The translations under genes and the position numbers were made by a program. A stretch of 64,000 nucleotides of DNA from Agrococcus sp. Marseille-Q4369. GTDB lineage: Bacteria; Actinomycetota; Actinomycetes; Actinomycetales; Microbacteriaceae. Positions 1 through 64,000 of the stretch are shown here, piece by piece. The notes under the pieces were generated by a model. The model was not told the DNA's origin, ran no database searches, and saw only the letters and a program-made list of their open reading frames with translations. The first letter of the stretch is position 1; the number at the start of each line of letters is the position of its first letter. The DNA lies in the NCBI RefSeq assembly GCF_018308945.1, contig NZ_CP070501.1:992001-1056000 (forward strand). Direction: 5' to 3'.

Positions 1-88
1 CCTCGCGCACCTCGACCTCGGCCGTTCGTCGGCCCACGGCGCCCTGGACGGCGGCGAGCACGGCGGACGAGAGCGAGGAGGGCTGCAT
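1..88 (-). CDS. N-terminal fragment of an unidentified protein, cut by the window edge
   Basis: Only 29 codons are inside the window, beginning MQPSSLSSAVLAAVQGAVG and rich in Ala/Val/Ser. The start codon at 88 lies six nucleotides behind a TACCCT hexamer on the same strand, the leaderless arrangement seen repeatedly in this window, and the reading frame is open to the edge. These two facts support a real gene divergent from the lipoprotein at 151. The fragment is too short to name. Confidence 0.5.
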   Translation of the reverse strand, partial: MQPSSLSSAVLAAVQGAVGRRTAEVEVRE

Positions 89-94
89 CCCTCT

Positions 95-100
95 AGGGTA
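95..100 (-). promoter_or_regulatory. Putative -10 box of a leaderless transcript (edge gene)
   Basis: TACCCT on the minus strand, then a 6-nt spacer, then ATG at 88. Fits the actinobacterial TANNNT -10 pattern; no ribosome binding site could fit if transcription starts at the ATG. Inferred by pattern only. Confidence 0.45.
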
Positions 101-138
101 CTGCGCGCGCCTCGACCGCCTCGGCCCTGGAGCGCCCG

Positions 139-144
139 TAGTCT
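139..144 (+). promoter_or_regulatory. Putative -10 box of a leaderless transcript (lipoprotein at 151)
   Basis: TAGTCT, a 6-nt spacer, then ATG at 151. No Shine-Dalgarno-like sequence is present in the spacer. Inferred by pattern only. Confidence 0.45.
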
Positions 145-150
145 GACAGC

Positions 151-741
151 ATGCCGAGCCGTACCCAGCGCATCCGTCGTCTCCTGCCCGCCGCGATCAT
201 CGCCTCGGCGACCGCGCTCGCGCTGACGGGGTGCGAGCCGGGCGTGCTCGCGCCGAGCGAGTCGCCGACGCCGTCGGCCTCGAGCTCGCCCACCGCGACG
301 CCCTCGCCCTCGGCGACGACGACGCCGGTCGAGAGCCCCGAGCCGACGCCCGCGCCGACCGGCTCCGCGCTGCCGACGACCCCGCCCGTCGCGGGCGACG
401 TGCCGTGCTCGCAGGTCTACACGGCCGACCAGCTCTACGCGTTCAACCCGAACTTCGCCCCGTCGAGCGACGCCGGCTCACTGCCGGGCGCGATCTCGGA
501 CATCGTGGATGCGGGCGGCACCGTCTGCGCATACCAGCACGTCACGGGCGGCGACCGACTCGTCGTCGGCGTGCTGCAGGAGGCCGCGGGCTTCCAGGCG
601 CCCGCGTTCGAGACGGTCGGCGACCTCGGCGTCGCGACAGCGCCGTCGGGCGGCACGGTCGTGAGCGTCGCCTCGCAGTACTTCACGAGCGAGCAGGACG
701 CGCGCGAGGTGCTCGACCAGGTGATCGCCAACCTGGGCTGA
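151..741 (+). CDS. Secreted lipoprotein of unknown function
   Basis: 196 residues. A basic N-terminus (MPSRTQRIRRL) and a short hydrophobic stretch lead to a lipobox LALTGC at about residues 23-28, so the product should be lipid-anchored outside the membrane. Residues about 30-75 are a Ser/Thr/Pro/Ala-rich linker of low complexity. The rest is a folded domain of about 115 residues with two cysteines (in PCSQVY and GTVCAY) that could form a disulphide. I recognise no family. The start is set by the upstream TAGTCT box and by the signal peptide. Confidence 0.75.
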   Translation: MPSRTQRIRRLLPAAIIASATALALTGCEPGVLAPSESPTPSASSSPTATPSPSATTTPVESPEPTPAPTGSALPTTPPVAGDVPCSQVYTADQLYAFNPNFAPSSDAGSLPGAISDIVDAGGTVCAYQHVTGGDRLVVGVLQEAAGFQAPAFETVGDLGVATAPSGGTVVSVASQYFTSEQDAREVLDQVIANLG

Positions 742-756
742 CGCCCACCGACTCCC

Positions 757-805
757 GCTGGTTGAGCCGCTCCGCGCGCGCCAGCGCGCTGAGCGAGTCG
801 AAACC
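757..805. repeat. REP-like intergenic palindrome
   Basis: The gap between two convergent genes contains GCTGGTTGAG, then a GC palindrome (GCGCGCGCCAGCGCGC region), then GAGCGAGTCGAAAC. It has the same layout as the elements at 16007 and 32648 (a TCGA-containing edge, internal palindrome, TTGAG/CTCGA edge), here the most diverged copy. It may double as a bidirectional terminator. Confidence 0.45.
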
Positions 806-812
806 CGCCGAG

Positions 813-1604
813 TCAGCCGATCTTGACGAGCGCCTTCACGTCATCCACCGCACCATCCTCGAGCGCCTCATCCTCCGCCCGCACCGCCACCGACCGCAGT
901 GTGATCGGGTTCCGCGCCGTCGTCGCCCAGGCCGTCTCGAGCGCATCCGCCCCCGTCGCGATGCGGATGAGGCTCTGCCTCGGCGCGAGCCCGGTCGGGT
1001 CGACGACGAACCACTCCCCGTCGATGAGCACTTCGGCGACGGCGTGGAAGTCGGGCGGCTGCAGGCCCGGCGCGTAGACGCCGACGTAGCGCGCGGGGAT
1101 GCCGGCCGCGCGCGCGAGGCTGATCATGACGTGCGCGTAGTCGCGGCACATCCCGCCGCTCTTGCGGATCGTGTCCACCGCGGTGTCGTCGATCTCCGAG
1201 AGCGAGGGCGAGTAGGTGAAGCCGCGCGCGATCCAGTTGCGCATCGCGGCGATCTGCTCGTGGCCGCTCGCGCGCCCGAAGCGCTCGTCGACGAAGCCGC
1301 GCAGCGCGCTCGCCTCGACGTAGCGCGAGTCGTCGAGGTAGCGCGCCGGGTCCCCCTCCTCGATCGGCCGCTCGAGCCCCGAGACGGCCGATCGGATCTC
1401 GACCTCGAGCTGCCCTGCGGGTGCGGTGAAGACGAGCTCGCGGGTGTCGTGCTGAGCCGGTTGGATGCGCCACTCGACGGGCGCGTCGTCGACGGTGACG
1501 TCGATGTCGTCGTCGGATGCGTAGGCCGCGGCGGGCAGGACGAGGAGCGTGACGTCGGTCTCACCCACGAGCGACATCGAGAAGGTGGCGTGGGTGGTGC
1601 GCAT
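813..1604 (-). CDS. Transglutaminase-like cysteine peptidase fold protein
   Basis: 263 residues, soluble, no signal peptide. Residues about 1-80 form a beta-rich N-terminal domain typical of the bacterial transglutaminase N-terminal region. Residues about 115-205 carry the transglutaminase core with all three catalytic positions visible: C153 in GGMCRDYAH, H187 in DFHAVAEV and D202 in VVDPTG. The family includes amide-hydrolysing or cross-linking enzymes; the substrate cannot be told from sequence. A GGGAG box lies about nine bases upstream of the start. It is convergent with the lipoprotein and lies just downstream of the pilus operon on the same strand, but nothing links it to pili. Confidence 0.85.
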   Translation of the reverse strand: MRTTHATFSMSLVGETDVTLLVLPAAAYASDDDIDVTVDDAPVEWRIQPAQHDTRELVFTAPAGQLEVEIRSAVSGLERPIEEGDPARYLDDSRYVEASALRGFVDERFGRASGHEQIAAMRNWIARGFTYSPSLSEIDDTAVDTIRKSGGMCRDYAHVMISLARAAGIPARYVGVYAPGLQPPDFHAVAEVLIDGEWFVVDPTGLAPRQSLIRIATGADALETAWATTARNPITLRSVAVRAEDEALEDGAVDDVKALVKIG

Positions 1605-1643
1605 TGCACCGATTCTCCCACACCGCCCTCTCGAGGACGCGCC

Positions 1644-2327
1644 TCACGGACCGGCGAGCGAGCTGCGGAAGACGTAGAGGTAGCCGACGATCTCTGCCGT
1701 GCCGGGCTGGTCGTCGACCGCTGCGGTCAGCGTCGTGCTCGTCACCGAGGCGAGGCGCGTGCCCATCTGCAGCTGCTGCATGAACTCGCCGAGTTCCGTC
1801 GTGCCACCGCTCGCCGAGATCGTGAAGGGCAGCGCCGCGAAGTTCTGGTCGTTGATGAGCGGGTTCGTGTGGGGCGTGGGTGCGCTCGGCTCGGAGGGTG
1901 CGGCTGCGGGATCCGCGGCCTGGTCGCTCGACCCGTCCGCTGGCTCAGCAGGCTCCGCCGGCGCCTCCTGCACGGGCGGCACGTAGGCGATGGCATCGCT
2001 GTTCGTCACCGACTGCAGCGTCACCTCGGTCTCCTCCGCAAGTGCCTCGAGCTGTCGCATGAACTCGGCGTAGCCGGCCTCTGCGGGGATGCCCTCGGCG
2101 AGCGAGGCGAGCTCGACCTCGTACTGCGGCAGCTTGGCGGCCGACTCCTCGAGCACCGTGATCCGCGCCTGGTGGATGGCGTTCTGCTGCTCGACCATCG
2201 CGAGGTCATCGCGCGCGGTCGCCGCGGCCTGCAGGTCGGGCGAGATGACGCCGAACCACGTGCCGGCCGCGATGCCGACCGCGAGGAGGCCCGAGCCGAG
2301 GCTCCAGAGCCGATCCGATGCCTTCAC
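1644..2327 (-). CDS. pilO: Type IV pilus inner-membrane alignment protein PilO-like
   Basis: 227 residues. One N-terminal membrane segment (about 8-30), a periplasm-side coiled coil (about 32-80, regular Ala/Leu/Glu heptads) and a C-terminal ferredoxin-like domain, the PilO layout. A Pro/Ala/Glu-rich linker around residues 120-160 is an unusual insertion. PilO pairs with PilN to couple the cytoplasmic PilM ring to the pilus machine. Last gene of the 11-gene operon; its start overlaps the pilN stop by 4 bp (ATGA), which implies translational coupling. The call rests on architecture and position rather than on sharp motifs. Confidence 0.75.
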   Translation of the reverse strand: MKASDRLWSLGSGLLAVGIAAGTWFGVISPDLQAAATARDDLAMVEQQNAIHQARITVLEESAAKLPQYEVELASLAEGIPAEAGYAEFMRQLEALAEETEVTLQSVTNSDAIAYVPPVQEAPAEPAEPADGSSDQAADPAAAPSEPSAPTPHTNPLINDQNFAALPFTISASGGTTELGEFMQQLQMGTRLASVTSTTLTAAVDDQPGTAEIVGYLYVFRSSLAGP

Positions 2328-3082
2328 TGCTGGCCCTCCTCGCCGCTGGCTTCCGCATCCGTGCTGCCCTCGGCGCCGGCGGCGGGCTGGCCCTGTTCCG
2401 GCTGCGCCTGCACGGTCGGCGGGAAGCGGTTCGTGTAGGCGCCCTCGTCGAGGTGCACGACGAAGGTCGAGTCGACGATGCCCTCCTCAGGTGTCACCGT
2501 CTGCGTCGGCACCTGCGCGTCGACGAATCCGGGGATCCCTTCGAGCGCATCCACGACGTCGGGCAGCATCGCGGTGCTCCGCACGGTGAACGTCACCGTC
2601 GCGACGCGTGCACCCTGCAGCGGCGCCACCGGCTGCGCGTGCCCGGCCATGGGCGAGCTGCCCTCGGCCGAGACGCTCACGAGCGTCGCCCCCTCCGGCA
2701 GGGTCGCGACGATCCCGTCGATCACGCTCCGCCAGTCGATCTCGGTGCCGGTCGCGACCTCGCGCGCCGCCTGGCGCGCCTCGATCTCCGCCTCGACCGC
2801 GAGCACGTCGGCGAACTCGGCCTGACGGGCGAGCAGCTCGACGGTCCGCGCCTCAGCGACGGCGAGCTCGACCTCGGCCGCGAGGGCCTGGAGCTTCGCG
2901 GCGGCGGTGCCGCCGCCTGCGCTCACGATGAGCACGATGGCCGCCGCGACGATGCCGCGCCGCACCCCTCGGCTCTTGCGCGCGGCCAGCACTTCGCCCG
3001 GCAGCAGGTTGACGGCCGGCTGCGTGCCGAGCATCAGCGGAGCGGGCTCGCCGCTCCCGATGGTGATCCCGAAGACCTTCAT
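2324..3082 (-). CDS. pilN: Type IV pilus assembly protein PilN
   Basis: 252 residues. The cytoplasmic N-terminus has the PilN signature AVNLLPGEVL (about residues 23-32), the segment that inserts into the PilM groove. It is followed by one membrane helix (about 43-62), a coiled coil (about 64-110) and a C-terminal domain. A Gln/Glu/Ala-rich tail follows. PilN bridges PilM and PilO. The start overlaps the pilM stop by 4 bp (ATGA), and the end overlaps pilO the same way. Confidence 0.85.
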   Translation of the reverse strand: MKVFGITIGSGEPAPLMLGTQPAVNLLPGEVLAARKSRGVRRGIVAAAIVLIVSAGGGTAAAKLQALAAEVELAVAEARTVELLARQAEFADVLAVEAEIEARQAAREVATGTEIDWRSVIDGIVATLPEGATLVSVSAEGSSPMAGHAQPVAPLQGARVATVTFTVRSTAMLPDVVDALEGIPGFVDAQVPTQTVTPEEGIVDSTFVVHLDEGAYTNRFPPTVQAQPEQGQPAAGAEGSTDAEASGEEGQQ

Positions 3083-4113
3083 GCTGCACTCCGCATCGCC
3101 AGGCCGAGCGCGACGGCCGCTCGGTTCGCCGCGCCGCTCGTGCGAGGACGGTCGCGCTCCTTCGTCAGCACCGAGGCGAGCGGGTCGCCCCAGTCGATGG
3201 GCATGCGCATCACCTCGCCCAGCGCAGCGGGGAACCCGCCGAGGCTCGCGCCGTCGCCCGTCAGCACGACGCGGCGCACCGGCAGGTCGGGTCGCGAGCT
3301 CGCGAAGTAGGAGACGGTGTTGCGCACGCCGGTGACGAGCTCGCCCGTCACCTCGCGGATCGCCTCGATGACGGGCTGGTCGTGCGGCATGAAGCCGTTC
3401 ATGCCGAGGCCGAGCGTGCGCTTCGCGTCCTCCGCGATCGGTCGCTCGAGATGCAGCCGCGTGTGCAGGGTCTGCGTCACCTCGTCGCCGCCGGTCGGGA
3501 TGATGCGCACGAAGTGCGGCACACCGGCCCGTGAGATGACGACCGTGGTCGTGTGGGCGCCGACGTCGACGACGGCGATCGCGTCGCCGTCGTCGGCCCG
3601 CTGCGGCAGCGCCCTCGTGAGCGCGAAGGGCACGAAGTCGACGGCGACCGTCTCGAGCCTCGCGCGCCTGACGGCCTCGATCGTCGAGAGCACGCCCTCC
3701 TTGACGGCCGCGACCAGGAGCCCGTGCACCTGGCCGTGGCCAGCGTCGCCGATCGGGTAGAAGTCGAGGATCGCCTCCGAGATCGGCACCGGCAGCAGAT
3801 CCTGCACCTGGAAGGGCAGCGACTCGCGGATCATCGGCAGTGGCGCGGCCGGCACCGTCAGCTCGCGAGCGAGCACGCGGTCGTTGCCGACGCCCAGGAC
3901 GACGCGCTTGCTCGTGAACTTGCCGCGCTTCCAGAGCTCACGCAGAGCGCCGGTGACGACGTGCGGCTCCATCACCTCGCCGCGCACGACGGCACCGGGC
4001 GGGAGCGCGATCGAGTGGTAGCGCGCGAGCGCCATGCCCTTTCGGGTGCGCGTGACCTCGGCTGCGCGGATGCCCGTCGCGCCGATGTCGAGTCCGACCA
4101 TGCGGTTCGCCAT
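3079..4113 (-). CDS. pilM: Type IV pilus assembly actin-like ATPase PilM
   Basis: 344 residues, the usual PilM length. Actin-fold nucleotide-binding motifs are visible: GLDIGATGIRAAEV at about residues 8-21 (phosphate 1), VVDVGAHTTTVVI at about 190 (phosphate 2) and VVLTGDGASLGGF at about 295 (adenosine loop). PilM is a cytoplasmic ring component that binds the N-terminal peptide of PilN, encoded next. It is separated from pilD by 10 bp and overlaps pilN by 4 bp. Confidence 0.92.
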   Translation of the reverse strand: MANRMVGLDIGATGIRAAEVTRTRKGMALARYHSIALPPGAVVRGEVMEPHVVTGALRELWKRGKFTSKRVVLGVGNDRVLARELTVPAAPLPMIRESLPFQVQDLLPVPISEAILDFYPIGDAGHGQVHGLLVAAVKEGVLSTIEAVRRARLETVAVDFVPFALTRALPQRADDGDAIAVVDVGAHTTTVVISRAGVPHFVRIIPTGGDEVTQTLHTRLHLERPIAEDAKRTLGLGMNGFMPHDQPVIEAIREVTGELVTGVRNTVSYFASSRPDLPVRRVVLTGDGASLGGFPAALGEVMRMPIDWGDPLASVLTKERDRPRTSGAANRAAVALGLAMRSAA

Positions 4114-4123
4114 CGGATCCCCC

Positions 4124-4951
4124 TTATTCCAGTCCTACGAGCTGCAGGTATCCGTGCCAGATCGGCTCGCCTGCGAAGACGGCCACCGCGGCTGCGAGCA
4201 GCATCCACGGGCCGAACGGGATGCCGCTGCCGCGCTTGGCGCGGCCCAGTGCGACGAGCACGAGTGCGAACGCACCGCCGAGCAGGAAGGCGCCGAACCC
4301 GCCGACCGCGAGCTCACCCCAGCCGAGCCAGCCGAGCGCCAGGCCAAGAAGACCGGCGAGCTTGACGTCGCCGAGTCCCATGCCGGCCGGGTAGGCGAAC
4401 GCCATGGCGAAGTAGGCGGCGAAGAGGATGCTGGCGCCCGCCGCGGCGCGGAGCAGCGCTCCCCACTCGCCCGTGACCGCCGCAGCGGTGGCGAGGAGCG
4501 CTCCGACGACGATGTACGACGGCAGCACGATGACGTCCGGCAGCCGCTGGGTGTCGAGGTCGATCCAGGCGAGCGCGATGCCGACCGCGGCCAGCACCGC
4601 GAACGCGAGCGTCTCGGCGACCGGACCGATCGCAGTGATCGACGGCTGCTCGAGCGCCGCCCACGGCGCGAAGCGCAGCGCGACTGCAGCGAACACGACC
4701 CCGGTGAGCAGCTCGATCATCGGATAACGCGGCGAGATCCGCACGCTGCAGTCGCGGCAGCGGCCACGCAGCACCAACCAGCTGACCACGGGCACGTTGT
4801 CGAAAGGCCGGATGCGGATCCCGCACCCGCCGCACGCGCTCGGGGGGCTCACGATCGAGCGCCCCGCCGGCACCCGGAAGATAACGACGTTGAGGAACGA
4901 TCCGATCAGAAGCCCGAACGCACCGGTGACGCCCGCGACCGCCGCGCTCAC
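4124..4951 (-). CDS. pilD: Prepilin peptidase / N-methyltransferase PilD
   Basis: About 275 residues, multispanning membrane protein that cleaves class III leader peptides of the pilins encoded in this operon and methylates their new N-terminus. Visible: the N-terminal GSFLNVVIFRVP motif, two CxxC pairs (CGGC and CRDC) around the cytosolic loop, and the two catalytic aspartates in WIDLDTQRLPD and in GLGDVKLAG (the GxGD motif). I take the GTG at 4951 rather than the longer ATG at 4996: it overlaps the upstream TGA as GTGA and has GGGAG eight bases upstream, whereas the longer form would overlap the previous gene by 49 bp. Confidence 0.9.
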   Translation of the reverse strand: MSAAVAGVTGAFGLLIGSFLNVVIFRVPAGRSIVSPPSACGGCGIRIRPFDNVPVVSWLVLRGRCRDCSVRISPRYPMIELLTGVVFAAVALRFAPWAALEQPSITAIGPVAETLAFAVLAAVGIALAWIDLDTQRLPDVIVLPSYIVVGALLATAAAVTGEWGALLRAAAGASILFAAYFAMAFAYPAGMGLGDVKLAGLLGLALGWLGWGELAVGGFGAFLLGGAFALVLVALGRAKRGSGIPFGPWMLLAAAVAVFAGEPIWHGYLQLVGLE

Positions 4952-6654
4952 CGCCAGCTCCCGTCGGCGTTGACCGCGGGATCGACCTCGAACCATGTGG
5001 AAACGCCATAGTTGGAGTTCATGGGCGACAGGAAGTGTGGCGGTGAGCGGTAGAGCAGGCGATCGTCGTAGACGTACCTCTTGATGTAGCCGCTGTATTG
5101 CGCGACGGCACCTCGATACCGCTGGACGATAGAACCCCGTACGTTCAGCAGTCCGTTCATGTCACCGCCCTTCGTGAAATTCTGGACGGTGAAGCTGCGA
5201 AGAGCCATGATCGCGCCATCGATGTGTCGATCAGGACTGTCGATGGAGCAACGGTCTCGACCGCTCACCCTGGTGCAGGAATAGGCGGGGTTGTGCACCC
5301 AGACGGTGTTGCCGATAAGTCCCAGGAGGTCGCGATCAGGATCGCCGTACCTGAGGTCCCCCACCACATAGGCATAGTTCTCCGCCGCCAGGGTCACCTG
5401 ACCGTTCAGAGTGCCCTCGACGAACAGATCGCCATTGGTGCAGCCGTAGGCCGCAACGGTGCCTATCGCGGCGGGTACGATCTCGTTCGGAAGTGGGTAG
5501 CCCACACCGTTGCTGTTCGTCGCGTTCGAGCAGTAGGCCGGTTGCGACGCCAGGTAGTTCGGGTCGCCAACGGGACGCGACGCATTCTGCACGTAGATCG
5601 CGCCGTTCTCGGGTACGCGCATCCGAGCACCATCGGCGTGGCCGAGCTGGCCGGCGTTCTTGCCGACCGCGCCGCAGCTGGTCGGGTTCGGTGTGCTCGT
5701 GAGCGGCCTCGTCGACTTTGTCAACGGCGAGCGCACCTGCATATAGCCATCCCCGGTCAACGTGATCCGGGTGGGACCGGTGAACACGCAACCCCATTCG
5801 AGCGCGTCCGTACGGATGTCGGTGTTGGTCTGAGGCATCTCCAGTCGATTGCGATAGAACGGGCCGCCCCATTGCGGATCGCCGCGGTTGAACGTCGCTC
5901 GGTCCGTCGAGTCGCACCCAGTGCGCTTGAAGCGCATGCCGGTCGCCGAGTCGCGCTGGGTCCAGGCCGAGGAGACCTCGTCGTTGAAGGTCGCCGTACA
6001 GACGACGATCACATCATTGGAGTGCACCCTGCCGGTGACCACGTCGCCGTTGTCGAAGTTGATGTTGGTGCAGGTCGAGGGCCGCGCCCACTGGTAGTTG
6101 CTGCACGTGGACGACTGGCCGCTCTGCCACGGATCGAGGGTCTCGAAGTCGGTGAAGTACAGGTACCTGAGGAAGCCATCCTGCCGAAGGTCTGCGATGA
6201 CAGTACGGATCTCTTGCCCGACCATGCCGGTGGAACGCAGCCGGACCGTCCCGTGAGCGTCGTACTGACTGGCGTCGACCTCGTAGCGGAACAGGGCAGC
6301 GCCGTCGCTACCAGCGACGGTTGCCCAGCTGCCGTCGAACCCGAACGCCGGGTTCGAACGGTCGGGGCGTAGGACCGCCGCGCTCGTGCGACTGAACGGC
6401 GCGCTGACGTTACCCTTGTACACGTAGTCCCACTGCGCGGTGATGCGACTGGAGTACTCCTCAACTCCCGCGTACGCAGCGGCGAGCGCTCCATTCGTGG
6501 AGACATCTTGGCGCGCATGCCGTTGACCCGCCGCGACGAAGGCGATCATGGTCGCGAGCAGAGCGATCGCGAGCGCACCGACGCCCAGCACCATGATGAG
6601 CGCGGCGCCGCGCTCGCGATCCTCAATCGGCCGTCGAAGTTGCTGGTACATCAT
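4948..6654 (-). CDS. PilX-like pilus-associated membrane protein
   Basis: 568 residues. The N-terminus has RERGAALIMVLGVGALAIAL, the PilX N-terminal class: a hydrophobic pilin-like helix (about 17-45) preceded by charged residues but without the canonical Gly|Phe-x3-Glu cleavage site. The following 500 residues form a large exported region with several cysteine pairs and no family I recognise. PilX-type proteins are minor pilin or tip components. It sits between the two prepilin genes and pilD. Third positions carry visibly more A/T than in pilB, pilT or pilC. Confidence 0.75.
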   Translation of the reverse strand: MMYQQLRRPIEDRERGAALIMVLGVGALAIALLATMIAFVAAGQRHARQDVSTNGALAAAYAGVEEYSSRITAQWDYVYKGNVSAPFSRTSAAVLRPDRSNPAFGFDGSWATVAGSDGAALFRYEVDASQYDAHGTVRLRSTGMVGQEIRTVIADLRQDGFLRYLYFTDFETLDPWQSGQSSTCSNYQWARPSTCTNINFDNGDVVTGRVHSNDVIVVCTATFNDEVSSAWTQRDSATGMRFKRTGCDSTDRATFNRGDPQWGGPFYRNRLEMPQTNTDIRTDALEWGCVFTGPTRITLTGDGYMQVRSPLTKSTRPLTSTPNPTSCGAVGKNAGQLGHADGARMRVPENGAIYVQNASRPVGDPNYLASQPAYCSNATNSNGVGYPLPNEIVPAAIGTVAAYGCTNGDLFVEGTLNGQVTLAAENYAYVVGDLRYGDPDRDLLGLIGNTVWVHNPAYSCTRVSGRDRCSIDSPDRHIDGAIMALRSFTVQNFTKGGDMNGLLNVRGSIVQRYRGAVAQYSGYIKRYVYDDRLLYRSPPHFLSPMNSNYGVSTWFEVDPAVNADGSWR

Positions 6655-6659
6655 GTTCC

Positions 6660-7334
6660 CTATCTCGTGGCGTCCAGATTGGGGAGCCCGAGGGTGCGCT
6701 CGATGCGGGTGGGAGCGACCCGACCGGTCGAGTCGGCTCGCACCGAGAGCGAAACGCGCACCGCCACGACGAGACCGAGCTCAGCAGACGTGAGCGGACG
6801 GTCGATGAGTGAGCCGTCCGCGAGTTCGTAGCGGAACAGCGATCCGACACTCGTTCCGTTGACTCGGCTGCCGGGTACGAGCACATCTCGCGTGATCGTC
6901 TGCCGGCTGACGGCCGGTCGATCGAAGACCCAGCGGCCGCTCACGACGCGTCCCATCACGCGGGTCTCGACCAGCTCACCGGACGAAGTGACCTCCAGGG
7001 TCACGCGGGTCGGCGTCGTCGGCCCCGACGCGACGTCGGTGTCAAAGAAGGCGTGCAGGGATACGGAGCGCTGATTGCCGGCCTCGAATGCAGGGAGCAC
7101 TTGCGTACCCCGGCTGACGATCGAGCCCGCGTGGATGACTCGTTCGATGCGCTGCATGCCGACTGAGGCGCCGCCGGTGCTGTCGTGCTGAGCCTCCTGA
7201 CGCGTGAAGGTACTCGAGAGCGCCACGAAGAGCATTGTCAGGAGCGTCATCACCACAGCTAGCACCGAGATCGCGACGAGCATCTCGATGAGCGTCAGCC
7301 CGCGATCCCCTGGACGCGCATTCCGCCGGCTCAT
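6660..7334 (-). CDS. Minor prepilin, PilW-like
   Basis: 224 residues from the chosen ATG at 7334, which forms a 4-bp ATGA overlap with the stop of the upstream prepilin gene; the open frame extends further upstream but that part would lie inside the neighbour. A class III leader ends at ARPGDRG|LTLIEMLVAI: Gly at -1, Glu at +5, then a hydrophobic helix. The remainder is a beta-rich pilin globular domain. Probable minor pilin priming assembly or sitting at the tip, processed by PilD. Only 5 bp separate it from the PilX-like gene. Confidence 0.82.
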   Translation of the reverse strand: MSRRNARPGDRGLTLIEMLVAISVLAVVMTLLTMLFVALSSTFTRQEAQHDSTGGASVGMQRIERVIHAGSIVSRGTQVLPAFEAGNQRSVSLHAFFDTDVASGPTTPTRVTLEVTSSGELVETRVMGRVVSGRWVFDRPAVSRQTITRDVLVPGSRVNGTSVGSLFRYELADGSLIDRPLTSAELGLVVAVRVSLSVRADSTGRVAPTRIERTLGLPNLDATR

Positions 7335-8665
7335 GGCGTGCTCGGCAGACGCGGGTCGAGTGTCACGACGTTGGTTCCGCGCACTCTCGCGCCGAATGAA
7401 GAGGCCGAGATGGGCACTGGCGTATCGGATCCCACGCGCGTGGCTTCCCACGCACCGAAAGGCAGTGCAATGTAGGTGTTCGCCTCCACGCGGCTTGAGA
7501 AGACGAACTCCTGATGACTACTGCACTGCGGGTCACCGGAGCGTCCCTCTGCGCGTCGGACGCGCAGGTTGTTGACTGTGCTGTCTACGCGGATCAGCCC
7601 CATTGGCACTTGCAGCGACGCTCGACCGTTCGGTGCGACGCTCACCTCGGGAGATGCGCCTGCAGCGAGTTGTCGGCCCTCGACGACCGCCGTCGGCCAG
7701 GACATCGGATCGACCGAGGCGCAAGCGGCCGCTGCCTCGTCGCTGTAGACGCCCGCGAACATGCGATAGGGCACGCGCGGATGGACCTCGATGGCTTGCG
7801 CAGTAGTGACTCGCTGTGGGGTCACGTAGCGCGGCCCGTACGTGCTCGCCAAGGTTGCCTGCAACCCACTCGGAATAGTGATGGACGAACCGCGCGGCAA
7901 TGGGGCGACGGGCACTGGAGTCAGGGTTACGTCGAGCCTCCCACCCAAGTCGTACTGGAACTGGAAGCTCTGCGTGCCGCCGGCTTCGACAACCACGCCG
8001 GTACGACTCGGAGTCTTTTCGAAGACGCCAACGTAGTTGGGCTTCGAAAGCGCCACGGTATAGGTGCCCTTGGTGACTTGTAGGAAAAAGGCGCAGCCGA
8101 AGGCGTCGGTCTGCGTCGCCGCGATGGGGGCGCCGTCAGCGGTCGGAGTGAGGCTAACGGAGATGCCGGGCGCACCCTCGCCGAGAGAATCGATGACCGA
8201 CACGAGCACGGTGCCCTTGGTGGAGTCGTTTAGCCGGTCGGGCGAGTCCAGGACAGTGTCGGCGCGAACTGGGGCCCCGCCCGGCCAGGTCACCGTCACG
8301 TTCACCCGCTTGTAGCTCAGCGTCTCGCGACCGGTTCCGCAGCTGACGTCTGCGCCGGTCGCGCTCACCCATTCGGTCTCGCGCGTCACGGTGAAGGTCG
8401 TGTCGTTGAGCGTGACTGGCCGAGTTACGTCGTTTACGCCGAATAGGTCTCCAGCGTCTCGCACGAGGTCGATCTCTTCGGCGGCGATGTTTGCCGCCAC
8501 ATGCTGATTCTGCGAAGCACGCGTGATGCCGACGAGCTGCACGAGAGAGGAGAGCACCAGGGTCGAGATGATCGCGAAGACGAACATCGCGACCAGCACC
8601 TCGATGAGCGTCATCCCGCCTTCGCCAGAGTTGACGAAGCGGACTCGCTCGTTGAGATGGCCCAC
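7331..8665 (-). CDS. Minor prepilin, PilV-like, with carboxypeptidase-regulatory/Ig-like domain
   Basis: 444 residues, long for a minor pilin. The leader ends at NSGEGG|MTLIEVLVAM (Gly at -1, Glu at +5), so it is a PilD substrate. After the pilin helix and a short beta domain, residues about 155-240 have the pattern of a transthyretin-like carboxypeptidase regulatory or Cna-B domain (SLGEGAPGISVSL, TDAFGCAFFLQVTKGTYTVAL), a fold used in surface adhesins. The C-terminal 200 residues are unassigned. The extra domain suggests a tip adhesin (inference). Codon use is less GC-biased than in the ATPase genes. Confidence 0.8.
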   Translation of the reverse strand: MGHLNERVRFVNSGEGGMTLIEVLVAMFVFAIISTLVLSSLVQLVGITRASQNQHVAANIAAEEIDLVRDAGDLFGVNDVTRPVTLNDTTFTVTRETEWVSATGADVSCGTGRETLSYKRVNVTVTWPGGAPVRADTVLDSPDRLNDSTKGTVLVSVIDSLGEGAPGISVSLTPTADGAPIAATQTDAFGCAFFLQVTKGTYTVALSKPNYVGVFEKTPSRTGVVVEAGGTQSFQFQYDLGGRLDVTLTPVPVAPLPRGSSITIPSGLQATLASTYGPRYVTPQRVTTAQAIEVHPRVPYRMFAGVYSDEAAAACASVDPMSWPTAVVEGRQLAAGASPEVSVAPNGRASLQVPMGLIRVDSTVNNLRVRRAEGRSGDPQCSSHQEFVFSSRVEANTYIALPFGAWEATRVGSDTPVPISASSFGARVRGTNVVTLDPRLPSTP

Positions 8666-8731
8666 GGTGCCCTCCTCTCAAGTCATTGGGGCGATTGCAG
8701 CCGTCGACCAGCTGCGAACCGAGCCTTTAGC

Positions 8732-9184
8732 TCACGGGTTGGGGGTTGCCCCGGTCGGCCACGGCTGCAGGCCACCACGGGCGCTGTCGTACTTGAGGTC
8801 CTGCGGCAGGTCGGGGTGGTTGACGGTGATGGTGAAGTTGTTGCCGTCCGCGCTCGGCGCGATCGTGATGTAGTTCGACTCCGAACGCGAGGGCTGGAAG
8901 CCCTGCGCCTGCAGTTCAGCGAGTGTGTCCAGATCGGTGTACTTGCCGTTCTTGGCGACCGCATACGTCTCCGCCGCAAGCGCCGCGTTCTTCGCGTCCG
9001 ACTCCGCCTCGGCCTGCCAGGCGCTGGTGCGCTGGTTGAGGAAGACGGGGATCGCGATGCCGGCGAGGATGCCGATGATGATGACGACGACGAGGAGCTC
9101 GACGAGGGTGAAGCCGCGCTGCGACTTGCCCTCCTCCTGCAGCATTGCGCGGCGGTCGCCGAGCAGCTGAAGCATCTTCTGCAT
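8732..9184 (-). CDS. pilA: Major type IV pilin (prepilin) PilA-like
   Basis: 150 residues. A 24-residue leader ends KSQRG|FTLVELLVVVII, a perfect class III cleavage site: Gly -1, Phe +1, Glu +5, followed by the N-terminal polymerisation helix to about residue 60. The C-terminal globular domain is short and lacks the C-terminal disulphide loop of proteobacterial pilins (no cysteine). Size and position next to pilC make it the likely major subunit. The gap to pilC (9185-9253) and to the PilV-like gene (8666-8731) are the only sizeable spaces in the operon, so its mRNA may be separately stabilised or initiated. Confidence 0.9.
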   Translation of the reverse strand: MQKMLQLLGDRRAMLQEEGKSQRGFTLVELLVVVIIIGILAGIAIPVFLNQRTSAWQAEAESDAKNAALAAETYAVAKNGKYTDLDTLAELQAQGFQPSRSESNYITIAPSADGNNFTITVNHPDLPQDLKYDSARGGLQPWPTGATPNP

Positions 9185-9253
9185 GATGGGTGGTTCCTTA
9201 CTTGTTGGGGTTGGGGTTGGGACAGGGGAAGGGATACGTGTGGGTCGAGCGGG

Positions 9254-10480
9254 TCAGTTGATCTGCTCGAAGATGGAGAAGACAGGCATGTAGAGGGCGA
9301 TGATCATGCCGCCGATGAGTGCGCCGACGCCCGCGATGAGGATGGGCTCGATGATCGACGTCATCTGCGCGGTTGTGGACTCGATGTCGCTGTCGTAGGA
9401 GTCGGCGATCTTCGAGAGCATGAGCTCCATCGAGCCGGCGTCCTCGCCGACCGCAACCATCTGCACGACCATCGGCGGGAAGACGGGCTCCTGCGCGAGC
9501 TGCTCGGCGACCGGGCGCCCCTCCCGCACGGCGTCGGCGATGCGGTTCGACGCCTGCAGGATGACGCTGTTGCCCGAGATCTCGCCCACGACCTGCAGCG
9601 CGAGTACGATCGGCACGCCCGCCTTCAGCAGCGCCGCGAAATTGCGGGTGAACCGGGTGAGGGCGATCTTGCGCAGCAGGTCGCCGAAGACGGGGAGCTT
9701 CAGCAGCGCCGGGTCGAGCACCGCTCGCACCTCGGGCGCGTGCTTGTTCTTGCCCCACCAGACGCTGAAGGCGATCGCCGCGACGATGAGCAGCGGGCCG
9801 AGCCACACCATGTTCGCCGAGATGGTGACGAGGATCTGCGTCGGCAGCGGCAGCGCTCCCCCGAGGTCGGCGAACATGCCCTCGAAGATCGGCACGATGA
9901 ACCAGATCATCGCGATGACGGCGACGATCGCCATGCCGACGACCACGATCGGGTAGGCCATCGCCGACTGCACGGTGCTCTTGAGCTTGACCTCCTTCTC
10001 GAAGGCCGTCGCGACCGCGTCGAGCGCGTCGTCGAGGAAGCCGCCCGTCTCGCCCGCGGCGATGAGGTGGATCATGAGCGGCGGGAAGACGTTCCGGTGC
10101 TTGCCGAACGCCTGCGAGAGCGTGCCGCCGGTCTCGATGTCGCCGCGCACCTCGGTGAGCACCTTCGCGAGCGTCTTGTTGTCCGTCTGCTCCGAGAGGA
10201 TGTGGAGGGTGCGGAGGAGCGACAGGCCGGCGCCGATCATGGTCGACATCTGTCGCGCCATGACCGAGAGGTCCTTGAGCTTGACGGCCTGACCGATGTT
10301 GAGGTTGATCTCGCGGTTGAGGCCAGTGCCCATCGCCGACTCGTCGACGCTCACGGGCGAGAGGCCCATGTCGCGCATGCGCGAGAGCGCCGCCGCCTGC
10401 GTGGGCGCGTCGAGCTTGCCCTTGACGAGCTTGCCGTCGCGCTCGCGGCCCTTGTAGGCCCACGTCTTCGTCGAGGTCAT
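9254..10480 (-). CDS. pilC: Type IV pilus platform protein PilC (GspF family)
   Basis: 408 residues, the family length. Two copies of the T2SSF domain (about 75-195 and 280-400) each with hydrophobic helices near 170-235 and at the C-terminus. Recognisable PilC phrases are VMARQMSTMIGAGLSLL and, in the second half, RKIALTRFTRNFAALLKAG. PilC is the inner-membrane platform turned by PilB (extension) and PilT (retraction). The start overlaps the pilT stop by 4 bp. Confidence 0.95.
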   Translation of the reverse strand: MTSTKTWAYKGRERDGKLVKGKLDAPTQAAALSRMRDMGLSPVSVDESAMGTGLNREINLNIGQAVKLKDLSVMARQMSTMIGAGLSLLRTLHILSEQTDNKTLAKVLTEVRGDIETGGTLSQAFGKHRNVFPPLMIHLIAAGETGGFLDDALDAVATAFEKEVKLKSTVQSAMAYPIVVVGMAIVAVIAMIWFIVPIFEGMFADLGGALPLPTQILVTISANMVWLGPLLIVAAIAFSVWWGKNKHAPEVRAVLDPALLKLPVFGDLLRKIALTRFTRNFAALLKAGVPIVLALQVVGEISGNSVILQASNRIADAVREGRPVAEQLAQEPVFPPMVVQMVAVGEDAGSMELMLSKIADSYDSDIESTTAQMTSIIEPILIAGVGALIGGMIIALYMPVFSIFEQIN

Positions 10481-11715
10481 CGCTGCCCCCTCGAGAAGGA
10501 GTCGCCGAAGTCGACGCCCGTGTCGAGCGCGGGAGCGATGCCGCCGGTCGCGAGCATGCCGCGCAGCTCGTCGACGTTGTGCGCCTTCTCGCGCGCCGCA
10601 TCCTCCTTGATGACCCCGCGGTTCACGAGCTCAGCGAGGTGCTGGTCGAGCGTGCGCATGCCGAGCGAGGCGCCCGACTGCAGCGCGCTGCCGATCTGGT
10701 GGATCTGGCCCTCGCGGATGAGGTTCGAGACCGCCGACGTGGCGATGAGGATCTCGCTCGCCGCGACGCGGCCCTTGCCGCTCGCGCGCGGCACGAGCGT
10801 CTGGCAGACGATGCCCTGCAGCGTCGCGGCGAGCTGCGCACGCACCTGGCCCTGCTGGTGCGGCGGGTAGACGTCGATGATGCGGTCGATCGTCTGCGCC
10901 GCCGACTGCGTGTGCAGGGTCGCGAAGACGAGGTGGCCGGTCTCGGCCGCGGTGAGGGCGACCGAGATCGTCTCGAGGTCGCGCATCTCGCCGACGAGGA
11001 TGACGTCGGGGTCCTGGCGCAGCACGTGCTTGAGCGCCGCCGCGAACGAGTGGGTGTCATGCCCGACCTCGCGCTGGTTGACGACCGCCTTCTTGTGCTG
11101 GTGCATGAACTCGATCGGGTCCTCGACCGTCACGATGTGCTCCGCGCGCGTGCGGTTGATGAGGTCGATGAGCGCCGCGAGCGTCGTCGACTTGCCCGAG
11201 CCGGTGGGACCGGTGACGAGCACGAGCCCGCGCGGCAGGGTCGCGAAGCGCGTGATGCCCGCCGGGAGGTCGAGCTCCTCCACCGTGCGGATGCGCGTGG
11301 GGATGAGGCGGAAGGCCGCGCCCCGCGCGGAGCGCTGCTGGTAGATGTTGACGCGGAACCGCGCCTCGGCGCTCAGGTCGTAGGCGAAGTCGAGCTCGAG
11401 CTCCTGCTCGAAGATCTCGCGCTGCTCGGGCGTCATGATGGCGGTGAGCGCCGCCTGCACGCGCGCGGCCGCCCAGACGCCGTACTCCTCGAGCGGCAGG
11501 AGCTTGCCGTCCAGGCGCATCGTCGGATGCGCATCCGCCGTCACGTGCAGGTCGGACGCGCCGGCGCGCACGACGGCCTCGAGCGCGAGCAGCAGGTCGC
11601 CGTCGCTGCCGGTCGGGGTCGGGAAGGCGGTCGAAGCGGGAGCCGGCGACTCGGTCTGCGCCCACTGCTGGCGCAGCGCCGCACGCGTCGGCATGCCCTG
11701 GACGTCGATGCTCAT
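10477..11715 (-). CDS. pilT: Type IV pilus retraction ATPase PilT
   Basis: 412 residues from ATG 11715, which overlaps the pilB stop as ATGA; a longer open frame exists but would overlap pilB. Motifs: Walker A GPTGSGKSTTLAAL, Asp box EDPIEF, Walker B VILVGEMRD and the His box around GHLVFATLHTQSAAQTI. There is no tetracysteine zinc site, which separates it from PilB. PilT hexamers depolymerise pili and so give twitching or DNA uptake. Its presence argues that the pili are retractable. An Ala/Glu-rich tail extends the C-terminus. Confidence 0.95.
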   Translation of the reverse strand: MSIDVQGMPTRAALRQQWAQTESPAPASTAFPTPTGSDGDLLLALEAVVRAGASDLHVTADAHPTMRLDGKLLPLEEYGVWAAARVQAALTAIMTPEQREIFEQELELDFAYDLSAEARFRVNIYQQRSARGAAFRLIPTRIRTVEELDLPAGITRFATLPRGLVLVTGPTGSGKSTTLAALIDLINRTRAEHIVTVEDPIEFMHQHKKAVVNQREVGHDTHSFAAALKHVLRQDPDVILVGEMRDLETISVALTAAETGHLVFATLHTQSAAQTIDRIIDVYPPHQQGQVRAQLAATLQGIVCQTLVPRASGKGRVAASEILIATSAVSNLIREGQIHQIGSALQSGASLGMRTLDQHLAELVNRGVIKEDAAREKAHNVDELRGMLATGGIAPALDTGVDFGDSFSRGQR

Positions 11716-13382
11716 ACGATCACCCGCTGCACTTCCTCGACCGTCGTGAGGCCGAGCGTCGCCTTCTCCCACGCGTCCTGCCGCAGCGAGCGCATGCCCT
11801 GCTGCGCGGCGACGCGCGCGACGTCGGAGGTCGAGGCGCGCTCGACCGTGAGCCGCTCGATCTCCTCCGAGACGGTCATGACCTCGTGGATCGCGATGCG
11901 GCCGCGGTAGCCGGTGCCGGAGCAGTGGGTGCAGCCGACCGCGCGGTGCACGCCGAGCTGGCCGCCGACCTCGAAGCCCATCGCCGCGAACTGCTCAGGG
12001 CTGCGGAGGTCGGGCTCCTTGCAGCGGTCGCAGAGGCGGCGCGCGAGGCGCTGGGCGACGACGCAGTCGAGGGCCGAGCCGACGAGGAAGGGCTCGATGC
12101 CCATCTCGGTCAGTCGCGTGACGGCGCTCGGGGCGTCGTTCGTGTGGAGCGTCGAGAGCACGAGATGGCCGGTGAGCGACGCCTCGATCGCGATCTGCGC
12201 CGTCTCGTGGTCGCGGATCTCGCCGATGAGCACAACGTCGGGGTCGGAGCGCAGGATCGAGCGCAGCGCGGCCGCGAACGTGAGACCCGCCTTCGCGTGC
12301 ACTTGCACCTGGTTGACCCCGGGCATCCGGTACTCGACCGGATCCTCGACCGTGATGACGTTGACCTCGGTGCGCGCGACGGCGTTGAGGGTCGTGTAGA
12401 GCGTCGTCGACTTGCCGGATCCGGTGGGCCCGGTGACGAGGATCATGCCGTAGGGCTTCTTGTACGACGCCTGGTAGCGCTCGAAGTTGTGCGGCAGCAG
12501 GCCGAGGTCGGAGAGCTGGAGCTGCGTGCCGCCGGTGTCGAGGATGCGCATCACGACCTTCTCGCCCCACACCGTCGGCAGCGTCGCGACGCGGAGGTCG
12601 ACCTTGCGGCCGCCGTGCATGACCGACATGCGGCCGTCCTGCGGGCGGCGGCGCTCGGCGATGTCGATGTCGCTCATGATCTTGAGGCGAGAGATGATGC
12701 CCTGCTGCATCGTCTTCGGGGCCGACTGCATCTCGTGCAGCACGCCGTCGACGCGGAAGCGCACGCGCACCGATGACTCGCCGGGCTCGATGTGGATGTC
12801 GCTCGCGCGGTCCTGCACGGCCTGGTTGACGAGCAGGTTGACGAAGCGCACGATCGGGGCGTCCTCGTCGGCGGCGTCGGCCATGCCGAAGCCGAAGGGG
12901 TCGGCGGCGCCCGCTGCCTCCTGCTCCTCCTGGATTGTGGAGGTGATGTCGCTCAGCTCGGAGTCGGCGCGGTGGAAGCGGTCGATCGCTGCGAGCAGGT
13001 CGCCGCGCTCGGCGACGACGGGCTCGACGGCGAGGCCGGAGGCCTGGCGCACGTCGTCGATCGCGAGCACGTCGGCGGGGTCGGTCATCGCGACGACGAG
13101 CCGGCCCTCCTCGTGCGCGACGGGGAGGAGGATGTGCCGGCGCGCGATCGCGCTCGGCACCCGGGAGGCGGCGGCTCGGTCGACGTTCATCTCGCTCACG
13201 ACGACGAACGGGAGGCCGGCCTGCTCGGCGCGCACTCGCGCGGCCTGGGCGCCAGTGATGGTGCCGTCCTCGACGAGGGCGCGGATGGCTCCCTCGTCGT
13301 CGAGGCCGGCGGCGAGCAGCTGGTCGCGGCGAGCTATCGAAAGCTCGCCGCGACGAGCCAGCAAGTACGTCAGCGACGCCAT
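11712..13382 (-). CDS. pilB: Type IV pilus extension ATPase PilB (GspE family)
   Basis: 556 residues from the ATG at 13382 (MASLTYLLARRGEL, the usual PilB opening); the frame is open to 13439, so a longer start is possible. An N-terminal MshEN domain (about 1-150), then the GspE ATPase: Walker A GPTGSGKSTTLYTTL, Asp box EDPVEYRMPG, Walker B VVLIGEIRD and a zinc site of two Cys pairs (CDRC and CTHC about 28 residues apart). It powers pilus extension on PilC. First gene of the operon; promoter expected in 13383-13803. Confidence 0.95.
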   Translation of the reverse strand: MASLTYLLARRGELSIARRDQLLAAGLDDEGAIRALVEDGTITGAQAARVRAEQAGLPFVVVSEMNVDRAAASRVPSAIARRHILLPVAHEEGRLVVAMTDPADVLAIDDVRQASGLAVEPVVAERGDLLAAIDRFHRADSELSDITSTIQEEQEAAGAADPFGFGMADAADEDAPIVRFVNLLVNQAVQDRASDIHIEPGESSVRVRFRVDGVLHEMQSAPKTMQQGIISRLKIMSDIDIAERRRPQDGRMSVMHGGRKVDLRVATLPTVWGEKVVMRILDTGGTQLQLSDLGLLPHNFERYQASYKKPYGMILVTGPTGSGKSTTLYTTLNAVARTEVNVITVEDPVEYRMPGVNQVQVHAKAGLTFAAALRSILRSDPDVVLIGEIRDHETAQIAIEASLTGHLVLSTLHTNDAPSAVTRLTEMGIEPFLVGSALDCVVAQRLARRLCDRCKEPDLRSPEQFAAMGFEVGGQLGVHRAVGCTHCSGTGYRGRIAIHEVMTVSEEIERLTVERASTSDVARVAAQQGMRSLRQDAWEKATLGLTTVEEVQRVIV

Positions 13383-13803
13383 GGCGTCCGCGCATTCTTG
13401 CGCGCCGAGCGATCGGCGCAGGGCGCATCGATCGCACACGACTGTGCGTACATCTCAGGGACCTTCGTGACAGGGCCTTGGAGCTGGGGGCTCCGGTGCT
13501 GGGGTGCTTCGATCGATCCTGGGGAGATCGACCGCCGTGAGAGTGGCACACCGATTGCTCGGCACGCAACATTCATGATGCTCAGGGATTCCTCAGGGCT
13601 CCGGGTGCTCCCTCAGCATTCGTGCGGATGGGGCACGTTCGGCTTGACCGAGTCGGTCGCCGAGCGCAGACTTGCGACGCCGTCGCGCCTGCGCCGGCAC
13701 CGAACCGACGGAGCACGACGGCGCATCCGAGCCCGGCCGTGCCCCAGTGGGCGGGCGGCTGCGCACGGATCCGAGCTGCCGATCCTCGCCCCAGTGAGGC
13801 CCC
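13383..13803. promoter_or_regulatory. Divergent intergenic region between pil operon and tetR gene
   Basis: 421 bp with no convincing gene. It must hold the promoter of the pil operon (minus) and of the TetR gene (plus). Visible structure is limited: a short inverted repeat GCACA/TGTGC near 13435, and an imperfect 10-bp inverted repeat ATGCTCAGGG/CCCTCAGCAT around 13577-13620 with CTCAGGG also directly repeated. I cannot place promoters or an operator with confidence. Confidence 0.4.
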
Positions 13804-14442
13804 ATGTCCCAGACAGCACCGACCGGCGCCGACGATGAGCCGATGCTCGGCCTTCGCGAGCGCAAGAAGCGCCTGACGCGGCGCACGATCGCCGAGGCGG
13901 CCTTCGAGCTCACGCTCGAGCGCGGCCTCGACGGCGTGACGATCGACCAGATCGCCGAGCGCGCCTTCGTCTCGCCGCGCACCGTGTCGAACTACTTCCC
14001 CTCCAAGGAGGCCGCAGTGCTCGCGGTCGACGGCCACGCGCCGCTCGACCTCCTGCACGGCCTCGAGTCACGGCCCGCCGACGAGCCCCCGCTGCAGTCG
14101 CTGCGCGAGACGCTCGTCGCGCGCATGCGCGGCATGAGCAAGGCCGATGCGAAGGTGCTGCGGCGGCGCGAGGAGCTCATCGACCGGCACCCCGCGCTGC
14201 AGCTGCAGCGCGCGGCGCAGTACGACTCGTTCGAGGATGCGGTGCGGGCGCTGGTCGCGGAGCGCGCGGGCCTCGATGCCGAGGCCGACCGCTACCCGCG
14301 GCTCGTCGCCGGCGCGGCGAGCACGGCGGTCAAGACGGCGATGCGCATGTGGATGCACGCCGACGGGGGCGCGAGCGAGATCGCCGAGCTCATCGACCGG
14401 GCGTTCCACGACCTCGAGGCGGGCTTGAGCTCGGCCGAGTGA
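13804..14442 (+). CDS. TetR-family transcriptional regulator
   Basis: 212 residues. The N-terminal DNA-binding domain (about 18-65) has the TetR helix-turn-helix: LTRRTIAEAAFELTLERG, then GVTIDQIAERAFVSPRTVSNYFPSKEAAV, including the Y-F-x-S-K motif. The C-terminal ligand domain is helical and not assigned. Divergent from the pil operon, so it might control it or itself (inference from position only). A tRNA gene follows 60 bp downstream. Confidence 0.9.
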   Translation: MSQTAPTGADDEPMLGLRERKKRLTRRTIAEAAFELTLERGLDGVTIDQIAERAFVSPRTVSNYFPSKEAAVLAVDGHAPLDLLHGLESRPADEPPLQSLRETLVARMRGMSKADAKVLRRREELIDRHPALQLQRAAQYDSFEDAVRALVAERAGLDAEADRYPRLVAGAASTAVKTAMRMWMHADGGASEIAELIDRAFHDLEAGLSSAE

Positions 14443-14505
14443 GCCGGCGGTCGGGCGGCTCGTCGCCGCGGTGGTAGATTGATCGACGCTGCCTCGGGCA
14501 GCCCG

Positions 14506-14578
14506 GCCCCCATAGCTCAGGGGATAGAGCGTCTGCCTCCGGAGCAGAAGGCCGCAGGTTCGAATCCTGCTGGGGGCA
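14506..14578 (+). tRNA. tRNA-Arg (anticodon CCG)
   Basis: 73 nt that fold into a full cloverleaf. The acceptor stem is GCCCCCA paired with TGGGGGC, the D arm starts TAGCTCAG, the anticodon stem TCTGC/GCAGA encloses the 7-nt loop CTCCGGA (anticodon CCG), and the T arm contains GGTTCGAATCC. The discriminator is A. The downstream bases are CCG, so CCA is not fully encoded and must be added after transcription. Confidence 0.97.
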
Positions 14579-14661
14579 CCGACAGGCGCTGTCGACGGAA
14601 CACACACCCCGCGGCCCCGCAACACACAGTGGGCGCATCGGGCCGCCAGGACGAAAGCACG

Positions 14662-14667
14662 TAGGGT
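14662..14667 (+). promoter_or_regulatory. Putative -10 box of a leaderless transcript (second tetR)
   Basis: TAGGGT, a 7-nt spacer, then ATG at 14675 with no ribosome binding site between. It separates the regulator's transcription from the tRNA upstream. Pattern-based. Confidence 0.45.
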
Positions 14668-14674
14668 TTGCCGC

Positions 14675-15265
14675 ATGGGACGACCTCGCCTCCACGATGA
14701 GCACTTGCGCCAGCGCCTGCTCGAAGCCGCCACGGATCTGATGGCGGTCGAGGGCCCCGACTTCTCGCTGCGCCCGCTCGTCGCCTCGGTCGGCACGTCC
14801 ACGTCGGCGGTCTACTCGCTCTTCGGCTCGCGCGGCGAGCTCGTCGAGGCGATCACCGTCCGCGCCGCCCGCTCCTTCGTCGATGCGCAGCACGCGATCG
14901 AGGCGGAGGAGCCCGCAGAGCTCGTGCCCGCGCTCGCGCATGCGATGCGCTCGTGGGCACGCGAGCACTCCGCGATGTTCCAGGTGGTGTTCGGCCGCAG
15001 CGAGGACTCCCCCGCCGTCGACGAGGCGCGCGAGAGCACGACCGACCCGCTGCTGCACGCCGTGACCGCGGCGATCGACGCCGGCACGCTGCACGGCGAC
15101 CCCGTGACCGCCATGCGCACGATCTTCGCGAGCGTGCACGGCTTCATCACGCTCGAGCTGCTCGGCCTCTACCCCGCCGAGCAGGCCGACGACCTCTTCG
15201 ACGCGCTGCTCGCGGCGATCTGGCGCAGCTGGGCCTCGACCGAGGTGGAGAGCGCCGTCGCCTGA
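14675..15265 (+). CDS. TetR-family transcriptional regulator with WHG-type ligand domain
   Basis: 196 residues. It opens with MGRPRLHDEHLRQRLLEAA, and the helix-turn-helix reads FSLRPLVASVGTSTSAVYSLFGSRGELVEAI (about 29-60). The C-terminal half has the pattern of the TetR WHG domain (AREHSAMFQVVFGRS; IFASVHGFITLELLG). Ligand and target are unknown. It lies 42 bp ahead of the csoR gene on the same strand, but csoR has its own promoter with a copper operator. Confidence 0.9.
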   Translation: MGRPRLHDEHLRQRLLEAATDLMAVEGPDFSLRPLVASVGTSTSAVYSLFGSRGELVEAITVRAARSFVDAQHAIEAEEPAELVPALAHAMRSWAREHSAMFQVVFGRSEDSPAVDEARESTTDPLLHAVTAAIDAGTLHGDPVTAMRTIFASVHGFITLELLGLYPAEQADDLFDALLAAIWRSWASTEVESAVA

Positions 15266-15277
15266 CCCTTGTAGCGC

Positions 15278-15294
15278 ATACCCCTCGGGGGTAT
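15278..15294 (+). promoter_or_regulatory. CsoR-type copper operator over the csoR promoter
   Basis: ATACCCCTCGGGGGTAT is a perfect palindrome with 7-bp arms and a 3-bp centre. A -10 like TATGAT begins at 15291 inside its right arm, so a bound repressor would block the promoter of the csoR-copZ pair. The same arms recur at 16061. Known CsoR operators are GC-rich palindromes of this TACCCC/GGGGTA form. Confidence 0.8.
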
Positions 15295-15306
15295 GATGGG
15301 CGCATC

Positions 15307-15603
15307 ATGATCGACCACTCGGCGCCCGGCTACTCGGCTGACAAGGCTGCGCTCCTCAAGCGCCTGCGTCGCGCCGAGGGCCAGGTGCGCGGCGTCGCCC
15401 GCATGGTCGACGAGGACGCCTACTGCATCGACATCCTGACCCAGGTGTCGGCCGCGACGAAGGCGCTCGAGACGGTCGCGCTCCAGCTGCTCGAGGATCA
15501 CCTCGCGCACTGCGTCGCCGAGGCGGCAGAGCGCGGCGGCCCCGTCGCGCAGGAGAAGCTGAGCGAGGCGAGCGCCGCGATCGCGCGCCTCGTGCGGTCG
15601 TGA
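15307..15603 (+). CDS. csoR: Copper-sensing transcriptional repressor CsoR
   Basis: 98 residues, all-helical CsoR/RcnR family. The Cu(I) ligand set is visible with the right spacing: C40 in DAYCIDIL, H65 and C69 in EDHLAHC. The N-terminal LLKRLRRAEGQVRGVARMV segment is the family hallmark. Cu(I) binding releases the repressor from its palindromic operators, here at 15278 and 16061. The ATG at 15307 is only a few bases behind the expected transcription start, so the mRNA is nearly leaderless. It is 31 bp upstream of the copper chaperone gene, likely one transcript. Confidence 0.95.
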   Translation: MIDHSAPGYSADKAALLKRLRRAEGQVRGVARMVDEDAYCIDILTQVSAATKALETVALQLLEDHLAHCVAEAAERGGPVAQEKLSEASAAIARLVRS

Positions 15604-15621
15604 CCCCGATCCGCCTCACCT

Positions 15622-15628
15622 AGGAAGG
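15622..15628 (+). promoter_or_regulatory. Ribosome binding site of copZ
   Basis: AGGAAGG lies seven bases before ATG 15635 and supports that start for the chaperone gene. Confidence 0.6.
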
Positions 15629-15634
15629 CAACCC

Positions 15635-15958
15635 ATGCTGCAGAACATCGAGATCATGTCGACCCCCGCCGAGGCCGACGCGCAGCCCCAGGCCGGCGGC
15701 TGCTGCGGCGGCGCGTGCCACGCGCCCGCACCGGCTGCCGACGGCGCCGTCTCGCAGTCCTTCGAGGTCGAGGGCATGACGTGCGGCCACTGCGTCTCGT
15801 CGGTCACCGAGGAGCTCTCGGGCCTCGCGGGCGTCGAGGGCGTCGAGGTCGAGCTCGTCCCCGGCGGCCGCTCGACGGTCACGGTGGCGTCGGATGCGGC
15901 ACTGCGCGTCGACGACGTGCGCGCGGCCGTGAGCGAGGCTGGCTACACGCTCGTCTGA
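15635..15958 (+). CDS. copZ: Copper chaperone (heavy-metal-associated domain protein, CopZ-like)
   Basis: 107 residues. The C-terminal 67 residues are one HMA domain with the Cu-binding loop GMTCGHC (C50, C53). The N-terminal 40 residues are an added tail with three clustered cysteines and a histidine (GGCCGGACHA, residues 21-30) that could be a second metal site; standard CopZ proteins lack this. It should carry Cu(I) to the CopA ATPase encoded next. The stretch from 15307 to here is likely co-transcribed, ending at the hairpin at 15971. Confidence 0.9.
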   Translation: MLQNIEIMSTPAEADAQPQAGGCCGGACHAPAPAADGAVSQSFEVEGMTCGHCVSSVTEELSGLAGVEGVEVELVPGGRSTVTVASDAALRVDDVRAAVSEAGYTLV

Positions 15959-15970
15959 GCGATGGCTTCG

Positions 15971-16005
15971 AGAGCGCCGGCTTCCCTTGAGGGGGCCGGC
16001 GCTCT
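15971..16005 (+). terminator. Intrinsic terminator-like hairpin after copZ
   Basis: AGAGCGCCGGC at 15971-15981 pairs perfectly with GCCGGCGCTCT at 15995-16005 around a 13-nt loop, 13 bp after the copZ stop. It precedes a short T-containing run. It separates csoR-copZ from copA, which has its own promoter. Confidence 0.65.
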
Positions 16006-16006
16006 T

Positions 16007-16048
16007 GGTCTCGACACGACCGGCTGCGCCGGTTCACTCGACCAACGG
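16007..16048. repeat. REP-like intergenic repeat
   Basis: Begins GGTCTCGACACG, has a central palindrome ACCGGCTGCGCCGGT and ends CACTCGACCAACGG. This matches the elements around 32684-32721 (TCTCGATACG ... CTACTCGATCAACGG). The edges are conserved while the internal palindrome varies. Confidence 0.55.
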
Positions 16049-16060
16049 GTGATGGCGACC

Positions 16061-16079
16061 GATACCCCTGGGGGGTATC
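16061..16079 (+). promoter_or_regulatory. CsoR-type copper operator over the copA promoter
   Basis: GATACCCCTGGGGGGTATC is a perfect palindrome with 8-bp arms and a TGG centre. The -10 candidate TATCGT starts at 16076 inside its right arm, and the copA ATG follows after six more bases, so copA is probably leaderless and directly blocked by CsoR in the absence of copper. Confidence 0.82.
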
Positions 16080-16087
16080 GTCGTGGC

Positions 16088-18280
16088 ATGGCTGAAGCGC
16101 AGATCGTCGAGCTCGAGATCGGCGGCATGACGTGCGCGTCGTGCGCCGGCAGGATCGAGCGCAAGCTCGGCAAGCTGCCCGGCGTCGAGGCGAGCGTCAA
16201 CTACGCGACCGAGGTCGCGCGGGTGACGCTCCCGAGCGGCATGACCGTCGACGATGCGATCCGCACCGTCGAGCAGACCGGCTACACCGCCGCACTGCCC
16301 GCGCCCGAGACCGAGCGCGACGAGCACGGGACGCGCCTCGCGACGCGCCTCATCGCATCCGCCGCCCTCGCCGTGCCCGTGGGCGTCCTCTCGATGATCC
16401 CCGCCCTGCAGTTCCCCGGCTGGCAATGGGTCGCGCTCGTGCTGACGCTGCCCGTCGCCGTGTGGGGCGCGTGGCCCTTCCACCGCGCCGCTGCGATCAA
16501 CCTGCGGCACGGCGCCGCCACGATGGACACCCTCATCTCGCTCGGCGTGACCGCCGCGCTCGGCTGGTCGCTGTGGGCGCTCGTGCTCGGCGATGCGGGC
16601 CACATCGGCATGCGCATGGAGATGTCGTGGTTCGGCGGGCACGGCGACGAGCTCTACCTCGAGGTCGCCGCGCTCGTGACGGTCTTCCTGCTCGCCGGCC
16701 GGGTCATCGAGTCGCGCGCGAAGCGCTCGAACCAGCAGGCGATGCGCGCGCTCGCGCGCCTGGGCGCGAAGGAGGTCACGCGCGTCGGCGCGGCGGGCGA
16801 CGAGCGCATCCCGGTCGGCCAGCTCGCGGTCGGCGACCGCTTCCGCGTCGTGCCGGGCGAGAAGATCGCGACCGACGGGGTCGTCGTCGAGGGCGCGTCG
16901 GCGATCGACGCGTCGCTGCTCACGGGAGAGTCGCTCCCCGTCGAGGTGACGGCCGGCAGCGAGGTCGTCGGCGCGACCATCAACGGCCACGGCATGCTCG
17001 TCGTCAGGGCGCGCCGCGTCGGCGCCGACACCGAGCTCGAGCGCATCGCCTCGCTCCTGCGGCGCGCGCAGGACGGCAAGGCCGACGTGCAGCGGCTCGC
17101 CGACCGCGTCTCGCAGTGGTTCGTGCCCGCGGTGCTCGTGCTCGCGCTCGGCGCGCTCATCGGCTGGATCGTGCTCACCGGCGACGTCGCCGCGGCCTTC
17201 ACCGCCGCCGTCGCGACGCTCATCATCGCTTGCCCGTGCGCGCTCGGGCTCGCGACGCCGACGGCGCTGCTCGTCGGCACGACGCGCGGCGCCGAGCTCG
17301 GCGTGCTCATTCGCGACGCTCGCGTGCTCGAGTCGAGCCGCGGCATCTCGGCCATGCTCGTCGACAAGACCGGCACCGTCACCGAGGGTCGGATGCGCGT
17401 CGAGGGCGTCGTCGCGGCTGCCGGTGAGGACGCCGACGAGGCGCTCCGCATCGCGGCCGCCGTCGAGCGCGCGAGCGAGCACCCGATCGCGCGGGCGATC
17501 GCGGCCGCTGCGCCGGACGCGCCGGTCGCGAGCGACGTGCGCGCCGCCCAGGGCGCCGGCGTCGTGGGCGTCGCCGAGGGCCGCGCCGTGCAGGTCGGCA
17601 AGCCCGCGTGGCTCGCCGACGACTGGGGCGTGTCGATGCCGAGCGAGCTCGCGGATGCGTTCGAGCGCTTCGAGCGCAAGGGCGCGACCGCGCTCGCGGT
17701 CGCGTGGGATGGTCGGATGCGCGCCGTGATCGGCGTGCGCGACACCGTCAAGGCGACGAGCCGCGCCGCGGTCGAGCGGCTCGCGCGGCTCGGCGTCGAG
17801 GTCGTCATGCTCACGGGCGATCACGAGCGGGCTGCCCGCGCGGTCGCCGACGAGGTCGGCATCGAGCGGGTCATCGCCGGCGTGAGCCCCGCCGAGAAGG
17901 TCGACGCCGTGCGCGCCGAGCAGGCTCGCGGCGCGAAGGTCGCGATGGCCGGCGACGGGGTCAACGACGCCGCGGCGCTCGCGGCGGCCGATCTCGGTCT
18001 CGCGATGGGCACCGGCACCGACGCGGCGCAGCAGGCCGCCGACATCACGCTCGTGCACGGCGACCTCGCGGGCGCCGCCGACGCGATCGCGCTCTCCCGC
18101 CGCACGCTCCGCACCATCCGCGGCAACCTCTTCTGGGCCTTCGCCTACAACGTGCTCGCGATCCCGCTCGCGATGGCCGGCATGCTGAGCCCGCTCATCG
18201 CGGGCGCCGCGATGGCCTTCTCGAGCGTCTTCGTCGTGCTGCACTCGCTCACGCTGCGCTGGTTCCGCCCGATCGCCTGA
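16088..18280 (+). CDS. copA: Copper-exporting P1B-type ATPase CopA
   Basis: 730 residues. N-terminal HMA domain with GGMTCASC (C16, C19), then about eight membrane helices. The CPC metal site of P1B-1 pumps is C382-P-C384, and the phosphorylated D426 lies in DKTGTVTEG. Other P-type marks are TGES in the actuator domain, SEHPIA in the nucleotide domain, MLTGD and AGDGVNDAAAL. CPC, rather than CPx variants for zinc or cobalt, together with CsoR control indicates Cu(I)/Ag(I) export. I chose ATG 16088 because it follows the operator and -10 box; the frame is open upstream but that part contains the repeat and the operator. Confidence 0.95.
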   Translation: MAEAQIVELEIGGMTCASCAGRIERKLGKLPGVEASVNYATEVARVTLPSGMTVDDAIRTVEQTGYTAALPAPETERDEHGTRLATRLIASAALAVPVGVLSMIPALQFPGWQWVALVLTLPVAVWGAWPFHRAAAINLRHGAATMDTLISLGVTAALGWSLWALVLGDAGHIGMRMEMSWFGGHGDELYLEVAALVTVFLLAGRVIESRAKRSNQQAMRALARLGAKEVTRVGAAGDERIPVGQLAVGDRFRVVPGEKIATDGVVVEGASAIDASLLTGESLPVEVTAGSEVVGATINGHGMLVVRARRVGADTELERIASLLRRAQDGKADVQRLADRVSQWFVPAVLVLALGALIGWIVLTGDVAAAFTAAVATLIIACPCALGLATPTALLVGTTRGAELGVLIRDARVLESSRGISAMLVDKTGTVTEGRMRVEGVVAAAGEDADEALRIAAAVERASEHPIARAIAAAAPDAPVASDVRAAQGAGVVGVAEGRAVQVGKPAWLADDWGVSMPSELADAFERFERKGATALAVAWDGRMRAVIGVRDTVKATSRAAVERLARLGVEVVMLTGDHERAARAVADEVGIERVIAGVSPAEKVDAVRAEQARGAKVAMAGDGVNDAAALAAADLGLAMGTGTDAAQQAADITLVHGDLAGAADAIALSRRTLRTIRGNLFWAFAYNVLAIPLAMAGMLSPLIAGAAMAFSSVFVVLHSLTLRWFRPIA

Positions 18281-18386
18281 GCGAGGTGCACGGCGCGCAA
18301 TGCTGCTCTGGCGCGCCGCGAGCGACAGGTCTAGCATCGGCGGCACTCGACGCCGTGCTGGCGTCGCGGCTCCTCCGGGGGTGACC

Positions 18387-19265
18387 ATGGCGCGCGAATC
18401 GCGATCGGTCGAGGGCGGGAGGTTCCTCGACCTGCCGGGCCTGCGGATGCACGTGGTCGAGTCAGGCTCGGGCACGCCGGTCGTGCTCGTGCACGGGTTC
18501 CCGCAGAGCTCGCGCGAGTGGGCGCACGTCATGCCGCTGCTCGAGCCGCACGCGCGCGTGATCGCGCCCGACCTGCGCGGCGCCGGTCGCAGCGAGGCGC
18601 CCGACGGCCCCTACCGGCTCGACACGATGTGCGGCGACCTCGTCGAGCTGCTCGACGCGCTCGGCATCGAGCAAGCGGTCGTCGTCGGGCACGACATCGG
18701 CGCGCTCGGCGCGCTCGGGCTCGCGATGGACCGGCCCGAGCGCGTCTCGCACCTCGTCGTGCTCTCGGTCCCTCCGATGTACGTAAAGCGGTCCCCCGCG
18801 CTGCTGCGCTCGGCGCGCCACTCGTGGTACCAGGTGGCGCTCGCGATGCCGGGTATCGGCGAGCGGCTGCTCGGCGGCGGCGCCCAGCGGCTGCCGCGCT
18901 GGCTCCTCTCGACCTCCGCCGTCCGGGGTGGGGCGAGCGAGCGCGATCGCGAAGCGTACATCGCACGGCTGCGCGAGCCCGATCGCGCCAGGGCCGGCTC
19001 CCGCACCTACCGCCAGCTCGTCGTGCCCGAGATCCTCCGCATCCTGCGCGGCGGCTACCGCGACCGGTTGCCGACGATGCCGACGCTCGTGCTCTACGGC
19101 GCCGACGACCCGCTCGTCTCGCGCGCCGTGCTCGACGACGTCGAGCGCTTCGCGCCGAGCATCCGCGTCGAGGAGCTGCCGGGCACCGGCCACTGGCTCG
19201 TCGACGAGCAGCCGGCCGAGGTCGCGCGCCGGATCCTCGAGTTCGCCGGGATCGCGACGGAGTGA
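18387..19265 (+). CDS. Alpha/beta hydrolase of the epoxide hydrolase / dehalogenase type
   Basis: 292 residues from ATG 18387. The oxyanion motif HGFPQSSREW (about 35-44) is followed by the nucleophile elbow VVVGHDIGALG, where D103 replaces the serine of esterases; aspartate nucleophiles mark epoxide hydrolases and haloalkane dehalogenases. The catalytic His is H269 in GTGHWLVDEQP and an acid is likely in ADDPLVS. The substrate cannot be read. The frame is open from 18300, but a TAGCAT box at 18332 and the start of homology-like sequence favour 18387. Confidence 0.85.
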   Translation: MARESRSVEGGRFLDLPGLRMHVVESGSGTPVVLVHGFPQSSREWAHVMPLLEPHARVIAPDLRGAGRSEAPDGPYRLDTMCGDLVELLDALGIEQAVVVGHDIGALGALGLAMDRPERVSHLVVLSVPPMYVKRSPALLRSARHSWYQVALAMPGIGERLLGGGAQRLPRWLLSTSAVRGGASERDREAYIARLREPDRARAGSRTYRQLVVPEILRILRGGYRDRLPTMPTLVLYGADDPLVSRAVLDDVERFAPSIRVEELPGTGHWLVDEQPAEVARRILEFAGIATE

Positions 19266-19276
19266 CCGGAGGCGGC

Positions 19277-19687
19277 TCAGCCGGCCGACTGCTCGATCCG
19301 CACGAGGTTGCCCGCGGGATCGCGCAGCGCGATGTCGCGCACGCCCCAGAACTGCTCGGTCGGCTCCTGCACGATCTCGACGCCGTCGTGCGCGGCGGCC
19401 CGATCGAAGACGTCCTCGAGGTCGCTCGCCCGCAGGTTGACGCTGCCGAGCTCGCCCTTCGCGAGCAGCGCGGCGACCGCTTCGCCGTCCTGCTCCGAGC
19501 GGCCCGCGCGCGGATGGGAGAGGACGATCTGGATGTCAGGCTGCGACTCGGGCGAGAGGGTCACCCAGCGATAGCCCTCGTTCTCGACCTCGCTCGTGAC
19601 GGTCATCCCGAGGACGTCGCGGGAGAACCCGACCGCCGCATCCGGGTCGTCGACGATCACGTGCACTGCGCTGATGGAGATGCTCAT
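19277..19687 (-). CDS. VOC-superfamily protein (glyoxalase/bleomycin-resistance fold)
   Basis: 136 residues from ATG 19687. Two beta-alpha-beta-beta-beta modules are visible: IDPDAAVGFSRDVLGMTVT at about residues 12-30 and the second ending FWGVRDIALRDPAGNLVRIEQ, with the usual metal-site glutamate in the last strand. Members bind small ligands, isomerise or act as dioxygenases; no substrate can be assigned. Its ATG overlaps the stop of the AraC regulator gene (ATGA), so the two are translated together and the regulator probably governs it. Confidence 0.82.
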   Translation of the reverse strand: MSISISAVHVIVDDPDAAVGFSRDVLGMTVTSEVENEGYRWVTLSPESQPDIQIVLSHPRAGRSEQDGEAVAALLAKGELGSVNLRASDLEDVFDRAAAHDGVEIVQEPTEQFWGVRDIALRDPAGNLVRIEQSAG

Positions 19688-20139
19688 GCGCTCGAGGCTA
19701 GGGCCGGCATCGCGCGCCGCGCTTCTCGGAACCTGCTCGACGGGTCGCCCTTGCGCGGCCGCGTGAGCACCATCGCGAGGCAGCCCGGCATGCCGTCGAG
19801 CGCCTCGTGCTCGCGCGCGCGGTACGCGCTCGGCGTCTCGCCCATGAGCTTCGTGAAGCTCGCCGAGAACGAGCCGAGGCTCGAGCACCCGACCCGCATG
19901 CACGCATCCGTCACCGACACGTCGCCCGTGCGCAGGAGCGCCGCCGCCCGCTCGATGCGGCGCGTCATGAGGTAGGCGCAGGGCGCCTCGCCATAAGCCT
20001 CGCGGCAGCGGCGGCTGAAGTGCGCTTGCGCCATGAGCGCCGTGGGCGCGATCACGGCGAGGTCGAGCGGCCGCGCGAGCTCGCGGTCCATGCGGTCGCG
20101 CGCGCGACGCAGGCGCCGCAGCTCGTCGAGGTCGGCCAT
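19684..20139 (-). CDS. Short AraC-family transcriptional regulator
   Basis: 151 residues, shorter than usual (about 250-300) because there is no N-terminal sensing domain. The two helix-turn-helix units of the AraC domain lie at about 10-110: RPLDLAVIAPTALMAQAHFSRRCREAYGEAPCAYLMTRR in outline, then VSVTDACMRVGCSSLGSFSASF with the closing GETPSAYR. About 40 further residues follow. Start chosen at MADLDELRRLR (20139), 8 bp after the upstream stop. It is coupled by ATGA to the VOC gene, a pairing common for small-ligand responses. Confidence 0.85.
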   Translation of the reverse strand: MADLDELRRLRRARDRMDRELARPLDLAVIAPTALMAQAHFSRRCREAYGEAPCAYLMTRRIERAAALLRTGDVSVTDACMRVGCSSLGSFSASFTKLMGETPSAYRAREHEALDGMPGCLAMVLTRPRKGDPSSRFREARRAMPALASSA

Positions 20140-20147
20140 GCGCTCGC

Positions 20148-20795
20148 TCACGCCGGGAGCGCGGCGAGGAACTCGGCCACTCGCCGCCGCACGCGGTCGC
20201 GGATGCGTCGCACCGCGTCGGTGCCGAGGCCCGCGGGGTCGTCGAAGTCCCACGCCTCGATGCGCTGGCCGTCGCGGAGGTCGAAGGGGTGCTCGATGAG
20301 CATCGTGATGATGACGTCGGCAGCGCGGGCGATGTCGTCGGTGACGGGCTTCGGGTAGCTCGCGGCGACCGGGACGCCGTCCTCCTCCATCACGTCGACG
20401 ACCGTGCGGAGCACCTGGTCGGCGGGATTGATCGCCGCCGAGAGCGCCTCGACCCGGCCGTCGCCGAGCGCGTTGAGGAACGCGGCCGCCATCTGCGAGA
20501 TGCCGTCGTTGCGGATCGACTCGACGAGCACGCGCACGGGCCTGCCCTCCCTCGGGCCGCCCTCCCCCGCGGCGTCGGCGACCTCGAGCGCCCGCAGCCG
20601 ATCGGCGGCGAACTTGAGCGCGAGCGCCGGGAGGTGCGTGCGGATGCGCGCCCCGCGCGCGAGCGTCGCGTGCGACTCGAAGACGATGCGCTCGATGAGG
20701 CGCGCGTCGAGCCGGGGATGCGAGTCGGCGAGATGCCGAGCGCCGCGGCGCAGGGTCTCGTCGGGCGAGTCGAGCCCGCCGGGTCGCTCGGTCAT
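20148..20795 (-). CDS. Arsenate-reductase-like protein with three-helix N-terminal domain; active site lost
   Basis: 215 residues. Residues about 10-70 form the helical dimerisation domain found in front of some actinobacterial ArsC proteins ([18 protein letters not shown]). Residues about 85-213 have the low-molecular-weight phosphatase fold ([37 protein letters not shown]). The CX5R phosphate loop, however, reads S93-IRNDG-I99, so both the catalytic Cys and the Arg are gone. It cannot use the ArsC mechanism and may be a sensor or scaffold. An AAGGAG box precedes the ATG and a TAGCCT -10 lies near 20829. Confidence 0.8.
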
Positions 20796-20881
20796 GTCGG
20801 CTCCTTCGGTCGACGTGGCGACTTCAGGCTAGGCGTCGCGGTCGACGCGGCTCAAGGGCCCGCTGCCGGTCTGCACCGGGC

Positions 20882-22315
20882 TCAGATGACGGGCGCGTGC
20901 CGCTCGAGGAACTCGTAGAGCTCGGCGTCGTCGACGCCCGGGTAGGTGCCCGACGGCAGCGGCGCGAGCGTGTGCTGGTGCATGCGCGCCGACGCCCAGG
21001 AGCGGTGGCGCCACCGCTCCTGCAGGCCGTCGGTCGGGCGGATGCAGCAGCGCTCGTCGGGGCACGTCGACACCTCGCGGAACGCGGTCTGCGCGCCGCG
21101 GAAGAACTTCGCGTCGTCGAAGCGCACCCCGAAGGAGATCGAGAACTCGCCGTCGGTGCCGGAGCCCGTCTGCGTCGAGCACCAGAAGGTGCCGTTCGGC
21201 GTGTCGGTGTACTGGTAGAACTCCGTCGTCCGGCTCGTGCGCTCGAACGCCGTGCGGGCGGCGAACCTGCGGCAGACGAGCTGCCCCTCGGCGTGGCCGG
21301 ATGCGTCGACGGGCACGGGCAGGCCATCGTTCTCGTAGACGCGCGAGAGCGCGCCGTCCTCCTGCACGCGCAAGAAGTGCACGCGCATGTCGAGGTCGGT
21401 CGTCGCGAGGTTCGTGAAGCGCATCGCCGCGGTCTCGTGCGTGACGCCGAACGCGTCGCGGAAGTCCTCGACGGCGAGGTTCCGCTCCTTCTTCGCCTTC
21501 CGGAGGTAGTCGACGGCGCGCGAGCGCGGCATGAGCGTCGCGGCGGCGAAGTAGTTGATCTCGAGCCGCTGCTGCAGGAACTGCTGGTAGTCCCGCGGCT
21601 CGTGGTGGCCGAGCAGCCGGTGCGCGAGCGCCTGCAGCGCCATCGAGCGCAGGCCGTGGCCGCCGGGGATCGACGCGGGCGGCAGGTAGATGCGGCCGTT
21701 CTCGAGATCGGTGACCGAGCGCGTCGAGTGCGGCAGGTCGGTGACGTAGACGAGCTCGAAGCCGAGCCGCGCGGCGATCTCGCTCACGGTGCGGTGCGTG
21801 AGGCTGCCGCCCTCGTAGCCGACGGCGCGCAGCTGCTCCTCCGCGAGCTCCTCGATCTCCGGCAGCGAGTTGTTGCGCTCGCGCATCGTGTGGCGCAGCG
21901 CCGTCGCGTCGCGGCGGGCCTGCTCGGGCGTCGCGATCGCCTCGCGCGCGCGGCGGTCGAGCTCGCGGTGCAGGCCCACGAGCGCGCCGAGCACGTCGTC
22001 GCCCATCGAGCGCGTCGGCCGCACGAGCGGCAGCCCGAGCCGCTTGTAGCTCGCGCCCTCCTGCAGCCGCTGCAGGTCGAGCTCCATGCGGCTGCGCTCG
22101 CTCGGCGGCTCGGGGTCGAGCAGCTGGCCGGTCGAGACGCCGAGCGTCTCGGCGATCGCCTGCAGGTGGCTGAGCTTGGGCTCGCGGTGGCCGTTCTCGA
22201 TGAGCGAGAGCTGGCTGCCGGCGAGCCCGATGCGCTCGCCGAGCGCGTCGAGCGTGAGCCCCGTCGCGGTGCGGAAGTGACGGATGCGGTGCCCCAGGAC
22301 TGCTGCGTCGACCAT
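20882..22315 (-). CDS. ramB: RamB-like XRE regulator with IrrE-type and short-chain fatty-acid-regulator domains
   Basis: 477 residues. N-terminal XRE helix-turn-helix (about 8-65: [34 protein letters not shown]). A middle ImmA/IrrE-like segment (about 180-270) has no HExxH, as in RamB. The C-terminal domain (about 320-475) has conserved cysteines ([17 protein letters not shown]). RamB controls acetate and glyoxylate metabolism in Corynebacterium and its relatives. It is divergent from pckG, so gluconeogenesis control is a fair inference. ATG 22315 follows a TATGCT -10 box by six bases. Confidence 0.82.
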
Positions 22316-22321
22316 GCACCC

Positions 22322-22327
22322 AGCATA
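22322..22327 (-). promoter_or_regulatory. Putative -10 box of a leaderless transcript (ramB-like)
   Basis: TATGCT on the minus strand, 6-nt spacer, ATG at 22315. The shared 246-bp region with pckG also contains CTTGCA (22345) and ACCTTTGCGG (22509), half-site-like matches to the TTTGCAA core bound by RamB; the latter is speculative. Confidence 0.45.
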
Positions 22328-22561
22328 CGAAAGAAACGACGATCCTTGCACTACGCCCGCCGAGGCGCGTCCGACCGAGCGTTCCCAACGCATCCGACGC
22401 CTCGTGCGGCGTGCGCGCGCATCGTGATCGGGCGCCGGAGCTGCGATCTGGCGGCCGTGAGCGCGCACGGTCCCCTCGGACGCTTGCTGATCGCGAAGGA
22501 ATCGCAGAACCTTTGCGGCCGAGCGTGTGCGCCGTGGGGCGCGACGGAGTTGACTCGAAGC

Positions 22562-24433
22562 ATGACGATCCTCCCTCCCGCGCCGTCCCGCTCCACCTTC
22601 AAGACCGTGAAGCCCGCATCGGTGAGCGCGCCCGCCGGCGCCGACCCGGGCGTCGTCTCGTGGGTCGCGTCGATCGCCGAGCTGCTCGAGCCGAAGGACG
22701 TCGTCTGGGCGGACGGCTCGCAGGAGGAGCTGCAGCGCCTCATCGGCACGATGCTCGACGCCGGCACGATCGTGCCCGTGCCCGCACGGCCGGGCAGCTA
22801 CCTCGCGCGCTCGAACCCCGATGACGTCGCCCGCATGGAGGACCGCACCTTCATCTGCTCCGAGGACCGCGAGGACGCTGGCCCCACGAACAACTGGCGC
22901 GACCCCGAGTCGATGCGCCAGGTGCTCGGCGGCCTGTTCGACGGCGCGATGCGCGGTCGCACGATGTACGTCATCCCCTTCTCGATGGGCCCCGTCGGCG
23001 GCCCGATCTCCAAGCTCGGCATCGAGATCACCGACTCCCCGTACGTCGTCGCATCCATGCACTACATGACGCGCGTCGGCACCGAGGCGCTGCAGGCGAT
23101 GCACGGCACCGACGACTGGGTGCCCGCCGTGCACTCGGTCGGCGCGCCGCTCGACCCCGGCCAGCAGGACGTGCCGTGGCCGTGCAACCCGACCCGCTAC
23201 ATCTCGCACTTCCCCGAGACGCGCGAGATCTGGTCGTTCGGCTCGGCGTACGGCGGCAACGCGCTGCTCGCCAAGAAGTGCTTCGCGCTGCGCATCGCCT
23301 CGGTGCAGGCGCGCGACGAGGGCTGGCTCGCCGAGCACATGCTGCTGCTGCGCATGACGCACGACGACGGCCGCCGCGTGCACATCGCCGGCGCCTTCCC
23401 GTCGGCGTGCGGCAAGACGAACCTCGCGATGCTGCGGCCCACCATCCCCGGCTGGAAGGTCGAGACGCTCGGCGACGACATCGTCTGGATGCGCCCCGGC
23501 AAGGACGGCCGCCTCTGGGCGATCAACCCCGAGAACGGCTTCTTCGGCGTCGCCCCCGGCACGAGCGAGGCGACGAACGCCACCGCGATGGCGATGCTCG
23601 AGCACGACACGATCTTCACCAACGTCGCGCTCACCGCCGACGGCGACGTGTGGTGGGAGGGCATGACCAAGGAGGCCCCCGAGGGCCTCACCGACTGGCT
23701 CGGCAACCCCTACGACCCGGCCAACGGCCCCGCCGCGCACCCGAACGCGCGCTTCACGGTGCGCGCCGAGCAGGCGCCGTCGATCGCCCCCGACTGGGAG
23801 GCGCCCGAGGGCGTGCCCGTCGACGCGATCATCTTCGGCGGCCGCCGCCCCACGCAGGTGCCGCTCGTGCTGCAGGCGCGCGACTGGGAGCACGGCGTCT
23901 ACGTCGGCGCGACCGTCTCGAGCCAGCAGACGGCGGCGGCCGAGGGTCCGGTCGGGGAGATCCGCCGCGACCCGTTCGCGATGCTGCCCTTCTGCGGCTA
24001 CAACATGGGCGACTACTTCACCCACTGGATCGACATGGGTCACCGCCTCGGCCGCCACGCGCCGAAGATCTTCTCGGTCAACTGGTTCCGTCGCGACGAC
24101 GAGGGCGGCTTCCTGTGGCCGGGATTCGGCGAGAACGCGCGCGTGCTCGAGTGGATCGCGGGCCGCGTCGCCGGCACCGCCGCGGGCGTCGACACCGCGA
24201 TCGGCGTGCTGCCCGCGGAGGGCGCGCTCAACCTCGAGGGGCTCGACATCGACGACGCGGTCGTCGAGGAGCTGTTCGAGATCGACGCGAAGGCGTGGCT
24301 GAACGAGCTCGTCGACGTCGAGGCGTTCTTCGGCCAGTTCGGCCGCGCGCTGCCGACCGGCCTCGTGCGCCAGCTGAACCACGTGCGGTGGCGCCTCGAG
24401 CACGTGCAGCAGGCGCAGCCCGTCGGCGTCTGA
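22562..24433 (+). CDS. pckG: Phosphoenolpyruvate carboxykinase (GTP)
   Basis: 623 residues, full length for the GTP-dependent enzyme, which converts oxaloacetate and GTP to phosphoenolpyruvate, CO2 and GDP, the entry step of gluconeogenesis. Visible: the substrate-site segment [23 protein letters not shown], the P-loop [14 protein letters not shown] with reactive C283, the metal-site motif [11 protein letters not shown], and the GTP-binding FGGRRP region with [16 protein letters not shown]. Divergent from the RamB-like regulator and ended by a strong terminator at 24454. Confidence 0.97.
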
Positions 24434-24453
24434 CGGCTCCTCGCTCGTTCGCG

Positions 24454-24485
24454 CAGCGGCGCGGCCCCTCGGGGTCGCGCCGCTG
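24454..24485 (+). terminator. Intrinsic terminator of pckG
   Basis: CAGCGGCGCGGCCCC at 24454-24468 pairs with GGGGTCGCGCCGCTG at 24471-24485 (one G-T wobble, 2-nt turn), 20 bp after the stop codon. A very stable 15-bp stem. Confidence 0.75.
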
Positions 24486-24524
24486 GCGTCTCCGCAGGCA
24501 TGCGCCGGCCGCCTCTGCAGCATG

Positions 24525-24579
24525 GATGTGTGGCGATCTGCTCCAATGTCGCGCGCGACAGCGCACATCGCCACACTTC
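24525..24579. repeat. Palindromic element on the 3' side of the DUF559 gene
   Basis: Arm GATGTGTGGCGATCTGCTC (24525-24543) and the reverse complement of 24561-24579 agree at 17 of 19 positions, around a 17-nt loop. The core GTGTGGCGAT matches the element at 25622-25678. It lies between the pckG terminator and the DUF559 stop codon. Confidence 0.75.
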
Positions 24580-24601
24580 TCCCAGCGAAGCCGTGGATGC
24601 G

Positions 24602-25549
24602 TCAAGTGCGTCGAGCGCGCGCGGCTCGCACGCGATCCACGAAGTGGGCGCCGCGGCGAGCCATGTGGTCGCGCGTCACCCGCACGTTGATCCAGCCCGC
24701 GGCCTCGAAGCGCGCGTAGCGGTCGATGTCGACGTGCCACTGCCGCTCGCCGCGGTGGCCGTCCCCCTCGTACTCGATCGCGATCTTCAGCTCTGGGTAC
24801 GCGAGGTCGGGATGCCACTCGATGCCGTCGATGACGACGAGCGGATGCACAAGCGGCTCGGGCAGCCCCGCCTCGACGATCAGCAGCCGTGTGATGGTCT
24901 CGAAGCGCGAGTCGACCCCGACGCGCGCGTCGAGAGCCGCGGCGCGGAGGGCCGTGATTCCCGCGAGTCCTGCGCAGCGCTCGATGAACGCGGTCAGCTG
25001 CTCCGGCGTGGCGTACGGCTGCTCCGGCTTGCGCGGCAGCCGCAGACCGGGGTACCAGCGCGACGGCGTGAGCAGCGCGTCGAGCACCTGCACGAGCGCT
25101 TCGTGGTCGAGCTCGCGCGCTAGCGAGAGCGCGGTCGCGAGCGGCTCCAGCAGGACGAGCCCCTCCGAGCGCATCTTGAAGAGGCGGGTGCCGTGGACCG
25201 CGATGTGCCTCGTGCCCTTCGCGTAGCCTCGATTGCTGCCGTGCGCCCGCGCGATCACGAGCTCCTCATCGCGGTGCCAGTCCTTCGCGAGCGGCAAGCC
25301 CCAGAGCCGCGCGGCGGTGATCCCGCCGTACATCTGATGCGGCGCCATCACCGTCGCGTAAGCGAGGGCAAGGCTGCGCACATCGGTGATCGCCGCGGTG
25401 CGCACGCGCTTGAACGGCACGATCAGATCACTCCCGCGCAGCCTGCCGCGGCCTACGCCCGCCTTCAACGCCTCGGCGACGCGGAAGGGCTCCGTCGCGA
25501 ACGGGTCTGGCAGCCGAGTCGGTTGACGCATCCGCGGAGCATGCTGCAT
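24602..25549 (-). CDS. DUF559-type (Vsr-like endonuclease fold) protein
   Basis: About 315 residues. The C-terminal 110 residues have the DUF559/PD-(D/E)xK pattern: HPDLAYPELKIAIEYEGDGH, with candidate catalytic D, E and a following Gln/Trp-rich strand, then YARFEAAGWINVRVT, where a very-short-patch-repair-like nuclease closes. The N-terminal 170 residues resemble the AbiEi-like regions that often precede such domains (LTAFIERCAGLAGITALRAA; LWGLPLAKD). Start 25549 or 25531 cannot be separated; neither has a good ribosome binding site. The gene is bracketed by two related palindromes (24525 and 25622), which suggests a nuclease-palindrome unit. DNA cleavage is inferred, not shown. Confidence 0.7.
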   Translation of the reverse strand: MQHAPRMRQPTRLPDPFATEPFRVAEALKAGVGRGRLRGSDLIVPFKRVRTAAITDVRSLALAYATVMAPHQMYGGITAARLWGLPLAKDWHRDEELVIARAHGSNRGYAKGTRHIAVHGTRLFKMRSEGLVLLEPLATALSLARELDHEALVQVLDALLTPSRWYPGLRLPRKPEQPYATPEQLTAFIERCAGLAGITALRAAALDARVGVDSRFETITRLLIVEAGLPEPLVHPLVVIDGIEWHPDLAYPELKIAIEYEGDGHRGERQWHVDIDRYARFEAAGWINVRVTRDHMARRGAHFVDRVRAARARRT

Positions 25550-25621
25550 CCCCGCGGCACCGCGAGCGCCGCCGGACACCTCGTGTGGATGGGGACGTCC
25601 GCCACCACGAGCGCCGTCGAG

Positions 25622-25678
25622 AGATGTGTGAGGATCGGCTGGCAAGGCTGCGCGATAGAAGCCGATCGCCACACATCT
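25622..25678. repeat. Palindromic element on the 5' side of the DUF559 gene
   Basis: Arms AGATGTGTGAGGATCGGCT (25622-25640) and AGCCGATCGCCACACATCT (25660-25678) are complementary at 17 of 19 positions around a 19-nt loop. The right arm contains the same ATCGCCACAC core as the 3' element. It lies in the divergent gap (25550-25731) between the DUF559 gene and the PaiB-like gene, so it could also be an operator. Confidence 0.78.
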
Positions 25679-25731
25679 GCGAAGAGAGTGGGGAGCAGCG
25701 ACGGGCGGGGCGGGCGCGGGAAGCGCGCTCC

Positions 25732-26373
25732 ATGCGCCACCATGGGGGCGTGCAGCCCAATCCGCTCTACCGCACCGGCGAGACCGAGGTGCGCGACCTC
25801 ATCCGCCGCGCGCCGTGGATGCTGCTCGTGTCGCATCCCGCGAACGGGCCCGTCGCATCCCCCTCCCCCGTGCTGCTCGACGAGGCCGCGCCCGAGGGCG
25901 AGCTCGCGCTGCTCACCCACCTCGGCCGTGCCGACGCGCGGCTGCACGGGCTGCTCGCGCCCGGCCCGCACGAGATGCTCGTCGTCGCGCAAGGCGCGCA
26001 CGGCTACGTGTCGCCCAGCTGGTACGTCGGCGACGACGTCGGCCAGGTGCCGACGTGGAACTTCGAGATGGCGACGATGCGCTGCGACGTCGAGGTGCTC
26101 GACGCCGACGCGAACATGCGCACGCTTCAGCAGCTCGTCGCGCACTTCGAGCAGGCCTACGCGCCCGATGGCGGCGTGCGGCTCGACATCGACGACGAGG
26201 GCAACCGCGGCATGGCGATGGGCACGATCGGGCTGCGGCTGACCGTCCGCGAGTTCGACGCGAAGTCGAAGATGAGCCAGAACAAGAGCCCCGAGACGCG
26301 AGCGAGCGTGCTCGAGCACCTCGACGCATCCAACCCCCCTCTCGCCGCGCGCATGCGCGCCGCCGGAGCCTGA
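25732..26373 (+). CDS. FMN-binding negative transcriptional regulator-like protein (PaiB family)
   Basis: 213 residues. It has the PaiB flow: N-terminal NPLYRTGETEVRDLIRRAPW, the flavin-fold strands LLVSHPANGPVASPSPVLLD, LLTHLGRADARLHGLL, the diagnostic YVSPSWY, then VPTWNFEMATMRCDVEV and the C-terminal KSKMSQNKSPETR. The family is a split-barrel flavin fold linked to regulation of stress genes in Bacillus; the DNA-binding role is weakly established. ATG 25732 is preferred over GTG 25750 because a GGGAAG box precedes it. Confidence 0.88.
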   Translation: MRHHGGVQPNPLYRTGETEVRDLIRRAPWMLLVSHPANGPVASPSPVLLDEAAPEGELALLTHLGRADARLHGLLAPGPHEMLVVAQGAHGYVSPSWYVGDDVGQVPTWNFEMATMRCDVEVLDADANMRTLQQLVAHFEQAYAPDGGVRLDIDDEGNRGMAMGTIGLRLTVREFDAKSKMSQNKSPETRASVLEHLDASNPPLAARMRAAGA

Positions 26374-26413
26374 CCCCAACGTTCGACTGCGCTCGTTCGT
26401 CGACAGGGGTAGA

Positions 26414-26420
26414 GGGAGGA
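26414..26420 (+). promoter_or_regulatory. Ribosome binding site that sets the GTG start of the sigma factor
   Basis: GGGAGGA ends four bases before GTG 26425; there is no ATG nearby in frame. Confidence 0.6.
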
Positions 26421-26424
26421 TCGC

Positions 26425-26961
26425 GTGGCAGCCAGGTGGGAGCTGGTGGTGGCCGAGCTGGTCGCCGAGCGCGGCGGTGCGCTCGTGCGGTACGCGATGC
26501 TCCTCAGCGGCGATGAGGAGGAGGCGCGCGACATGGTGCAGGACGCGCTCGCGGCGACGTTCGGTCGGCTGCGCAACGGCTTCGAGGTCGAGCAGGCCGA
26601 GGCCTACGTGCGGCGCGCGATCGCCAACCGCTTCCTCGACCGCGCGCGCCGCGGGCAGCGGTGGCGCCGCATCGCGCCGCTCGTCGGCGAGCGCGAGCGG
26701 CTCGACTCGGGCTCGACGCTCACGGGCGAGCGGCTCGACATGGCCGCACGGCTGCAGCGCCTCACGCCGCGCGAGCGCGCGTGCATCGTGCTGCGCTTCG
26801 ACGAGGACCGCACCGTCGAGCAGATCGCGACCGAGCTCGGCATCTCGGCGGGCGCGGTGAAGCGGTACCTGTCGGATGCGCTGGGCAAGCTGCGCGGGAT
26901 CCTCGAGCGCGAGCAGGGTCGCTTGCAGCGCGAGGAGCGGGCGCCGGGAGGGACGGCATGA
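26425..26961 (+). CDS. ECF RNA polymerase sigma factor (SigE-like family)
   Basis: 178 residues with only regions 2 and 4. Region 2 (about 14-85): LVRYAMLLSGDEEEARDMVQDALAATF and AEAYVRRAIANRFLD. Region 4 (about 108-160): LQRLTPRERACIVLRFDEDRTVEQIATELGISAGAVKRYLSDALGKLR in outline, with the recognition helix. The next gene starts inside its stop codon (ATGA) and encodes a one-helix membrane protein, the usual sigma/anti-sigma pairing. Confidence 0.92.
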   Translation: MAARWELVVAELVAERGGALVRYAMLLSGDEEEARDMVQDALAATFGRLRNGFEVEQAEAYVRRAIANRFLDRARRGQRWRRIAPLVGERERLDSGSTLTGERLDMAARLQRLTPRERACIVLRFDEDRTVEQIATELGISAGAVKRYLSDALGKLRGILEREQGRLQREERAPGGTA

Positions 26962-27680
26962 GCGGCGAGGAGGAGCTGCGTCGTCGGCTGCGAGAGCTGC
27001 CCGGCCCTGCGGGCAGGCTCGACGTGGATGCGGTGGTCGAGCGGGCGCGGAAGCGCCGGCGTCCGAAGGTCGCGGCCGTCACCGCGGCGGTGACGGGCGC
27101 CGGGGTGCTCATCGTCGCGCCGTTCGTCGTGCCGGGGCTCTCGCCGATGTCGCCGTCGAGCACGGTCATGTCGGATCACGGCGCCGCGCAGGAGGCGGCG
27201 CCCGAGCAGGCGCCGGCCGAGCAGCACGCTGGCGGCGACTCGGGCGCGGCCGGCGCGGCGCAGGCCGCCGACGCGTGCGCGATCGAGGATGCAGAGGCGG
27301 CGCTCGGCGTCGACGTCGCGTTCGAGGACGACCCGGACGACGGCGTCGCGGATGTCTCCTTCACCTTCCTCGAGGACGCCACCTTCCAGGTCGACGGCAT
27401 CGGCGTCGCGCTCGTCGAGCGCGGCACGGGCAGGATCGTCGAGGTACCCGACCCCGGCGACCCCGCCGTCGAGCGCCTGCGGGGCTCCGCTCGCCACGGC
27501 TCGATCGAAGGCGCGGGCGGCGGCACGGACGGCACCGTCATGCTCGGCGTGCCCCTCGTGCTCGCCGCGCCGGTCGCGTGCGGCGGCGGCGACCCCGCCG
27601 GACCGGCCCCGGTCGTCTGGCTCACCGATGCGAGCGGCGCGCAGCGCGTCGTCGTCGGCGATCCGTACCGGACCGGCTGA
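26958..27680 (+). CDS. Putative membrane anti-sigma or sigma-coupled protein
   Basis: 240 residues. A short cytoplasmic N-terminus (LRRRLRELPGPAGRLDVDAVVERARKRRR, about 1-36) resembles that of proteins encoded after SigE-family sigma factors. One membrane helix lies at about 38-60, then an Ala/Glu/Gln-rich linker and an external domain with two cysteines (DACAIED and PVACGGG). There is no zinc anti-sigma HxxxCxxC motif, so the anti-sigma role is inferred from the 4-bp overlap with the sigma gene and from topology. Confidence 0.6.
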   Translation: MSGEEELRRRLRELPGPAGRLDVDAVVERARKRRRPKVAAVTAAVTGAGVLIVAPFVVPGLSPMSPSSTVMSDHGAAQEAAPEQAPAEQHAGGDSGAAGAAQAADACAIEDAEAALGVDVAFEDDPDDGVADVSFTFLEDATFQVDGIGVALVERGTGRIVEVPDPGDPAVERLRGSARHGSIEGAGGGTDGTVMLGVPLVLAAPVACGGGDPAGPAPVVWLTDASGAQRVVVGDPYRTG

Positions 27681-27798
27681 CGGCCGCGTTCGCTGAGAGC
27701 GGGCGCGACTGGGGGCCATCCCCCGGGCTCGCCGACACCTGCGCTGGTTAGACTCCGGAAACGTCGGCATCGCAGGAGTGCCGTCAGAGGGAGCGCAG

Positions 27799-29937
27799 AT
27801 GCAGGTCCGGTTCGTTCGCCCGTTCGCCGTGGTCGCCCTCGGGGCGGCGACGTCGCTGGGGCTCTCCGCCGGCGCGCTCCTCACCGAGGACCCCGTCGAC
27901 GTCGGCGGCGATCCCTTCGTCGACACGACCGGCGACTACGCGGGCGACGACGCGGAGGTGACGGCGCACCTCGAGGAGGAGAACGCATCCTCCACCGCCG
28001 ACGTCTACGTCGTGGTCGTCGACTCCTTCGACGGCATCGAGCGCGGCGACTGGTCGGTGCAGGCGGCGGAGGCCTCGAGCCTCGGCCAGGACGACCTGCT
28101 CATCGCCATCGCGATGGACGACCAGCAGTGGGGCTACGCCTACCCTGACGGCTACCCGCTCTCGGAGGCCGAGGTGAACCAGCTGGCGCAGTCGAACCTG
28201 CTGCCCGCACTCGACAACGGCGACGTCGCCGGCGCCGCGATGGGCTTCGGCACCGCGGTCGCGCAGTACGACCCCTCCTCCGGCGACGGCGGCGGCACGC
28301 AGGTCAACGTCGACGGCTCGGCCGTGCTGCCCGTCGTCGCGCTCGTCGGCGGTGCCGCGGTCATCGGCGGCGGCGCGTGGCTCGTCTCGCGCGGCATGCG
28401 CTCGCGCCGCAAGAAGCAGGGCGAGATCGCCGCGAAGCAGCAGCAGCAGCTGAGCCTCGACGAGCTCAAGCAGCGCGCCGACATCGCGCTCGTGCAGCTC
28501 GACGACACCGTGCAGCAGAGCGAGCAGGAGCTCGCCTTCGCGGGCGCGCAGTTCGGCGAGGATGCGGTGCGGCCGTACCGCGAGGCGCTCGAGAAGGCGA
28601 AGGGCGGGCTGCAGGAGGCATTCGCGCTGCAGCAGCAGCTCGACGACGCCTTCCCCGACACCGATCAGGAGCGGCACGACTGGTCGAGCCGCATCCTGCA
28701 GATCGCCGAGGGCGCGGGCACGGAGCTCGCGAGCCACGCCGGCTCGTTCGAGCAGCTGCGCGACCTCGAGCGCAACGCCCCGCAGGTGCTCGAGGCGGTC
28801 GCGCAGTCGCGGCAGTCGCTCGACGGCCGCATCGCGAACGCGCGCGCGATCCTCGACCGGCTCGACGATGTGCATTCCGGCTCGTCGATCGATCCCGTGC
28901 GCGAGAACATCGCGGGCGCCGAGCGGCAGCTGCCGAACATCGACCAGTCGATCGCGGCGGGCCGCGAGGCGGTCGCCCGCGGCGACGGCGCAGCCGCTGC
29001 GCTCGCGGTGCACGCGGCCGAGGCCGCCCTCGCGCAGTCCTCGGGGCTGCTGGCGGCCGTCGAGCGCGCCGAGCAGGATCTCGGCAATTCGGCACAGCAG
29101 CTGCGCGGCCTCGTCGAGGACTCGATCGGCGACATCGCCGCCGCGAAGACGCTCCGCAGCACCGATCGTGTCGACCTCCGCCCGCTCATCCAGCACGTCG
29201 AGCAGCAGGTGGAGCTCGCGCAGCGCCGCCCGACCGACACCCTCGCGGTGCTCGCGAACCTGCAGCGCGCGAACCAGCGCCTCGACGAGGCGACCGCGCA
29301 GCTGCGCGAGGGCGGCGTGCAGCTCGAGCGCCAGCGCGCGAGCCTCGACCGCTGGATCGGCTCTGCCCGCGCGAACATCGACCGTGCCGAGGACTACATC
29401 CGCACGCGCCGCCTCGGCGTCGGCATGCACGCCCGCCAGCTGCTCGCGACCGCCCAGCAGGAGCTCGCGCAAGCGCTGCGGCTCGCCCAGCAGGACCCGG
29501 CGACGGCGATGCAGTACGCGCAGGCAGCGTCGCAGCACGCCGAGCAGGCGATGCAGGATGCGTCGGGCGACGTCGGCGGGTGGGGCGGCATGGCGCAGAA
29601 CCCCTACTACCGCGGCGGCGGCGGTCGCGGGCAGGACATGCTCACGGGCGGCCTGCTCGGCTACATCCTCGGCGACATGCTGAACGGCTCGAACCACCAC
29701 GGCGGCGGCTGGGGCGGCGGCGACGGCGGCGGGGGCGGCGGCCTCGGCGACCTCTTCTCCGGCGGGGCGGCGGCTTCGGCGGTGGCGGCGGGGCCTTCTG
29801 GCGGCGGCTTCGGCGGCTTTCGGGCGGAGGCGGCGGCTTCGGCGGCGGCGGAGGCGGCTTCGGGGACTGAGCCGGCACCCGCGCGGGCTCCCCGCGCTCG
29901 CGAGCCGACGCATCCACTCATCACTTGCAGAGCATGA
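27799..29937 (+). CDS. TPM-domain membrane protein with coiled-coil region; C-terminal Gly-rich tail frame-disturbed
   Basis: About 712 residues from ATG 27799, which has AGAGGGA six bases upstream. An N-terminal signal-like helix (about 8-28), a TPM domain (about 40-165; ADVYVVVVDSFDG, LLIAIAMDDQQWGYAY), a membrane helix (about 180-200), then about 370 residues of helical Gln/Ala/Glu-rich repeats. The glycine-rich tail switches frame: GGGFGGGGGAF, GGGFGGF and SGGGGGFGGGGGGFGD are in alternating frames, so one-base indels near 29762, 29805 and 29820 would give a tail ending at 29870. Paired with pspA downstream, it likely acts in membrane stress. Confidence 0.8.
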   Translation: MQVRFVRPFAVVALGAATSLGLSAGALLTEDPVDVGGDPFVDTTGDYAGDDAEVTAHLEEENASSTADVYVVVVDSFDGIERGDWSVQAAEASSLGQDDLLIAIAMDDQQWGYAYPDGYPLSEAEVNQLAQSNLLPALDNGDVAGAAMGFGTAVAQYDPSSGDGGGTQVNVDGSAVLPVVALVGGAAVIGGGAWLVSRGMRSRRKKQGEIAAKQQQQLSLDELKQRADIALVQLDDTVQQSEQELAFAGAQFGEDAVRPYREALEKAKGGLQEAFALQQQLDDAFPDTDQERHDWSSRILQIAEGAGTELASHAGSFEQLRDLERNAPQVLEAVAQSRQSLDGRIANARAILDRLDDVHSGSSIDPVRENIAGAERQLPNIDQSIAAGREAVARGDGAAAALAVHAAEAALAQSSGLLAAVERAEQDLGNSAQQLRGLVEDSIGDIAAAKTLRSTDRVDLRPLIQHVEQQVELAQRRPTDTLAVLANLQRANQRLDEATAQLREGGVQLERQRASLDRWIGSARANIDRAEDYIRTRRLGVGMHARQLLATAQQELAQALRLAQQDPATAMQYAQAASQHAEQAMQDASGDVGGWGGMAQNPYYRGGGGRGQDMLTGGLLGYILGDMLNGSNHHGGGWGGGDGGGGGGLGDLFSGGAAASAVAAGPSGGGFGGFRAEAAASAAAEAASGTEPAPARAPRAREPTHPLITCRA

Positions 29938-29977
29938 CCAGACGACAATCGATCAGAGGCCGCCTCGGCGGCAGTGC

Positions 29978-29984
29978 AGGAAGG
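29978..29984 (+). promoter_or_regulatory. Ribosome binding site of pspA
   Basis: AGGAAGG lies six bases before ATG 29991 and rules out the longer in-frame start at 29925. Confidence 0.6.
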
Positions 29985-29990
29985 AACCCC

Positions 29991-30785
29991 ATGTCCAAGC
30001 AGTCCATCCTCGGCCGCATCGCGCAGCTCGCGAAGGCCAACATCAACGCGATCCTCGACCAGGCCGAGGACCCGCAGAAGATGCTCGACCAGATGGTGCG
30101 CGACTACACCAACTCGATCGCCGAGGCGGAGGCCGCCATCGCGCAGACGATCGGCAACCTGCGCCTGCAGGAGCAGGACTACCAGGAGGACGTGCGCGCC
30201 GCCGAGGACTGGGGCCGCAAGGCGCTCGCCGCCTCGCAGCGCGCCGACCAGCTGCGCGCCGAGGGCAAGCCCGACGCCGAGAAGTTCGACAACCTCGCGA
30301 AGGTCGCGCTCGGCAAGCAGATGCAGTCGGAGCAGGAGGCGCGCGCCGCCGAGCCGTCGATCCAGTCGCAGAACCAGGTCGTCGACAAGCTCAAGACCGG
30401 CCTCGACACGATGAAGCAGAAGCTCGACCAGCTGAAGTCGAAGCGCTCCGAGCTCATCGCGCGCGCGAAGGTCGCCGAGGCGCAGTCGCAGGTGCACGAC
30501 GCCGTCAAGTCGATCGACATCCTCGACCCCACGAGCGAGATCGGCCGCTTCGAGGAGAAGATCCGCCGCGAGGAGGCGAAGGTGATGGGCCAGCAGGAGC
30601 TCGCCGCCTCGACGCTCGACGCGCAGTTCGAGGCGCTCGAGGACGTCGGCCGCCAGACCGAGATCGAGGCGCGCCTCGCCGCGCTCAAGCACGGCGGCTC
30701 GGCGAACCAGGGCCAGCTCGGCGCCGGTGCCGGCTCGACGCAGAGCGAGGGCGACCACGTCGAGGCCGAGGTCGTCGACCGCTGA
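29991..30785 (+). CDS. pspA: Phage shock protein A / IM30 family
   Basis: 264 residues, almost wholly helical coiled coil as in PspA/Vipp1/ESCRT-III-like proteins. The opening MSKQSILGRIAQLAKANINAILDQ, then EDPQKMLDQMVRDYTNSI, is the family's amphipathic membrane-binding start. Later GRKALAASQRADQL and QSQNQVVDKLKTGLDTM fit the hairpin core. The last 30 residues are a disordered tail. It binds and repairs stressed membranes. Encoded 53 bp after the TPM-domain gene and closed by a terminator at 30805. Confidence 0.93.
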   Translation: MSKQSILGRIAQLAKANINAILDQAEDPQKMLDQMVRDYTNSIAEAEAAIAQTIGNLRLQEQDYQEDVRAAEDWGRKALAASQRADQLRAEGKPDAEKFDNLAKVALGKQMQSEQEARAAEPSIQSQNQVVDKLKTGLDTMKQKLDQLKSKRSELIARAKVAEAQSQVHDAVKSIDILDPTSEIGRFEEKIRREEAKVMGQQELAASTLDAQFEALEDVGRQTEIEARLAALKHGGSANQGQLGAGAGSTQSEGDHVEAEVVDR

Positions 30786-30804
30786 GTCGCGACCTTCGGG
30801 CGTG

Positions 30805-30832
30805 AGAGGGGTGGGCTGCGGCCCGCCCCTCT
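30805..30832 (+). terminator. Intrinsic terminator of the TPM-pspA unit
   Basis: AGAGGGGTGGGC (30805-30816) pairs with GCCCGCCCCTCT (30821-30832), one mismatch, 4-nt loop TGCG, followed by TCTTCG, 19 bp after the stop codon. Confidence 0.75.
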
Positions 30833-30872
30833 TCTTCGTCTGCAGGCGGGCGAGCGGATGCGTCGGGTCGCG

Positions 30873-32081
30873 TCAGGCGCGCGCGCGGACGGCTGCGCGG
30901 TAGACCGTCTCGAGCTCGAGCGCGACGTCCTCCCAGTCGCGGCGGGTCGCGGCCCGGCGACCGGCGAGGCCGAGCTCGAGCGCGAGCTCGGTGTCGCCCA
31001 GGATCGCGTCGACCGCATCCGCCCACTCCTCGGGGTCGCGGCTGTCGATCAGCACGCCGGTCTCGCCGTCGATGACCGACTCGCACAGCCCGCCGACGCG
31101 CGCGGCGACGACCGGCGTGCCGCACGCGGCCGCCTCGAGCGGCACGAGGCCGAACGACTCGGTGTGGCTCGGCACGACGACGACGTCGGCGGCGTCGAGC
31201 AGCTGCGCGAGCGCGTCGCGCTCGAGGCTGCCGATGTGGCGCACGCGGCCCTCGACCCCCGCCTCCCGCGCGATGTCGTGGAGCGATTCGAGGTAGCGCT
31301 CGTCGCCCGGCACCGCGTCGCCCGCGATGACGAGCACCGCGTCGGGCAGGTGCTCGAGCATGCGCACGGCGAGGTCCTGCCCCTTGAGCGGCTGCACGCG
31401 GCCGACGACCGCGATGAGCCCCTGCTCGGGCAGCACGCCGAGCCGCGCGCGCAGCTCGAGCCGCGCGGGGATCGGGCCGGGCTGGAACCGCTGCGCGTCG
31501 ACCGCGGGCGGCACGAGCCACACCCGCTCGGCGCTCGCGCCGACCCCGTCGCACAGCACGTCGACCTCGGCGCGCGAGACGGCCGCGATCGCGTCGACCT
31601 GGCCGGCGAGGTAGCGCTCGGTGAGGAGCCGCCGCTCGGGCTCGGGCCGGTCGCCCTCGGCGACACGGCGGTTCTTCTCCGCCGCGAGCGTGTGGAAGGT
31701 CTGCACGATCGGCATGCCGAGCGAGAGCGAGACGGGCAGCGCCGCGAGGCCCGAGAGCCAGTAGTGCGCGTGGATGACGTCGTAGCGCACGCTTGCGGTG
31801 AGCGCCGCGCGCTCGAGCTGCTCGCCGAACGCATCCGCGAGGTTCGGCAGGTCGTGCTTGCGGACGATGCCGCCGCCGGTGTCGAGGGCGCGGAGCGTCA
31901 CGCGCGGCGCGATCGTCTCGGCGTGCTCGGCGCCCGGGGAGCGCGTGAAGAGGTCGACGTCGTGGCCGTGCGCCGCGAGGGCGAGCGCGCTCTCGAGCAC
32001 GACGACGTTCATGCCGCCCGCGTCGCCCTTGCCGGGGCGGTCGGCGGGCGACGTGTGCATCGACACCATCGCGATCCTCAC
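30873..32081 (-). CDS. mshA: GT4 glycosyltransferase, MshA-like (D-inositol-3-phosphate glycosyltransferase)
   Basis: 402 residues. The N-terminus closely follows MshA: RIAMVSMHTSP, then GKGDAGGMNVVVLESALALAAHG, the substrate loop. The C-terminal Rossmann domain has HTESFGLVPLEAAACGTPVVA, the GT4 E-x7-E motif for the nucleotide sugar. MshA joins UDP-GlcNAc to inositol phosphate, the first committed step of mycothiol. GTG 32081 overlaps the stop of a 26-codon upstream ORF (GTGA) and has no ribosome binding site of its own, so it may be translated by coupling. A general sugar transferase role is the alternative. Confidence 0.8.
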   Translation of the reverse strand: MRIAMVSMHTSPADRPGKGDAGGMNVVVLESALALAAHGHDVDLFTRSPGAEHAETIAPRVTLRALDTGGGIVRKHDLPNLADAFGEQLERAALTASVRYDVIHAHYWLSGLAALPVSLSLGMPIVQTFHTLAAEKNRRVAEGDRPEPERRLLTERYLAGQVDAIAAVSRAEVDVLCDGVGASAERVWLVPPAVDAQRFQPGPIPARLELRARLGVLPEQGLIAVVGRVQPLKGQDLAVRMLEHLPDAVLVIAGDAVPGDERYLESLHDIAREAGVEGRVRHIGSLERDALAQLLDAADVVVVPSHTESFGLVPLEAAACGTPVVAARVGGLCESVIDGETGVLIDSRDPEEWADAVDAILGDTELALELGLAGRRAATRRDWEDVALELETVYRAAVRARA

Positions 32082-32158
32082 GGCGTCGGCCTCGACGCGC
32101 CGCCCCGCCTGCCGCCGCGACGGCTCGGGGAGGCCGTGCTGGGCGAGACGCGGGTCAT
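32078..32158 (-). CDS. Short leader ORF coupled to the mshA-like gene
   Basis: 26 codons starting MTRVSPSTASP and rich in Arg, Ser and Gly. Its ATG at 32158 lies six bases behind TACGCT (32165-32170, minus strand), the leaderless pattern, and its TGA overlaps the GTG of the glycosyltransferase. Since the latter has no ribosome binding site, the short ORF would deliver ribosomes to it. Coding value is inferred from position only. Confidence 0.45.
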   Translation of the reverse strand: MTRVSPSTASPSRRGGRRGGASRPTP

Positions 32159-32164
32159 GGGCTC

Positions 32165-32170
32165 AGCGTA
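32165..32170 (-). promoter_or_regulatory. Putative -10 box for the leader ORF and mshA-like gene
   Basis: TACGCT on the minus strand, 6-nt spacer to ATG 32158. It is back to back with TATCGT on the plus strand at 32180, giving two divergent leaderless starts 35 bp apart. Confidence 0.42.
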
Positions 32171-32179
32171 TCGGCGCGC

Positions 32180-32185
32180 TATCGT
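32180..32185 (+). promoter_or_regulatory. Putative -10 box of a leaderless transcript (HExxH protein)
   Basis: TATCGT, 7-nt spacer, ATG at 32193; no ribosome binding site. Confidence 0.42.
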
Positions 32186-32192
32186 CGGCCGC

Positions 32193-32657
32193 ATGGCCGT
32201 CCATCGCTCCCCGCTCGCCGCGGCCGGCGCCCGCGTCGGCGCGCTCGGCCGCTCGCTCGCCGGTCCCGCCTTCCGCGCGGTCACCGCGAGGCCCGTCGCC
32301 GCGGCGGGCCACCGCCTCGCGACCGAGGCGGCGCGCCTCTGGGGGCGGATGCTCGGCGGCGAGGAGCGGCAGGTGGGCGAGCTCACCGTCATCTCGGGGC
32401 TGCCGCCCTGGGCGTTCGGCCGCGGCGGCACGACGGTGGGCGCGACGTTCCTCACGCGGAGCGCGACGAGCCCGGACATCCTCGCGCACGAGGACGTGCA
32501 CCGCCGGCAGTGGGAGCGCTACGGGCTGTGGTTCATCCCGATGTACTTCGCCGCGGGCCTCGACGGGCTGACGAACAAGTGGGAGATCGAGGCTGGGCTC
32601 GAGCGGGGCGGGTATCTGCCGAAGCGGAGCGCGCGGCCTCGCCCGCTCGTCGAGTAG
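32193..32657 (+). CDS. Small conserved-looking protein with an HExxH motif
   Basis: 154 residues, no signal peptide, one moderately hydrophobic stretch (about 111-125: GLWFIPMYFAAGLDG). Residues 99-103 read HEDVH, within ILAHEDVHRRQWERYG, the HExxH zinc-ligand motif of gluzincin-type peptidases, and glutamates in NKWEIEA about 28 residues later could be the third ligand. Size is small for an active protease. I do not recognise a named family. The last codons and stop lie inside a REP-like repeat (from 32648). Confidence 0.65.
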   Translation: MAVHRSPLAAAGARVGALGRSLAGPAFRAVTARPVAAAGHRLATEAARLWGRMLGGEERQVGELTVISGLPPWAFGRGGTTVGATFLTRSATSPDILAHEDVHRRQWERYGLWFIPMYFAAGLDGLTNKWEIEAGLERGGYLPKRSARPRPLVE

Positions 32658-32747
32658 GCGCCGAAGGCGCCGTATCGAGACGATCTCGATACGCGCGCTG
32701 CGCGCGCTACTCGATCAACGGTGGGGGGCGCCTACTCGACGAACGGG
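32648..32747. repeat. Cluster of REP-like palindromes
   Basis: Two copies face each other: one inverted (CGAGTAG ... GGCGCCGAAGGCGCC ... GTATCGAGAC, 32648-32681) and one direct (TCTCGATACG ... GCTACTCGATCAACGG, 32684-32721); between them GTATCGAGACGATCTCGATAC forms a perfect 9-bp-arm hairpin. A third partial copy (CTACTCGACGAACGG) follows at about 32732. It overlaps the end of the upstream gene and separates it from the convergent amidase. Confidence 0.65.
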
Positions 32748-32757
32748 GGCGGCGGGG

Positions 32758-34206
32758 TCAGGGGCGCATGCGGTCGACGACGCGCTGCTCCCACGGCACG
32801 CGGCGCTCGAGCTGGCGGCCGATCGCGAGGAGCGTCGCCTCCTCCCCCGGCCGGCCGATGAGCTGCACCCCCATGGGCAAGCCCTCGCCATCCTCAGACG
32901 GCGCCGTCCGGTGCACCGGCAGCGCGATCGCGGGCAGGCCGGTGAGGTTGACGAACGAGGTGTGCGGCGTGTGCAGCACCTGGTGGCGGAAGTCGGCCTC
33001 GCCGTCGTCGATCGGGTACCAGTCGAGCGGCCGGGGCGTGAGCGCCGTCACGGGCGTGAGCACCGCATCCCACGGCGCGAAGGCCGCGAGCACGCGCCGC
33101 TCGAAGTCCGTCGCCCACAGCTGCGCCCTCGCGAGCCCGCCCGCGGTGAGCGCGTCGCTCGACTCGATGATCCAGCGCGCGAGGGGCTCGAGCCGGTCGC
33201 GCTCCTCGACGGGGATGGGGATCGTCGCCGCACCGCCTCGCCACAGGTCGGTGAACGCCTCGGGGTAGCCCGACGCATCCGGCAGCGCCACCTCGCCGAC
33301 CTCGTGCCCGAGCCGCTCGAGCAGCGCGACCGTCTCGTCGACCGCCGCGGTGGCCTCGGCGGCGATGCGGATGTCGTCGCTCGAGTCCCAGGGCGTGCCG
33401 CCCGTCATGACGGCGATGCGGTAGCGGCCCTCGCCGCGCATCGCCGCCGCGAGGAGCGAGCCGTCGTCGCGCTCGGGCGAGCGGAGCACGAGCTCGTGCG
33501 GCGCGACGCCGTTGACGCGGCCGATGAGCGCGTCGGTGAGGAGCGCGACGTCGATGACCGAGCGCGCGATCGCGCCGGCGGTCGCGAGCCCGCCGACCTG
33601 CCCGACGCCGCCCTGCGCGGGGATGCGGCCGCGCGTGGGCTTGAGCCCGACGAGCCCGCACGTCGCGGCGGGGATGCGGATCGAGCCGCCGCCGTCGGAG
33701 CCGGGCGCGAACGGCAGCAGGCCCTGCGCGACCGCAGCCGCGGCGCCGCCCGAGGAGCCGCCCGCGTGCAGGTCGGGTCGGCCGGGCAGCGTCGTGGATC
33801 CGTGCAGGGCGGAGCGGGTGTAGCCGGCGAAGCCGAACTCGGGTGACGCGGTGCGGCCGAGCACGACGCCGCCGCCCGCATCGAGCACCCGCGGCAGCGG
33901 GTCGGTCGCCTCGGCGACCGTGCCCTCGAGCCATCGGCTGCCCATGTCGGCGGGCTGTCCCTCGCGCAGCGAGAGCGCCTTGTCGGCGAACGGCAGGCCG
34001 TGGATGATCCCGGTGCGGTCGTCGGCGTCGTCGACCTCGCGCGCGCGGCGGAGGGCGAGCTCCGGGTCGACGTGCACGAACGCGTTCGCCTCGTCGAGCC
34101 GCTCGACGCGGTCGAGGAAGTGGCTCGCGACCTCGACGGCGCTCAGCTCGCGCGCGTGCAGCAGGCGCCAGAGCTCGAGCGCTCCGAGCTCGTGGATCGC
34201 GCTCAC
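32758..34206 (-). CDS. Amidase signature family hydrolase
   Basis: 482 residues. The Ser-cisSer-Lys triad is visible: K76 in LPFADKALS, S151 in AGGSSGGAAAAVAQG and S175 in SDGGGSIRIPA, spaced 24 apart as in the family, followed by GLVGLKPTRGRIP. It should hydrolyse amides in the cytoplasm; no GatB neighbour, so not the tRNA amidotransferase. The substrate is unknown. GTG 34206 overlaps the upstream stop (GTGA), so it is coupled to the small gene before it. Confidence 0.92.
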   Translation of the reverse strand: MSAIHELGALELWRLLHARELSAVEVASHFLDRVERLDEANAFVHVDPELALRRAREVDDADDRTGIIHGLPFADKALSLREGQPADMGSRWLEGTVAEATDPLPRVLDAGGGVVLGRTASPEFGFAGYTRSALHGSTTLPGRPDLHAGGSSGGAAAAVAQGLLPFAPGSDGGGSIRIPAATCGLVGLKPTRGRIPAQGGVGQVGGLATAGAIARSVIDVALLTDALIGRVNGVAPHELVLRSPERDDGSLLAAAMRGEGRYRIAVMTGGTPWDSSDDIRIAAEATAAVDETVALLERLGHEVGEVALPDASGYPEAFTDLWRGGAATIPIPVEERDRLEPLARWIIESSDALTAGGLARAQLWATDFERRVLAAFAPWDAVLTPVTALTPRPLDWYPIDDGEADFRHQVLHTPHTSFVNLTGLPAIALPVHRTAPSEDGEGLPMGVQLIGRPGEEATLLAIGRQLERRVPWEQRVVDRMRP

Positions 34207-34613
34207 CCGAAGTACCGGTTCGCTCGTCGCTGGAGGCGCTTCCGCTCGGTGCGCTCGCGCATCTGGTCGCGGGTGGCGTAGTTCGTCAGCTCGCGGAAGG
34301 GATCGCGGCCGACGACGTGCGGCGGCTCCTCCAGGATCGCCGAGATCGCCCGCTCGAGCTCCCAGTACTCGCCGATGCGCGTGCCCTGGCCGGGGTTGAT
34401 GTGCCGCAGCCGCGCCTCGAACCGCAGCTCGCGCTTCACCTCGATCTGGGTGATGAAGCCGCGCGTCGCGCCCGAGACCGTCACCATCCAGAAGCCGGGG
34501 CCGAGATCGGTCACCGTCGCGTGCGCGTCGCTCGCCGCTGCAGCCGCCGCCGCTGCCGCGTCGGCGCGCTGCCGGGCGTCGCGCCAGGCCTCGAAGTCGT
34601 TCACGGCTCCCAT
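34203..34613 (-). CDS. Small protein of unknown function coupled to the amidase gene
   Basis: 136 residues, soluble. Residues about 15-28 are a run of alanines, then a basic mixed region (FITQIEVKRELRFEARLRHINPGQG) and an Arg-rich C-terminus (REREERTERKRLQRRANRYFG-like). No domain recognised. ATG 34613 is in frame with a longer open region but is followed by MGAVNDFEAWRDARQ, a plausible start. It ends inside the amidase start (GTGA). Confidence 0.65.
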   Translation of the reverse strand: MGAVNDFEAWRDARQRADAAAAAAAAASDAHATVTDLGPGFWMVTVSGATRGFITQIEVKRELRFEARLRHINPGQGTRIGEYWELERAISAILEEPPHVVGRDPFRELTNYATRDQMRERTERKRLQRRANRYFG

Positions 34614-34651
34614 CGTGGCACCCGTCGCTGACACGGGCTCCGGCGCGCCGA

Positions 34652-35611
34652 TCACGGGCGCGGCTGCCGCGAGCGCTCGACGATGCCGGCGAGCACCGCG
34701 GCGCCCTCCTCGGCCCCGTCGACGGTGACGGCGAAGCGGCTGCCGTCGCGAGTCGTCACGACGATGCCCGGCCCCGAGCGCAGCACGATCGCGACCTGCC
34801 CCGGCAGGCCGCGGTAGCCCCATCCGCCCCAGTGCATCGGCTCGATGACGGCGGCGTCGACGGCGCGGATGCGGTCGGTCGCGATCGTGCGCAGCGGCAC
34901 CGGCAGGAGCGCCCCACGGACGCGGAGGGCATCGCCGTCGATCGTCACCCGGATGCGCGCCATGGCGAGCAGCACGAGCCCGGCAGCCGCCATGACGACG
35001 CCGAGCAGCACGCGCAGCGCGACCGCCCCGGTCTCGGGCGCGACGAGCGCGATGACCGCCCCGAGCACGAGCACGCCGACACCGAGCCACGCGAAGACGG
35101 CCGAGCCGAGCTCGCCACGCCACTCGGTCGCGTCGCTCAGGAGCAGCGGCATGCGCTCAGCAGGGCCGGCCCAGACATCCTCCTCGCGGGGATGGACGAA
35201 CCACGGCACGAGCAGCAGCGCGAGGGGCGCGAGGAGCACGAGCAGCCACGCGCCGAGCACCGCGTCCTCGGCGCTGCCCGCCTGCAGCGTCGCGCCGACC
35301 GAGGCGATGAACGCGCCCGCGAGCATGCCGCTCACCGCGGCGAGGCACGAGAGCAGCATCGCGCGCAGCCGACCGTCGATCGTCACGGCGGCGAGCACGA
35401 GGGCGACGACGAGCATCGCGCTCGTCGCGACGAGCAGCCAGGTCGCCGTCGGGATCGTGGCCGAGAAGCCGTCGGCGACGTCGGCGCCCGACCAGTGGGT
35501 CGCGATGACCTCCGGCAGCTGCGGCGCGAGCGAGAGCCACGTCGAGGCGATCGCGAGCGGCGGCAGCGCGAGCACGAGCGCGGCGAGCCAGATGCGGAGG
35601 CGGGGCGACAT
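34652..35611 (-). CDS. DUF1648-domain membrane protein
   Basis: 319 residues. The N-terminal helix and LPEVIATHWSGADVADGF (about 33-50) is the DUF1648 signature. Four or five further helices (about 57-78, 88-110, 120-140, 167-188, 192-215) follow, then a cytoplasmic C-terminal domain of about 100 residues. DUF1648 proteins are seen with SdpI-type and GntR partners in Firmicutes; in actinobacteria they usually stand alone and have no assigned role. 38 bp upstream of the small gene at 34613. Confidence 0.8.
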   Translation of the reverse strand: MSPRLRIWLAALVLALPPLAIASTWLSLAPQLPEVIATHWSGADVADGFSATIPTATWLLVATSAMLVVALVLAAVTIDGRLRAMLLSCLAAVSGMLAGAFIASVGATLQAGSAEDAVLGAWLLVLLAPLALLLVPWFVHPREEDVWAGPAERMPLLLSDATEWRGELGSAVFAWLGVGVLVLGAVIALVAPETGAVALRVLLGVVMAAAGLVLLAMARIRVTIDGDALRVRGALLPVPLRTIATDRIRAVDAAVIEPMHWGGWGYRGLPGQVAIVLRSGPGIVVTTRDGSRFAVTVDGAEEGAAVLAGIVERSRQPRP

Positions 35612-35656
35612 GGTCGTCCCATCCTGGCGGAGGCGCGCGTCGGCGGCGCGCGGAGG

Positions 35657-36439
35657 TCAGGAGCGCGGGCCGCGGGTTCCGCAACGATGTTGCGGAATTC
35701 CTCGGCTCAGGGCTTCCCCGGCCCAGGCCCCGTCGGGGATGCGCCAGTCGATCGGCGGCGCGCCCTGCGCGACGAGCGCCTCGTTCGCACGCGAGAACGG
35801 GCGCGAGCCGAAGAACCCGCGACGTGCGCTGAGCGGCGAGGGGTGCGCCGAGACGATCGTCGGCACGCCCTCGAGCAGCGGCGCGAGCGACTGCGCCTTG
35901 TTGCCCCACAGGATGGCCACGAGCGGCGCGCGCGAGCCGTCGGGCCGCTGGCGCGCGACGAGCGCGCGGATCGCTGCCTCCGTCACGCGCTCCCATCCCC
36001 AGCCCCGGTGCGAGTCGGTGACCCCCGCCTGCACCGTGAGCACGCGGTTGAGCAGCAGCACGCCCTGATCGGCCCATGCCGAGAGGTCGCCGTGCGGCAC
36101 CGGCTCGAGCCCCAAGTCGTCGTGCAGCTCGCGGTAGATGTTCACGAGCGATCGCGGCAGCGGCCGCACGTGCCGCTCGACGGCGAACGCGAGCCCGATC
36201 GAGTGGCCGGGCGTCGGGTACGGGTCCTGCCCCACGACGAGCACCCGCACGTCGTCGAGCGGCCGTCGGAAGGCGCGCAGCACCGCGTCGCCCGGCGGGA
36301 GGTACGGCCGCCCCTGGGCGACCTCGGCGCGCAACCGCTCGCCCAGGTCGCGCACGACGTGCTCGACCGGGCGGAGCGCATCCGCCCATGCTCCATCGAG
36401 CCGGCCCGCGTCGACGAGCTCGTCGAGCGCCTCCGTCAT
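35657..36439 (-). CDS. ung: Uracil-DNA glycosylase, family 1
   Basis: 260 residues. It removes uracil from DNA as the first step of base excision repair. Motif [17 protein letters not shown] holds the catalytic Asp (DPY) and the C-terminal motif HPSPLS holds the catalytic His and DNA-intercalating segment; [12 protein letters not shown] is the uracil-recognition strand. ATG 36439 overlaps the stop of the peptidase E-like gene (ATGA). Confidence 0.95.
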
Positions 36440-37152
36440 GCCCCGAGCACGGCCACCGAGACGCGCTCGGTGTCGACCTCGCGCTCGGCCGCCCACACGC
36501 TCCCCTCGCCCGCGACGACGAGTCCCCCCGCGCCGACGACGAGCGACGTGCACTCGTCGATCGCGACCACCCGGTCGGCGAGGCCCGCGTGCACGATCGC
36601 GACGGCGCGCGAGAGGTTGCCGTACTGCGCCGCGTGCACGTCGACGACGAGGTCGACGAGGCCGAGGCCCGCGTCGAGCGTGACCTCGTCGAGCTGCTCG
36701 CTGCTCGCCTCGGGGCAGACGGGCACGCCGCCGATGCGCCAGCCGCCGAGCAGCGCGACGTCGCCCGCGATCATCGCGCCCGCCGAGTAGCCCGCGTAGG
36801 GGAGCCCCGAGGCGACGAGGCCGCGGATCGTGTCGGCTGCCGGCATGATCGCGCGGTGGTAGCCGGGCGTGAGCCCGCCGCCGACGAAGATGCCGTCGGC
36901 GCTGCCGAGATCGGTCGGGCGCAGCTCGCGGTCGGGGCCGAGCTGCACGATGCGCACCTCGCCCGCGCCGAGCTTCGTGAGGTCGTCGCGGTAGTCGCCG
37001 TGCCAGCGCTCGCCCTCCTCGGCGTCCTCCGCCCACAGCACGCACGCGATGACGGGCGGTACCTCGGCGCGCTCGCGGGCCTCGGCGACGAAGCGGCCGG
37101 TCCAGGCCGACTCGTCGTCGGCCCAGCCGCCGCCCAGCAGATGGATGCTCAT
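36436..37152 (-). CDS. Peptidase E-like (S51 family) class I glutamine amidotransferase-fold protein
   Basis: 238 residues from ATG 37152. The nucleophile elbow [11 protein letters not shown] (about 122-132) has Ser where amidotransferases have Cys, which fits peptidase E (alpha-aspartyl dipeptidase) or cyanophycinase-like S51 enzymes. The preceding [12 protein letters not shown] and later [10 protein letters not shown] are S51 features. Its stop overlaps the ung start. The open frame runs further upstream to 37179; the GGAGGATGGGGGC stretch before 37152 favours the shorter protein. Confidence 0.8.
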
Positions 37153-37173
37153 GCCCCCATCCTCCCCCATCGT

Positions 37174-37238
37174 CTTCAACCGGACAGCCGGTGGGGCGAG
37201 GACATATGCGTCGCGCCCTCCCGGCTATCCGGTTGAAG
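37174..37238. repeat. Long inverted repeat between the aminotransferase and peptidase E-like genes
   Basis: Arms CTTCAACCGGACAGCCGG (37174-37191) and CCGGCTATCCGGTTGAAG (37221-37238) match at 17 of 18 positions. The 29-nt loop contains a second inner stem (GGGCG/CGCCC). It could terminate the aminotransferase mRNA, but there is no T-run and the arms resemble a mobile palindrome more than a simple terminator. Confidence 0.7.
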
Positions 37239-37243
37239 ATGCC

Positions 37244-38554
37244 TCAGAGCGCCGAGAAGGCGTCGTCGAGGATCTCGAGGCCGCGGCGCGCGTCGTCGTC
37301 GCCCATGACGAGCGGCGGCACGACGTGGATGCGGTTGTCGGTCGTGAACGGCACGTAGCCGCGCTCGAGCAGCGACGACTTGAGGCTCGCGACGACGGAT
37401 GCGTCGACCGGCTCGCGCGAGCCGCGATCGGTCACGAGGTCGAGGGCCCAGAAGCAGCCGCGACCGCGCGCCTCGCCGATGATCTCGTGCCGCTCGGCGA
37501 GCTCGCGGAGCCCGGGACCGAGGATGTCGGCGCCGAGGTGGGCGGCGTGCTCGACGATGCCCTCCTCCGTCATGGCGTCGATCGTCGCGACGATCGAGGC
37601 CGCCGCGAGCGGGTGGCCCGCATACGTGAGCCCGCCGGGGATCGCGCGCTGCTTGAACGTCTCGAGCACGCGGTCGCTGATGATGACGCCGCCGACCGGC
37701 ACGTAGCCGGAGTTCACGCCCTTCGCGAAGGTCACCAGGTCGGGGCGCACGCCGTCGTGCTGGTGCGCGAACCAGTGCCCCGTGCGGCCGAACCCCGCCA
37801 TCACCTCGTCGAGGATGAGCACGATGCCGTGCTCGTCGGCGAGCTCCCGCAGCCCCTGGAGGTAGCCCGGCGGCGGCACGAGGATGCCGGCGGTGCCGGG
37901 GAGCCCCTCGACCATGATCGCCGCGATCGTCGACGGCCCCTCGGCCTCGATGACGCGCCGCATGTGCTGCAGGGCGCGCTCCGACTCCTGCTCCTCGGTC
38001 TCCGCCCAGAACTCCGAGCGGTAGAGGAACGGCCCGAAGACGTGCACGTGGCCGGTCGCGAACTCGTTGCCGATGCGGCGCGCATCCCCCGTCGCGTTCA
38101 CGGCGGCGCCGGTGTTGCCGTGGTACGAGCGGTAGTGCGAGACGACCTTGACCCGCCCCGTGTGGATGCGAGCCATCCGGATCGCGTTCTCGACCGCATC
38201 CGCCCCGCCGTTCGTGAAGAAGACGGCGGCCATGTCATCGATCTTCGAGAGGATGCGCTCGGCCGCCTCACCGCGGACGAGGTTCGTCGTGGCGGGCGCG
38301 ACGGTCGCGAGCTGCGCCGCCTGCCGCTGGATGGCCTCGACGACCTTCGGGTGCGAGTGACCGATGTTGGTGTTGACGAGCTGGCTCGAGAAGTCGAGGT
38401 ACTCGCGGCCGTCGTAGTCCCACAGCCGCACGCCCTCGCCGCGCGCGACGGTGAAGGGGTTGGTCGAGCCGTGCTTCGACCACGAGTGCAGGATGAGCGG
38501 GTCGAGCTCGCGGGCGCGGGCGCCGTCGGCGGGGTCGAACTGGGGTGCTGGCAT
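37244..38554 (-). CDS. Class III PLP-dependent aminotransferase (omega-aminotransferase)
   Basis: 436 residues from ATG 38554, with GAGGAGG six bases upstream. Fold-type I: FFTNGGADAVENAIRMAR (about 88-106), SYHGNTGAA, the Asp of LDEVMAGFGRTG and the Schiff-base Lys in TFAKGVNSGYVPVGG. Substrates are terminal amines or beta-alanine-type omega-amino acids. Just upstream, on the same strand, lies a decayed beta-ureidopropionase/carbamoylputrescine-type nitrilase, which suggests an original pyrimidine or polyamine breakdown pair. Confidence 0.9.
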   Translation of the reverse strand: MPAPQFDPADGARARELDPLILHSWSKHGSTNPFTVARGEGVRLWDYDGREYLDFSSQLVNTNIGHSHPKVVEAIQRQAAQLATVAPATTNLVRGEAAERILSKIDDMAAVFFTNGGADAVENAIRMARIHTGRVKVVSHYRSYHGNTGAAVNATGDARRIGNEFATGHVHVFGPFLYRSEFWAETEEQESERALQHMRRVIEAEGPSTIAAIMVEGLPGTAGILVPPPGYLQGLRELADEHGIVLILDEVMAGFGRTGHWFAHQHDGVRPDLVTFAKGVNSGYVPVGGVIISDRVLETFKQRAIPGGLTYAGHPLAAASIVATIDAMTEEGIVEHAAHLGADILGPGLRELAERHEIIGEARGRGCFWALDLVTDRGSREPVDASVVASLKSSLLERGYVPFTTDNRIHVVPPLVMGDDDARRGLEILDDAFSAL

Positions 38555-38647
38555 GGGGGCCTCCTCGGGGCGCTCGGGGGTCTCTTCACCGTAGCCTGCC
38601 TGCCCGGGCGGCTCAGGCTCGGGCCGGGGGGGCACGCGGCGGAGCGG

Positions 38648-39276
38648 CCGACGCGATTGGGCTGCAGCACGAAGTAGCCGTTCGCGACCGCCGCGGCCGG
38701 GCCCTCGATCTCCCACAGCCGGTTCGAGAGGCCGGGCTTCGTCGCATTCGGGTTGAACACCATGTGGGCGCCCGCGAGCCCGAGCTCGCGCCAGCCCTCG
38801 GGGAAGTGGCGGTCGTAGCAGATGTAGACGCCGACCTTGCCGACGGCGGTGTCGAACACCGGGTAGCCGAGGTTGCCGGGGCGGAAGTAGAACTTCTCCC
38901 AGAAGCGGTCGAGGTGCGGCAGGTGGTGCTTGCGGTACGTGCCGAGGATGGAGCCGTCGGCGTCGACGACGACCGCGGAGTTGTAGTAGACGCCCGCCTG
39001 CTCCTCCTCGTAGATCGGCAGGATCGCGACCATGCCGAGCTCCTTCGCGAGCCTCGCGAAGCGCTGTACGATCGGGCCGTCGGCCGGCTCGGCGTAGGCG
39101 TAGTACCGCTCGTCCTGCGTGATGCCGAAGTAGGGGCCCTAGAAGAGCTCCTGGAAGCAGACGACCTGCGCGCCCTGCTCGGCGGCCTCGCGCATGAAGG
39201 CCTCGTGGCGATCGAGCATGGATGCCTTGTCACCGGTCCAGGTGGTCTGGGTGATCGCTGCGCGCACCGTGGTCAT
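38648..39276 (-). pseudogene. Nitrilase-superfamily gene (beta-ureidopropionase / N-carbamoylputrescine amidase type), broken twice
   Basis: From ATG 39276, with GAGGGAA upstream, the frame reads as a normal nitrilase: QGAVVCFQELF-like start, YRKHHLP (catalytic Lys), VYICYDRHFPE (catalytic Cys). Codon 46, TAG at 39139-39141, stands where a residue such as Tyr is expected in ELFxGPYFGIT. After PNRVG (about 38648) the similarity stops: the last 80 or so residues are missing and the frame runs into the aminotransferase leader. So there is one nonsense change plus a 3' deletion. Confidence 0.88.
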
Positions 39277-39493
39277 GGTTCCCTCGACTCTCCTCAGTGC
39301 CGACGGCAGCGCATCCGCAGCCGGGCGTCGACGCTGACGCCCGCTCGGAGCCTCGCGACCCTTGGGTCGCGGCGGCGCCGAGCGACGGTGCCCTGAGTCT
39401 GCTGGGCGGGGCTACAGTGGTCAAGCGCCGGGCATCACCTCCGCGCGCGGACCCATGCACACCGTTCGCGCCAGCCTGCCCGAGGAGCCTGAA

Positions 39494-40441
39494 GTGTCCC
39501 GCCGCCCCGCTCTCGTCTCGACGATCGTCGCCGCCCTGCTGCTCGCCGGTTGCGCCGCGTCCCCCGCTGAGCCCGAAGCGACGCTCGAGGCCAGGGCCGC
39601 GACCCCGAACTGCGACGCCGAGGTCTTCCCGCTTCCGGCGCCCGCGGAGCGCATCGTCGCGGTGAAGTCGACCGCTGCCGAGCTCGTCGTCGCGCTCGGG
39701 CTCGGCGACGCGCTCGTCGCGACCGCGTTCCTCGACGGGCCGCTCGAGGGCGCCGACGCGCCGACGATCGACGGCATGCCCTCGCGCGAGGCGGTGCTCG
39801 CGCTCGAGCCCGACGCGATCGTCGCGGGCTGGGAGTCGGCGTTCGCGCCCGAGGCGATCGGCGACCGCGCGCACCTGCACGAGCTCGGCGTGACGACGTG
39901 GGTCTCCCCCGCAGCGTGCTGGTCGACCGACGTGCCGCGGCTCGACTGGGAGGGGCTCTTCGCCGAGCTCGGCGGCGCGGCCGCGATGCTCGGCGTGCCC
40001 GAGGCCGGCGGCGAGCTCGTCGATGAGCAGCGCGCGGCGCTCGCGGCGATCGAGCCGCTCGAGGGTGCGCCGACCGCGCTCTGGTACTCGTCCGGCGAGG
40101 ACGCGCCCTACGTCGGCGGCGGTTCGGGCGCCCCGCAGCTCGTGCTCGAGACCGCGGGCCTCGGCAACGTCGCGAGCGAGCTCGACGACGGCTGGGCGAC
40201 GCTCTCGTGGGAGGCGGTCGCGGCGAGCGACCCCGACGTCATCGTGCTCGTCGACGCCCCGTGGCACACGGCCGCGTCGAAGGTCGAGCGGCTGCGCGCG
40301 AACCCCGCGACCGCAGCGCTCGAGGCGGTGCGGGAGGAGCGCTTCGTCGTCGTGCCGTTCCCGATGGCGGAGGCGGGCGTCGGGACGGTGGATGCGGTGG
40401 CCCTCGTCGCGCGCGAGGTGCGGGAGCTGGGGCTCGGATGA
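39494..40441 (+). CDS. Substrate-binding lipoprotein of a BtuF-type ABC transporter (putative F420-0)
   Basis: 315 residues from GTG 39494, with AGGAG seven bases upstream. Signal peptide and lipobox LLLAGC at about 17-22. The two-lobed BtuF/FhuD fold is visible: RIVAVKSTAAELVVALGLGD, LALEPDAIVAGWESAF, and the C-terminal DPDVIVLVDAPWHTAASKVERL. Three ABC genes and cofD overlap by 4 bp each, the order seen for the transporter family named F420-0 ABC. The ligand is not proven for that family; a cobalamin or siderophore ligand is the alternative. Confidence 0.8.
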   Translation: MSRRPALVSTIVAALLLAGCAASPAEPEATLEARAATPNCDAEVFPLPAPAERIVAVKSTAAELVVALGLGDALVATAFLDGPLEGADAPTIDGMPSREAVLALEPDAIVAGWESAFAPEAIGDRAHLHELGVTTWVSPAACWSTDVPRLDWEGLFAELGGAAAMLGVPEAGGELVDEQRAALAAIEPLEGAPTALWYSSGEDAPYVGGGSGAPQLVLETAGLGNVASELDDGWATLSWEAVAASDPDVIVLVDAPWHTAASKVERLRANPATAALEAVREERFVVVPFPMAEAGVGTVDAVALVAREVRELGLG

Positions 40442-41544
40442 CGCGCACCGAGCAGCCGGCCGCAGATGTGCGTGCATCGGCTGCCACGGCGGGCGCCGAC
40501 GCGCCGATCGCCGCACACCTGACCCGCGGGCCGCGCCGCCGTCGTAACCCGGTGCTGCCGCTCGCGCTCGCGCTCAGCGGGCTGCTCGTCGTCGCGATCG
40601 CGGTCGCCGCGAGCGCCGGCCCCGCCGGCATCGGCGCGCTCGAGGCGCTCGGCGCGATCCTCGCGCGGCTCGGCATCGGCGAGTCGCCGCTCGGCACCGT
40701 CGACGACGCGATCGTCGTCGACCTCCGGCTCCCCCGGGCGCTCGCGGCGTGCGCGGTCGGAGCGGGGCTCGCGGTCGTCGGCGCGATCATGCAGTCGCTC
40801 GTGCGCAACCCGCTCGCCGACCCCTACGTGCTCGGCGTCTCCTCCGGCGCGTCGGTCGGCGCGGTGCTCGTGCTCATCGCCGGGCTCGGCGTGCTGCTGC
40901 CGGTCGCCGCGTTCGTCGGCGCGCTCGCGGCGCTGCTCGCGACGCTCGGGCTCGCCGCCGCGGCGGGCGGCGCCACCCCGACGCGCACCGTGCTCGCGGG
41001 CGTCGTGGTCGCATCCGCCGCGAGCGCGCTCGTGAGCCTCGTCATCTTCTGGGGCGCCGACGGCGACGCCTACCGCGAGATCCTCGCGTGGCTGCTCGGC
41101 TCGCTCGCCGCCATCACGTGGCCGACCGCGACCGTCGCGCTCGTCGGCGCGGGGCTCGCGCTCGCGCTGCTGCCGACCGGCCGGCTGCTCGACGCGCTCG
41201 CGCTCGGCGACGCGGCGGCCGGGGCCCTCGGCGTCGACGCGCGGCGCGTCCGGTGGGCGCTGCTCATCGCGTGCGCGCTCGTGACGGGCGTGCTCGTGTC
41301 GGTCTCCGGCGCGATCGGCTTCGTCGGGCTCGTCGTGCCGCACGCGGTGCGGCTCGCGGTCGGCGCGGGGCACGCGAGGCTGCTGCCGCTCTCGGCGCTC
41401 GCGGGCGCGCTCGTGCTGCTCTTGAGCGACACGGTCGCCCGGGCGGCGTTCGACCCGCGCGAGCTGCCGGTCGGCATCGTCACGGCGCTCATCGGGGCGC
41501 CGGTGTTCGCGGCGCTCATGCTCTCGGGGCGGGTGCGCACGTGA
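40438..41544 (+). CDS. FecCD/BtuC-type ABC permease (putative F420-0)
   Basis: 368 residues. A 40-residue basic N-terminus then about ten membrane helices with the FecCD motif set: DLRLPRALAACAVGAGLAVVGAIMQSLVRNPLADPYVLGVSSGA, GFVGLVVPHAVRLAVGAGHARLLPLSALAGA in pattern. ATG 40438 overlaps the binding-protein stop (ATGA) and its own stop overlaps the ATPase GTG (GTGA). Transports a substrate bound by the lipoprotein encoded upstream. Confidence 0.88.
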   Translation: MTRTEQPAADVRASAATAGADAPIAAHLTRGPRRRRNPVLPLALALSGLLVVAIAVAASAGPAGIGALEALGAILARLGIGESPLGTVDDAIVVDLRLPRALAACAVGAGLAVVGAIMQSLVRNPLADPYVLGVSSGASVGAVLVLIAGLGVLLPVAAFVGALAALLATLGLAAAAGGATPTRTVLAGVVVASAASALVSLVIFWGADGDAYREILAWLLGSLAAITWPTATVALVGAGLALALLPTGRLLDALALGDAAAGALGVDARRVRWALLIACALVTGVLVSVSGAIGFVGLVVPHAVRLAVGAGHARLLPLSALAGALVLLLSDTVARAAFDPRELPVGIVTALIGAPVFAALMLSGRVRT

Positions 41545-42353
41545 GCGGCGCGGGGCTTGCGGTCGACGGTCTCGAGGTCGAGGCGCTCTCGGTGCGGGTG
41601 CGGGGGCGCGCGCTCGTCGACGACGCGTCGTGGAGCGCGCCCGCGGGGCGGCTCACGGCGCTCGTCGGCCCGAACGGCGCCGGCAAGTCGACGATGCTGC
41701 GCGCGATCGCGGGCGTCGTCCCCGAGCGGGCCGAGCGCCGCGGCCGCGTGCTGCTCGGCGGCGAGCGGCTCGACGCGATGCCGGCGCGCGAGCGGGCGCG
41801 CAGCGTCGCGCTCGTCGAGCAGCTCGCGGACGGCGCCCCGCAGCTGACCGCGCGCGAGGCGGTGCGGCTCGGCCGCACCCCGCACCACCGCATGCTCGGC
41901 TTCTCGCTCGGCGACGACCGGCACGTCGACGCCGCGCTCGACGCCGCGGGCGCGACGGCGCTCGCCGAGCGCCCGCTCGCCGAGCTCTCAGGCGGCGAGT
42001 TGCAGCGCGTGCACCTCGCGCGCGCGCTCGCGCAGCAGTCCGGCGACGAGCCGGGCCTGCTGCTGCTCGACGAGCCGACGAACCACCTCGACGTCGCGTG
42101 GCAGCTCGAGCTGCTCGAGCTCGTGCGCCGGCTCGCGGCCGACCGCCCCGTCGTCATGACCGTGCACGACCTCGCGCTCGCCGCGACCCACGCCGACCGC
42201 GTCGTGCTCGTCGATCGAGGCAGGGTCGTCGCGAGCGGCACGCCGTCCGACGTGCTCACGCCCGAGCGCATCCGCGCTGTCTACGGCGTCGACGCCGAGA
42301 TCGACGAGCAGCCTGGCGGCGTCGCGATCCGCTACCGGAGGATGGCCTCATGA
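41541..42353 (+). CDS. ABC transporter ATPase (putative F420-0)
   Basis: 270 residues. Walker A GPNGAGKSTML (about 44-54), signature LSGGELQRVHLARALAQQ and Walker B LLLLDEPTNHLD are all present with the switch His in TVHD. It is the partner of the FecCD-type permease upstream; its own stop overlaps the cofD start (ATGA), which makes the four genes one translationally coupled unit. Confidence 0.9.
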   Translation: MSGAGLAVDGLEVEALSVRVRGRALVDDASWSAPAGRLTALVGPNGAGKSTMLRAIAGVVPERAERRGRVLLGGERLDAMPARERARSVALVEQLADGAPQLTAREAVRLGRTPHHRMLGFSLGDDRHVDAALDAAGATALAERPLAELSGGELQRVHLARALAQQSGDEPGLLLLDEPTNHLDVAWQLELLELVRRLAADRPVVMTVHDLALAATHADRVVLVDRGRVVASGTPSDVLTPERIRAVYGVDAEIDEQPGGVAIRYRRMAS

Positions 42354-43348
42354 GGATCACCGTGCTCGCCGGAGGCGTCGGCGGCGCCCGCTTCGCGCTC
42401 GGGCTGCGCGAGGCGGCGCGCGCGCTGCACGGCGATCCCGCCGACATCCGCGTCGTCACGAACGTCGGCGACGACCTGTGGCTCGCGGGCGTCAAGGTCT
42501 GCCCCGACCTCGACTCGCTCATGTACGCGCTCGCGGGCGTCGGCGACACCGAGCGCGGCTGGGGCCGCGCGGGCGAGAGCGAGCGCGTCGCCGCCGAGCT
42601 CGCCGCCTACGGCGTCGGGTGGCCGTGGTTCACGCTCGGCGACCTCGACCTCGGCACGCACCTCGCCCGCACGGCGATGCTGCGCGAGGGCGCGAGCCTC
42701 ACCGAGGCGACCGCGCGGCTCTCGGCGCGCTGGGAGCTCGGCGCGCGCCTGCTGCCCGTCACGGACGACGAGGTGCCGACGCACGTCGTGACCGACGAGG
42801 GCGTCATCCACTTCGAGGAGTGGTGGGTGCGCACGCGCGCCGAGCTGCCCGCGCGCCGCTTCGTGCAGCACGGGCTCGAGCGCTCGCGCATCTCGCACGC
42901 CGCGCGCGACGCGATCGCGGCCGCCGACGTGCTGCTCATCGCGCCGTCGAACCCCGTCGTCTCGATCGGCACGATCCTCGGCATCCCCGGCGTGCGCGAC
43001 GCGCTCGAGACGGCGGCGGCGCCCGTCGTCGGCGTCGCGCCGATCATCGCGGGCAAGGCGCTCCGCGGCATGGCGGCGACGTGCCTGCAGGTGATCGGGG
43101 TCGAGGCGGATGCGGCTGCGGTCGCCGCGCACTACGGCGCGCGTCGGGCGGGTGGCCTGCTCGACGGCTGGCTGCTCGCGGAGGAGGACGCCGGCTCGAT
43201 CGGCGCGCTCGCGGAGCTGGGGATCGTCGCCGAGGCGCGGCCGCTGCTGCTGACGCCGGGCGAGCCCGCGCAGCAGGTCGCGACCGACGCGCTCGCGCTC
43301 GCGGAGCGGGTGCGCGGCGCGCGCTCCGCGCATCCGTCCGCCGGTTGA
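42350..43348 (+). CDS. cofD: 2-phospho-L-lactate transferase CofD (FbiA)
   Basis: 332 residues. Opening MRITVLAGGVGGARFALGL is the CofD fold start. RVVTNVGDDLWLAGVKVCPDLDSLMYALAG, NPVVSIGTILGIPGVRDAL and the LIAPSNP segment bind the deazaflavin and the activated phospholactate. It joins the lactyl or enolpyruvyl phosphate group to Fo, giving F420-0 (or the dehydro form). It is the last gene of the plus-strand run and converges with cofC, 11 bp away. Confidence 0.93.
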   Translation: MRITVLAGGVGGARFALGLREAARALHGDPADIRVVTNVGDDLWLAGVKVCPDLDSLMYALAGVGDTERGWGRAGESERVAAELAAYGVGWPWFTLGDLDLGTHLARTAMLREGASLTEATARLSARWELGARLLPVTDDEVPTHVVTDEGVIHFEEWWVRTRAELPARRFVQHGLERSRISHAARDAIAAADVLLIAPSNPVVSIGTILGIPGVRDALETAAAPVVGVAPIIAGKALRGMAATCLQVIGVEADAAAVAAHYGARRAGGLLDGWLLAEEDAGSIGALAELGIVAEARPLLLTPGEPAQQVATDALALAERVRGARSAHPSAG

Positions 43349-43359
43349 GCCGGCCCGCG

Positions 43360-43965
43360 CTACGCCGGCAGCGACGCCTGCGCGAGCACCGCTCGGGTGT
43401 GCGGGCCGACGCCCGCGTCGAGCGCGGTGTGCAGGTCGGCGAGCTCGTCGACGTCGAGCCGCAGCCCCGTGCCCGGCGCGATGGGCAGCTCGACGTGCCC
43501 CGCTTGCCGGTGCCGCTCGGCCGAGCCCGGTCCGAATCGCGGCCGCAGCGCATCCGCCCGCGTCGCCGTGAGCATCGTCGTGCCGACCGCGATCGCGTCG
43601 GGCACGAACGCCCGGTGCTCCCGCTCTGCGAGCGCGAGCGCGGCGTCGAGCTCGTCGGGCGTGAGCGCGGGCAGGTCGCCGAGCAGCACCGCAGCGGGCG
43701 CCGCGGGGTCGATCGTCGAGAGGCCCGCGTCGATGGCCGCGAGCAGGCCGCCGCTCGGGTCGTCGACGACGCGCACGCGCTCGAGCCCCTCCGTGACCGC
43801 GGGATCGCACGTCACGACGATGACCTGGTCGGCGGATGCGCTCCGGCAGGCGGCCGTGATGGCGTCGCGCGCGAACGCGACCGCGAGCGCCGCGCGCGCG
43901 TCGCCCGCCGCGAGGCGCGACTTGCCGATCGAGCCCTTCACGGGGATGACGATCGACCACTGCAC
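43360..43965 (-). CDS. cofC: 2-phospholactate / PEP guanylyltransferase CofC (FbiD)
   Basis: 201 residues, nucleotidyltransferase fold. The start MQWSIVIPVKGSIGKSRLA (V-I-P-V-K-x8-K-S-R-L) and VLLGDLPALTPDELDAAL carry the GTP and metal sites. It makes the GDP-activated lactate or enolpyruvate used by CofD, encoded opposite. It lies 48 bp after tgpA on the same strand, so it can be the last gene of the coaD-to-tgpA run rather than a stand-alone unit. Confidence 0.9.
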   Translation of the reverse strand: MQWSIVIPVKGSIGKSRLAAGDARAALAVAFARDAITAACRSASADQVIVVTCDPAVTEGLERVRVVDDPSGGLLAAIDAGLSTIDPAAPAAVLLGDLPALTPDELDAALALAEREHRAFVPDAIAVGTTMLTATRADALRPRFGPGSAERHRQAGHVELPIAPGTGLRLDVDELADLHTALDAGVGPHTRAVLAQASLPA

Positions 43966-44013
43966 GAGGCCCAGCCTACGTCGCGGCGGATGCGCCGCCG
44001 CTCGAAGCGGGTC

Positions 44014-46308
44014 TCACCCCTCGATCGGCGGGACGACGCGCGCGAGGCTCGGCGGCAGCGCCGTCGTGAGCGCGCGGCGCCACGGCGGCTGCGAGCGCGC
44101 GAGCGCCCGCTCCACGAGCCGCACGTCGGCGTCGACCGCGCCTCGCTCGCGCGGGCCCGCGTCGAAGACGGCTCGCTCGGCCGCGAGCCGCACGCGATCC
44201 GCGGCGCTCCGCGCCTCGGCGTCGTCGCCCAGGCGGTCGCCGATCGCGGCTTGCACCTCGCCCGGCGTGGCCGAGGCCGGCAGCCGCGTGCCGGCGTCGG
44301 CGAGCGCGGCGCGCAGCTCCTGCCAGCCGCCCGGCGCCCCGCGTCGCAGCCGCACGGCGCGTTGCGCTCGCCGCACGAGCCACGGGAGCGCGAGCAGCAG
44401 CGCCACGGCCGCGCCGATGAGCCACGGCCGCAGCGCCGCCCAGTCGATCGCGCTCGCCCCGGGCTCGCCGGCGCCGGGCGCGGTCGGCGTGGGCGAGGCG
44501 CTCGGCGCGACCGTCGGGGCGGCGCTCTGCGTCGCGCTCGGCGTCGGGGTGGGCGAGGCCGTCTCGGTCGGCGTGGGCGTCGGCTCCTGCGTCTGCTCGT
44601 CGCCCTCGGGGCTCGACTGGCCCGTGCCGGCGCCGGGCGTCGTCTCGACGCGCACCCAGCCGGCGCCGTCGACCCACGCCTCGGCCCACGCGTGCATGTG
44701 GTTGGTGGTGACGGAGCGCCCGCCGGTGATCTCGTCGCCCGGCAGGAAGCCGACGACGACGCGCGCGGGCACACCGGCGCCCCGCAGCAGCGCCCCGGTC
44801 GCGCTCGCGTAGTGCACGCAGTAGCCGCTGCGCGTCTCGAGGAAGCCCTCGAGCGCTTCCCAGCCGTCGCCCGAGGCGCCCGCGAACCCGGGCAGGTCGA
44901 GCTGCTCGGAGTAGTCCCACACGCCCGTCGTCATGTAGGCGTGCACGGCGCGGATGCGGTCGGCAGCGCCCATCTCGGCCGTCACGAGCGAGCCGCCCAG
45001 CTCGCGGATCGGCTCGGCCGCCTCGGGCAGGAGGAGCAGCTCGTCGTGCCCCGTCGAGGCATCCCCGACGAGGCTCGCGAGCTCGGGCGAGCGCGTGCCG
45101 GCGGAGGTGAACTCGAGCCCGTCGGTGTCGACGCTGCCCTCGATGCGCAGCGCGTCGTTCGCGTCGTCCCAGTGCGCGCCCCGCGGCGCGCTCGCGCCGG
45201 CGACGCGCTCGGGCGTCGGCAGGCTCTCGGCGCGCACGGGGCTCATGCGCACCGTGAGCTGCATCGGCGCGCCGAGGTCGGCGCCCTCGACGAGGATCTG
45301 CGGAGTGCCCGCAGTCGGCGCCACTTGGCGGAACCCGTCCTCCCCCGCCTCGGGGAGCGTCATGAGGCGCGTGACGGTCGGCAGCCCGTCGCTCGTCGAG
45401 TAGGTGAAGACCTGCCGGGCCTCCGGTCGCCGCAGCTCGTCGCCGAGGTCGATGTCGGTCTGCAGCACGGGCGTCGGCGAGCGCAGCAGCTCCTCGAGCG
45501 TCGGCAGGTCGAGCGCGACGTCGCGCGGGCTCGGCGCGACGAGCGGCACGGCCGCCGCGAGCACCGCGGCGACGCCGACGAGCGCGAGGGGGGCGACCCA
45601 TCCGCGCCCGATCGCGACGCGCTCGTCGATCGCGGGGGCCGCGAGCGCGAGTGCCGCCGCGGCGACCCCCGGGAGCGCGTGCCACCACGGGATGTCGGCA
45701 CGGAACGCGATCGGCAGCAGGAGCGGCGCGGCGGCGAAGAGCACCGCGATCGCGGGCAGCCGCATCGCGTGGCCGAGCAGGTCGACGCCGAGGGCGAGCA
45801 CGACCGCACCCGCGACGACCGCGGCGAGCACCGCCCCCTCGACCTCGATCGGCGTGCGGAGCGCCCACGCGATCGCCTGTACGCCCTCGCCGATCGCGGT
45901 CACCGAGACACCGACCGACTCCGGGGTCGGGATCACCCCCAGGAGCGCCTCGTCGGGCGCCGAGAGCGCGGTGATCCAGCCGACGCCGACGAGCGCGGCG
46001 ACGCCGGTCGCGGCGAACGCGGGCATGAGCGCGCGGGCGAGCGCGGCGAGGAGCGCGATCGTGAGCACGGCGCCGAGCACGGGCAGCAGCCAGTCGTCCT
46101 CGAGCACGGTGCCCGTCGACCACAGCCAGGCGATCGGCAGCACGGCGAGCGCCGTGGTCTCGACGGGCCCGGCGTGGATGCGCGCGGTGGAGCTCGAGGG
46201 CGGCGACCCTTTCGGGTCGCCGCCGCGACCCCAGCGCCGTGGCCCGTCCCGGGCCACGGTCACGCCGGAGCCGCCGGTCGATACCCGCCCGGTGGCAGCG
46301 GCGCTCAC
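44014..46308 (-). CDS. TgpA-family transmembrane transglutaminase
   Basis: 764 residues from GTG 46308, which overlaps the DUF58 stop. About seven membrane helices in the first 250 residues, then an exported region with a transglutaminase core (about 440-550): catalytic Cys in RSGYCVHYASA and His in NHMHAWAEAW; the third position is Glu (RVETTPG), as in many actinobacterial members. A Ser/Thr/Pro linker, one more helix and a cytoplasmic tail of about 110 residues close it. It follows moxR and DUF58, the usual trio. Confidence 0.9.
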   Translation of the reverse strand: MSAAATGRVSTGGSGVTVARDGPRRWGRGGDPKGSPPSSSTARIHAGPVETTALAVLPIAWLWSTGTVLEDDWLLPVLGAVLTIALLAALARALMPAFAATGVAALVGVGWITALSAPDEALLGVIPTPESVGVSVTAIGEGVQAIAWALRTPIEVEGAVLAAVVAGAVVLALGVDLLGHAMRLPAIAVLFAAAPLLLPIAFRADIPWWHALPGVAAAALALAAPAIDERVAIGRGWVAPLALVGVAAVLAAAVPLVAPSPRDVALDLPTLEELLRSPTPVLQTDIDLGDELRRPEARQVFTYSTSDGLPTVTRLMTLPEAGEDGFRQVAPTAGTPQILVEGADLGAPMQLTVRMSPVRAESLPTPERVAGASAPRGAHWDDANDALRIEGSVDTDGLEFTSAGTRSPELASLVGDASTGHDELLLLPEAAEPIRELGGSLVTAEMGAADRIRAVHAYMTTGVWDYSEQLDLPGFAGASGDGWEALEGFLETRSGYCVHYASATGALLRGAGVPARVVVGFLPGDEITGGRSVTTNHMHAWAEAWVDGAGWVRVETTPGAGTGQSSPEGDEQTQEPTPTPTETASPTPTPSATQSAAPTVAPSASPTPTAPGAGEPGASAIDWAALRPWLIGAAVALLLALPWLVRRAQRAVRLRRGAPGGWQELRAALADAGTRLPASATPGEVQAAIGDRLGDDAEARSAADRVRLAAERAVFDAGPRERGAVDADVRLVERALARSQPPWRRALTTALPPSLARVVPPIEG

Positions 46309-47417
46309 GCGAGCTCCCGCACGGGTCCGGCGCGGTCGATCCAGCGGTGGACGGCGACGCGCGAGCCGGCCGAGATGCGCCTCGGCGGGTCGCCGGGCCG
46401 CGCGACGAGCCACAGCGTGGTGCCGGGCGAGAGCGACCAGCCCTCGGGGGCCGACTCCTCGAGCGCGACGACGTGCGCGGCGTCGGCGTCCATCGGCCGC
46501 GGCTCGTCGGCGGCGTGCGCCTCGAACGATGCGAAGGCCGCGAGCGCCGAGCGGAGGTCGCGCCAGTCGGCTCCCGGGAGCGACGGCTCCCCCGTCTCCC
46601 GCACCTGCACGGCGCGGTCGCGGCCCGCGAGGGCGAGCGCGATCGAGCACGCGGCGCGCGCGAGCCGGTCCTCGGCGTCGCGCCCGTGCCCCGCGGCACG
46701 CGCCGTGTCGACGACGACGATGTCGTCGTCGGTCGCGGGGTTCGCCTCCTGCCGCACCATGAGCTCACCGCGCTTCGCGCTCTGCCGCCAGTGCACGCGC
46801 CGCTGCGGGTCGCCCGGCCGCCACTCGCGCACCATCGCGTCGACCTCGTCGGCCGTGCGCGACTGCGCGAGCCGGCCCTCGGTGCGGTTCGAGCGCAGCT
46901 CGCTCGAGGCGACCGAGAGCACTTCCGGCCCGACGACGAGGCTCGCGCGCGGATCGATCGAGCGCGTCGTGCGCACGACGCGGAACGGGTCGAGGGTCGT
47001 CACCTCGACCGGCGCGAGCCGCCAGCGGCCGCGCGGATGCACGCCGAGGTCGACCGACGCCTGCGCCGGCTCGCCGAGGTCTCCCTCGAGCAGCAGGAAG
47101 CGCTCGGGACCCGGCGCCCACGTCGACCAGCGCGCGCCGACCTGCCGCGCATCCCCCACGATCCGGAGCGCCGCCGACTGCCCCTCGGCGAAGACGCCGG
47201 GCACGCCGAGCCGCACGCGGCCGACCGCGCCGATCGCCCACCACAGCCCGAGCGCGACGACGCCGAGGCACAGCGTCGCCGGCACGAGCAGCACGACCTG
47301 CCGCTCCCAGTAGGCGGCGAGCACGAGGCCGAGCCCGGCGAGCACGAGCACGAAGCCGCGCGGGGTGAGGCGCGACCTCGACCGATCCTTCGCGGCCCGG
47401 CCCGTGCGCGCGGCCAT
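46305..47417 (-). CDS. DUF58-domain membrane protein
   Basis: 370 residues from ATG 47417, whose first base overlaps the moxR stop (TGATG). Two helices at about 22-60 precede a DUF58 region with the diagnostic EWRPGDPQRRVHWRQSAKRGELMVR (about 210-235). In actinobacteria and others DUF58, MoxR and TgpA are encoded together and are thought to work on proteins at the cell surface; the exact activity is not known. Confidence 0.88.
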   Translation of the reverse strand: MAARTGRAAKDRSRSRLTPRGFVLVLAGLGLVLAAYWERQVVLLVPATLCLGVVALGLWWAIGAVGRVRLGVPGVFAEGQSAALRIVGDARQVGARWSTWAPGPERFLLLEGDLGEPAQASVDLGVHPRGRWRLAPVEVTTLDPFRVVRTTRSIDPRASLVVGPEVLSVASSELRSNRTEGRLAQSRTADEVDAMVREWRPGDPQRRVHWRQSAKRGELMVRQEANPATDDDIVVVDTARAAGHGRDAEDRLARAACSIALALAGRDRAVQVRETGEPSLPGADWRDLRSALAAFASFEAHAADEPRPMDADAAHVVALEESAPEGWSLSPGTTLWLVARPGDPPRRISAGSRVAVHRWIDRAGPVRELA

Positions 47418-48397
47418 CAGCGCATGACGGGCGCGACGGTGGAGGCGATCGCGAGCGCGACGACCGCTCGCGCGTCGTCGTGGCGGGCGCGCGGGTCGTG
47501 CATCACGAGGTGGTGCGGCAGCACGTGCTCCGCGAGCGCCTTGACGTCGTCGGGCGAGAGCCAGTCGCGGCCGAGCAGGTGGGCGCGCGCCTTCGCCGCC
47601 CGGACGAGCTGGAGCGTCGCGCGCGGGCTCGCGCCGAGGCGCACGTCGGGGTGCTCGCGCGTCGCTCGCGAGAGCCGCACGGCATAGCGCTCGACGAGCT
47701 CGTGCGCACGCACGGCGTGCGCGGCGGCGATCTCGGCCGAGAACTGGGCGTCGGTCGTCACGGGCCGCACCGCGTCGAGCGGCTGCGCCGTCTCGCGCGC
47801 CTGCACCATCGCGAGCTCGGCGCCCTCGTCGGGGTAGCCGAGCTCGAGCCGCACCATGAAGCGGTCGCGCTGCGCCTCGGGCAGCGCGTACGTGCCCTCC
47901 ATGTCGATGGGGTTCTGCGTCGCGACGACGAGGAACGGCGTCGGCAGCCGGTGCGTGACGCCGTCGACCGTCACTTGCCCCTCGGCCATGCACTCGAGCA
48001 GCGCCGCTTGCGTCTTGGGGCTCGCGCGGTTGATCTCGTCGGCGATGACGATGTTCGCGAAGACGGGGCCGGGCTGGAAGCGCAGCTCGCCGCTCGCGCG
48101 ATCGAGCACCGACATGCCGGTGATGTCGCTCGGCAGCAGGTCGGGCGTGCACTGGATGCGCCGCACCGTGCCGCCGATCGCGGCGGCGAAGGCGCGCGCG
48201 AGCTGCGTCTTGCCGACGCCCGGCACGTCCTCGAGCAGCACGTGCCCCTCGGCGAGCAGCACCGTGAGCACGGTGCGGATCTCGTCGGTCTTGCCCGAGA
48301 TGACGCTCTGCACGGCGCGCTGGATGCGCTCCCCCGCGGTCATCGGCAGGTCGGGCACGTGCTCGAGCACGCGCGCCTCGCGCTCCTCAGCCGTCAT
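47417..48397 (-). CDS. MoxR-family AAA+ ATPase
   Basis: 326 residues, soluble. Walker [16 protein letters not shown] (about 56-70), the Walker [21 protein letters not shown] (about 118-137) and sensor 1 [24 protein letters not shown] (about 150-173) all match MoxR/RavA chaperone ATPases. It likely drives the DUF58/TgpA pair encoded next. Its ATG lies inside the end of cofE (11-bp overlap). Confidence 0.93.
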
Positions 48398-49181
48398 GGC
48401 TCGCTCCCGCCTCTGCCAGTGCGTCGATCCTGCCCGCCTCGCGCCCGAGCCGGTAGGCCTCGTCGGAGCCGAGGTGGAACATGTCGCCCTCGCGCCGCAC
48501 GAGCCGCGTCGCGCCGGGCTCGTCGAGCCCCGTCACGTGCCGGCCGAGGCCGCGCACGAGCACGACGGGCACGCCGTCGGCCTTGCCGGCGACGAGGTCG
48601 GCGGCGCCCGCGATCTCGTCGGCGATCGCCGGGGCGGTGACGGTGAGCGGCCTGCCGTTCGCGTCGAGCGCGCCCGCGAGCGGCTCGAGCACGCGGATGC
48701 CGGCGGCGCCGATCGCGACGTCGGTCTGCCCGACGCGCCACGCGCGGCCGAGCGTGTCGCTCACGACGACGCCGATCTCGGCACCGAAGCGCGACCGCAG
48801 CCGCTCGGCGATCGCGCGAGCCGACGCATCCGAGTCCTCCGGGAGGAGCAGGATCGTGCCGTCGTCGGTGTTCGACGCGTCGACGCCCGCGGCGGCGAGC
48901 ACGAGGCCGGTGCGGTGCTCGACGATGCGCGTGATGCCGCCCGGGAACGCGCGCGAGGCGACGAGCCGCACGGATTCCTCGGTGATCGCCTGCTCGCGCT
49001 CGGCGGCGGGGCGGATGCGTCCCTCGGCCTTCGAGACGACCTTGCTCGTGACGACGACGATGTCGCCGTCCCGCGGCTCGAGCGGCGCGATCGCATCGGC
49101 GACGAGCGACGGCAGGTCGTCGCCGGGACGGATCTCGCCCATCCCCCGCACGGCCCGCAGCTCGAGGTCGGGCTCGCTCAT
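48387..49181 (-). CDS. cofE: Coenzyme F420-0:L-glutamate ligase CofE (FbiB N-terminal domain only)
   Basis: 264 residues. It adds gamma-linked glutamates to F420-0 using GTP. Visible: [16 protein letters not shown] (about 39-54), the metal and nucleotide segment [22 protein letters not shown] and VVLVRGLG. It ends where mycobacterial FbiB continues into a nitroreductase domain, so this is the stand-alone archaeal-type enzyme. ATG 49181 overlaps the coaD stop (ATGA). Confidence 0.92.
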
Positions 49182-49660
49182 CGCGACTGCAGGAAGGTCG
49201 CGACCGCCCGCGGCACGTAGGGGCTGATGTCGCCGCCGAGCTCCGAGACCTGCCGCACGAGGCTCGACGAGACGTGCGCGTTCTCGGGGTTCGGGAGCAT
49301 GAAGATCGTCTCGACGCCCGCGAGGTTGCGGTTCACGATCGACATCGGCGTCTCGTACGAGAGGTCGGTCGACGAGCGGATGCCCTTCACGAGCACCTCG
49401 GCGCCGACTTGCTGGCAGTAGTCGACGAGCAGGCCCATCGACCAGTTCGCGATGCGGATCTGGCCCTCGATGCGAGCCTCCTCGATCGAGCGCTCGATGA
49501 GCGCCTCGCGCTCGACGACCGGCAGGAACGCGTGCTTGTCGGGGTTGTGCGTGACGACGACGTGCACCTCGTCGAAGATCTTCGCGGCTCGCCCGATGAC
49601 GTCGAGGTGACCCAGGGTGACAGGGTCGAACGAACCGGGCACGACGGCGATGCGAGGCAT
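49178..49660 (-). CDS. coaD: Phosphopantetheine adenylyltransferase
   Basis: 160 residues, full length. It transfers AMP from ATP to phosphopantetheine, the penultimate step of coenzyme A synthesis. The N-terminal [20 protein letters not shown] has the T/HxGH motif, [18 protein letters not shown] holds the substrate strand and the C-terminal [15 protein letters not shown] holds the SSS-x-R loop. ATG 49660 follows a TAGGCT box by six bases. First gene of the minus-strand run; in many actinobacteria it follows rsmD, here moved to the other strand. Confidence 0.95.
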
Positions 49661-49666
49661 GTCGCC

Positions 49667-49672
49667 AGCCTA
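49667..49672 (-). promoter_or_regulatory. Putative -10 box of the coaD transcript
   Basis: TAGGCT on the minus strand, 6-nt spacer, ATG 49660 without ribosome binding site: a leaderless start that would drive coaD-cofE-moxR-DUF58-tgpA. Confidence 0.48.
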
Positions 49673-49870
49673 TAAGGCAGACGCGTGCGCGGATGCCGCG
49701 CGGAGTGCGAGGACGGGGATGCATAGGCGCGGCATGGGCGGGGTCGCTCGGTCGCGATCGCTCGCGAACCTCTACCGGCCTCGCGAACTCGACACGGTGC
49801 GCGGGATCCGCGGAGCGACGTGCCGCGGCGAGGCGACCCGTTCTCTCCCAGCCGAGCCGTTGCAGCAGGT

Positions 49871-50030
49871 CGATTGGGCGAGAGGGGGTCGAGTCGCCGC
49901 CCGAACCGGTCGAGTCGCCGGGAACGGGTCGAGTCGCCGCCCGAACCGGTCGATCGGGCGAGAGGGGGTCGAGTCGCCGCCCGAACCGGTCGAGTCGCCG
50001 GGAACGGGTCGAGTCGCCGCTTGTCTGGGT
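49871..50030. repeat. Tandem repeat, 80-bp unit built from 20-bp subunits
   Basis: The 80 bp from 49871 recur almost exactly from 49951, diverging after about 50020. Each unit holds variants of a 20-bp module with the fixed part GGTCGAGTCGCCG followed by CCCGAACC or GGAACG. The surrounding 49661-50195 gap (535 bp between recG stop and coaD start) shows no plausible gene. Confidence 0.8.
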
Positions 50031-50195
50031 CGAATCGGCGGAAGCGCGTCCCGTCGCTGCTGAGAGCAGTCGCGCACGATGCGATCGCGGAGGCCGCGTG
50101 CCGCGGTCGCACGACGCCGACCCGATGCGCCGCCCCGGACCCGCCACGCGGCGTCCGCGGAGCGGCCCGCCGCGCGTCGGTTCATGGAGCGGGCG

Positions 50196-52391
50196 CTACG
50201 CCGTCACGAGCGCCGCGCGGGCGTCGGGGTCGAGCCGGCGGTCGACCGCGAGGCGCAGCGCCGGGTTCGCGAGCAGCTTCGGGTCGGCGTCGAGCACCGC
50301 GCGGGCGGCGTCGCGCGCGGCCTCGATGATGCCCGCGTCGCGCGCGACCCGGAGCACCTTGAGCCCGCTGCGGCCGCCCGACTGCGCGGCGCCGAGCACG
50401 TCGCCCTCGCCGCGCTGCTCGAGGTCGACCTCGGCGAGCTCGAAGCCGTCGAGGGTCGAGGCGACCGCCTCGAGCCGCTCGCGAGCGGTGCTCTCGGGAT
50501 CGACCGAGGAGACGAGCATGCACAGCGCCGCGTGCTCGCCGCGGCCGACGCGGCCGCGCAGCTGGTGCAGCTGCGAGACGCCGAAGCGATCGGCCGAGAG
50601 CACGACCATCATCGTCGCGTTCGGCACATCGACGCCGACCTCGATGACGGTCGTCGCGACGAGCACGTCGATCTCGCGATCGCGGAACGCGCGCATGACC
50701 GCGTCCTTCTGCTCCGTCGTGTCGGCCCCGGTGAGCTGCGCGAGCACCTTGCCCCGCAGCTCCGGCCGCTCACGCAGCCGCGCGAGCGTCGTCACCACGT
50801 CGTCGACGGGAGGCAGCGGCCTCGTGCCCGCCGACGCATCCGCCTCGTCGTCGCTCCGGTCGATGCCCTCGAGCTTGCCGGGCGAGATCGCCGGGCAGAC
50901 GACGAACGCCTGCCGGCCGGCGTCGAGCTCCTCGCGCATCCGCGACCACACGCGCCCGAAGTGCGCGGGGCGCTCGACGGGATCGACGACGAACGTCTTG
51001 ATCGGGCTGCGGCCCGCGGGGAGCGATCGGATGGTCGAGACGTCGAGGTCGCCGAACGCGGTCATCGCGATCGTGCGCGGGATCGGCGTCGCGGTGAGAA
51101 CGAGCGTGTGCGGGTGGATGCCCTTCGCGCGCAGCGCCTCGCGCTGGGCGACGCCGAAGCGGTGCTGCTCGTCGATGACGACGAGCGCGAGCTCGGCGAA
51201 GGTCGTGCGCTCGCTCAGCAGCGCGTGCGTGCCGACGACGATGCGCGCCGACCCCGCCGCGATCGCGAGCGCCGCGCGCTTGCGGTCGGCGGCGGGCATC
51301 TGGCCGGTGAGGAGCGTCGGCTGCAGCTGGGCGGCGAGCTCGGGACCGAGCGAGCGCACGATCGAGCGGAGGTGCTGCACCGCGAGCACCTCGGTGGGTG
51401 CGAGGAGCGCCGCCTGACCGCCCGACTCGGCGACCGTGAGCATCGCGCGCGTCGCCACGACCGTCTTGCCCGAGCCGACCTCGCCCTGCACGAGCCGGTG
51501 CATCGCGGTGCCGCTCGCGAGATCGGCCGCGATCGCATCGCCCGCCGCGCGCTGGTCGTCCGTGAGCTGCCACGGCAGGCCCGCGTCGAAGCGCTCGAGC
51601 AGGGCACCCGGATGCCTCGGCTGGGTCGGGAGGGTGTCGAACCAGTCGCGGGTGGCGAGCAGGTAGGTCTGCAGCAGGAACGCCTCCTGCCACGCGAGCG
51701 AGTGGCGGGCGCGGTAGGCGTCCTGCTCGGTCTCGGGCTGGTGCGCCATGCGGAGCGCCTCGAGCAGCGACATCAGCCGGTGCTCGGCGCGCACCTCGGC
51801 GGGCACGGGGTCGCGCACGACGTCGAGCGAGTCGAGCGCCTGCGCGACCATCGCCTGGATCTTCGTCGTCGCGAGCGATTGGGTCGCGGGATAGATCGGC
51901 ACGGGCTGCTGCGCCCAGCGCTCGGCGTCGACGCCCGCCTCCTCGTCGAAGAGCTCGTAGTCGGGGTGGGTCAGCTGCCGCTTGCCCTTGTAGTCGCCGA
52001 CGACACCGGAGAAGAGCGCGGTGACGCCCTGGTGCAGCTCGGCCTTCCGCCACGCCTGGTTGAAGAACGCGAGCTCGAGCTCGCTCGAGCCGTCGGTGAT
52101 CGTGATGCTCGTGAGGCTGCGCGGGCGGCCGCGCGCGTCGCGCTGCAGGTCGCGCGTCTCGACGCTCCGCACCTTCGCGACGACGGTGACGTGCTCCCCG
52201 GGCACGAGGCTCCGCAGCTCGGTGAGCTCGCCGCGCTTCGCGTAGCGGCGCGGGAGGTGCCAGAGCAGGTCGCCGACCGTCTCGAGCCCGAACGCGCGAT
52301 GCAGCTTCCCCGCTTGCGCCTTCCCGAGCAGCCGCTCGAGCGGGCGCTCGAGCCCCTCGGGGAGCGCTCCGCCGGCTGCCTTCGACACCAC
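50196..52391 (-). CDS. recG: ATP-dependent DNA helicase RecG
   Basis: 731 residues from GTG 52391. It remodels stalled replication forks and branched DNA. Wedge (OB) domain in the first 180 residues; helicase domains carry Walker A GEVGSGKTVVA, motif II DEQHRFG, motif III TATPIPRT and motif VI QLRGRVGRG. I pick 52391 over the longer GTG at 52418 because a TACCCT box ends six bases before it, the local leaderless pattern. Confidence 0.95.
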   Translation of the reverse strand: MVSKAAGGALPEGLERPLERLLGKAQAGKLHRAFGLETVGDLLWHLPRRYAKRGELTELRSLVPGEHVTVVAKVRSVETRDLQRDARGRPRSLTSITITDGSSELELAFFNQAWRKAELHQGVTALFSGVVGDYKGKRQLTHPDYELFDEEAGVDAERWAQQPVPIYPATQSLATTKIQAMVAQALDSLDVVRDPVPAEVRAEHRLMSLLEALRMAHQPETEQDAYRARHSLAWQEAFLLQTYLLATRDWFDTLPTQPRHPGALLERFDAGLPWQLTDDQRAAGDAIAADLASGTAMHRLVQGEVGSGKTVVATRAMLTVAESGGQAALLAPTEVLAVQHLRSIVRSLGPELAAQLQPTLLTGQMPAADRKRAALAIAAGSARIVVGTHALLSERTTFAELALVVIDEQHRFGVAQREALRAKGIHPHTLVLTATPIPRTIAMTAFGDLDVSTIRSLPAGRSPIKTFVVDPVERPAHFGRVWSRMREELDAGRQAFVVCPAISPGKLEGIDRSDDEADASAGTRPLPPVDDVVTTLARLRERPELRGKVLAQLTGADTTEQKDAVMRAFRDREIDVLVATTVIEVGVDVPNATMMVVLSADRFGVSQLHQLRGRVGRGEHAALCMLVSSVDPESTARERLEAVASTLDGFELAEVDLEQRGEGDVLGAAQSGGRSGLKVLRVARDAGIIEAARDAARAVLDADPKLLANPALRLAVDRRLDPDARAALVTA

Positions 52392-52397
52392 TCGCCC

Positions 52398-52403
52398 AGG
52401 GTA
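52398..52403 (-). promoter_or_regulatory. Putative -10 box of the recG transcript
   Basis: TACCCT on the minus strand, six bases, then GTG 52391. It favours that GTG over the in-frame GTG upstream at 52418. Confidence 0.45.
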
Positions 52404-52462
52404 GGCGCTCCCGCCCACGCGCCCCGGCGCATCCCCCAGTCCCCATGCGTCAGGATGTGTCC

Positions 52463-53035
52463 GTGACGCGCATCATCGGAGGGCTCGCGGGCGGGCTGCG
52501 GCTGCACGTGCCGCTGCGGGGCACGCGCCCGACGGCGGAGCGCGTGCGCGAGGCGATCTTCAGCGCGCTCGACGCGCGCGGGCTGTGCGACAGCGCGAAC
52601 GTGCTCGACCTCTACGCCGGCTCGGGCGCGCTCGGGCTCGAGGCCGCGAGCCGGGGCGCGGAGTCGGTCGTGCTCGTCGAGCGCGACCGCGCGGCGGCGA
52701 AGGTCGCGGAGCGGAACGCCGCGGCGGTCGCGAAGGCGGGCGCGGCGCGCGCGGTCGTCGAGCCGGTGTCGGTCGCGCAGTTCCTGCAGCGCTCGGGGCG
52801 GCAGTTCGACCTCGTCTTCATCGACCCGCCCTACGACCTGCCGCCGGCCGAGCTCGGCTTCGTGCTCGCGACGCTCGCGCCGCTGCTCTCGCACCCCGCG
52901 GTCGTCGTCGTCGAGCAGTCGAAGCGCTCGGGCGACCTCGACCTGCCGGGCGACCTCGTGCTCGAGCGGGCGCGCGACTACGGCGACACGACGCTGCACT
53001 ACCTCGCGACGGCGGGCACGAGCGCCGACGCCTGA
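52463..53035 (+). CDS. rsmD: 16S rRNA (guanine-966-N2)-methyltransferase RsmD
   Basis: 190 residues from GTG 52463 (reading MTRIIGGLAGG, the family's usual opening); the frame is open from ATG 52445. SAM site LDLYAGSGALGLEAASRGA (about 50-68) and catalytic NPPY-type loop IDPPYDLPP (about 120-128). It methylates G966 of 16S rRNA. Divergent from recG with 71 bp between. Confidence 0.92.
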   Translation: MTRIIGGLAGGLRLHVPLRGTRPTAERVREAIFSALDARGLCDSANVLDLYAGSGALGLEAASRGAESVVLVERDRAAAKVAERNAAAVAKAGAARAVVEPVSVAQFLQRSGRQFDLVFIDPPYDLPPAELGFVLATLAPLLSHPAVVVVEQSKRSGDLDLPGDLVLERARDYGDTTLHYLATAGTSADA

Positions 53036-53053
53036 GCCTCGGCGCGCCGGTCG

Positions 53054-54046
53054 TCAGGCGCGGTAGGGGTCCCAGCCGCGGGGCTCGAGCGGCGCACCGT
53101 CGAGCGTGACCCCCTCGCCGGCCTCGACGACGCCGAGCTCGGTCAGCGGCGCGCCCTCGACCTCGGCCGGGAGGTCGATGCCCGCGGGCAGCGTGACGAG
53201 CAGCGCGTGGTCCTCGCCCCCGTAGAGCACCGCGTCGCGGTCGATGGCCAGCCTGGCCGCGAGCGCGTCGACGGCGGCGCCCTCGAGCGCGATGCGGGCG
53301 GCGGATGCGCGGGCCACGCGGGCGGCGTCGAGCGCGAGGCCGTCGGAGACGTCGAGCATCGCGGTGGCGCCCATCGCCGCGAGTGCGGCCCCCGCCGCGA
53401 CGGGCGCGGTCGGGGCGAGGTGGATGCGCACGGTCGCATCGTCGGCGGCGAGGCGCCGAGCGGCGCCGGGCTCGAGCGTGCCGCCCGCCGCGTCGCTCGC
53501 CGCGAGCAGGCGGCCGAGGCCCGTCGCCGACATGCCGAGCGTGCCGACGGCGCACACGCGGTCGCCCGCCCGCGCGCCCGAGCGGAGCACCGCATCCGCG
53601 CCCCGCATGTCGCCGAACGCCGTCACCGCGATCGTGACGCGCTCGGCGGTGCCGAGATCGCCGCCGACGATGCCGCAGCCGGGAGCCATCGCGGCGATGC
53701 CGTCGGCGAGGCCCTCCGCGAACAGCTCGAGGTCGGCCACGCGCGTCGCGCGCGGCACCGCGAGCGCCACGACGAGCGAAGTGGGCACGGCGCCCATCGC
53801 GGCGATGTCGGCGAGGTTCGAGGCGACCGCCTTCCAGCCGAGGTCGTGCCATCCCGACCAGTCGAGCCGGAGGTCTGCGCCCTCGAGCATCGTGTCGGTC
53901 GTGACGACGAAGCGGCCGTCGGGCGCGCACACGACCGCGGCGTCGTCACCGGGGCCGACGATCGTCGCGTCGCCCGCCGGGAGCAGCGGCAGGAAGCGGC
54001 GGAGCGCCTCGAGCTCGCCGACGTCGGCCAGCGTCACGTCGTCCAT
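53054..54046 (-). CDS. thiL: Thiamine-monophosphate kinase ThiL
   Basis: 330 residues. It phosphorylates thiamine phosphate to thiamine diphosphate. PurM fold: GPGDDAAVV (about 31-39), TTDTMLEGADLRLDW, the VASNLADIAAMGA phosphate loop, GIVGGDLG and the later MLDVSDGLALD and GGEDHALLV. It is convergent with rsmD (18 bp apart) and divergent from the DUF3515 gene. TAGCGT lies seven bases before the ATG. Confidence 0.94.
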   Translation of the reverse strand: MDDVTLADVGELEALRRFLPLLPAGDATIVGPGDDAAVVCAPDGRFVVTTDTMLEGADLRLDWSGWHDLGWKAVASNLADIAAMGAVPTSLVVALAVPRATRVADLELFAEGLADGIAAMAPGCGIVGGDLGTAERVTIAVTAFGDMRGADAVLRSGARAGDRVCAVGTLGMSATGLGRLLAASDAAGGTLEPGAARRLAADDATVRIHLAPTAPVAAGAALAAMGATAMLDVSDGLALDAARVARASAARIALEGAAVDALAARLAIDRDAVLYGGEDHALLVTLPAGIDLPAEVEGAPLTELGVVEAGEGVTLDGAPLEPRGWDPYRA

Positions 54047-54053
54047 GCCGGCA

Positions 54054-54059
54054 ACGCTA
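54054..54059 (-). promoter_or_regulatory. Putative -10 box of the thiL transcript
   Basis: TAGCGT on the minus strand, 7-nt spacer, ATG 54046; leaderless pattern. Confidence 0.42.
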
Positions 54060-54086
54060 GCCGGGAAGTCCGATCAGCTCCTCGCG

Positions 54087-54143
54087 GGACCCCTTCCACC
54101 CCGCGGGACCCGGTGCACCAGGTCCCGTTCGGTGGGAAGGTCC
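54087..54143. repeat. Multi-arm inverted repeat between thiL and the DUF3515 gene
   Basis: The outer arms GGACC and CCTTCCACC pair with GGTGGGAAGG and GGTCC, and inside them GGGACC pairs with GGTCCC around the palindrome GGTGCACC. The result is one long hairpin or cruciform in the divergent promoter gap. It could be a shared operator or an extruded palindromic element. Confidence 0.65.
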
Positions 54144-54187
54144 GGCGGTGGCGGTGCCGCGCCGGGCGGCGCCCGCCGCGCCCTCGG

Positions 54188-54193
54188 TAGGCT
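54188..54193 (+). promoter_or_regulatory. Putative -10 box of the DUF3515 gene
   Basis: TAGGCT, 6-nt spacer, GTG at 54200; leaderless pattern that supports the GTG start. Confidence 0.45.
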
Positions 54194-54199
54194 CGAGGG

Positions 54200-54658
54200 G
54201 TGCGCCTCCTCCCCCTCGCTGCCGCCGCCGCTGCGCTCCTCGCGCTCACCGGCTGCGCTCGCGCGGTGACGCTCCCGGCCGCCGACGACGCATCCGACCC
54301 CGGGTGCGCGCGCGTGTCGGTCTCGCTCCCCGAGCAGCTCGGCGACGCGAGCCTCCCGGAGCCGCTCGAGCGTCGCGACACGACGTCGCAAGCGACGGCC
54401 GCGTGGGGCGACCCGAGCGCGGTGACCCTGCGCTGCGGCATGCCCGAACCGGCGCCGTCGGCGAACCGCTGCATCCAGGTCGGCCCCGTCGACTGGCTCG
54501 AGGTCGCGCAGGAGGAGAACGTCTGGACGTTCGTGAGCTACGGCCGCTCGCCCGCGACGGAGGTGGTCATCGACACGAACGTCGTGAGCGCGGTGACCGC
54601 GCTCGAGGGCGTCTCGAACGCGGTCGACCGCATCGAGCGCACCGGCGAGTGCACCTGA
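54200..54658 (+). CDS. DUF3515-family lipoprotein
   Basis: 152 residues from GTG 54200. Signal peptide with lipobox LALTGC at about 14-19. The remainder has the DUF3515 pattern: a CARVSVSLPEQL start, AAWGDPSAVTLRCGM, then VDWLEV and WTFVSYGRSPATEVVI, with two cysteines likely disulphide bonded. In actinobacteria this gene is commonly next to thiL, as here; its function is unknown. Confidence 0.85.
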   Translation: MRLLPLAAAAAALLALTGCARAVTLPAADDASDPGCARVSVSLPEQLGDASLPEPLERRDTTSQATAAWGDPSAVTLRCGMPEPAPSANRCIQVGPVDWLEVAQEENVWTFVSYGRSPATEVVIDTNVVSAVTALEGVSNAVDRIERTGECT

Positions 54659-54677
54659 GCGATCGGGACCGCCGCCG

Positions 54678-55007
54678 ATGGACTACGTGCAGATCGAGCT
54701 ACCTGTGCGCGATTGGCAGCTCGTCGACGCGTGCGCCGACAACAGCGCAGCCACTGATGCGGTGGGTCTCGACATCGGCTCGGTGACCACGAGCGCGTGC
54801 GTGCGCGATGCCGGCTGGCGCGCATCCGCCGCCTTCGCCGACGAGCATGACGCGCTCGGCTGGCCTCCGGCGGATCGGATGCTGGCGATCGTGCTGCAGC
54901 GCGAGCACTGGCGCTGGGTCGTCGCGCACCTGGACCGGTGGGCGCGCTTCGAGGATGGCGCCGACCTCGAGCGCGTCCGCGCCGTGATCGAGGAGCGGCT
55001 GGACTAG
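54678..55007 (+). CDS. Small hypothetical protein
   Basis: 109 residues, soluble, no signal peptide. Trp-rich C-terminus (LQREHWRWVVAHLDRWARF) and a VTTSACVRDAGWRASAAFADEHDALGWPP region. No family recognised. It has a weak start context. Its TAG stop overlaps the TAG of the opposite gene within one CTAG palindrome. Codon use is normal for the region. Confidence 0.6.
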   Translation: MDYVQIELPVRDWQLVDACADNSAATDAVGLDIGSVTTSACVRDAGWRASAAFADEHDALGWPPADRMLAIVLQREHWRWVVAHLDRWARFEDGADLERVRAVIEERLD

Positions 55008-55357
55008 GAAACCGCGTCGGTCGCGAGCACGTCGGGCAGGAAGACGCGGCCGTCGTCATGCCCGGGGTCGAGCACGATCGCGTGCCCCTTCGGGATGGCC
55101 GCGGCGAGCTCGGCACCCGTGAGCTTCAGGTGCCGGCGCGTCTTGGTGACGAAGCCGCCGATGCGCTTCGTCGACGTGAACGCGACGACGAGCTGCAGCT
55201 CGCCGTGCGGCACGACGAGGAACCGGCCGGAGCCCGGGTCGCGCGGGTTCTCGACGACCGCGGGCACGACGAGCTCGGCGTCGCGCACGACCGCCCACGC
55301 GCCGGCGTGATCGGTCGCATCGATGTCGTGCAGGGCGTCGAGCGTCGGGTTGGCCAC
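55004..55357 (-). CDS. SseB-like small protein
   Basis: 117 residues. The pattern AELVVPAVVENP, LVVPHGELQLVVAFTSTKRI, then GAELAAAIPKGHAIVLDPGHDDGRVFLP resembles the SseB N-terminal domain common in actinobacteria, function unknown. GTG 55357 has CAGCAT six bases upstream, near the leaderless pattern. Convergent with the small gene at 54678. Confidence 0.65.
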   Translation of the reverse strand: MANPTLDALHDIDATDHAGAWAVVRDAELVVPAVVENPRDPGSGRFLVVPHGELQLVVAFTSTKRIGGFVTKTRRHLKLTGAELAAAIPKGHAIVLDPGHDDGRVFLPDVLATDAVS

Positions 55358-55433
55358 GCATCCATGCTGGCAGACGGGGGGCGGATGCCGTGGGTCGGGA
55401 AAGCATGTCGGTGGCGGCTGGGAGACTGGTCAC

Positions 55434-56072
55434 ATGGCGCTCGACTTCACGGCAATCGACTTCGAGACCGCCAACGGCAGCGCGGCCTCCGCGTGCGCGG
55501 TCGGCCTCGTGAAGGTGCGGGACGGCCTCATCGTCGACCGCTTCTCGACGCTCATCCAGCCCTCCTTCCCGCACGATGAGTTCTGGGAGTGGAACACGCG
55601 CATCCACGGCATCCACGCCCACCAGGTGCTGGATGCGCCCGATTGGGCCGAGGCGCAGCGGCTCATCCTCGAGTTCGGCGGCGACGACGTCTACGTCGCC
55701 CACAACGCCGGCTTCGACAAGGGCGTCATGCGCGCGGCAGCGAAGGCCGCGCGGCTGCCGGTGCCCGACATGCGCTGGACCGACTCGCTGCGCATCGCCC
55801 GCAAGACCTTCGCGCTCGAGTCGTACCGGCTGCCGGTCGCGGCGCTCGCGGCGGGCTTCGACGACTTCCGCCACCACGACGCGGGCGGCGATGCCGAGGC
55901 GTGCGCGGCGATCGTGATCGGCGCCGCGAAGCGGCACGAGCTCGACGATCTCGACGCGCTCGTCAAGCGCTGCATGTCGGCCGTGCACGAGATCGGTGAG
56001 CGCCACGAGGAGCTCGCCGAGCTCGAGGCGGCACGGCGCGCGGCGCAGCGCGAGCGGCCGTGGTGGCAGTAG
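55434..56072 (+). CDS. DEDDh-type 3'-5' exonuclease
   Basis: 212 residues from ATG 55434. ExoI DFETAN (about 8-13), ExoII VAHNAGFDKGVM (about 87-98) and ExoIII HHDAGGDAEA (about 146-155) are in order, giving the four acidic residues and the histidine of the DnaQ fold. It may be a stand-alone proofreader or an RNase T/oligoribonuclease relative; there is no polymerase domain. The remaining residues are a Glu/Ala-rich tail. Confidence 0.88.
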   Translation: MALDFTAIDFETANGSAASACAVGLVKVRDGLIVDRFSTLIQPSFPHDEFWEWNTRIHGIHAHQVLDAPDWAEAQRLILEFGGDDVYVAHNAGFDKGVMRAAAKAARLPVPDMRWTDSLRIARKTFALESYRLPVAALAAGFDDFRHHDAGGDAEACAAIVIGAAKRHELDDLDALVKRCMSAVHEIGERHEELAELEAARRAAQRERPWWQ

Positions 56073-56382
56073 TTCGGCGAGGCCTCGCTATAACGAAACC
56101 ATCACATTTCGACGGTGAGGATCGGTCGAGATCCGCGTGATCCTGCGGAAGTCGGCGCCGGCGCCCCGTAGCTCTTCTACTGCCCTGGGGTAACGTCGAT
56201 CCGCGGTGGCCACGGCTGGCCGCCCTTCCGAATGGACGCGACCGTCGGCTCCCCAGCTGTCGACGAGCGTATGGTGCCGCTTCGCAGACGACCTCCGTCG
56301 TCGATGGACGGCAGACGACACACCGCCGGCGCGGTGGCACCCGTCCTCGACTGAACGCCCTCGCGGCGTGGCAGGAGTGACC
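56073..56382. promoter_or_regulatory. Intergenic region upstream of the betaine ABC operon
   Basis: 310 bp without a convincing gene. It starts with a relatively AT-rich stretch (TAACGAAACCATCAC) and must contain the promoter of the proV-proW-proX unit. I see no riboswitch-like structure and cannot place a -35/-10 pair with confidence. The GTG start at 56383 has AGGAG at 56373-56377. Confidence 0.4.
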
Positions 56383-57738
56383 GTGACCGAACCGCAAGTG
56401 ATCGCGCGCCCCGGGGGTGCCGACGAGACCCGTGGCGCCGACGACATCGCCGTGCGCGTCGAGCACCTCACGAAGGTGTTCGGCCGCCGGGGCCTCGAGG
56501 CCGCCGACCGCCTCGCCGCCGGCGCCTCGCGAGAGGACGTCGCCAAGCTCGGCACCGCCGCCGTCATCGACGCCTCCTTCGAGGTGCGACGCGGCGAGAT
56601 CTTCGTCGTGATGGGGCTCTCGGGCTCCGGCAAGTCGACGCTCATCCGCATGCTCAACGGCCTGCTCGACGCCACGCACGGCACCGTCGAGATCGCCGGC
56701 GAGCGCGTGACCGGCATCGACGCGAAGCGACTGCGCGCCGTGCGCCGCTCGCAGGTCTCGATGGTCTTCCAGCACTTCGCGCTCCTGCCCCACCGCACGG
56801 TGCTCGACAACGTCGCCTACGGACTTGAGATCCAGGGCGTCGACCGCGAGCGCCGGCTCGAGCTCGCGCGCGACGTCGTCCGCCGGGTCGGGCTCTCCGG
56901 CTGGGAGGAGCGGTTCCCGAGCGAGCTCTCCGGCGGCATGCAGCAGCGCGTCGGCATCGCCCGCGCCCTCTGCGCCGACACCCCCGTGCTGCTCATGGAC
57001 GAGGCGTTCAGCGCGCTCGACCCGCTCATCCGCCGCGAGATGCAGGAGCAGCTCGTCGAGCTGCAGGCCGAGCTCGGCAAGACGATCGTCTTCATCACCC
57101 ACGACCTCAACGAGGCGATGTTCCTCGGCGACCGCATCGCCGTCATGCGCGACGGCCGCATCGTGCAGATCGGCACGCCCGAGGAGATCCTCACCGACCC
57201 CGCGAACGACTACGTCGCGCAGTTCGTGCAGGACGTCGATCGCACCCGCGTGCTCACCGCAGCGAGCGTGATGGAGCCGCCCGCCGCATCCGTGCCCGCC
57301 ACCGTCGGGCCGCGCGGCGCGCTCCGCGCGATGCGCGACGTGCAGAGCTCGACCCTCCTCGTCACGGGGCCGGGCCGCACCGTGCTCGGTGCCGTGCGCG
57401 ACCGCGACGTGCTGCGCGCCGTGCAGCGCGGGCACCGCGAGCTGCGCCCGCTCGTCGACGCCGACGTGCACCGCGTCTCGCCCGACACGAGCCTCGCCGA
57501 GCTGCCGGAGCTCGCCGTCACGAGCGGCCTGCCGATCGCGGTCGTCGACGGCGGCGACCGCCTGCTCGGGGTCATCCCGCGCGTCATGCTGCTCGCGGCG
57601 CTCGGCAACGTGCCGACCGAGACGTCGGAGATGGCGATCGTCGACCTGCCGCCCGCGCTCGACCCGGCGCTCGTCGCCCAGACCCTCGACGATGCGAGTG
57701 CTCGCTTCGATGGACAGGAGGTGCGCGATGCTCGATGA
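56383..57738 (+). CDS. proV: Glycine betaine/proline ABC transporter ATPase with CBS pair
   Basis: 451 residues from GTG 56383, set by AGGAG upstream. OpuAA/ProV-type: extra N-terminal insertion (LEAADRLAAGASREDVAKLG), Walker A GLSGSGKSTLIRMLNGL, Q-loop VFQHFALLPHRTV, signature LSGGMQQRVGIARALCAD and Walker B VLLMDEAFSALDPL. The C-terminal 150 residues are two CBS domains, which in OpuA sense ionic strength and gate transport. It overlaps the permease gene by 11 bp. Confidence 0.93.
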   Translation: MTEPQVIARPGGADETRGADDIAVRVEHLTKVFGRRGLEAADRLAAGASREDVAKLGTAAVIDASFEVRRGEIFVVMGLSGSGKSTLIRMLNGLLDATHGTVEIAGERVTGIDAKRLRAVRRSQVSMVFQHFALLPHRTVLDNVAYGLEIQGVDRERRLELARDVVRRVGLSGWEERFPSELSGGMQQRVGIARALCADTPVLLMDEAFSALDPLIRREMQEQLVELQAELGKTIVFITHDLNEAMFLGDRIAVMRDGRIVQIGTPEEILTDPANDYVAQFVQDVDRTRVLTAASVMEPPAASVPATVGPRGALRAMRDVQSSTLLVTGPGRTVLGAVRDRDVLRAVQRGHRELRPLVDADVHRVSPDTSLAELPELAVTSGLPIAVVDGGDRLLGVIPRVMLLAALGNVPTETSEMAIVDLPPALDPALVAQTLDDASARFDGQEVRDAR

Positions 57739-58678
57739 CATCCGCCTGCCGCTCGGCGACTGGGTCGAGACCGGCGTCGACTGGATCACCGACAACCTCG
57801 CCGTGCTCTTCGACGTGATCCGCACGGTCGTCGGCGGCGTCTTCGACGTCGTCGAGATGGCGTTCACGGAGCCGCCCGCGATCGTCATGATCGTCGTGCT
57901 CGCGCTCATCGCCCTCCTCGTGCGGGGATGGCGGATGGGTGTGGGCACGGTGCTCGGGCTCGTCGTCATCGTGCTCGTCGACCAGTGGGACAACGCGATG
58001 GCGACGCTCGCGCTCACGGTCGTCGCGGCGCTCCTCGCGCTCCTGCTCGCCATCCCGCTCGGCATCTGGGCGGCGCGCTCCGACACCGTCTCGGCGATCA
58101 TCCGACCCGTGCTCGACTTCCTGCAGACGATGCCCGCGTTCGTCTACCTGATCCCGGCGATCATCCTGTTCGGCATCGGCGTCGTGCCCGGCATCATCGC
58201 GACCATCGCGTTCGCGATGGCGCCCGGCGTGCGCTTGACCGAGCTCGGCATCCGCGGCGTCAACCGCGAGATCGTCGAGGCCGGTGCCGCCTTCGGCGCC
58301 TCCCCCGGCCGCATCCTGCGCCAGATCCAGCTGCCGCTCGCGCTGCCGACGATCATGACGGGCGTCAACCAGATCATCATGCTGTCGCTCTCGATGGTCG
58401 TCATCGCGGCGATGGTCGGCGCCGGCGGCCTCGGGCAGGACATCGTGCAGGCGCTGCAGCGCATCGACGTGGGACTCGGGTTCGAGGCGGGCCTGTCGGT
58501 CGTGACCCTCGCGATCGTGCTCGACCGCGTGACGAACGCGCTCGGCAGCCTGCAGGCGCACAGCCCCGTCGCGAAGCTGCGGTCGCGCCGGCGCAGCGCA
58601 GCCCCGAGCGCACCATCGCCGCACGACGTCGCCGCCGTGACGACCGTCGAGACGGCACCGGCCGGCAGCGGCCGCTGA
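57728..58678 (+). CDS. proW: Glycine betaine/proline ABC permease
   Basis: 316 residues. Membrane helices from about residue 45 on, and the binding-protein-dependent permease motif EAGAAFGASPGRILRQIQLPLALP (about 180-203), which contacts the ATPase. An Ala/Ser-rich cytoplasmic tail of about 35 residues follows. Its ATG lies inside the end of proV. It forms the OpuAB/ProW pore for compatible solutes. Confidence 0.92.
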   Translation: MLDDIRLPLGDWVETGVDWITDNLAVLFDVIRTVVGGVFDVVEMAFTEPPAIVMIVVLALIALLVRGWRMGVGTVLGLVVIVLVDQWDNAMATLALTVVAALLALLLAIPLGIWAARSDTVSAIIRPVLDFLQTMPAFVYLIPAIILFGIGVVPGIIATIAFAMAPGVRLTELGIRGVNREIVEAGAAFGASPGRILRQIQLPLALPTIMTGVNQIIMLSLSMVVIAAMVGAGGLGQDIVQALQRIDVGLGFEAGLSVVTLAIVLDRVTNALGSLQAHSPVAKLRSRRRSAAPSAPSPHDVAAVTTVETAPAGSGR

Positions 58679-58742
58679 GACTTCGGCGGCCGCGCAGGCG
58701 GCCGCTGACGGACGGAAGATACGGAACGAGAGAGGACACAGC

Positions 58743-59660
58743 ATGCACAAGCGATTCATCCGCGCGACGGCCGTCGCTGCCGTCGGAGCGCTGGCTCTGG
58801 CCGGCTGCGCGTCGAGCGGCTCCGAGGCGGAGGCGCCCGAGGGCGACGCCGCCGCGACGAGCGACCAGACCGACCTGACGATCGGCGTCTTCAACGGCTG
58901 GCCCGAGGGCGAGGCCGTCTCCTACCTGTGGGAGGCGATCCTCGAGGAGCAGGGCTACGACGTCGAGCTCGAGTACGCCGACGCGGGCCCCGTCTTCGCG
59001 GGCGTCGCGGGCGGCGACTACGACGTGACGCTCGACGGCTGGCTGCCGATGACCCACGCCGACTACATGACCGAGTTCGGCGACGACCTCGTCGACCTCG
59101 GCTCGTGGAACGACGACGCCGTGCTGACCCTCGCGGTCAACGAGGATGCGCCGATCACGTCGATCGCGGAGCTCGCCGACAACGCCGACGCGTTCGGCAA
59201 CCGCATCGTCGGCATCGAGCCGGGCGCGGGCCTCACCGGCGCGACGCAGGACAGCGTCATCCCGACCTACGGCCTCGAGGGCATGGAGTTCGTCACGTCG
59301 TCGACCCCCGCGATGCTCGCCGAGCTCAGCGGCGCGATCGACGCCGGCGAGAACATCGTCGTGACGCTGTGGCGCCCGCACTGGGCCTACGACGAGTTCG
59401 CGATCCGCGACCTCGAGGACCCGGAGGGCACGCTCGGCGCCGCCGAGGGCATCCACTCGATCGCCCGCACGGGCTTCGAGGAGGACTTCCCGCAGCTCAC
59501 CGCCTGGCTGCAGGCGTTCGAGATGGACTCGGAGCTGCTCTTCTCGCTCGAGAACGCGATGTTCAACAGCGATGCGTCGCAGAGCGACTACCCCGAGGTC
59601 GTCGCCACCTGGATCAGCGAGAACCAGGAGTACGTCGACTCGCTCACCGCGACCGAGTAG
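58743..59660 (+). CDS. proX: Glycine betaine-binding lipoprotein
   Basis: 305 residues. Signal peptide with lipobox LALAGC (about 17-22). OpuAC/ProX fold: LTIGVFNGWPEGEAVSYLWEAIL, VTLDGWLPMTHADYM and VVTLWRPHWAYDEF supply the tryptophans that cage the quaternary ammonium group. The product binds betaine, or a similar solute, and delivers it to the proW/proV complex. A strong hairpin at 59675 ends the operon. Confidence 0.92.
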   Translation: MHKRFIRATAVAAVGALALAGCASSGSEAEAPEGDAAATSDQTDLTIGVFNGWPEGEAVSYLWEAILEEQGYDVELEYADAGPVFAGVAGGDYDVTLDGWLPMTHADYMTEFGDDLVDLGSWNDDAVLTLAVNEDAPITSIAELADNADAFGNRIVGIEPGAGLTGATQDSVIPTYGLEGMEFVTSSTPAMLAELSGAIDAGENIVVTLWRPHWAYDEFAIRDLEDPEGTLGAAEGIHSIARTGFEEDFPQLTAWLQAFEMDSELLFSLENAMFNSDASQSDYPEVVATWISENQEYVDSLTATE

Positions 59661-59674
59661 TCGCGCGAGCACGC

Positions 59675-59709
59675 GAGGCCCCGCATCCAGGTGATGGATG
59701 CGGGGCCTC
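59675..59709 (+). terminator. Intrinsic terminator of the betaine ABC operon
   Basis: GAGGCCCCGCATCCA (59675-59689) pairs perfectly with TGGATGCGGGGCCTC (59695-59709) around the 5-nt loop GGTGA, 14 bp after the proX stop. Confidence 0.78.
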
Positions 59710-59726
59710 CGTCGTGCGGGCACCGC

Positions 59727-59809
59727 GTGTGGGCGGCCTCCCCTACGCTCCTCGCAACGAGGTCGGGAGTGGATGTGGGTGGCCCCATCTACCCTCCTCG
59801 CAAGGGAGG
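59727..59809 (+). repeat. Duplicated promoter-leader of the DUF222/HNH gene
   Basis: Two near-identical 36-37-nt copies (59727-59762 and 59773-59809), 46 bp apart, both reading GTGTGGG/ATGTGGG ... CTCCTCGCAA. Each has a TACNCT -10-like box (59744 and 59790) followed by a small hairpin from CTCCTCGCAA; the second contains the GGGAGG ribosome binding site. Confidence 0.65.
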
Positions 59810-59814
59810 CAGCG

Positions 59815-61070
59815 ATGTCGAGCACCGAGCGGGCAGGAGCGGCGGTCGAGGCCGCTCGCGCGCTGCTCGCGGATGCTCCGTCGTTCCCTCGAGCGTCGAC
59901 CGGCGAGATCGTCGAGATCCTCGGCTGTGTCGCCGAGCTGTCGCGGGTGACTGAGTCGCTGCAGGTGCGGCTGGCGCACGAGGTCGAGGAGCGCTCGCAG
60001 GGCCCGACCGACGAGCCGCTGTCGCTGGTGCTCGGCGCGCGGCACGCGAAGGAGGCGGTCGGGCGCGCGTTCGGCGTGCGGCCCGGTCGAGCGCTCGAGC
60101 TGCTCGTCATGGCCCGCGCGACCTCCGCCTCGCTCGGCCTCACCGGCGCCGAGATCGCCGCGAGGTACCCGGCCATCGCGGCCGCGCTCGCCGACGCGGA
60201 GCTGTCGTTCGCGCAAGCGCACGCGATCCTGACGACGCTCGATCCGGCCGCGGCCCGCGCGGATCTCGCGCAGCTCGCGCTCGCCGAGCAGACGCTCGTG
60301 CGGCACGCGACCGATCCGGCCATGCCGCTGCCGCCCGAGCAGCTGACGGTGCTCGCTCGCCGCTGCGTCGCGATCCTCGACCCCGACGGTGTGCTGCCGA
60401 ACGACGAGAAGCAGCGGGCGCTGCGGTCGCTGCGCATCCGGCAGCAGCCCGACGGGTCATGGCTGACGATCATCCGCTCCCCCGCCGAGGATGGCTCGAA
60501 GGTCAAGGCGTTCACGGATGCGTGGGGCGGCCCGCGCGTGAAGGTCGCCTTCCACGACGAGCGCTGCGCGAAGGGCGGCTGCGACGGCACCGACTGCGAC
60601 GCCGAGGGCTCGCTCGACGACCGCACCCCCGAGCAGAAGGCGCACGACGCGCTCATCGCCGCCGTGAGCGCGTACGCCGCCTCCGGCGACGCGCCGCTCG
60701 CCGGCGGCGAACCGCCCGTGCTGTTCCTCACCGGCACCGTCGAGGCCTACAGCGCGCACGTGCAGGGCCTCGCCAGCACCGATTGCACGCTCACGATCGA
60801 GCACACCGGCAGCCTCACCCCCATCCAGGGCATCGACCAGCTGCTCTGCTTCGCCGACACCCACACGCTGATCGTCGACGAGGACGGGCACCCGCTCTGG
60901 CTCGGCCGCGCGAAGCGCCTGTTCACGCGGGCGCAGAAGCGCGCGCTCGCCAAGCGCGACAAGGGCTGCCGCGTGCCCGGCTGCGGCATGCCCGTCGCCT
61001 GGTGCGAAGCGCACCACATCATCCCCTGGCAGCTCGGCGGCAAGACCGACATCGACAACGGCATCCTCGT
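59815..61070 (+). pseudogene. DUF222/HNH endonuclease, 5' part, split by an insertion sequence
   Basis: Residues 1-418 of a DUF222-HNH protein from ATG 59815 (GGGAGG seven bases upstream). The DUF222 region spans about 40-300; the HNH motif lies near the cut: CRVPGCGMPVAWCEAHHIIPWQLGG then IDNGILV. Frame is then lost into the IS. Joining 61070 to 62821 gives GILVCSYHHHEIHAG in frame (GTC codon across the join), 554 residues in all. Homologs are multi-copy nuclease-like genes in actinobacteria whose role is unknown. Confidence 0.9.
61067..61070. repeat. Left copy of the 4-bp target site duplication
   Basis: TCGT at 61067-61070, repeated at 62817-62820 right after the right end of the IS. Confidence 0.75.
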
Positions 61071-62816
61071 GAGGCTGTCGCGCGAATGTCGTCCGGGTCG
61101 ACGGCGACGGGTATCGGCAGTCGCTGCGAGCGCGCGGGGCGTGCCCGCCGGGCAGCTATGCCCCTGCGGTGCGCAGCTTCAGGAGGTTGTGTGCGGCGCA
61201 GATGAGGCGCCATTCGCTCTGGACTGCGTCGAGGCCTCGGCGGGTGAATCGTCGGTAGCCGAGGTTGCCCTTGATGTTGCCGAAGACCGGTTCAATCGTG
61301 TGCTGGCGCTGGGCGTAGAGGGCGGAGCCGCGTGGCTCGGCGAGCTTCTCGTCCATCACGGCCCTCGCGATCGACGGTTCGACGGCCTCGCCGCGGACGT
61401 GGGCGAGCATGGAGTTGATCCGGGTGCCTGAGACCATGAGCTCGCCGGCGGCTTCTCGCTTGTTGATCTCGCCGCGATTCAGGCGCTCGATCACGGGCAG
61501 CCATTCAGCCGGCGTCGGTTCCGCAGCGCGCCCAGCTCGAGGTCCGTCCTTGCCGAAGTAGCGCTTGGTCATGTCGCCGACCCACGTGTAGGAGACGCCG
61601 AGGATCTCGCCCGCCTTGCGCTGGGAGAGCTCGCCCCGGTTGACCTTCGCCAGCACTGACAGCTTGTGGTCGTCGGGTCGCTCGGCGCGGTGATCGGCGG
61701 GCTTCTTCGTCGCGATCAGCACCTCGGCGCCGACATCGGCGGTGCCGTTCGCGGCGGTCCAGTAGCCGGCGTCGGCGACGAACGTGCCGACCGGCTCGTC
61801 GTGGCCGGCGTCGGCGAGGTTCTCGGTGACCGCGGTCGCCATCGGCACGAAGTGCGGCTGGTCATTGGTGGTGACGGTGACCTCGGCGGCGACCACGATC
61901 TGGCCGCCCGCGGTCGCCGCGGTCTGCGCGTTGTAGCCCTGCATCGCGCCGCGCCCGGTGTTCGGGATGATCCGCGAGTGCGGGTCGGTGGTGTTCGCCC
62001 GTCGCGGCTTCGCCCGCCGCGCCGTGTCGGGCCGCGGTTTCGGGCCGGTCAGTTGCTTGCCTGAAGCGGCCTCCTTCCGCTCCCGCTCCGCGACCCGCGA
62101 CTCGTAGTCGCGCGCCTTCTCCCGCTCCAGCTCGTCCAGCGCGGCCCGAATCCGCTCGCGCCGGTCCCGGCCGCCGGACCATGCCGCGGGCAGCTCGTCG
62201 CCGCGGCGATCGCCGAACAGGGCGTCCTCGGCCGCGTCGGTCTGCTCCGCCTCGTCGAGGATCTCGGCGGCGAGATCCTCGCGCGAGCGGTTCGCGAAGA
62301 ACGACGCGTCCGCGGCGATCTTCGTCCCGTCGATCGCGATCATCCCCGCATCGACGATCCCCGCCTTCACGCAGAGCCCGAGCACCTGCCCGAACAGCGC
62401 CGCGATCGCCTCCTGGTGCCGGGATCGGAACCGCGCCAGCGTCGCGTGATCCGGCGTCTGGTTCACCGCCAGCACGCGGTAGGCGACGTCCTCGACCAGC
62501 TTCCGCTCGATGCGCCGAGAGGAGCGCTCGCCGGTGCAATAGGCGTAGAGCAACACGCCCAGCATCAGCGCCGGATCGTAGACCGCGCCGCCGCGACCAT
62601 CGGCCGGGTACGACGCGTAGAACGCTGTGAGATCGAGCTCCGCGACCGTGTCCAGCACGAAGAACGCGAGGTGGTCTTCAGGGAGCCAATCCCGCACCGA
62701 CGGCGGCATCAGGAACAGCTGATCGAGATCCCCAGAGCGCACGTTCACGGCCATGACCCATTCTCCCGCGACCCCTCCGCAGACCCACGCAGGCACGCCA
62801 TTCATGCGACAGCCTC
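61071..62816 (-). mobile_element. IS1182-type insertion sequence inside the DUF222/HNH gene
   Basis: 1746 bp bounded by inverted repeats GAGGCTGTCGC (left, 61071) and the reverse complement (right, 62795-62816), which agree at 19 of the first 22 positions. TCGT is duplicated on both sides. One transposase gene on the minus strand fills it. Because the host frame is rebuilt exactly on removal, the insertion looks recent. Confidence 0.9.
61156..62754 (-). CDS. IS1182-family transposase with two extra HTH-like segments
   Basis: 532 residues from ATG 62754. Opening RSGDLDQLFLMPPSVRDWLPEDHLAFF, then the DDE residues in IDGTKIAADASFFANRSR, in VADAGYW and in QHTIEPVFGNIKGNLGYRRF. Between the second Asp and the Glu are two helix-turn-helix-like segments that share NRGE-[LI]-x(2)-[RK] and AGE (about 355-385 and 425-455), not a usual part of the family as I know it. 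It cuts and joins the ends of the element. Confidence 0.88.
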   Translation of the reverse strand: MAVNVRSGDLDQLFLMPPSVRDWLPEDHLAFFVLDTVAELDLTAFYASYPADGRGGAVYDPALMLGVLLYAYCTGERSSRRIERKLVEDVAYRVLAVNQTPDHATLARFRSRHQEAIAALFGQVLGLCVKAGIVDAGMIAIDGTKIAADASFFANRSREDLAAEILDEAEQTDAAEDALFGDRRGDELPAAWSGGRDRRERIRAALDELEREKARDYESRVAERERKEAASGKQLTGPKPRPDTARRAKPRRANTTDPHSRIIPNTGRGAMQGYNAQTAATAGGQIVVAAEVTVTTNDQPHFVPMATAVTENLADAGHDEPVGTFVADAGYWTAANGTADVGAEVLIATKKPADHRAERPDDHKLSVLAKVNRGELSQRKAGEILGVSYTWVGDMTKRYFGKDGPRAGRAAEPTPAEWLPVIERLNRGEINKREAAGELMVSGTRINSMLAHVRGEAVEPSIARAVMDEKLAEPRGSALYAQRQHTIEPVFGNIKGNLGYRRFTRRGLDAVQSEWRLICAAHNLLKLRTAGA

Positions 62817-62820
62817 TCGT
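62817..62820. repeat. Right copy of the 4-bp target site duplication
   Basis: TCGT, the partner of 61067-61070. Confidence 0.75.
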
Positions 62821-63229
62821 CTGCAGCTACCACCACCACGAGATCCACGCCGGCCGACTGCGAGTCGAGCGAGCAGGACCGCGGCCCGGCCAATGGCGCA
62901 TCGTGCCCGAGCTCCAGCCCGCCCGCACCCGCACCGCGGCCCTTTCGTTCGCCGGCCTCTCGTTCGCGGGCCTGCAGACACCGCCCGAGCAGCCGCGAAG
63001 CCTCGAAGCAGCCGCACCGGCACCGCTCGCGGTGAAGCTGCCCGAGCTCCCCGAGCCCGGCGGCGAGCCGGCGGTCGAGCCATCCGCCCGACCACCTCGG
63101 CGCCGTCGACGCCCGCCCATGCTGACCGAGCGCCGCCTCCGCGCGCTGCTCGAGCGGCACGGTCGTGCTCGGGAGCATCGAGCACGCGCCGACGTCTTGC
63201 CGAGACCGGGGCTCGTGCTCCGCCGCTGA
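62821..63229 (+). pseudogene. DUF222/HNH endonuclease, 3' part, downstream of the IS
   Basis: Continues the host gene from the split GTC codon: C-S-YHHHEIHAG is the closing metal-binding part of the HNH domain, followed by a Pro/Arg/Ala-rich tail of about 110 residues to the TGA at 63227. It lacks any start and would not be expressed as a nuclease while the IS is present. Confidence 0.88.
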
Positions 63230-63237
63230 GCAGCGGT

Positions 63238-64000
63238 TCAGCCGGCGGCGACGGTCCCGTCGTGCGCCTCGATGTGGCGCAGGAACGCCTCGCGGAACCG
63301 CTCCGGCTCCTCGATGTGGGGCGAGTGGCCCGCCGTCTCGAAGACGACCTCCTCGTACGAGCCGCCCGCCGCGGCGTACTCGTCGAGCACTCGCCGCGTC
63401 TGCGCGATCATCGGCTGGGGCGGCGCCGCCTCCTCGCCCGGCCAGCCAGGAACGACGCCGTGCTTGCCGAGCGTGTTGAAGTCGAAGAACGACTCGTCCG
63501 AGACGATCGGGTCGTGCGCGCCACGCACCCACAGGATCGCAGGCTTGCGCTCGATGCCCACGATGCCGCTGAGGTCGAGGTGCACCGCCGACATCGTGTT
63601 GAGGATGCCGCGCGTGCCGGGCGCGAAGCCCGGCCACGACTCCGACGCGACCCCGTCGCCCGGCTGGTTGTCGAGCCCCGTCTTCGTCGAGAGCATCGAC
63701 TCGACCCAGAGGTCCTCGTGCTCGTCGGCGAAGCCGGGCGCGACGTAGCTCGAGCGGAAGACGCTCCGCGGGCTCGTCGGCGCCTCGTCGGTTGCGTCGC
63801 CCGCCTCGAGCCTCGCGACGAAGTCGGGGTTCGCTCCCCCGCCGCCGGTGCCCGCCGCATCCGGCGTGCAGCGCGAGCCGTCGAGCCGCGTGCCGAAGCC
63901 GTGCGGCGGCACGGGCGCCATGAGCGTCACCGAGCGGATGAGGTCGGGCCGGTCGAGCATGAGCTGCATGACGACGCCGCCGCCCATCGACCAGCTGAGC
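63238..64000 (-). CDS. Alpha/beta hydrolase, N-terminus beyond the window
   Basis: About 254 residues of the C-terminal part are visible. The nucleophile elbow SWSMGGGVVMQL at the edge (Ser in S-x-S-M-G) and the final His in ETAGHSPHIEEPERF belong to the alpha/beta hydrolase fold; the Asp is likely in GAHDPIVSD. Lid sequence between them is longer than usual (GSRCTPDAAGTGGGG...), and no substrate can be read. The gene continues past 64000; it converges with the split DUF222 gene, 8 bp apart. Confidence 0.82.
   Translation of the reverse strand, partial: LSWSMGGGVVMQLMLDRPDLIRSVTLMAPVPPHGFGTRLDGSRCTPDAAGTGGGGANPDFVARLEAGDATDEAPTSPRSVFRSSYVAPGFADEHEDLWVESMLSTKTGLDNQPGDGVASESWPGFAPGTRGILNTMSAVHLDLSGIVGIERKPAILWVRGAHDPIVSDESFFDFNTLGKHGVVPGWPGEEAAPPQPMIAQTRRVLDEYAAAGGSYEEVVFETAGHSPHIEEPERFREAFLRHIEAHDGTVAAG

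Follow-up and report, generated by a model that had tools for sequence, protein, structure and literature searches.

AbiEi-nuclease fusion genes bracketed by private palindromes in Agrococcus and other actinobacteria: a candidate REP-like system

Proteins of the DUF559/MTES_1575 type are common in actinobacteria, and to our knowledge no task has been assigned to them. A literature search with poor coverage of subscription journals retrieved no work linking DUF559 or MTES_1575 with palindromes. Several described systems share a part of the arrangement reported here. In the REPtron (REP sequences with their TnpA-REP/RAYT enzyme, and REPINs), a single gene is flanked by cognate palindromes, and scattered intergenic copies co-vary with the enzyme. 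TnpA-REP is an HUH/Y1 tyrosine enzyme, which acts on single strands and on GTAG-tagged REPs (PMC8266576). MITEs and insertion sequences with terminal inverted repeats also have short repeats flanking one gene, as well as small solitary copies. On the protein side, the AbiEi antitoxin of S. agalactiae and Rv2827c of M. tuberculosis autoregulate through 23-bp inverted repeats that they bind in the promoters of their genes (PMC7319586). The homing endonuclease I-Bth0305I (3r3p) has a Vsr-like nuclease fold in which acidic residues and a histidine are conserved. VsrA of Caulobacter, with a DUF559/Vsr-type nuclease domain, has been linked to cytosine methylation and mismatch repair, in passages that mention no palindromes (PMC12907096).

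The gene studied here lies in a window of 64,000 nucleotides from Agrococcus sp. Marseille-Q4369, the window being the whole stretch of DNA that was analysed. It occupies approximately positions 24602-25531 of the minus strand, flanked by pckG and by a gene for an FMN-binding protein, and encodes a fusion protein of 309 amino acids. A longer reading frame, up to 25672, finds no support among the homologues and would extend into the upstream palindrome. The first-pass annotation had described two imperfect inverted repeats with 19-bp arms, one on either side of a DUF559 gene. Both repeats are indeed present at these places, and the arm length holds for the upstream one (25622-25640/25660-25678, 19 bp, 89% complementary); the arms of the downstream one (24525-24541/24563-24579) are 17 bp long and 88% complementary. 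Measured to their outer ends, both palindromes are exactly 57 bp long. The downstream palindrome (24524-24580) separates the 3' ends of the convergent pckG and nuclease genes, and the upstream palindrome (25622-25678) is situated between the divergent nuclease and FMN-binding genes, 91 bp ahead of the nuclease start codon.

The motif common to the two palindromes had been reported nowhere else in the window. This is correct: the 10-mer GTGTGGCGAT occurs exactly three times, always within the two palindromes, the fourth arm reading GTGTGAGGAT. Throughout the 2,737,735-bp genome, the 18-bp arm with up to three mismatches has nine matches (one for the reversed-pattern control), namely the four palindrome arms and five isolated places; these five arms are unpaired at palindrome spacing, and no further window-type palindrome was found in the genome. 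The exact core was present in only two of 300 Microbacteriaceae genomes. Agrococcus lahaulensis DSM 17612, the nearest relative in the set (99% protein identity), carries an identical core at the place of the downstream palindrome, and its upstream palindrome is likewise at the same place. A G+C-rich hairpin at 24454-24485 (plus strand), 20 bp past the pckG stop codon, is a candidate pckG terminator outside the system; the palindrome at 24524 is therefore not needed for this purpose. Short hairpins at 13319-13358 and 59675-59709 of the window are unrelated to the palindrome families described here.

The AlphaFold2 model of the protein, built on 54 relatives, has a mean pLDDT of 95.8 and resolves two halves. 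Residues 2-203 (24923-25528, minus strand) match AbiEi-type DNA-binding proteins, both the S. agalactiae AbiEi (6y8q; Z 11.1, rmsd 6.1 over 176 residues) and Rv2827c (1zel; Z 8.2, rmsd 4.0 over 183). Residues 208-309 (24605-24910, minus strand) form a nuclease domain of the I-Bth0305I/Vsr type, with matches to the I-Bth0305I catalytic domain (Z 13.0, rmsd 2.3 over 94 residues) and to Vsr (1cw0; Z 9.7). Since E211, D242 and D268 are invariant among the 54 relatives, and E253 and H259 nearly so, the predicted nuclease site is probably active. The family name given by the first-pass annotation fits the relatives better than the protein itself, for which the Pfam scan returned no DUF559 (PF04480) match. 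Its sole Pfam match is MTES_1575 (PF18741), at 19.8 bits and thus under the cut-off of 38.2, and NCBIfam has no family for it. At an E-value of 0.01, MTES_1575 is matched by 44 and DUF559 by 31 of the 54 relatives; DUF2726 and AbiEi are the only other Pfam families among them, the AbiEi matches being weak and rare.

The protein differs from each of its closest described counterparts. From AbiEi antitoxins it is set apart by the attached nuclease domain and by palindromes that lie on both sides of the gene and elsewhere; furthermore, no AbiEii nucleotidyltransferase toxin gene adjoins it, the neighbours being pckG and the FMN-binding protein gene. Compared with I-Bth0305I, it has an AbiEi-type DNA-binding half, there is no intron or intein, and complete copies of the presumed site bracket the gene, rather than the gene interrupting the site. 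The nuclease domain also resembles enzymes of the PvuRts1I/AbaSI type, at low Z, as would be expected if the protein were a restriction enzyme for phage defence and its own DNA carried protected or decoy sites. No methylase or partner gene adjoins, however, PADLOC gave no match, and restriction would call for a commoner site than a private palindrome of such length, which makes this explanation very unlikely. The first-pass proposal of a defence unit likewise received no positive support; no more than three plasmid records and a single phage record contain a relative.

Relatives of the protein are widespread, being found in 93 of 120 Microbacteriaceae genomes and often several times per genome. 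For 158 relatives from actinobacteria with usable flanks (80 Microbacteriaceae genome regions, about 70 named-genome loci, and the rest from the window genome or genus), bracketing was scored by locally aligning the 450 bp on one side of the gene with the 450 bp on the other and taking the best score. These genes are non-independent; they were picked by similarity to Agrococcus proteins, and they include a few near duplicates. A threshold of 16 was reached by 102 of them (65%), compared with 0.8% of 1500 cross-gene pairs, and a score of at least 25 by 63 of them (0.13% of the cross-gene pairs). A second control treated neighbouring genes alike, at the loci of 66 of the 158 genes. In this long-flank subset, 40 of the 66 nuclease genes (61%) scored at least 16, compared with four of 179 neighbouring genes (2.2%). 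As an association, the suggested likeness to REP palindromes with their nuclease, or to a nuclease with flanking recognition sites, is thus strongly supported. The window gene itself scores 15, just below the threshold, so that 65% is probably an underestimate. Approximately 35-40% of the relatives have no detectable bracketing at this threshold, some through divergence, as in the window, and some perhaps truly lacking it. In principle, the bracketing could be linked to the DNA-binding half alone and not to the fusion. Three genes of the control set (L221:3988-5025, L244:4183-5316 and L253:5798-6283) are themselves bracketed by similar flanks, with scores of 53, 84 and 49.

The bracketing repeats occur in either orientation and are mostly palindromes, with a median hairpin span of 61 bp and a median arm of 23 bp among the bracketed genes. 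The outer part of the arms shares a weak motif, approximately CGAGTGG (log likelihood 82.7, compared with 19-23 for shuffled arms). Many of these palindromes directly follow genes, and neighbouring genes too have some hairpins (21-29% of their flanks at an arm score of 13), as expected of ordinary terminators or intergenic hairpins that resemble each other by chance or composition. Such structures would hardly account for the likeness between left and right flanks seen in the control above, for the common sequence and length of one family's scattered copies, for copies lying between divergent genes, or for the separate hairpin of pckG. We rejected this reading on the neighbouring-gene control and the copies between divergent genes, and consider it extremely improbable.

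Judged from the flanking sequences, each nuclease has its own private palindrome. Palindromes were alike (score of at least 16) in four of five nuclease pairs above 80% protein identity, in two of 20 pairs at 60-80%, and in a fraction of 0.00 (rounded) of the 4111 pairs below 60%. GATGTGTGGCGATC is not a palindrome common to DUF559 genes in general, each nuclease having its own. The pckG locus illustrates this well. Nine other Agrococcus genomes keep a homologue there, with 59-74% protein identity in those measured, and the orthologues are accompanied by palindromes that vary from species to species but match between the two sides of the gene in any one genome. For example, the palindromes read AGATGTAGGGCC/AGATATAGGG in A. 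sediminis, CGATGTGTGTCCG in G301, GTTGCGGCG in G302 and TGTCGCT...GGCTCGCAA in G119. A local duplication, first suggested by the confinement of the exact palindrome to two close species, was overturned by these different palindromes around orthologues. In G119, the orthologue (L138, G119:C1:1905000-1907700) has an in-frame TAG stop, and for this reason may be a decaying gene with persisting palindromes.

In some genomes the nuclease gene is absent from the pckG locus. Three of these (G311, G306 and G317; loci L131, L139 and L140) retain one palindrome between pckG and the FMN-binding gene. This, together with the occurrence of bracketing repeats in either orientation, would suit an insertion sequence or cassette, in which the whole bracketed gene moves and solitary palindromes are its excision footprints. 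However, the palindromes at the gene-less loci belong to other families (CGGACCCCGG.. or GAACTTCCC..), and the retention of the gene at this locus in nine related genomes indicates that it is not a frequent jumper. For the GAACTTCCC palindromes, a regular-expression search of the collected loci found no linked nuclease. Moreover, each repeat is a complete palindrome, whereas MITEs and insertion sequences have simple terminal inverted repeats, no target duplication was seen at the six solitary sites compared, and neither the window protein nor the 54 members in the Pfam scan matched a transposase family. We regard movement of the whole cassette as improbable.

The window genome encodes further nucleases of this kind. 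The second gene is bracketed by two 61-bp palindromes (TCAACCGGATAGCCGGTGGGGCG...). A third (L003, G000:C1:448179-451349) has arrays of a 20-bp unit, CTGAGTGGCGCCTCCCGCAC, at 570-741 and 1724-1837, of which one side holds 8.6 copies and the other 5.7 in inverted orientation; the corresponding arrays of A. pavilionensis hold 14.5 and 11.2 copies. Inverted arrays of 20-bp units, instead of palindromes, are found on both sides of several Agrococcus nuclease genes. Another nuclease gene of the window genome (L271, G000:C1:2490803-2494117) is bracketed by CGCAGAGTGCCGGAACTCTGCG palindromes, unlike those of the other families.

Palindromes of these families are also found away from any nuclease. In A. 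lahaulensis the window-type palindrome is found again at two places, one after a FUSC-type exporter gene that converges with its neighbour, the other separating an SDR gene from a VanZ-like gene, and A. pavilionensis has a variant of it at the SDR/VanZ place; no nuclease gene stands beside the exporter or SDR/VanZ copies. The palindrome of the second nuclease has nine copies in the window genome. One of these is a solitary copy inside the window (37173-37239, with a 61-bp core at 37176-37236), present in A. pavilionensis and absent from A. lahaulensis. A search of 24 Agrococcus genomes with the pattern TCAACCGG-N45-CCGGTTGA, allowing one mismatch, found this family in 13 of them, with 1-21 copies each, and the reversed pattern nowhere. 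The high-copy genomes G317 and G315 are included in these copy counts, their individual copies not being among the matches listed. In the cases read, solitary copies are intergenic and lie between convergent, tandem or divergent genes. In G119 (L402, G119:C1:414600-417200), three 61-bp palindromes stand in tandem at 104-bp spacing (record positions 415206-415474), adjoining the cognate nuclease gene.

These solitary copies bear on the first-pass suggestion that the palindromes sit only beside DUF559 genes. It does not hold: copies amid unrelated genes occur in A. lahaulensis and A. pavilionensis, and the window genome too has solitary copies of the second nuclease's family. Occurrence at unrelated loci had been named at the outset as the observation that would speak against such exclusivity. 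Of the two variants proposed, solitary copies fit the REP-like one better than that of a nuclease with private flanking sites.

The scattered palindromes could also be seen as operators only, with the AbiEi half repressing its own gene and the scattered copies serving as further regulatory targets. The autoregulation described for AbiEi and Rv2827c is in line with this, as are the copy upstream of the gene and the arm length, the median palindrome arm of 23 bp equalling the length of the repeats bound by these two proteins. On the other hand, a matching copy is located downstream of the gene as well, and solitary copies between convergent, tandem and divergent genes have been gained and lost between close relatives. 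A regulator alone would also leave the genome-wide change of 9-21 copies and the conserved nuclease residues unexplained. An exclusively regulatory role is thus unlikely, though we give it some weight.

The copies of one family differ between species in a concerted manner. The search pattern itself sets the length and the outer octamers; the informative part is the 45 inner bases. Averaged over the copies of a genome, their identity is 0.80 in the window genome and 0.79 in G311, compared with 0.48 between genomes; other genomes are less uniform (0.54-0.74 within a genome). The relatives of the second nuclease in A. pavilionensis (94% amino acid identity) and G311 (59%) are bracketed by the version of their own species, and those in G300 and G119 (56% each) adjoin a copy of theirs. 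At three orthologous sites the version in the window genome differs from that in G311 (core identities of 0.44, 0.49 and 0.56), while at these sites the G311 copies are mutually 0.80-0.89 and the window-genome copies 0.76-0.80 identical. Five sites common to the window genome and A. pavilionensis show identities of 0.80-0.98. When six solitary sites of the window genome were compared with relatives, presence differed between close species, and neither target-site duplications nor clean insertion junctions were found at these six sites.

The place after the FUSC-type exporter gene offers a further example, from the family of the window palindromes themselves. There, the A. lahaulensis palindrome is of the AGATGTGTGGCGATC form found at that species' nuclease, and the A. 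pavilionensis one, CAGGTATAGGGCG, resembles the CAGGTAGAGGGCG that adjoins the nuclease of A. pavilionensis. In the window genome, however, this site is still of the CAGGTAGAGGGCG type, though the nuclease there has the AGATGTGTGGCGATC type. Palindromes of at least two nuclease families, one being the GGTACCGA type beside the L004 nuclease, are found at the exporter site in most of five species (L032:5951-6007 and the orthologous places in L141, L142, L143 and L144), which suggests a preferred site. Differing versions at orthologous sites can reflect either the conversion of one site or repeated insertion at preferred places. They are at most suggestive of homing, in which the gene would sit at its target site and be copied into alleles lacking it.

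On balance, we think it likely, if by no means assured, that the gene and its two bracketing palindromes constitute one unit of a REP-like system, whose nuclease binds, cuts and spreads or homogenises the palindrome. The AbiEi half would recognise the arm of approximately 23 bp, and the nuclease half would nick or cut either this palindrome or, elsewhere, a copy of an older version. The cognate palindrome could then be copied in during repair, by which the family would spread and become homogenised, and which would let recognition and site change together. The upstream copy is probably also an autoregulatory operator, as in AbiEi. In a broader and more tentative form, which we hold with slightly less than even confidence, AbiEi-nuclease fusions would be a second, independently evolved kind of palindrome-spreading system. 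Its homing-type nuclease would convert scattered palindromes to the version that is its own, with the recognition domain and the site turning over jointly and the copies of a genome evolving in concert.

The defining features of no known family are all present in this system, and by layout alone it is REPtron-like: a single gene is flanked by cognate palindromes, with up to 21 copies per genome. The enzyme is what separates the two, being an AbiEi fusion with a Vsr/I-Bth0305I-type nuclease; a Pfam scan of the 54 members found no HUH/Y1 tyrosine transposase domain. The palindromes themselves, at about 60 bp, differ from REPs, and their outer ends read AGATGT.. or TCAACCGG... Classical REPs also reach higher copy numbers.

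Taken together, the pattern suggests that many soil actinobacteria harbour a selfish or homing-like DNA system that is as yet undescribed. If the reading as homing-type conversion is true, it would provide a first function for a large part of the actinobacterial DUF559/MTES_1575 proteins. The private, predictable palindrome beside each gene is a ready substrate for binding and cutting assays. Should the nuclease drive palindrome turnover, these genes would form a selfish system comparable to REPs but run by an unrelated enzyme, and would show in nature how short DNA sites evolve in concert. They would then also supply many new specificities for binding and cutting DNA at long sites, the targets of which are known.
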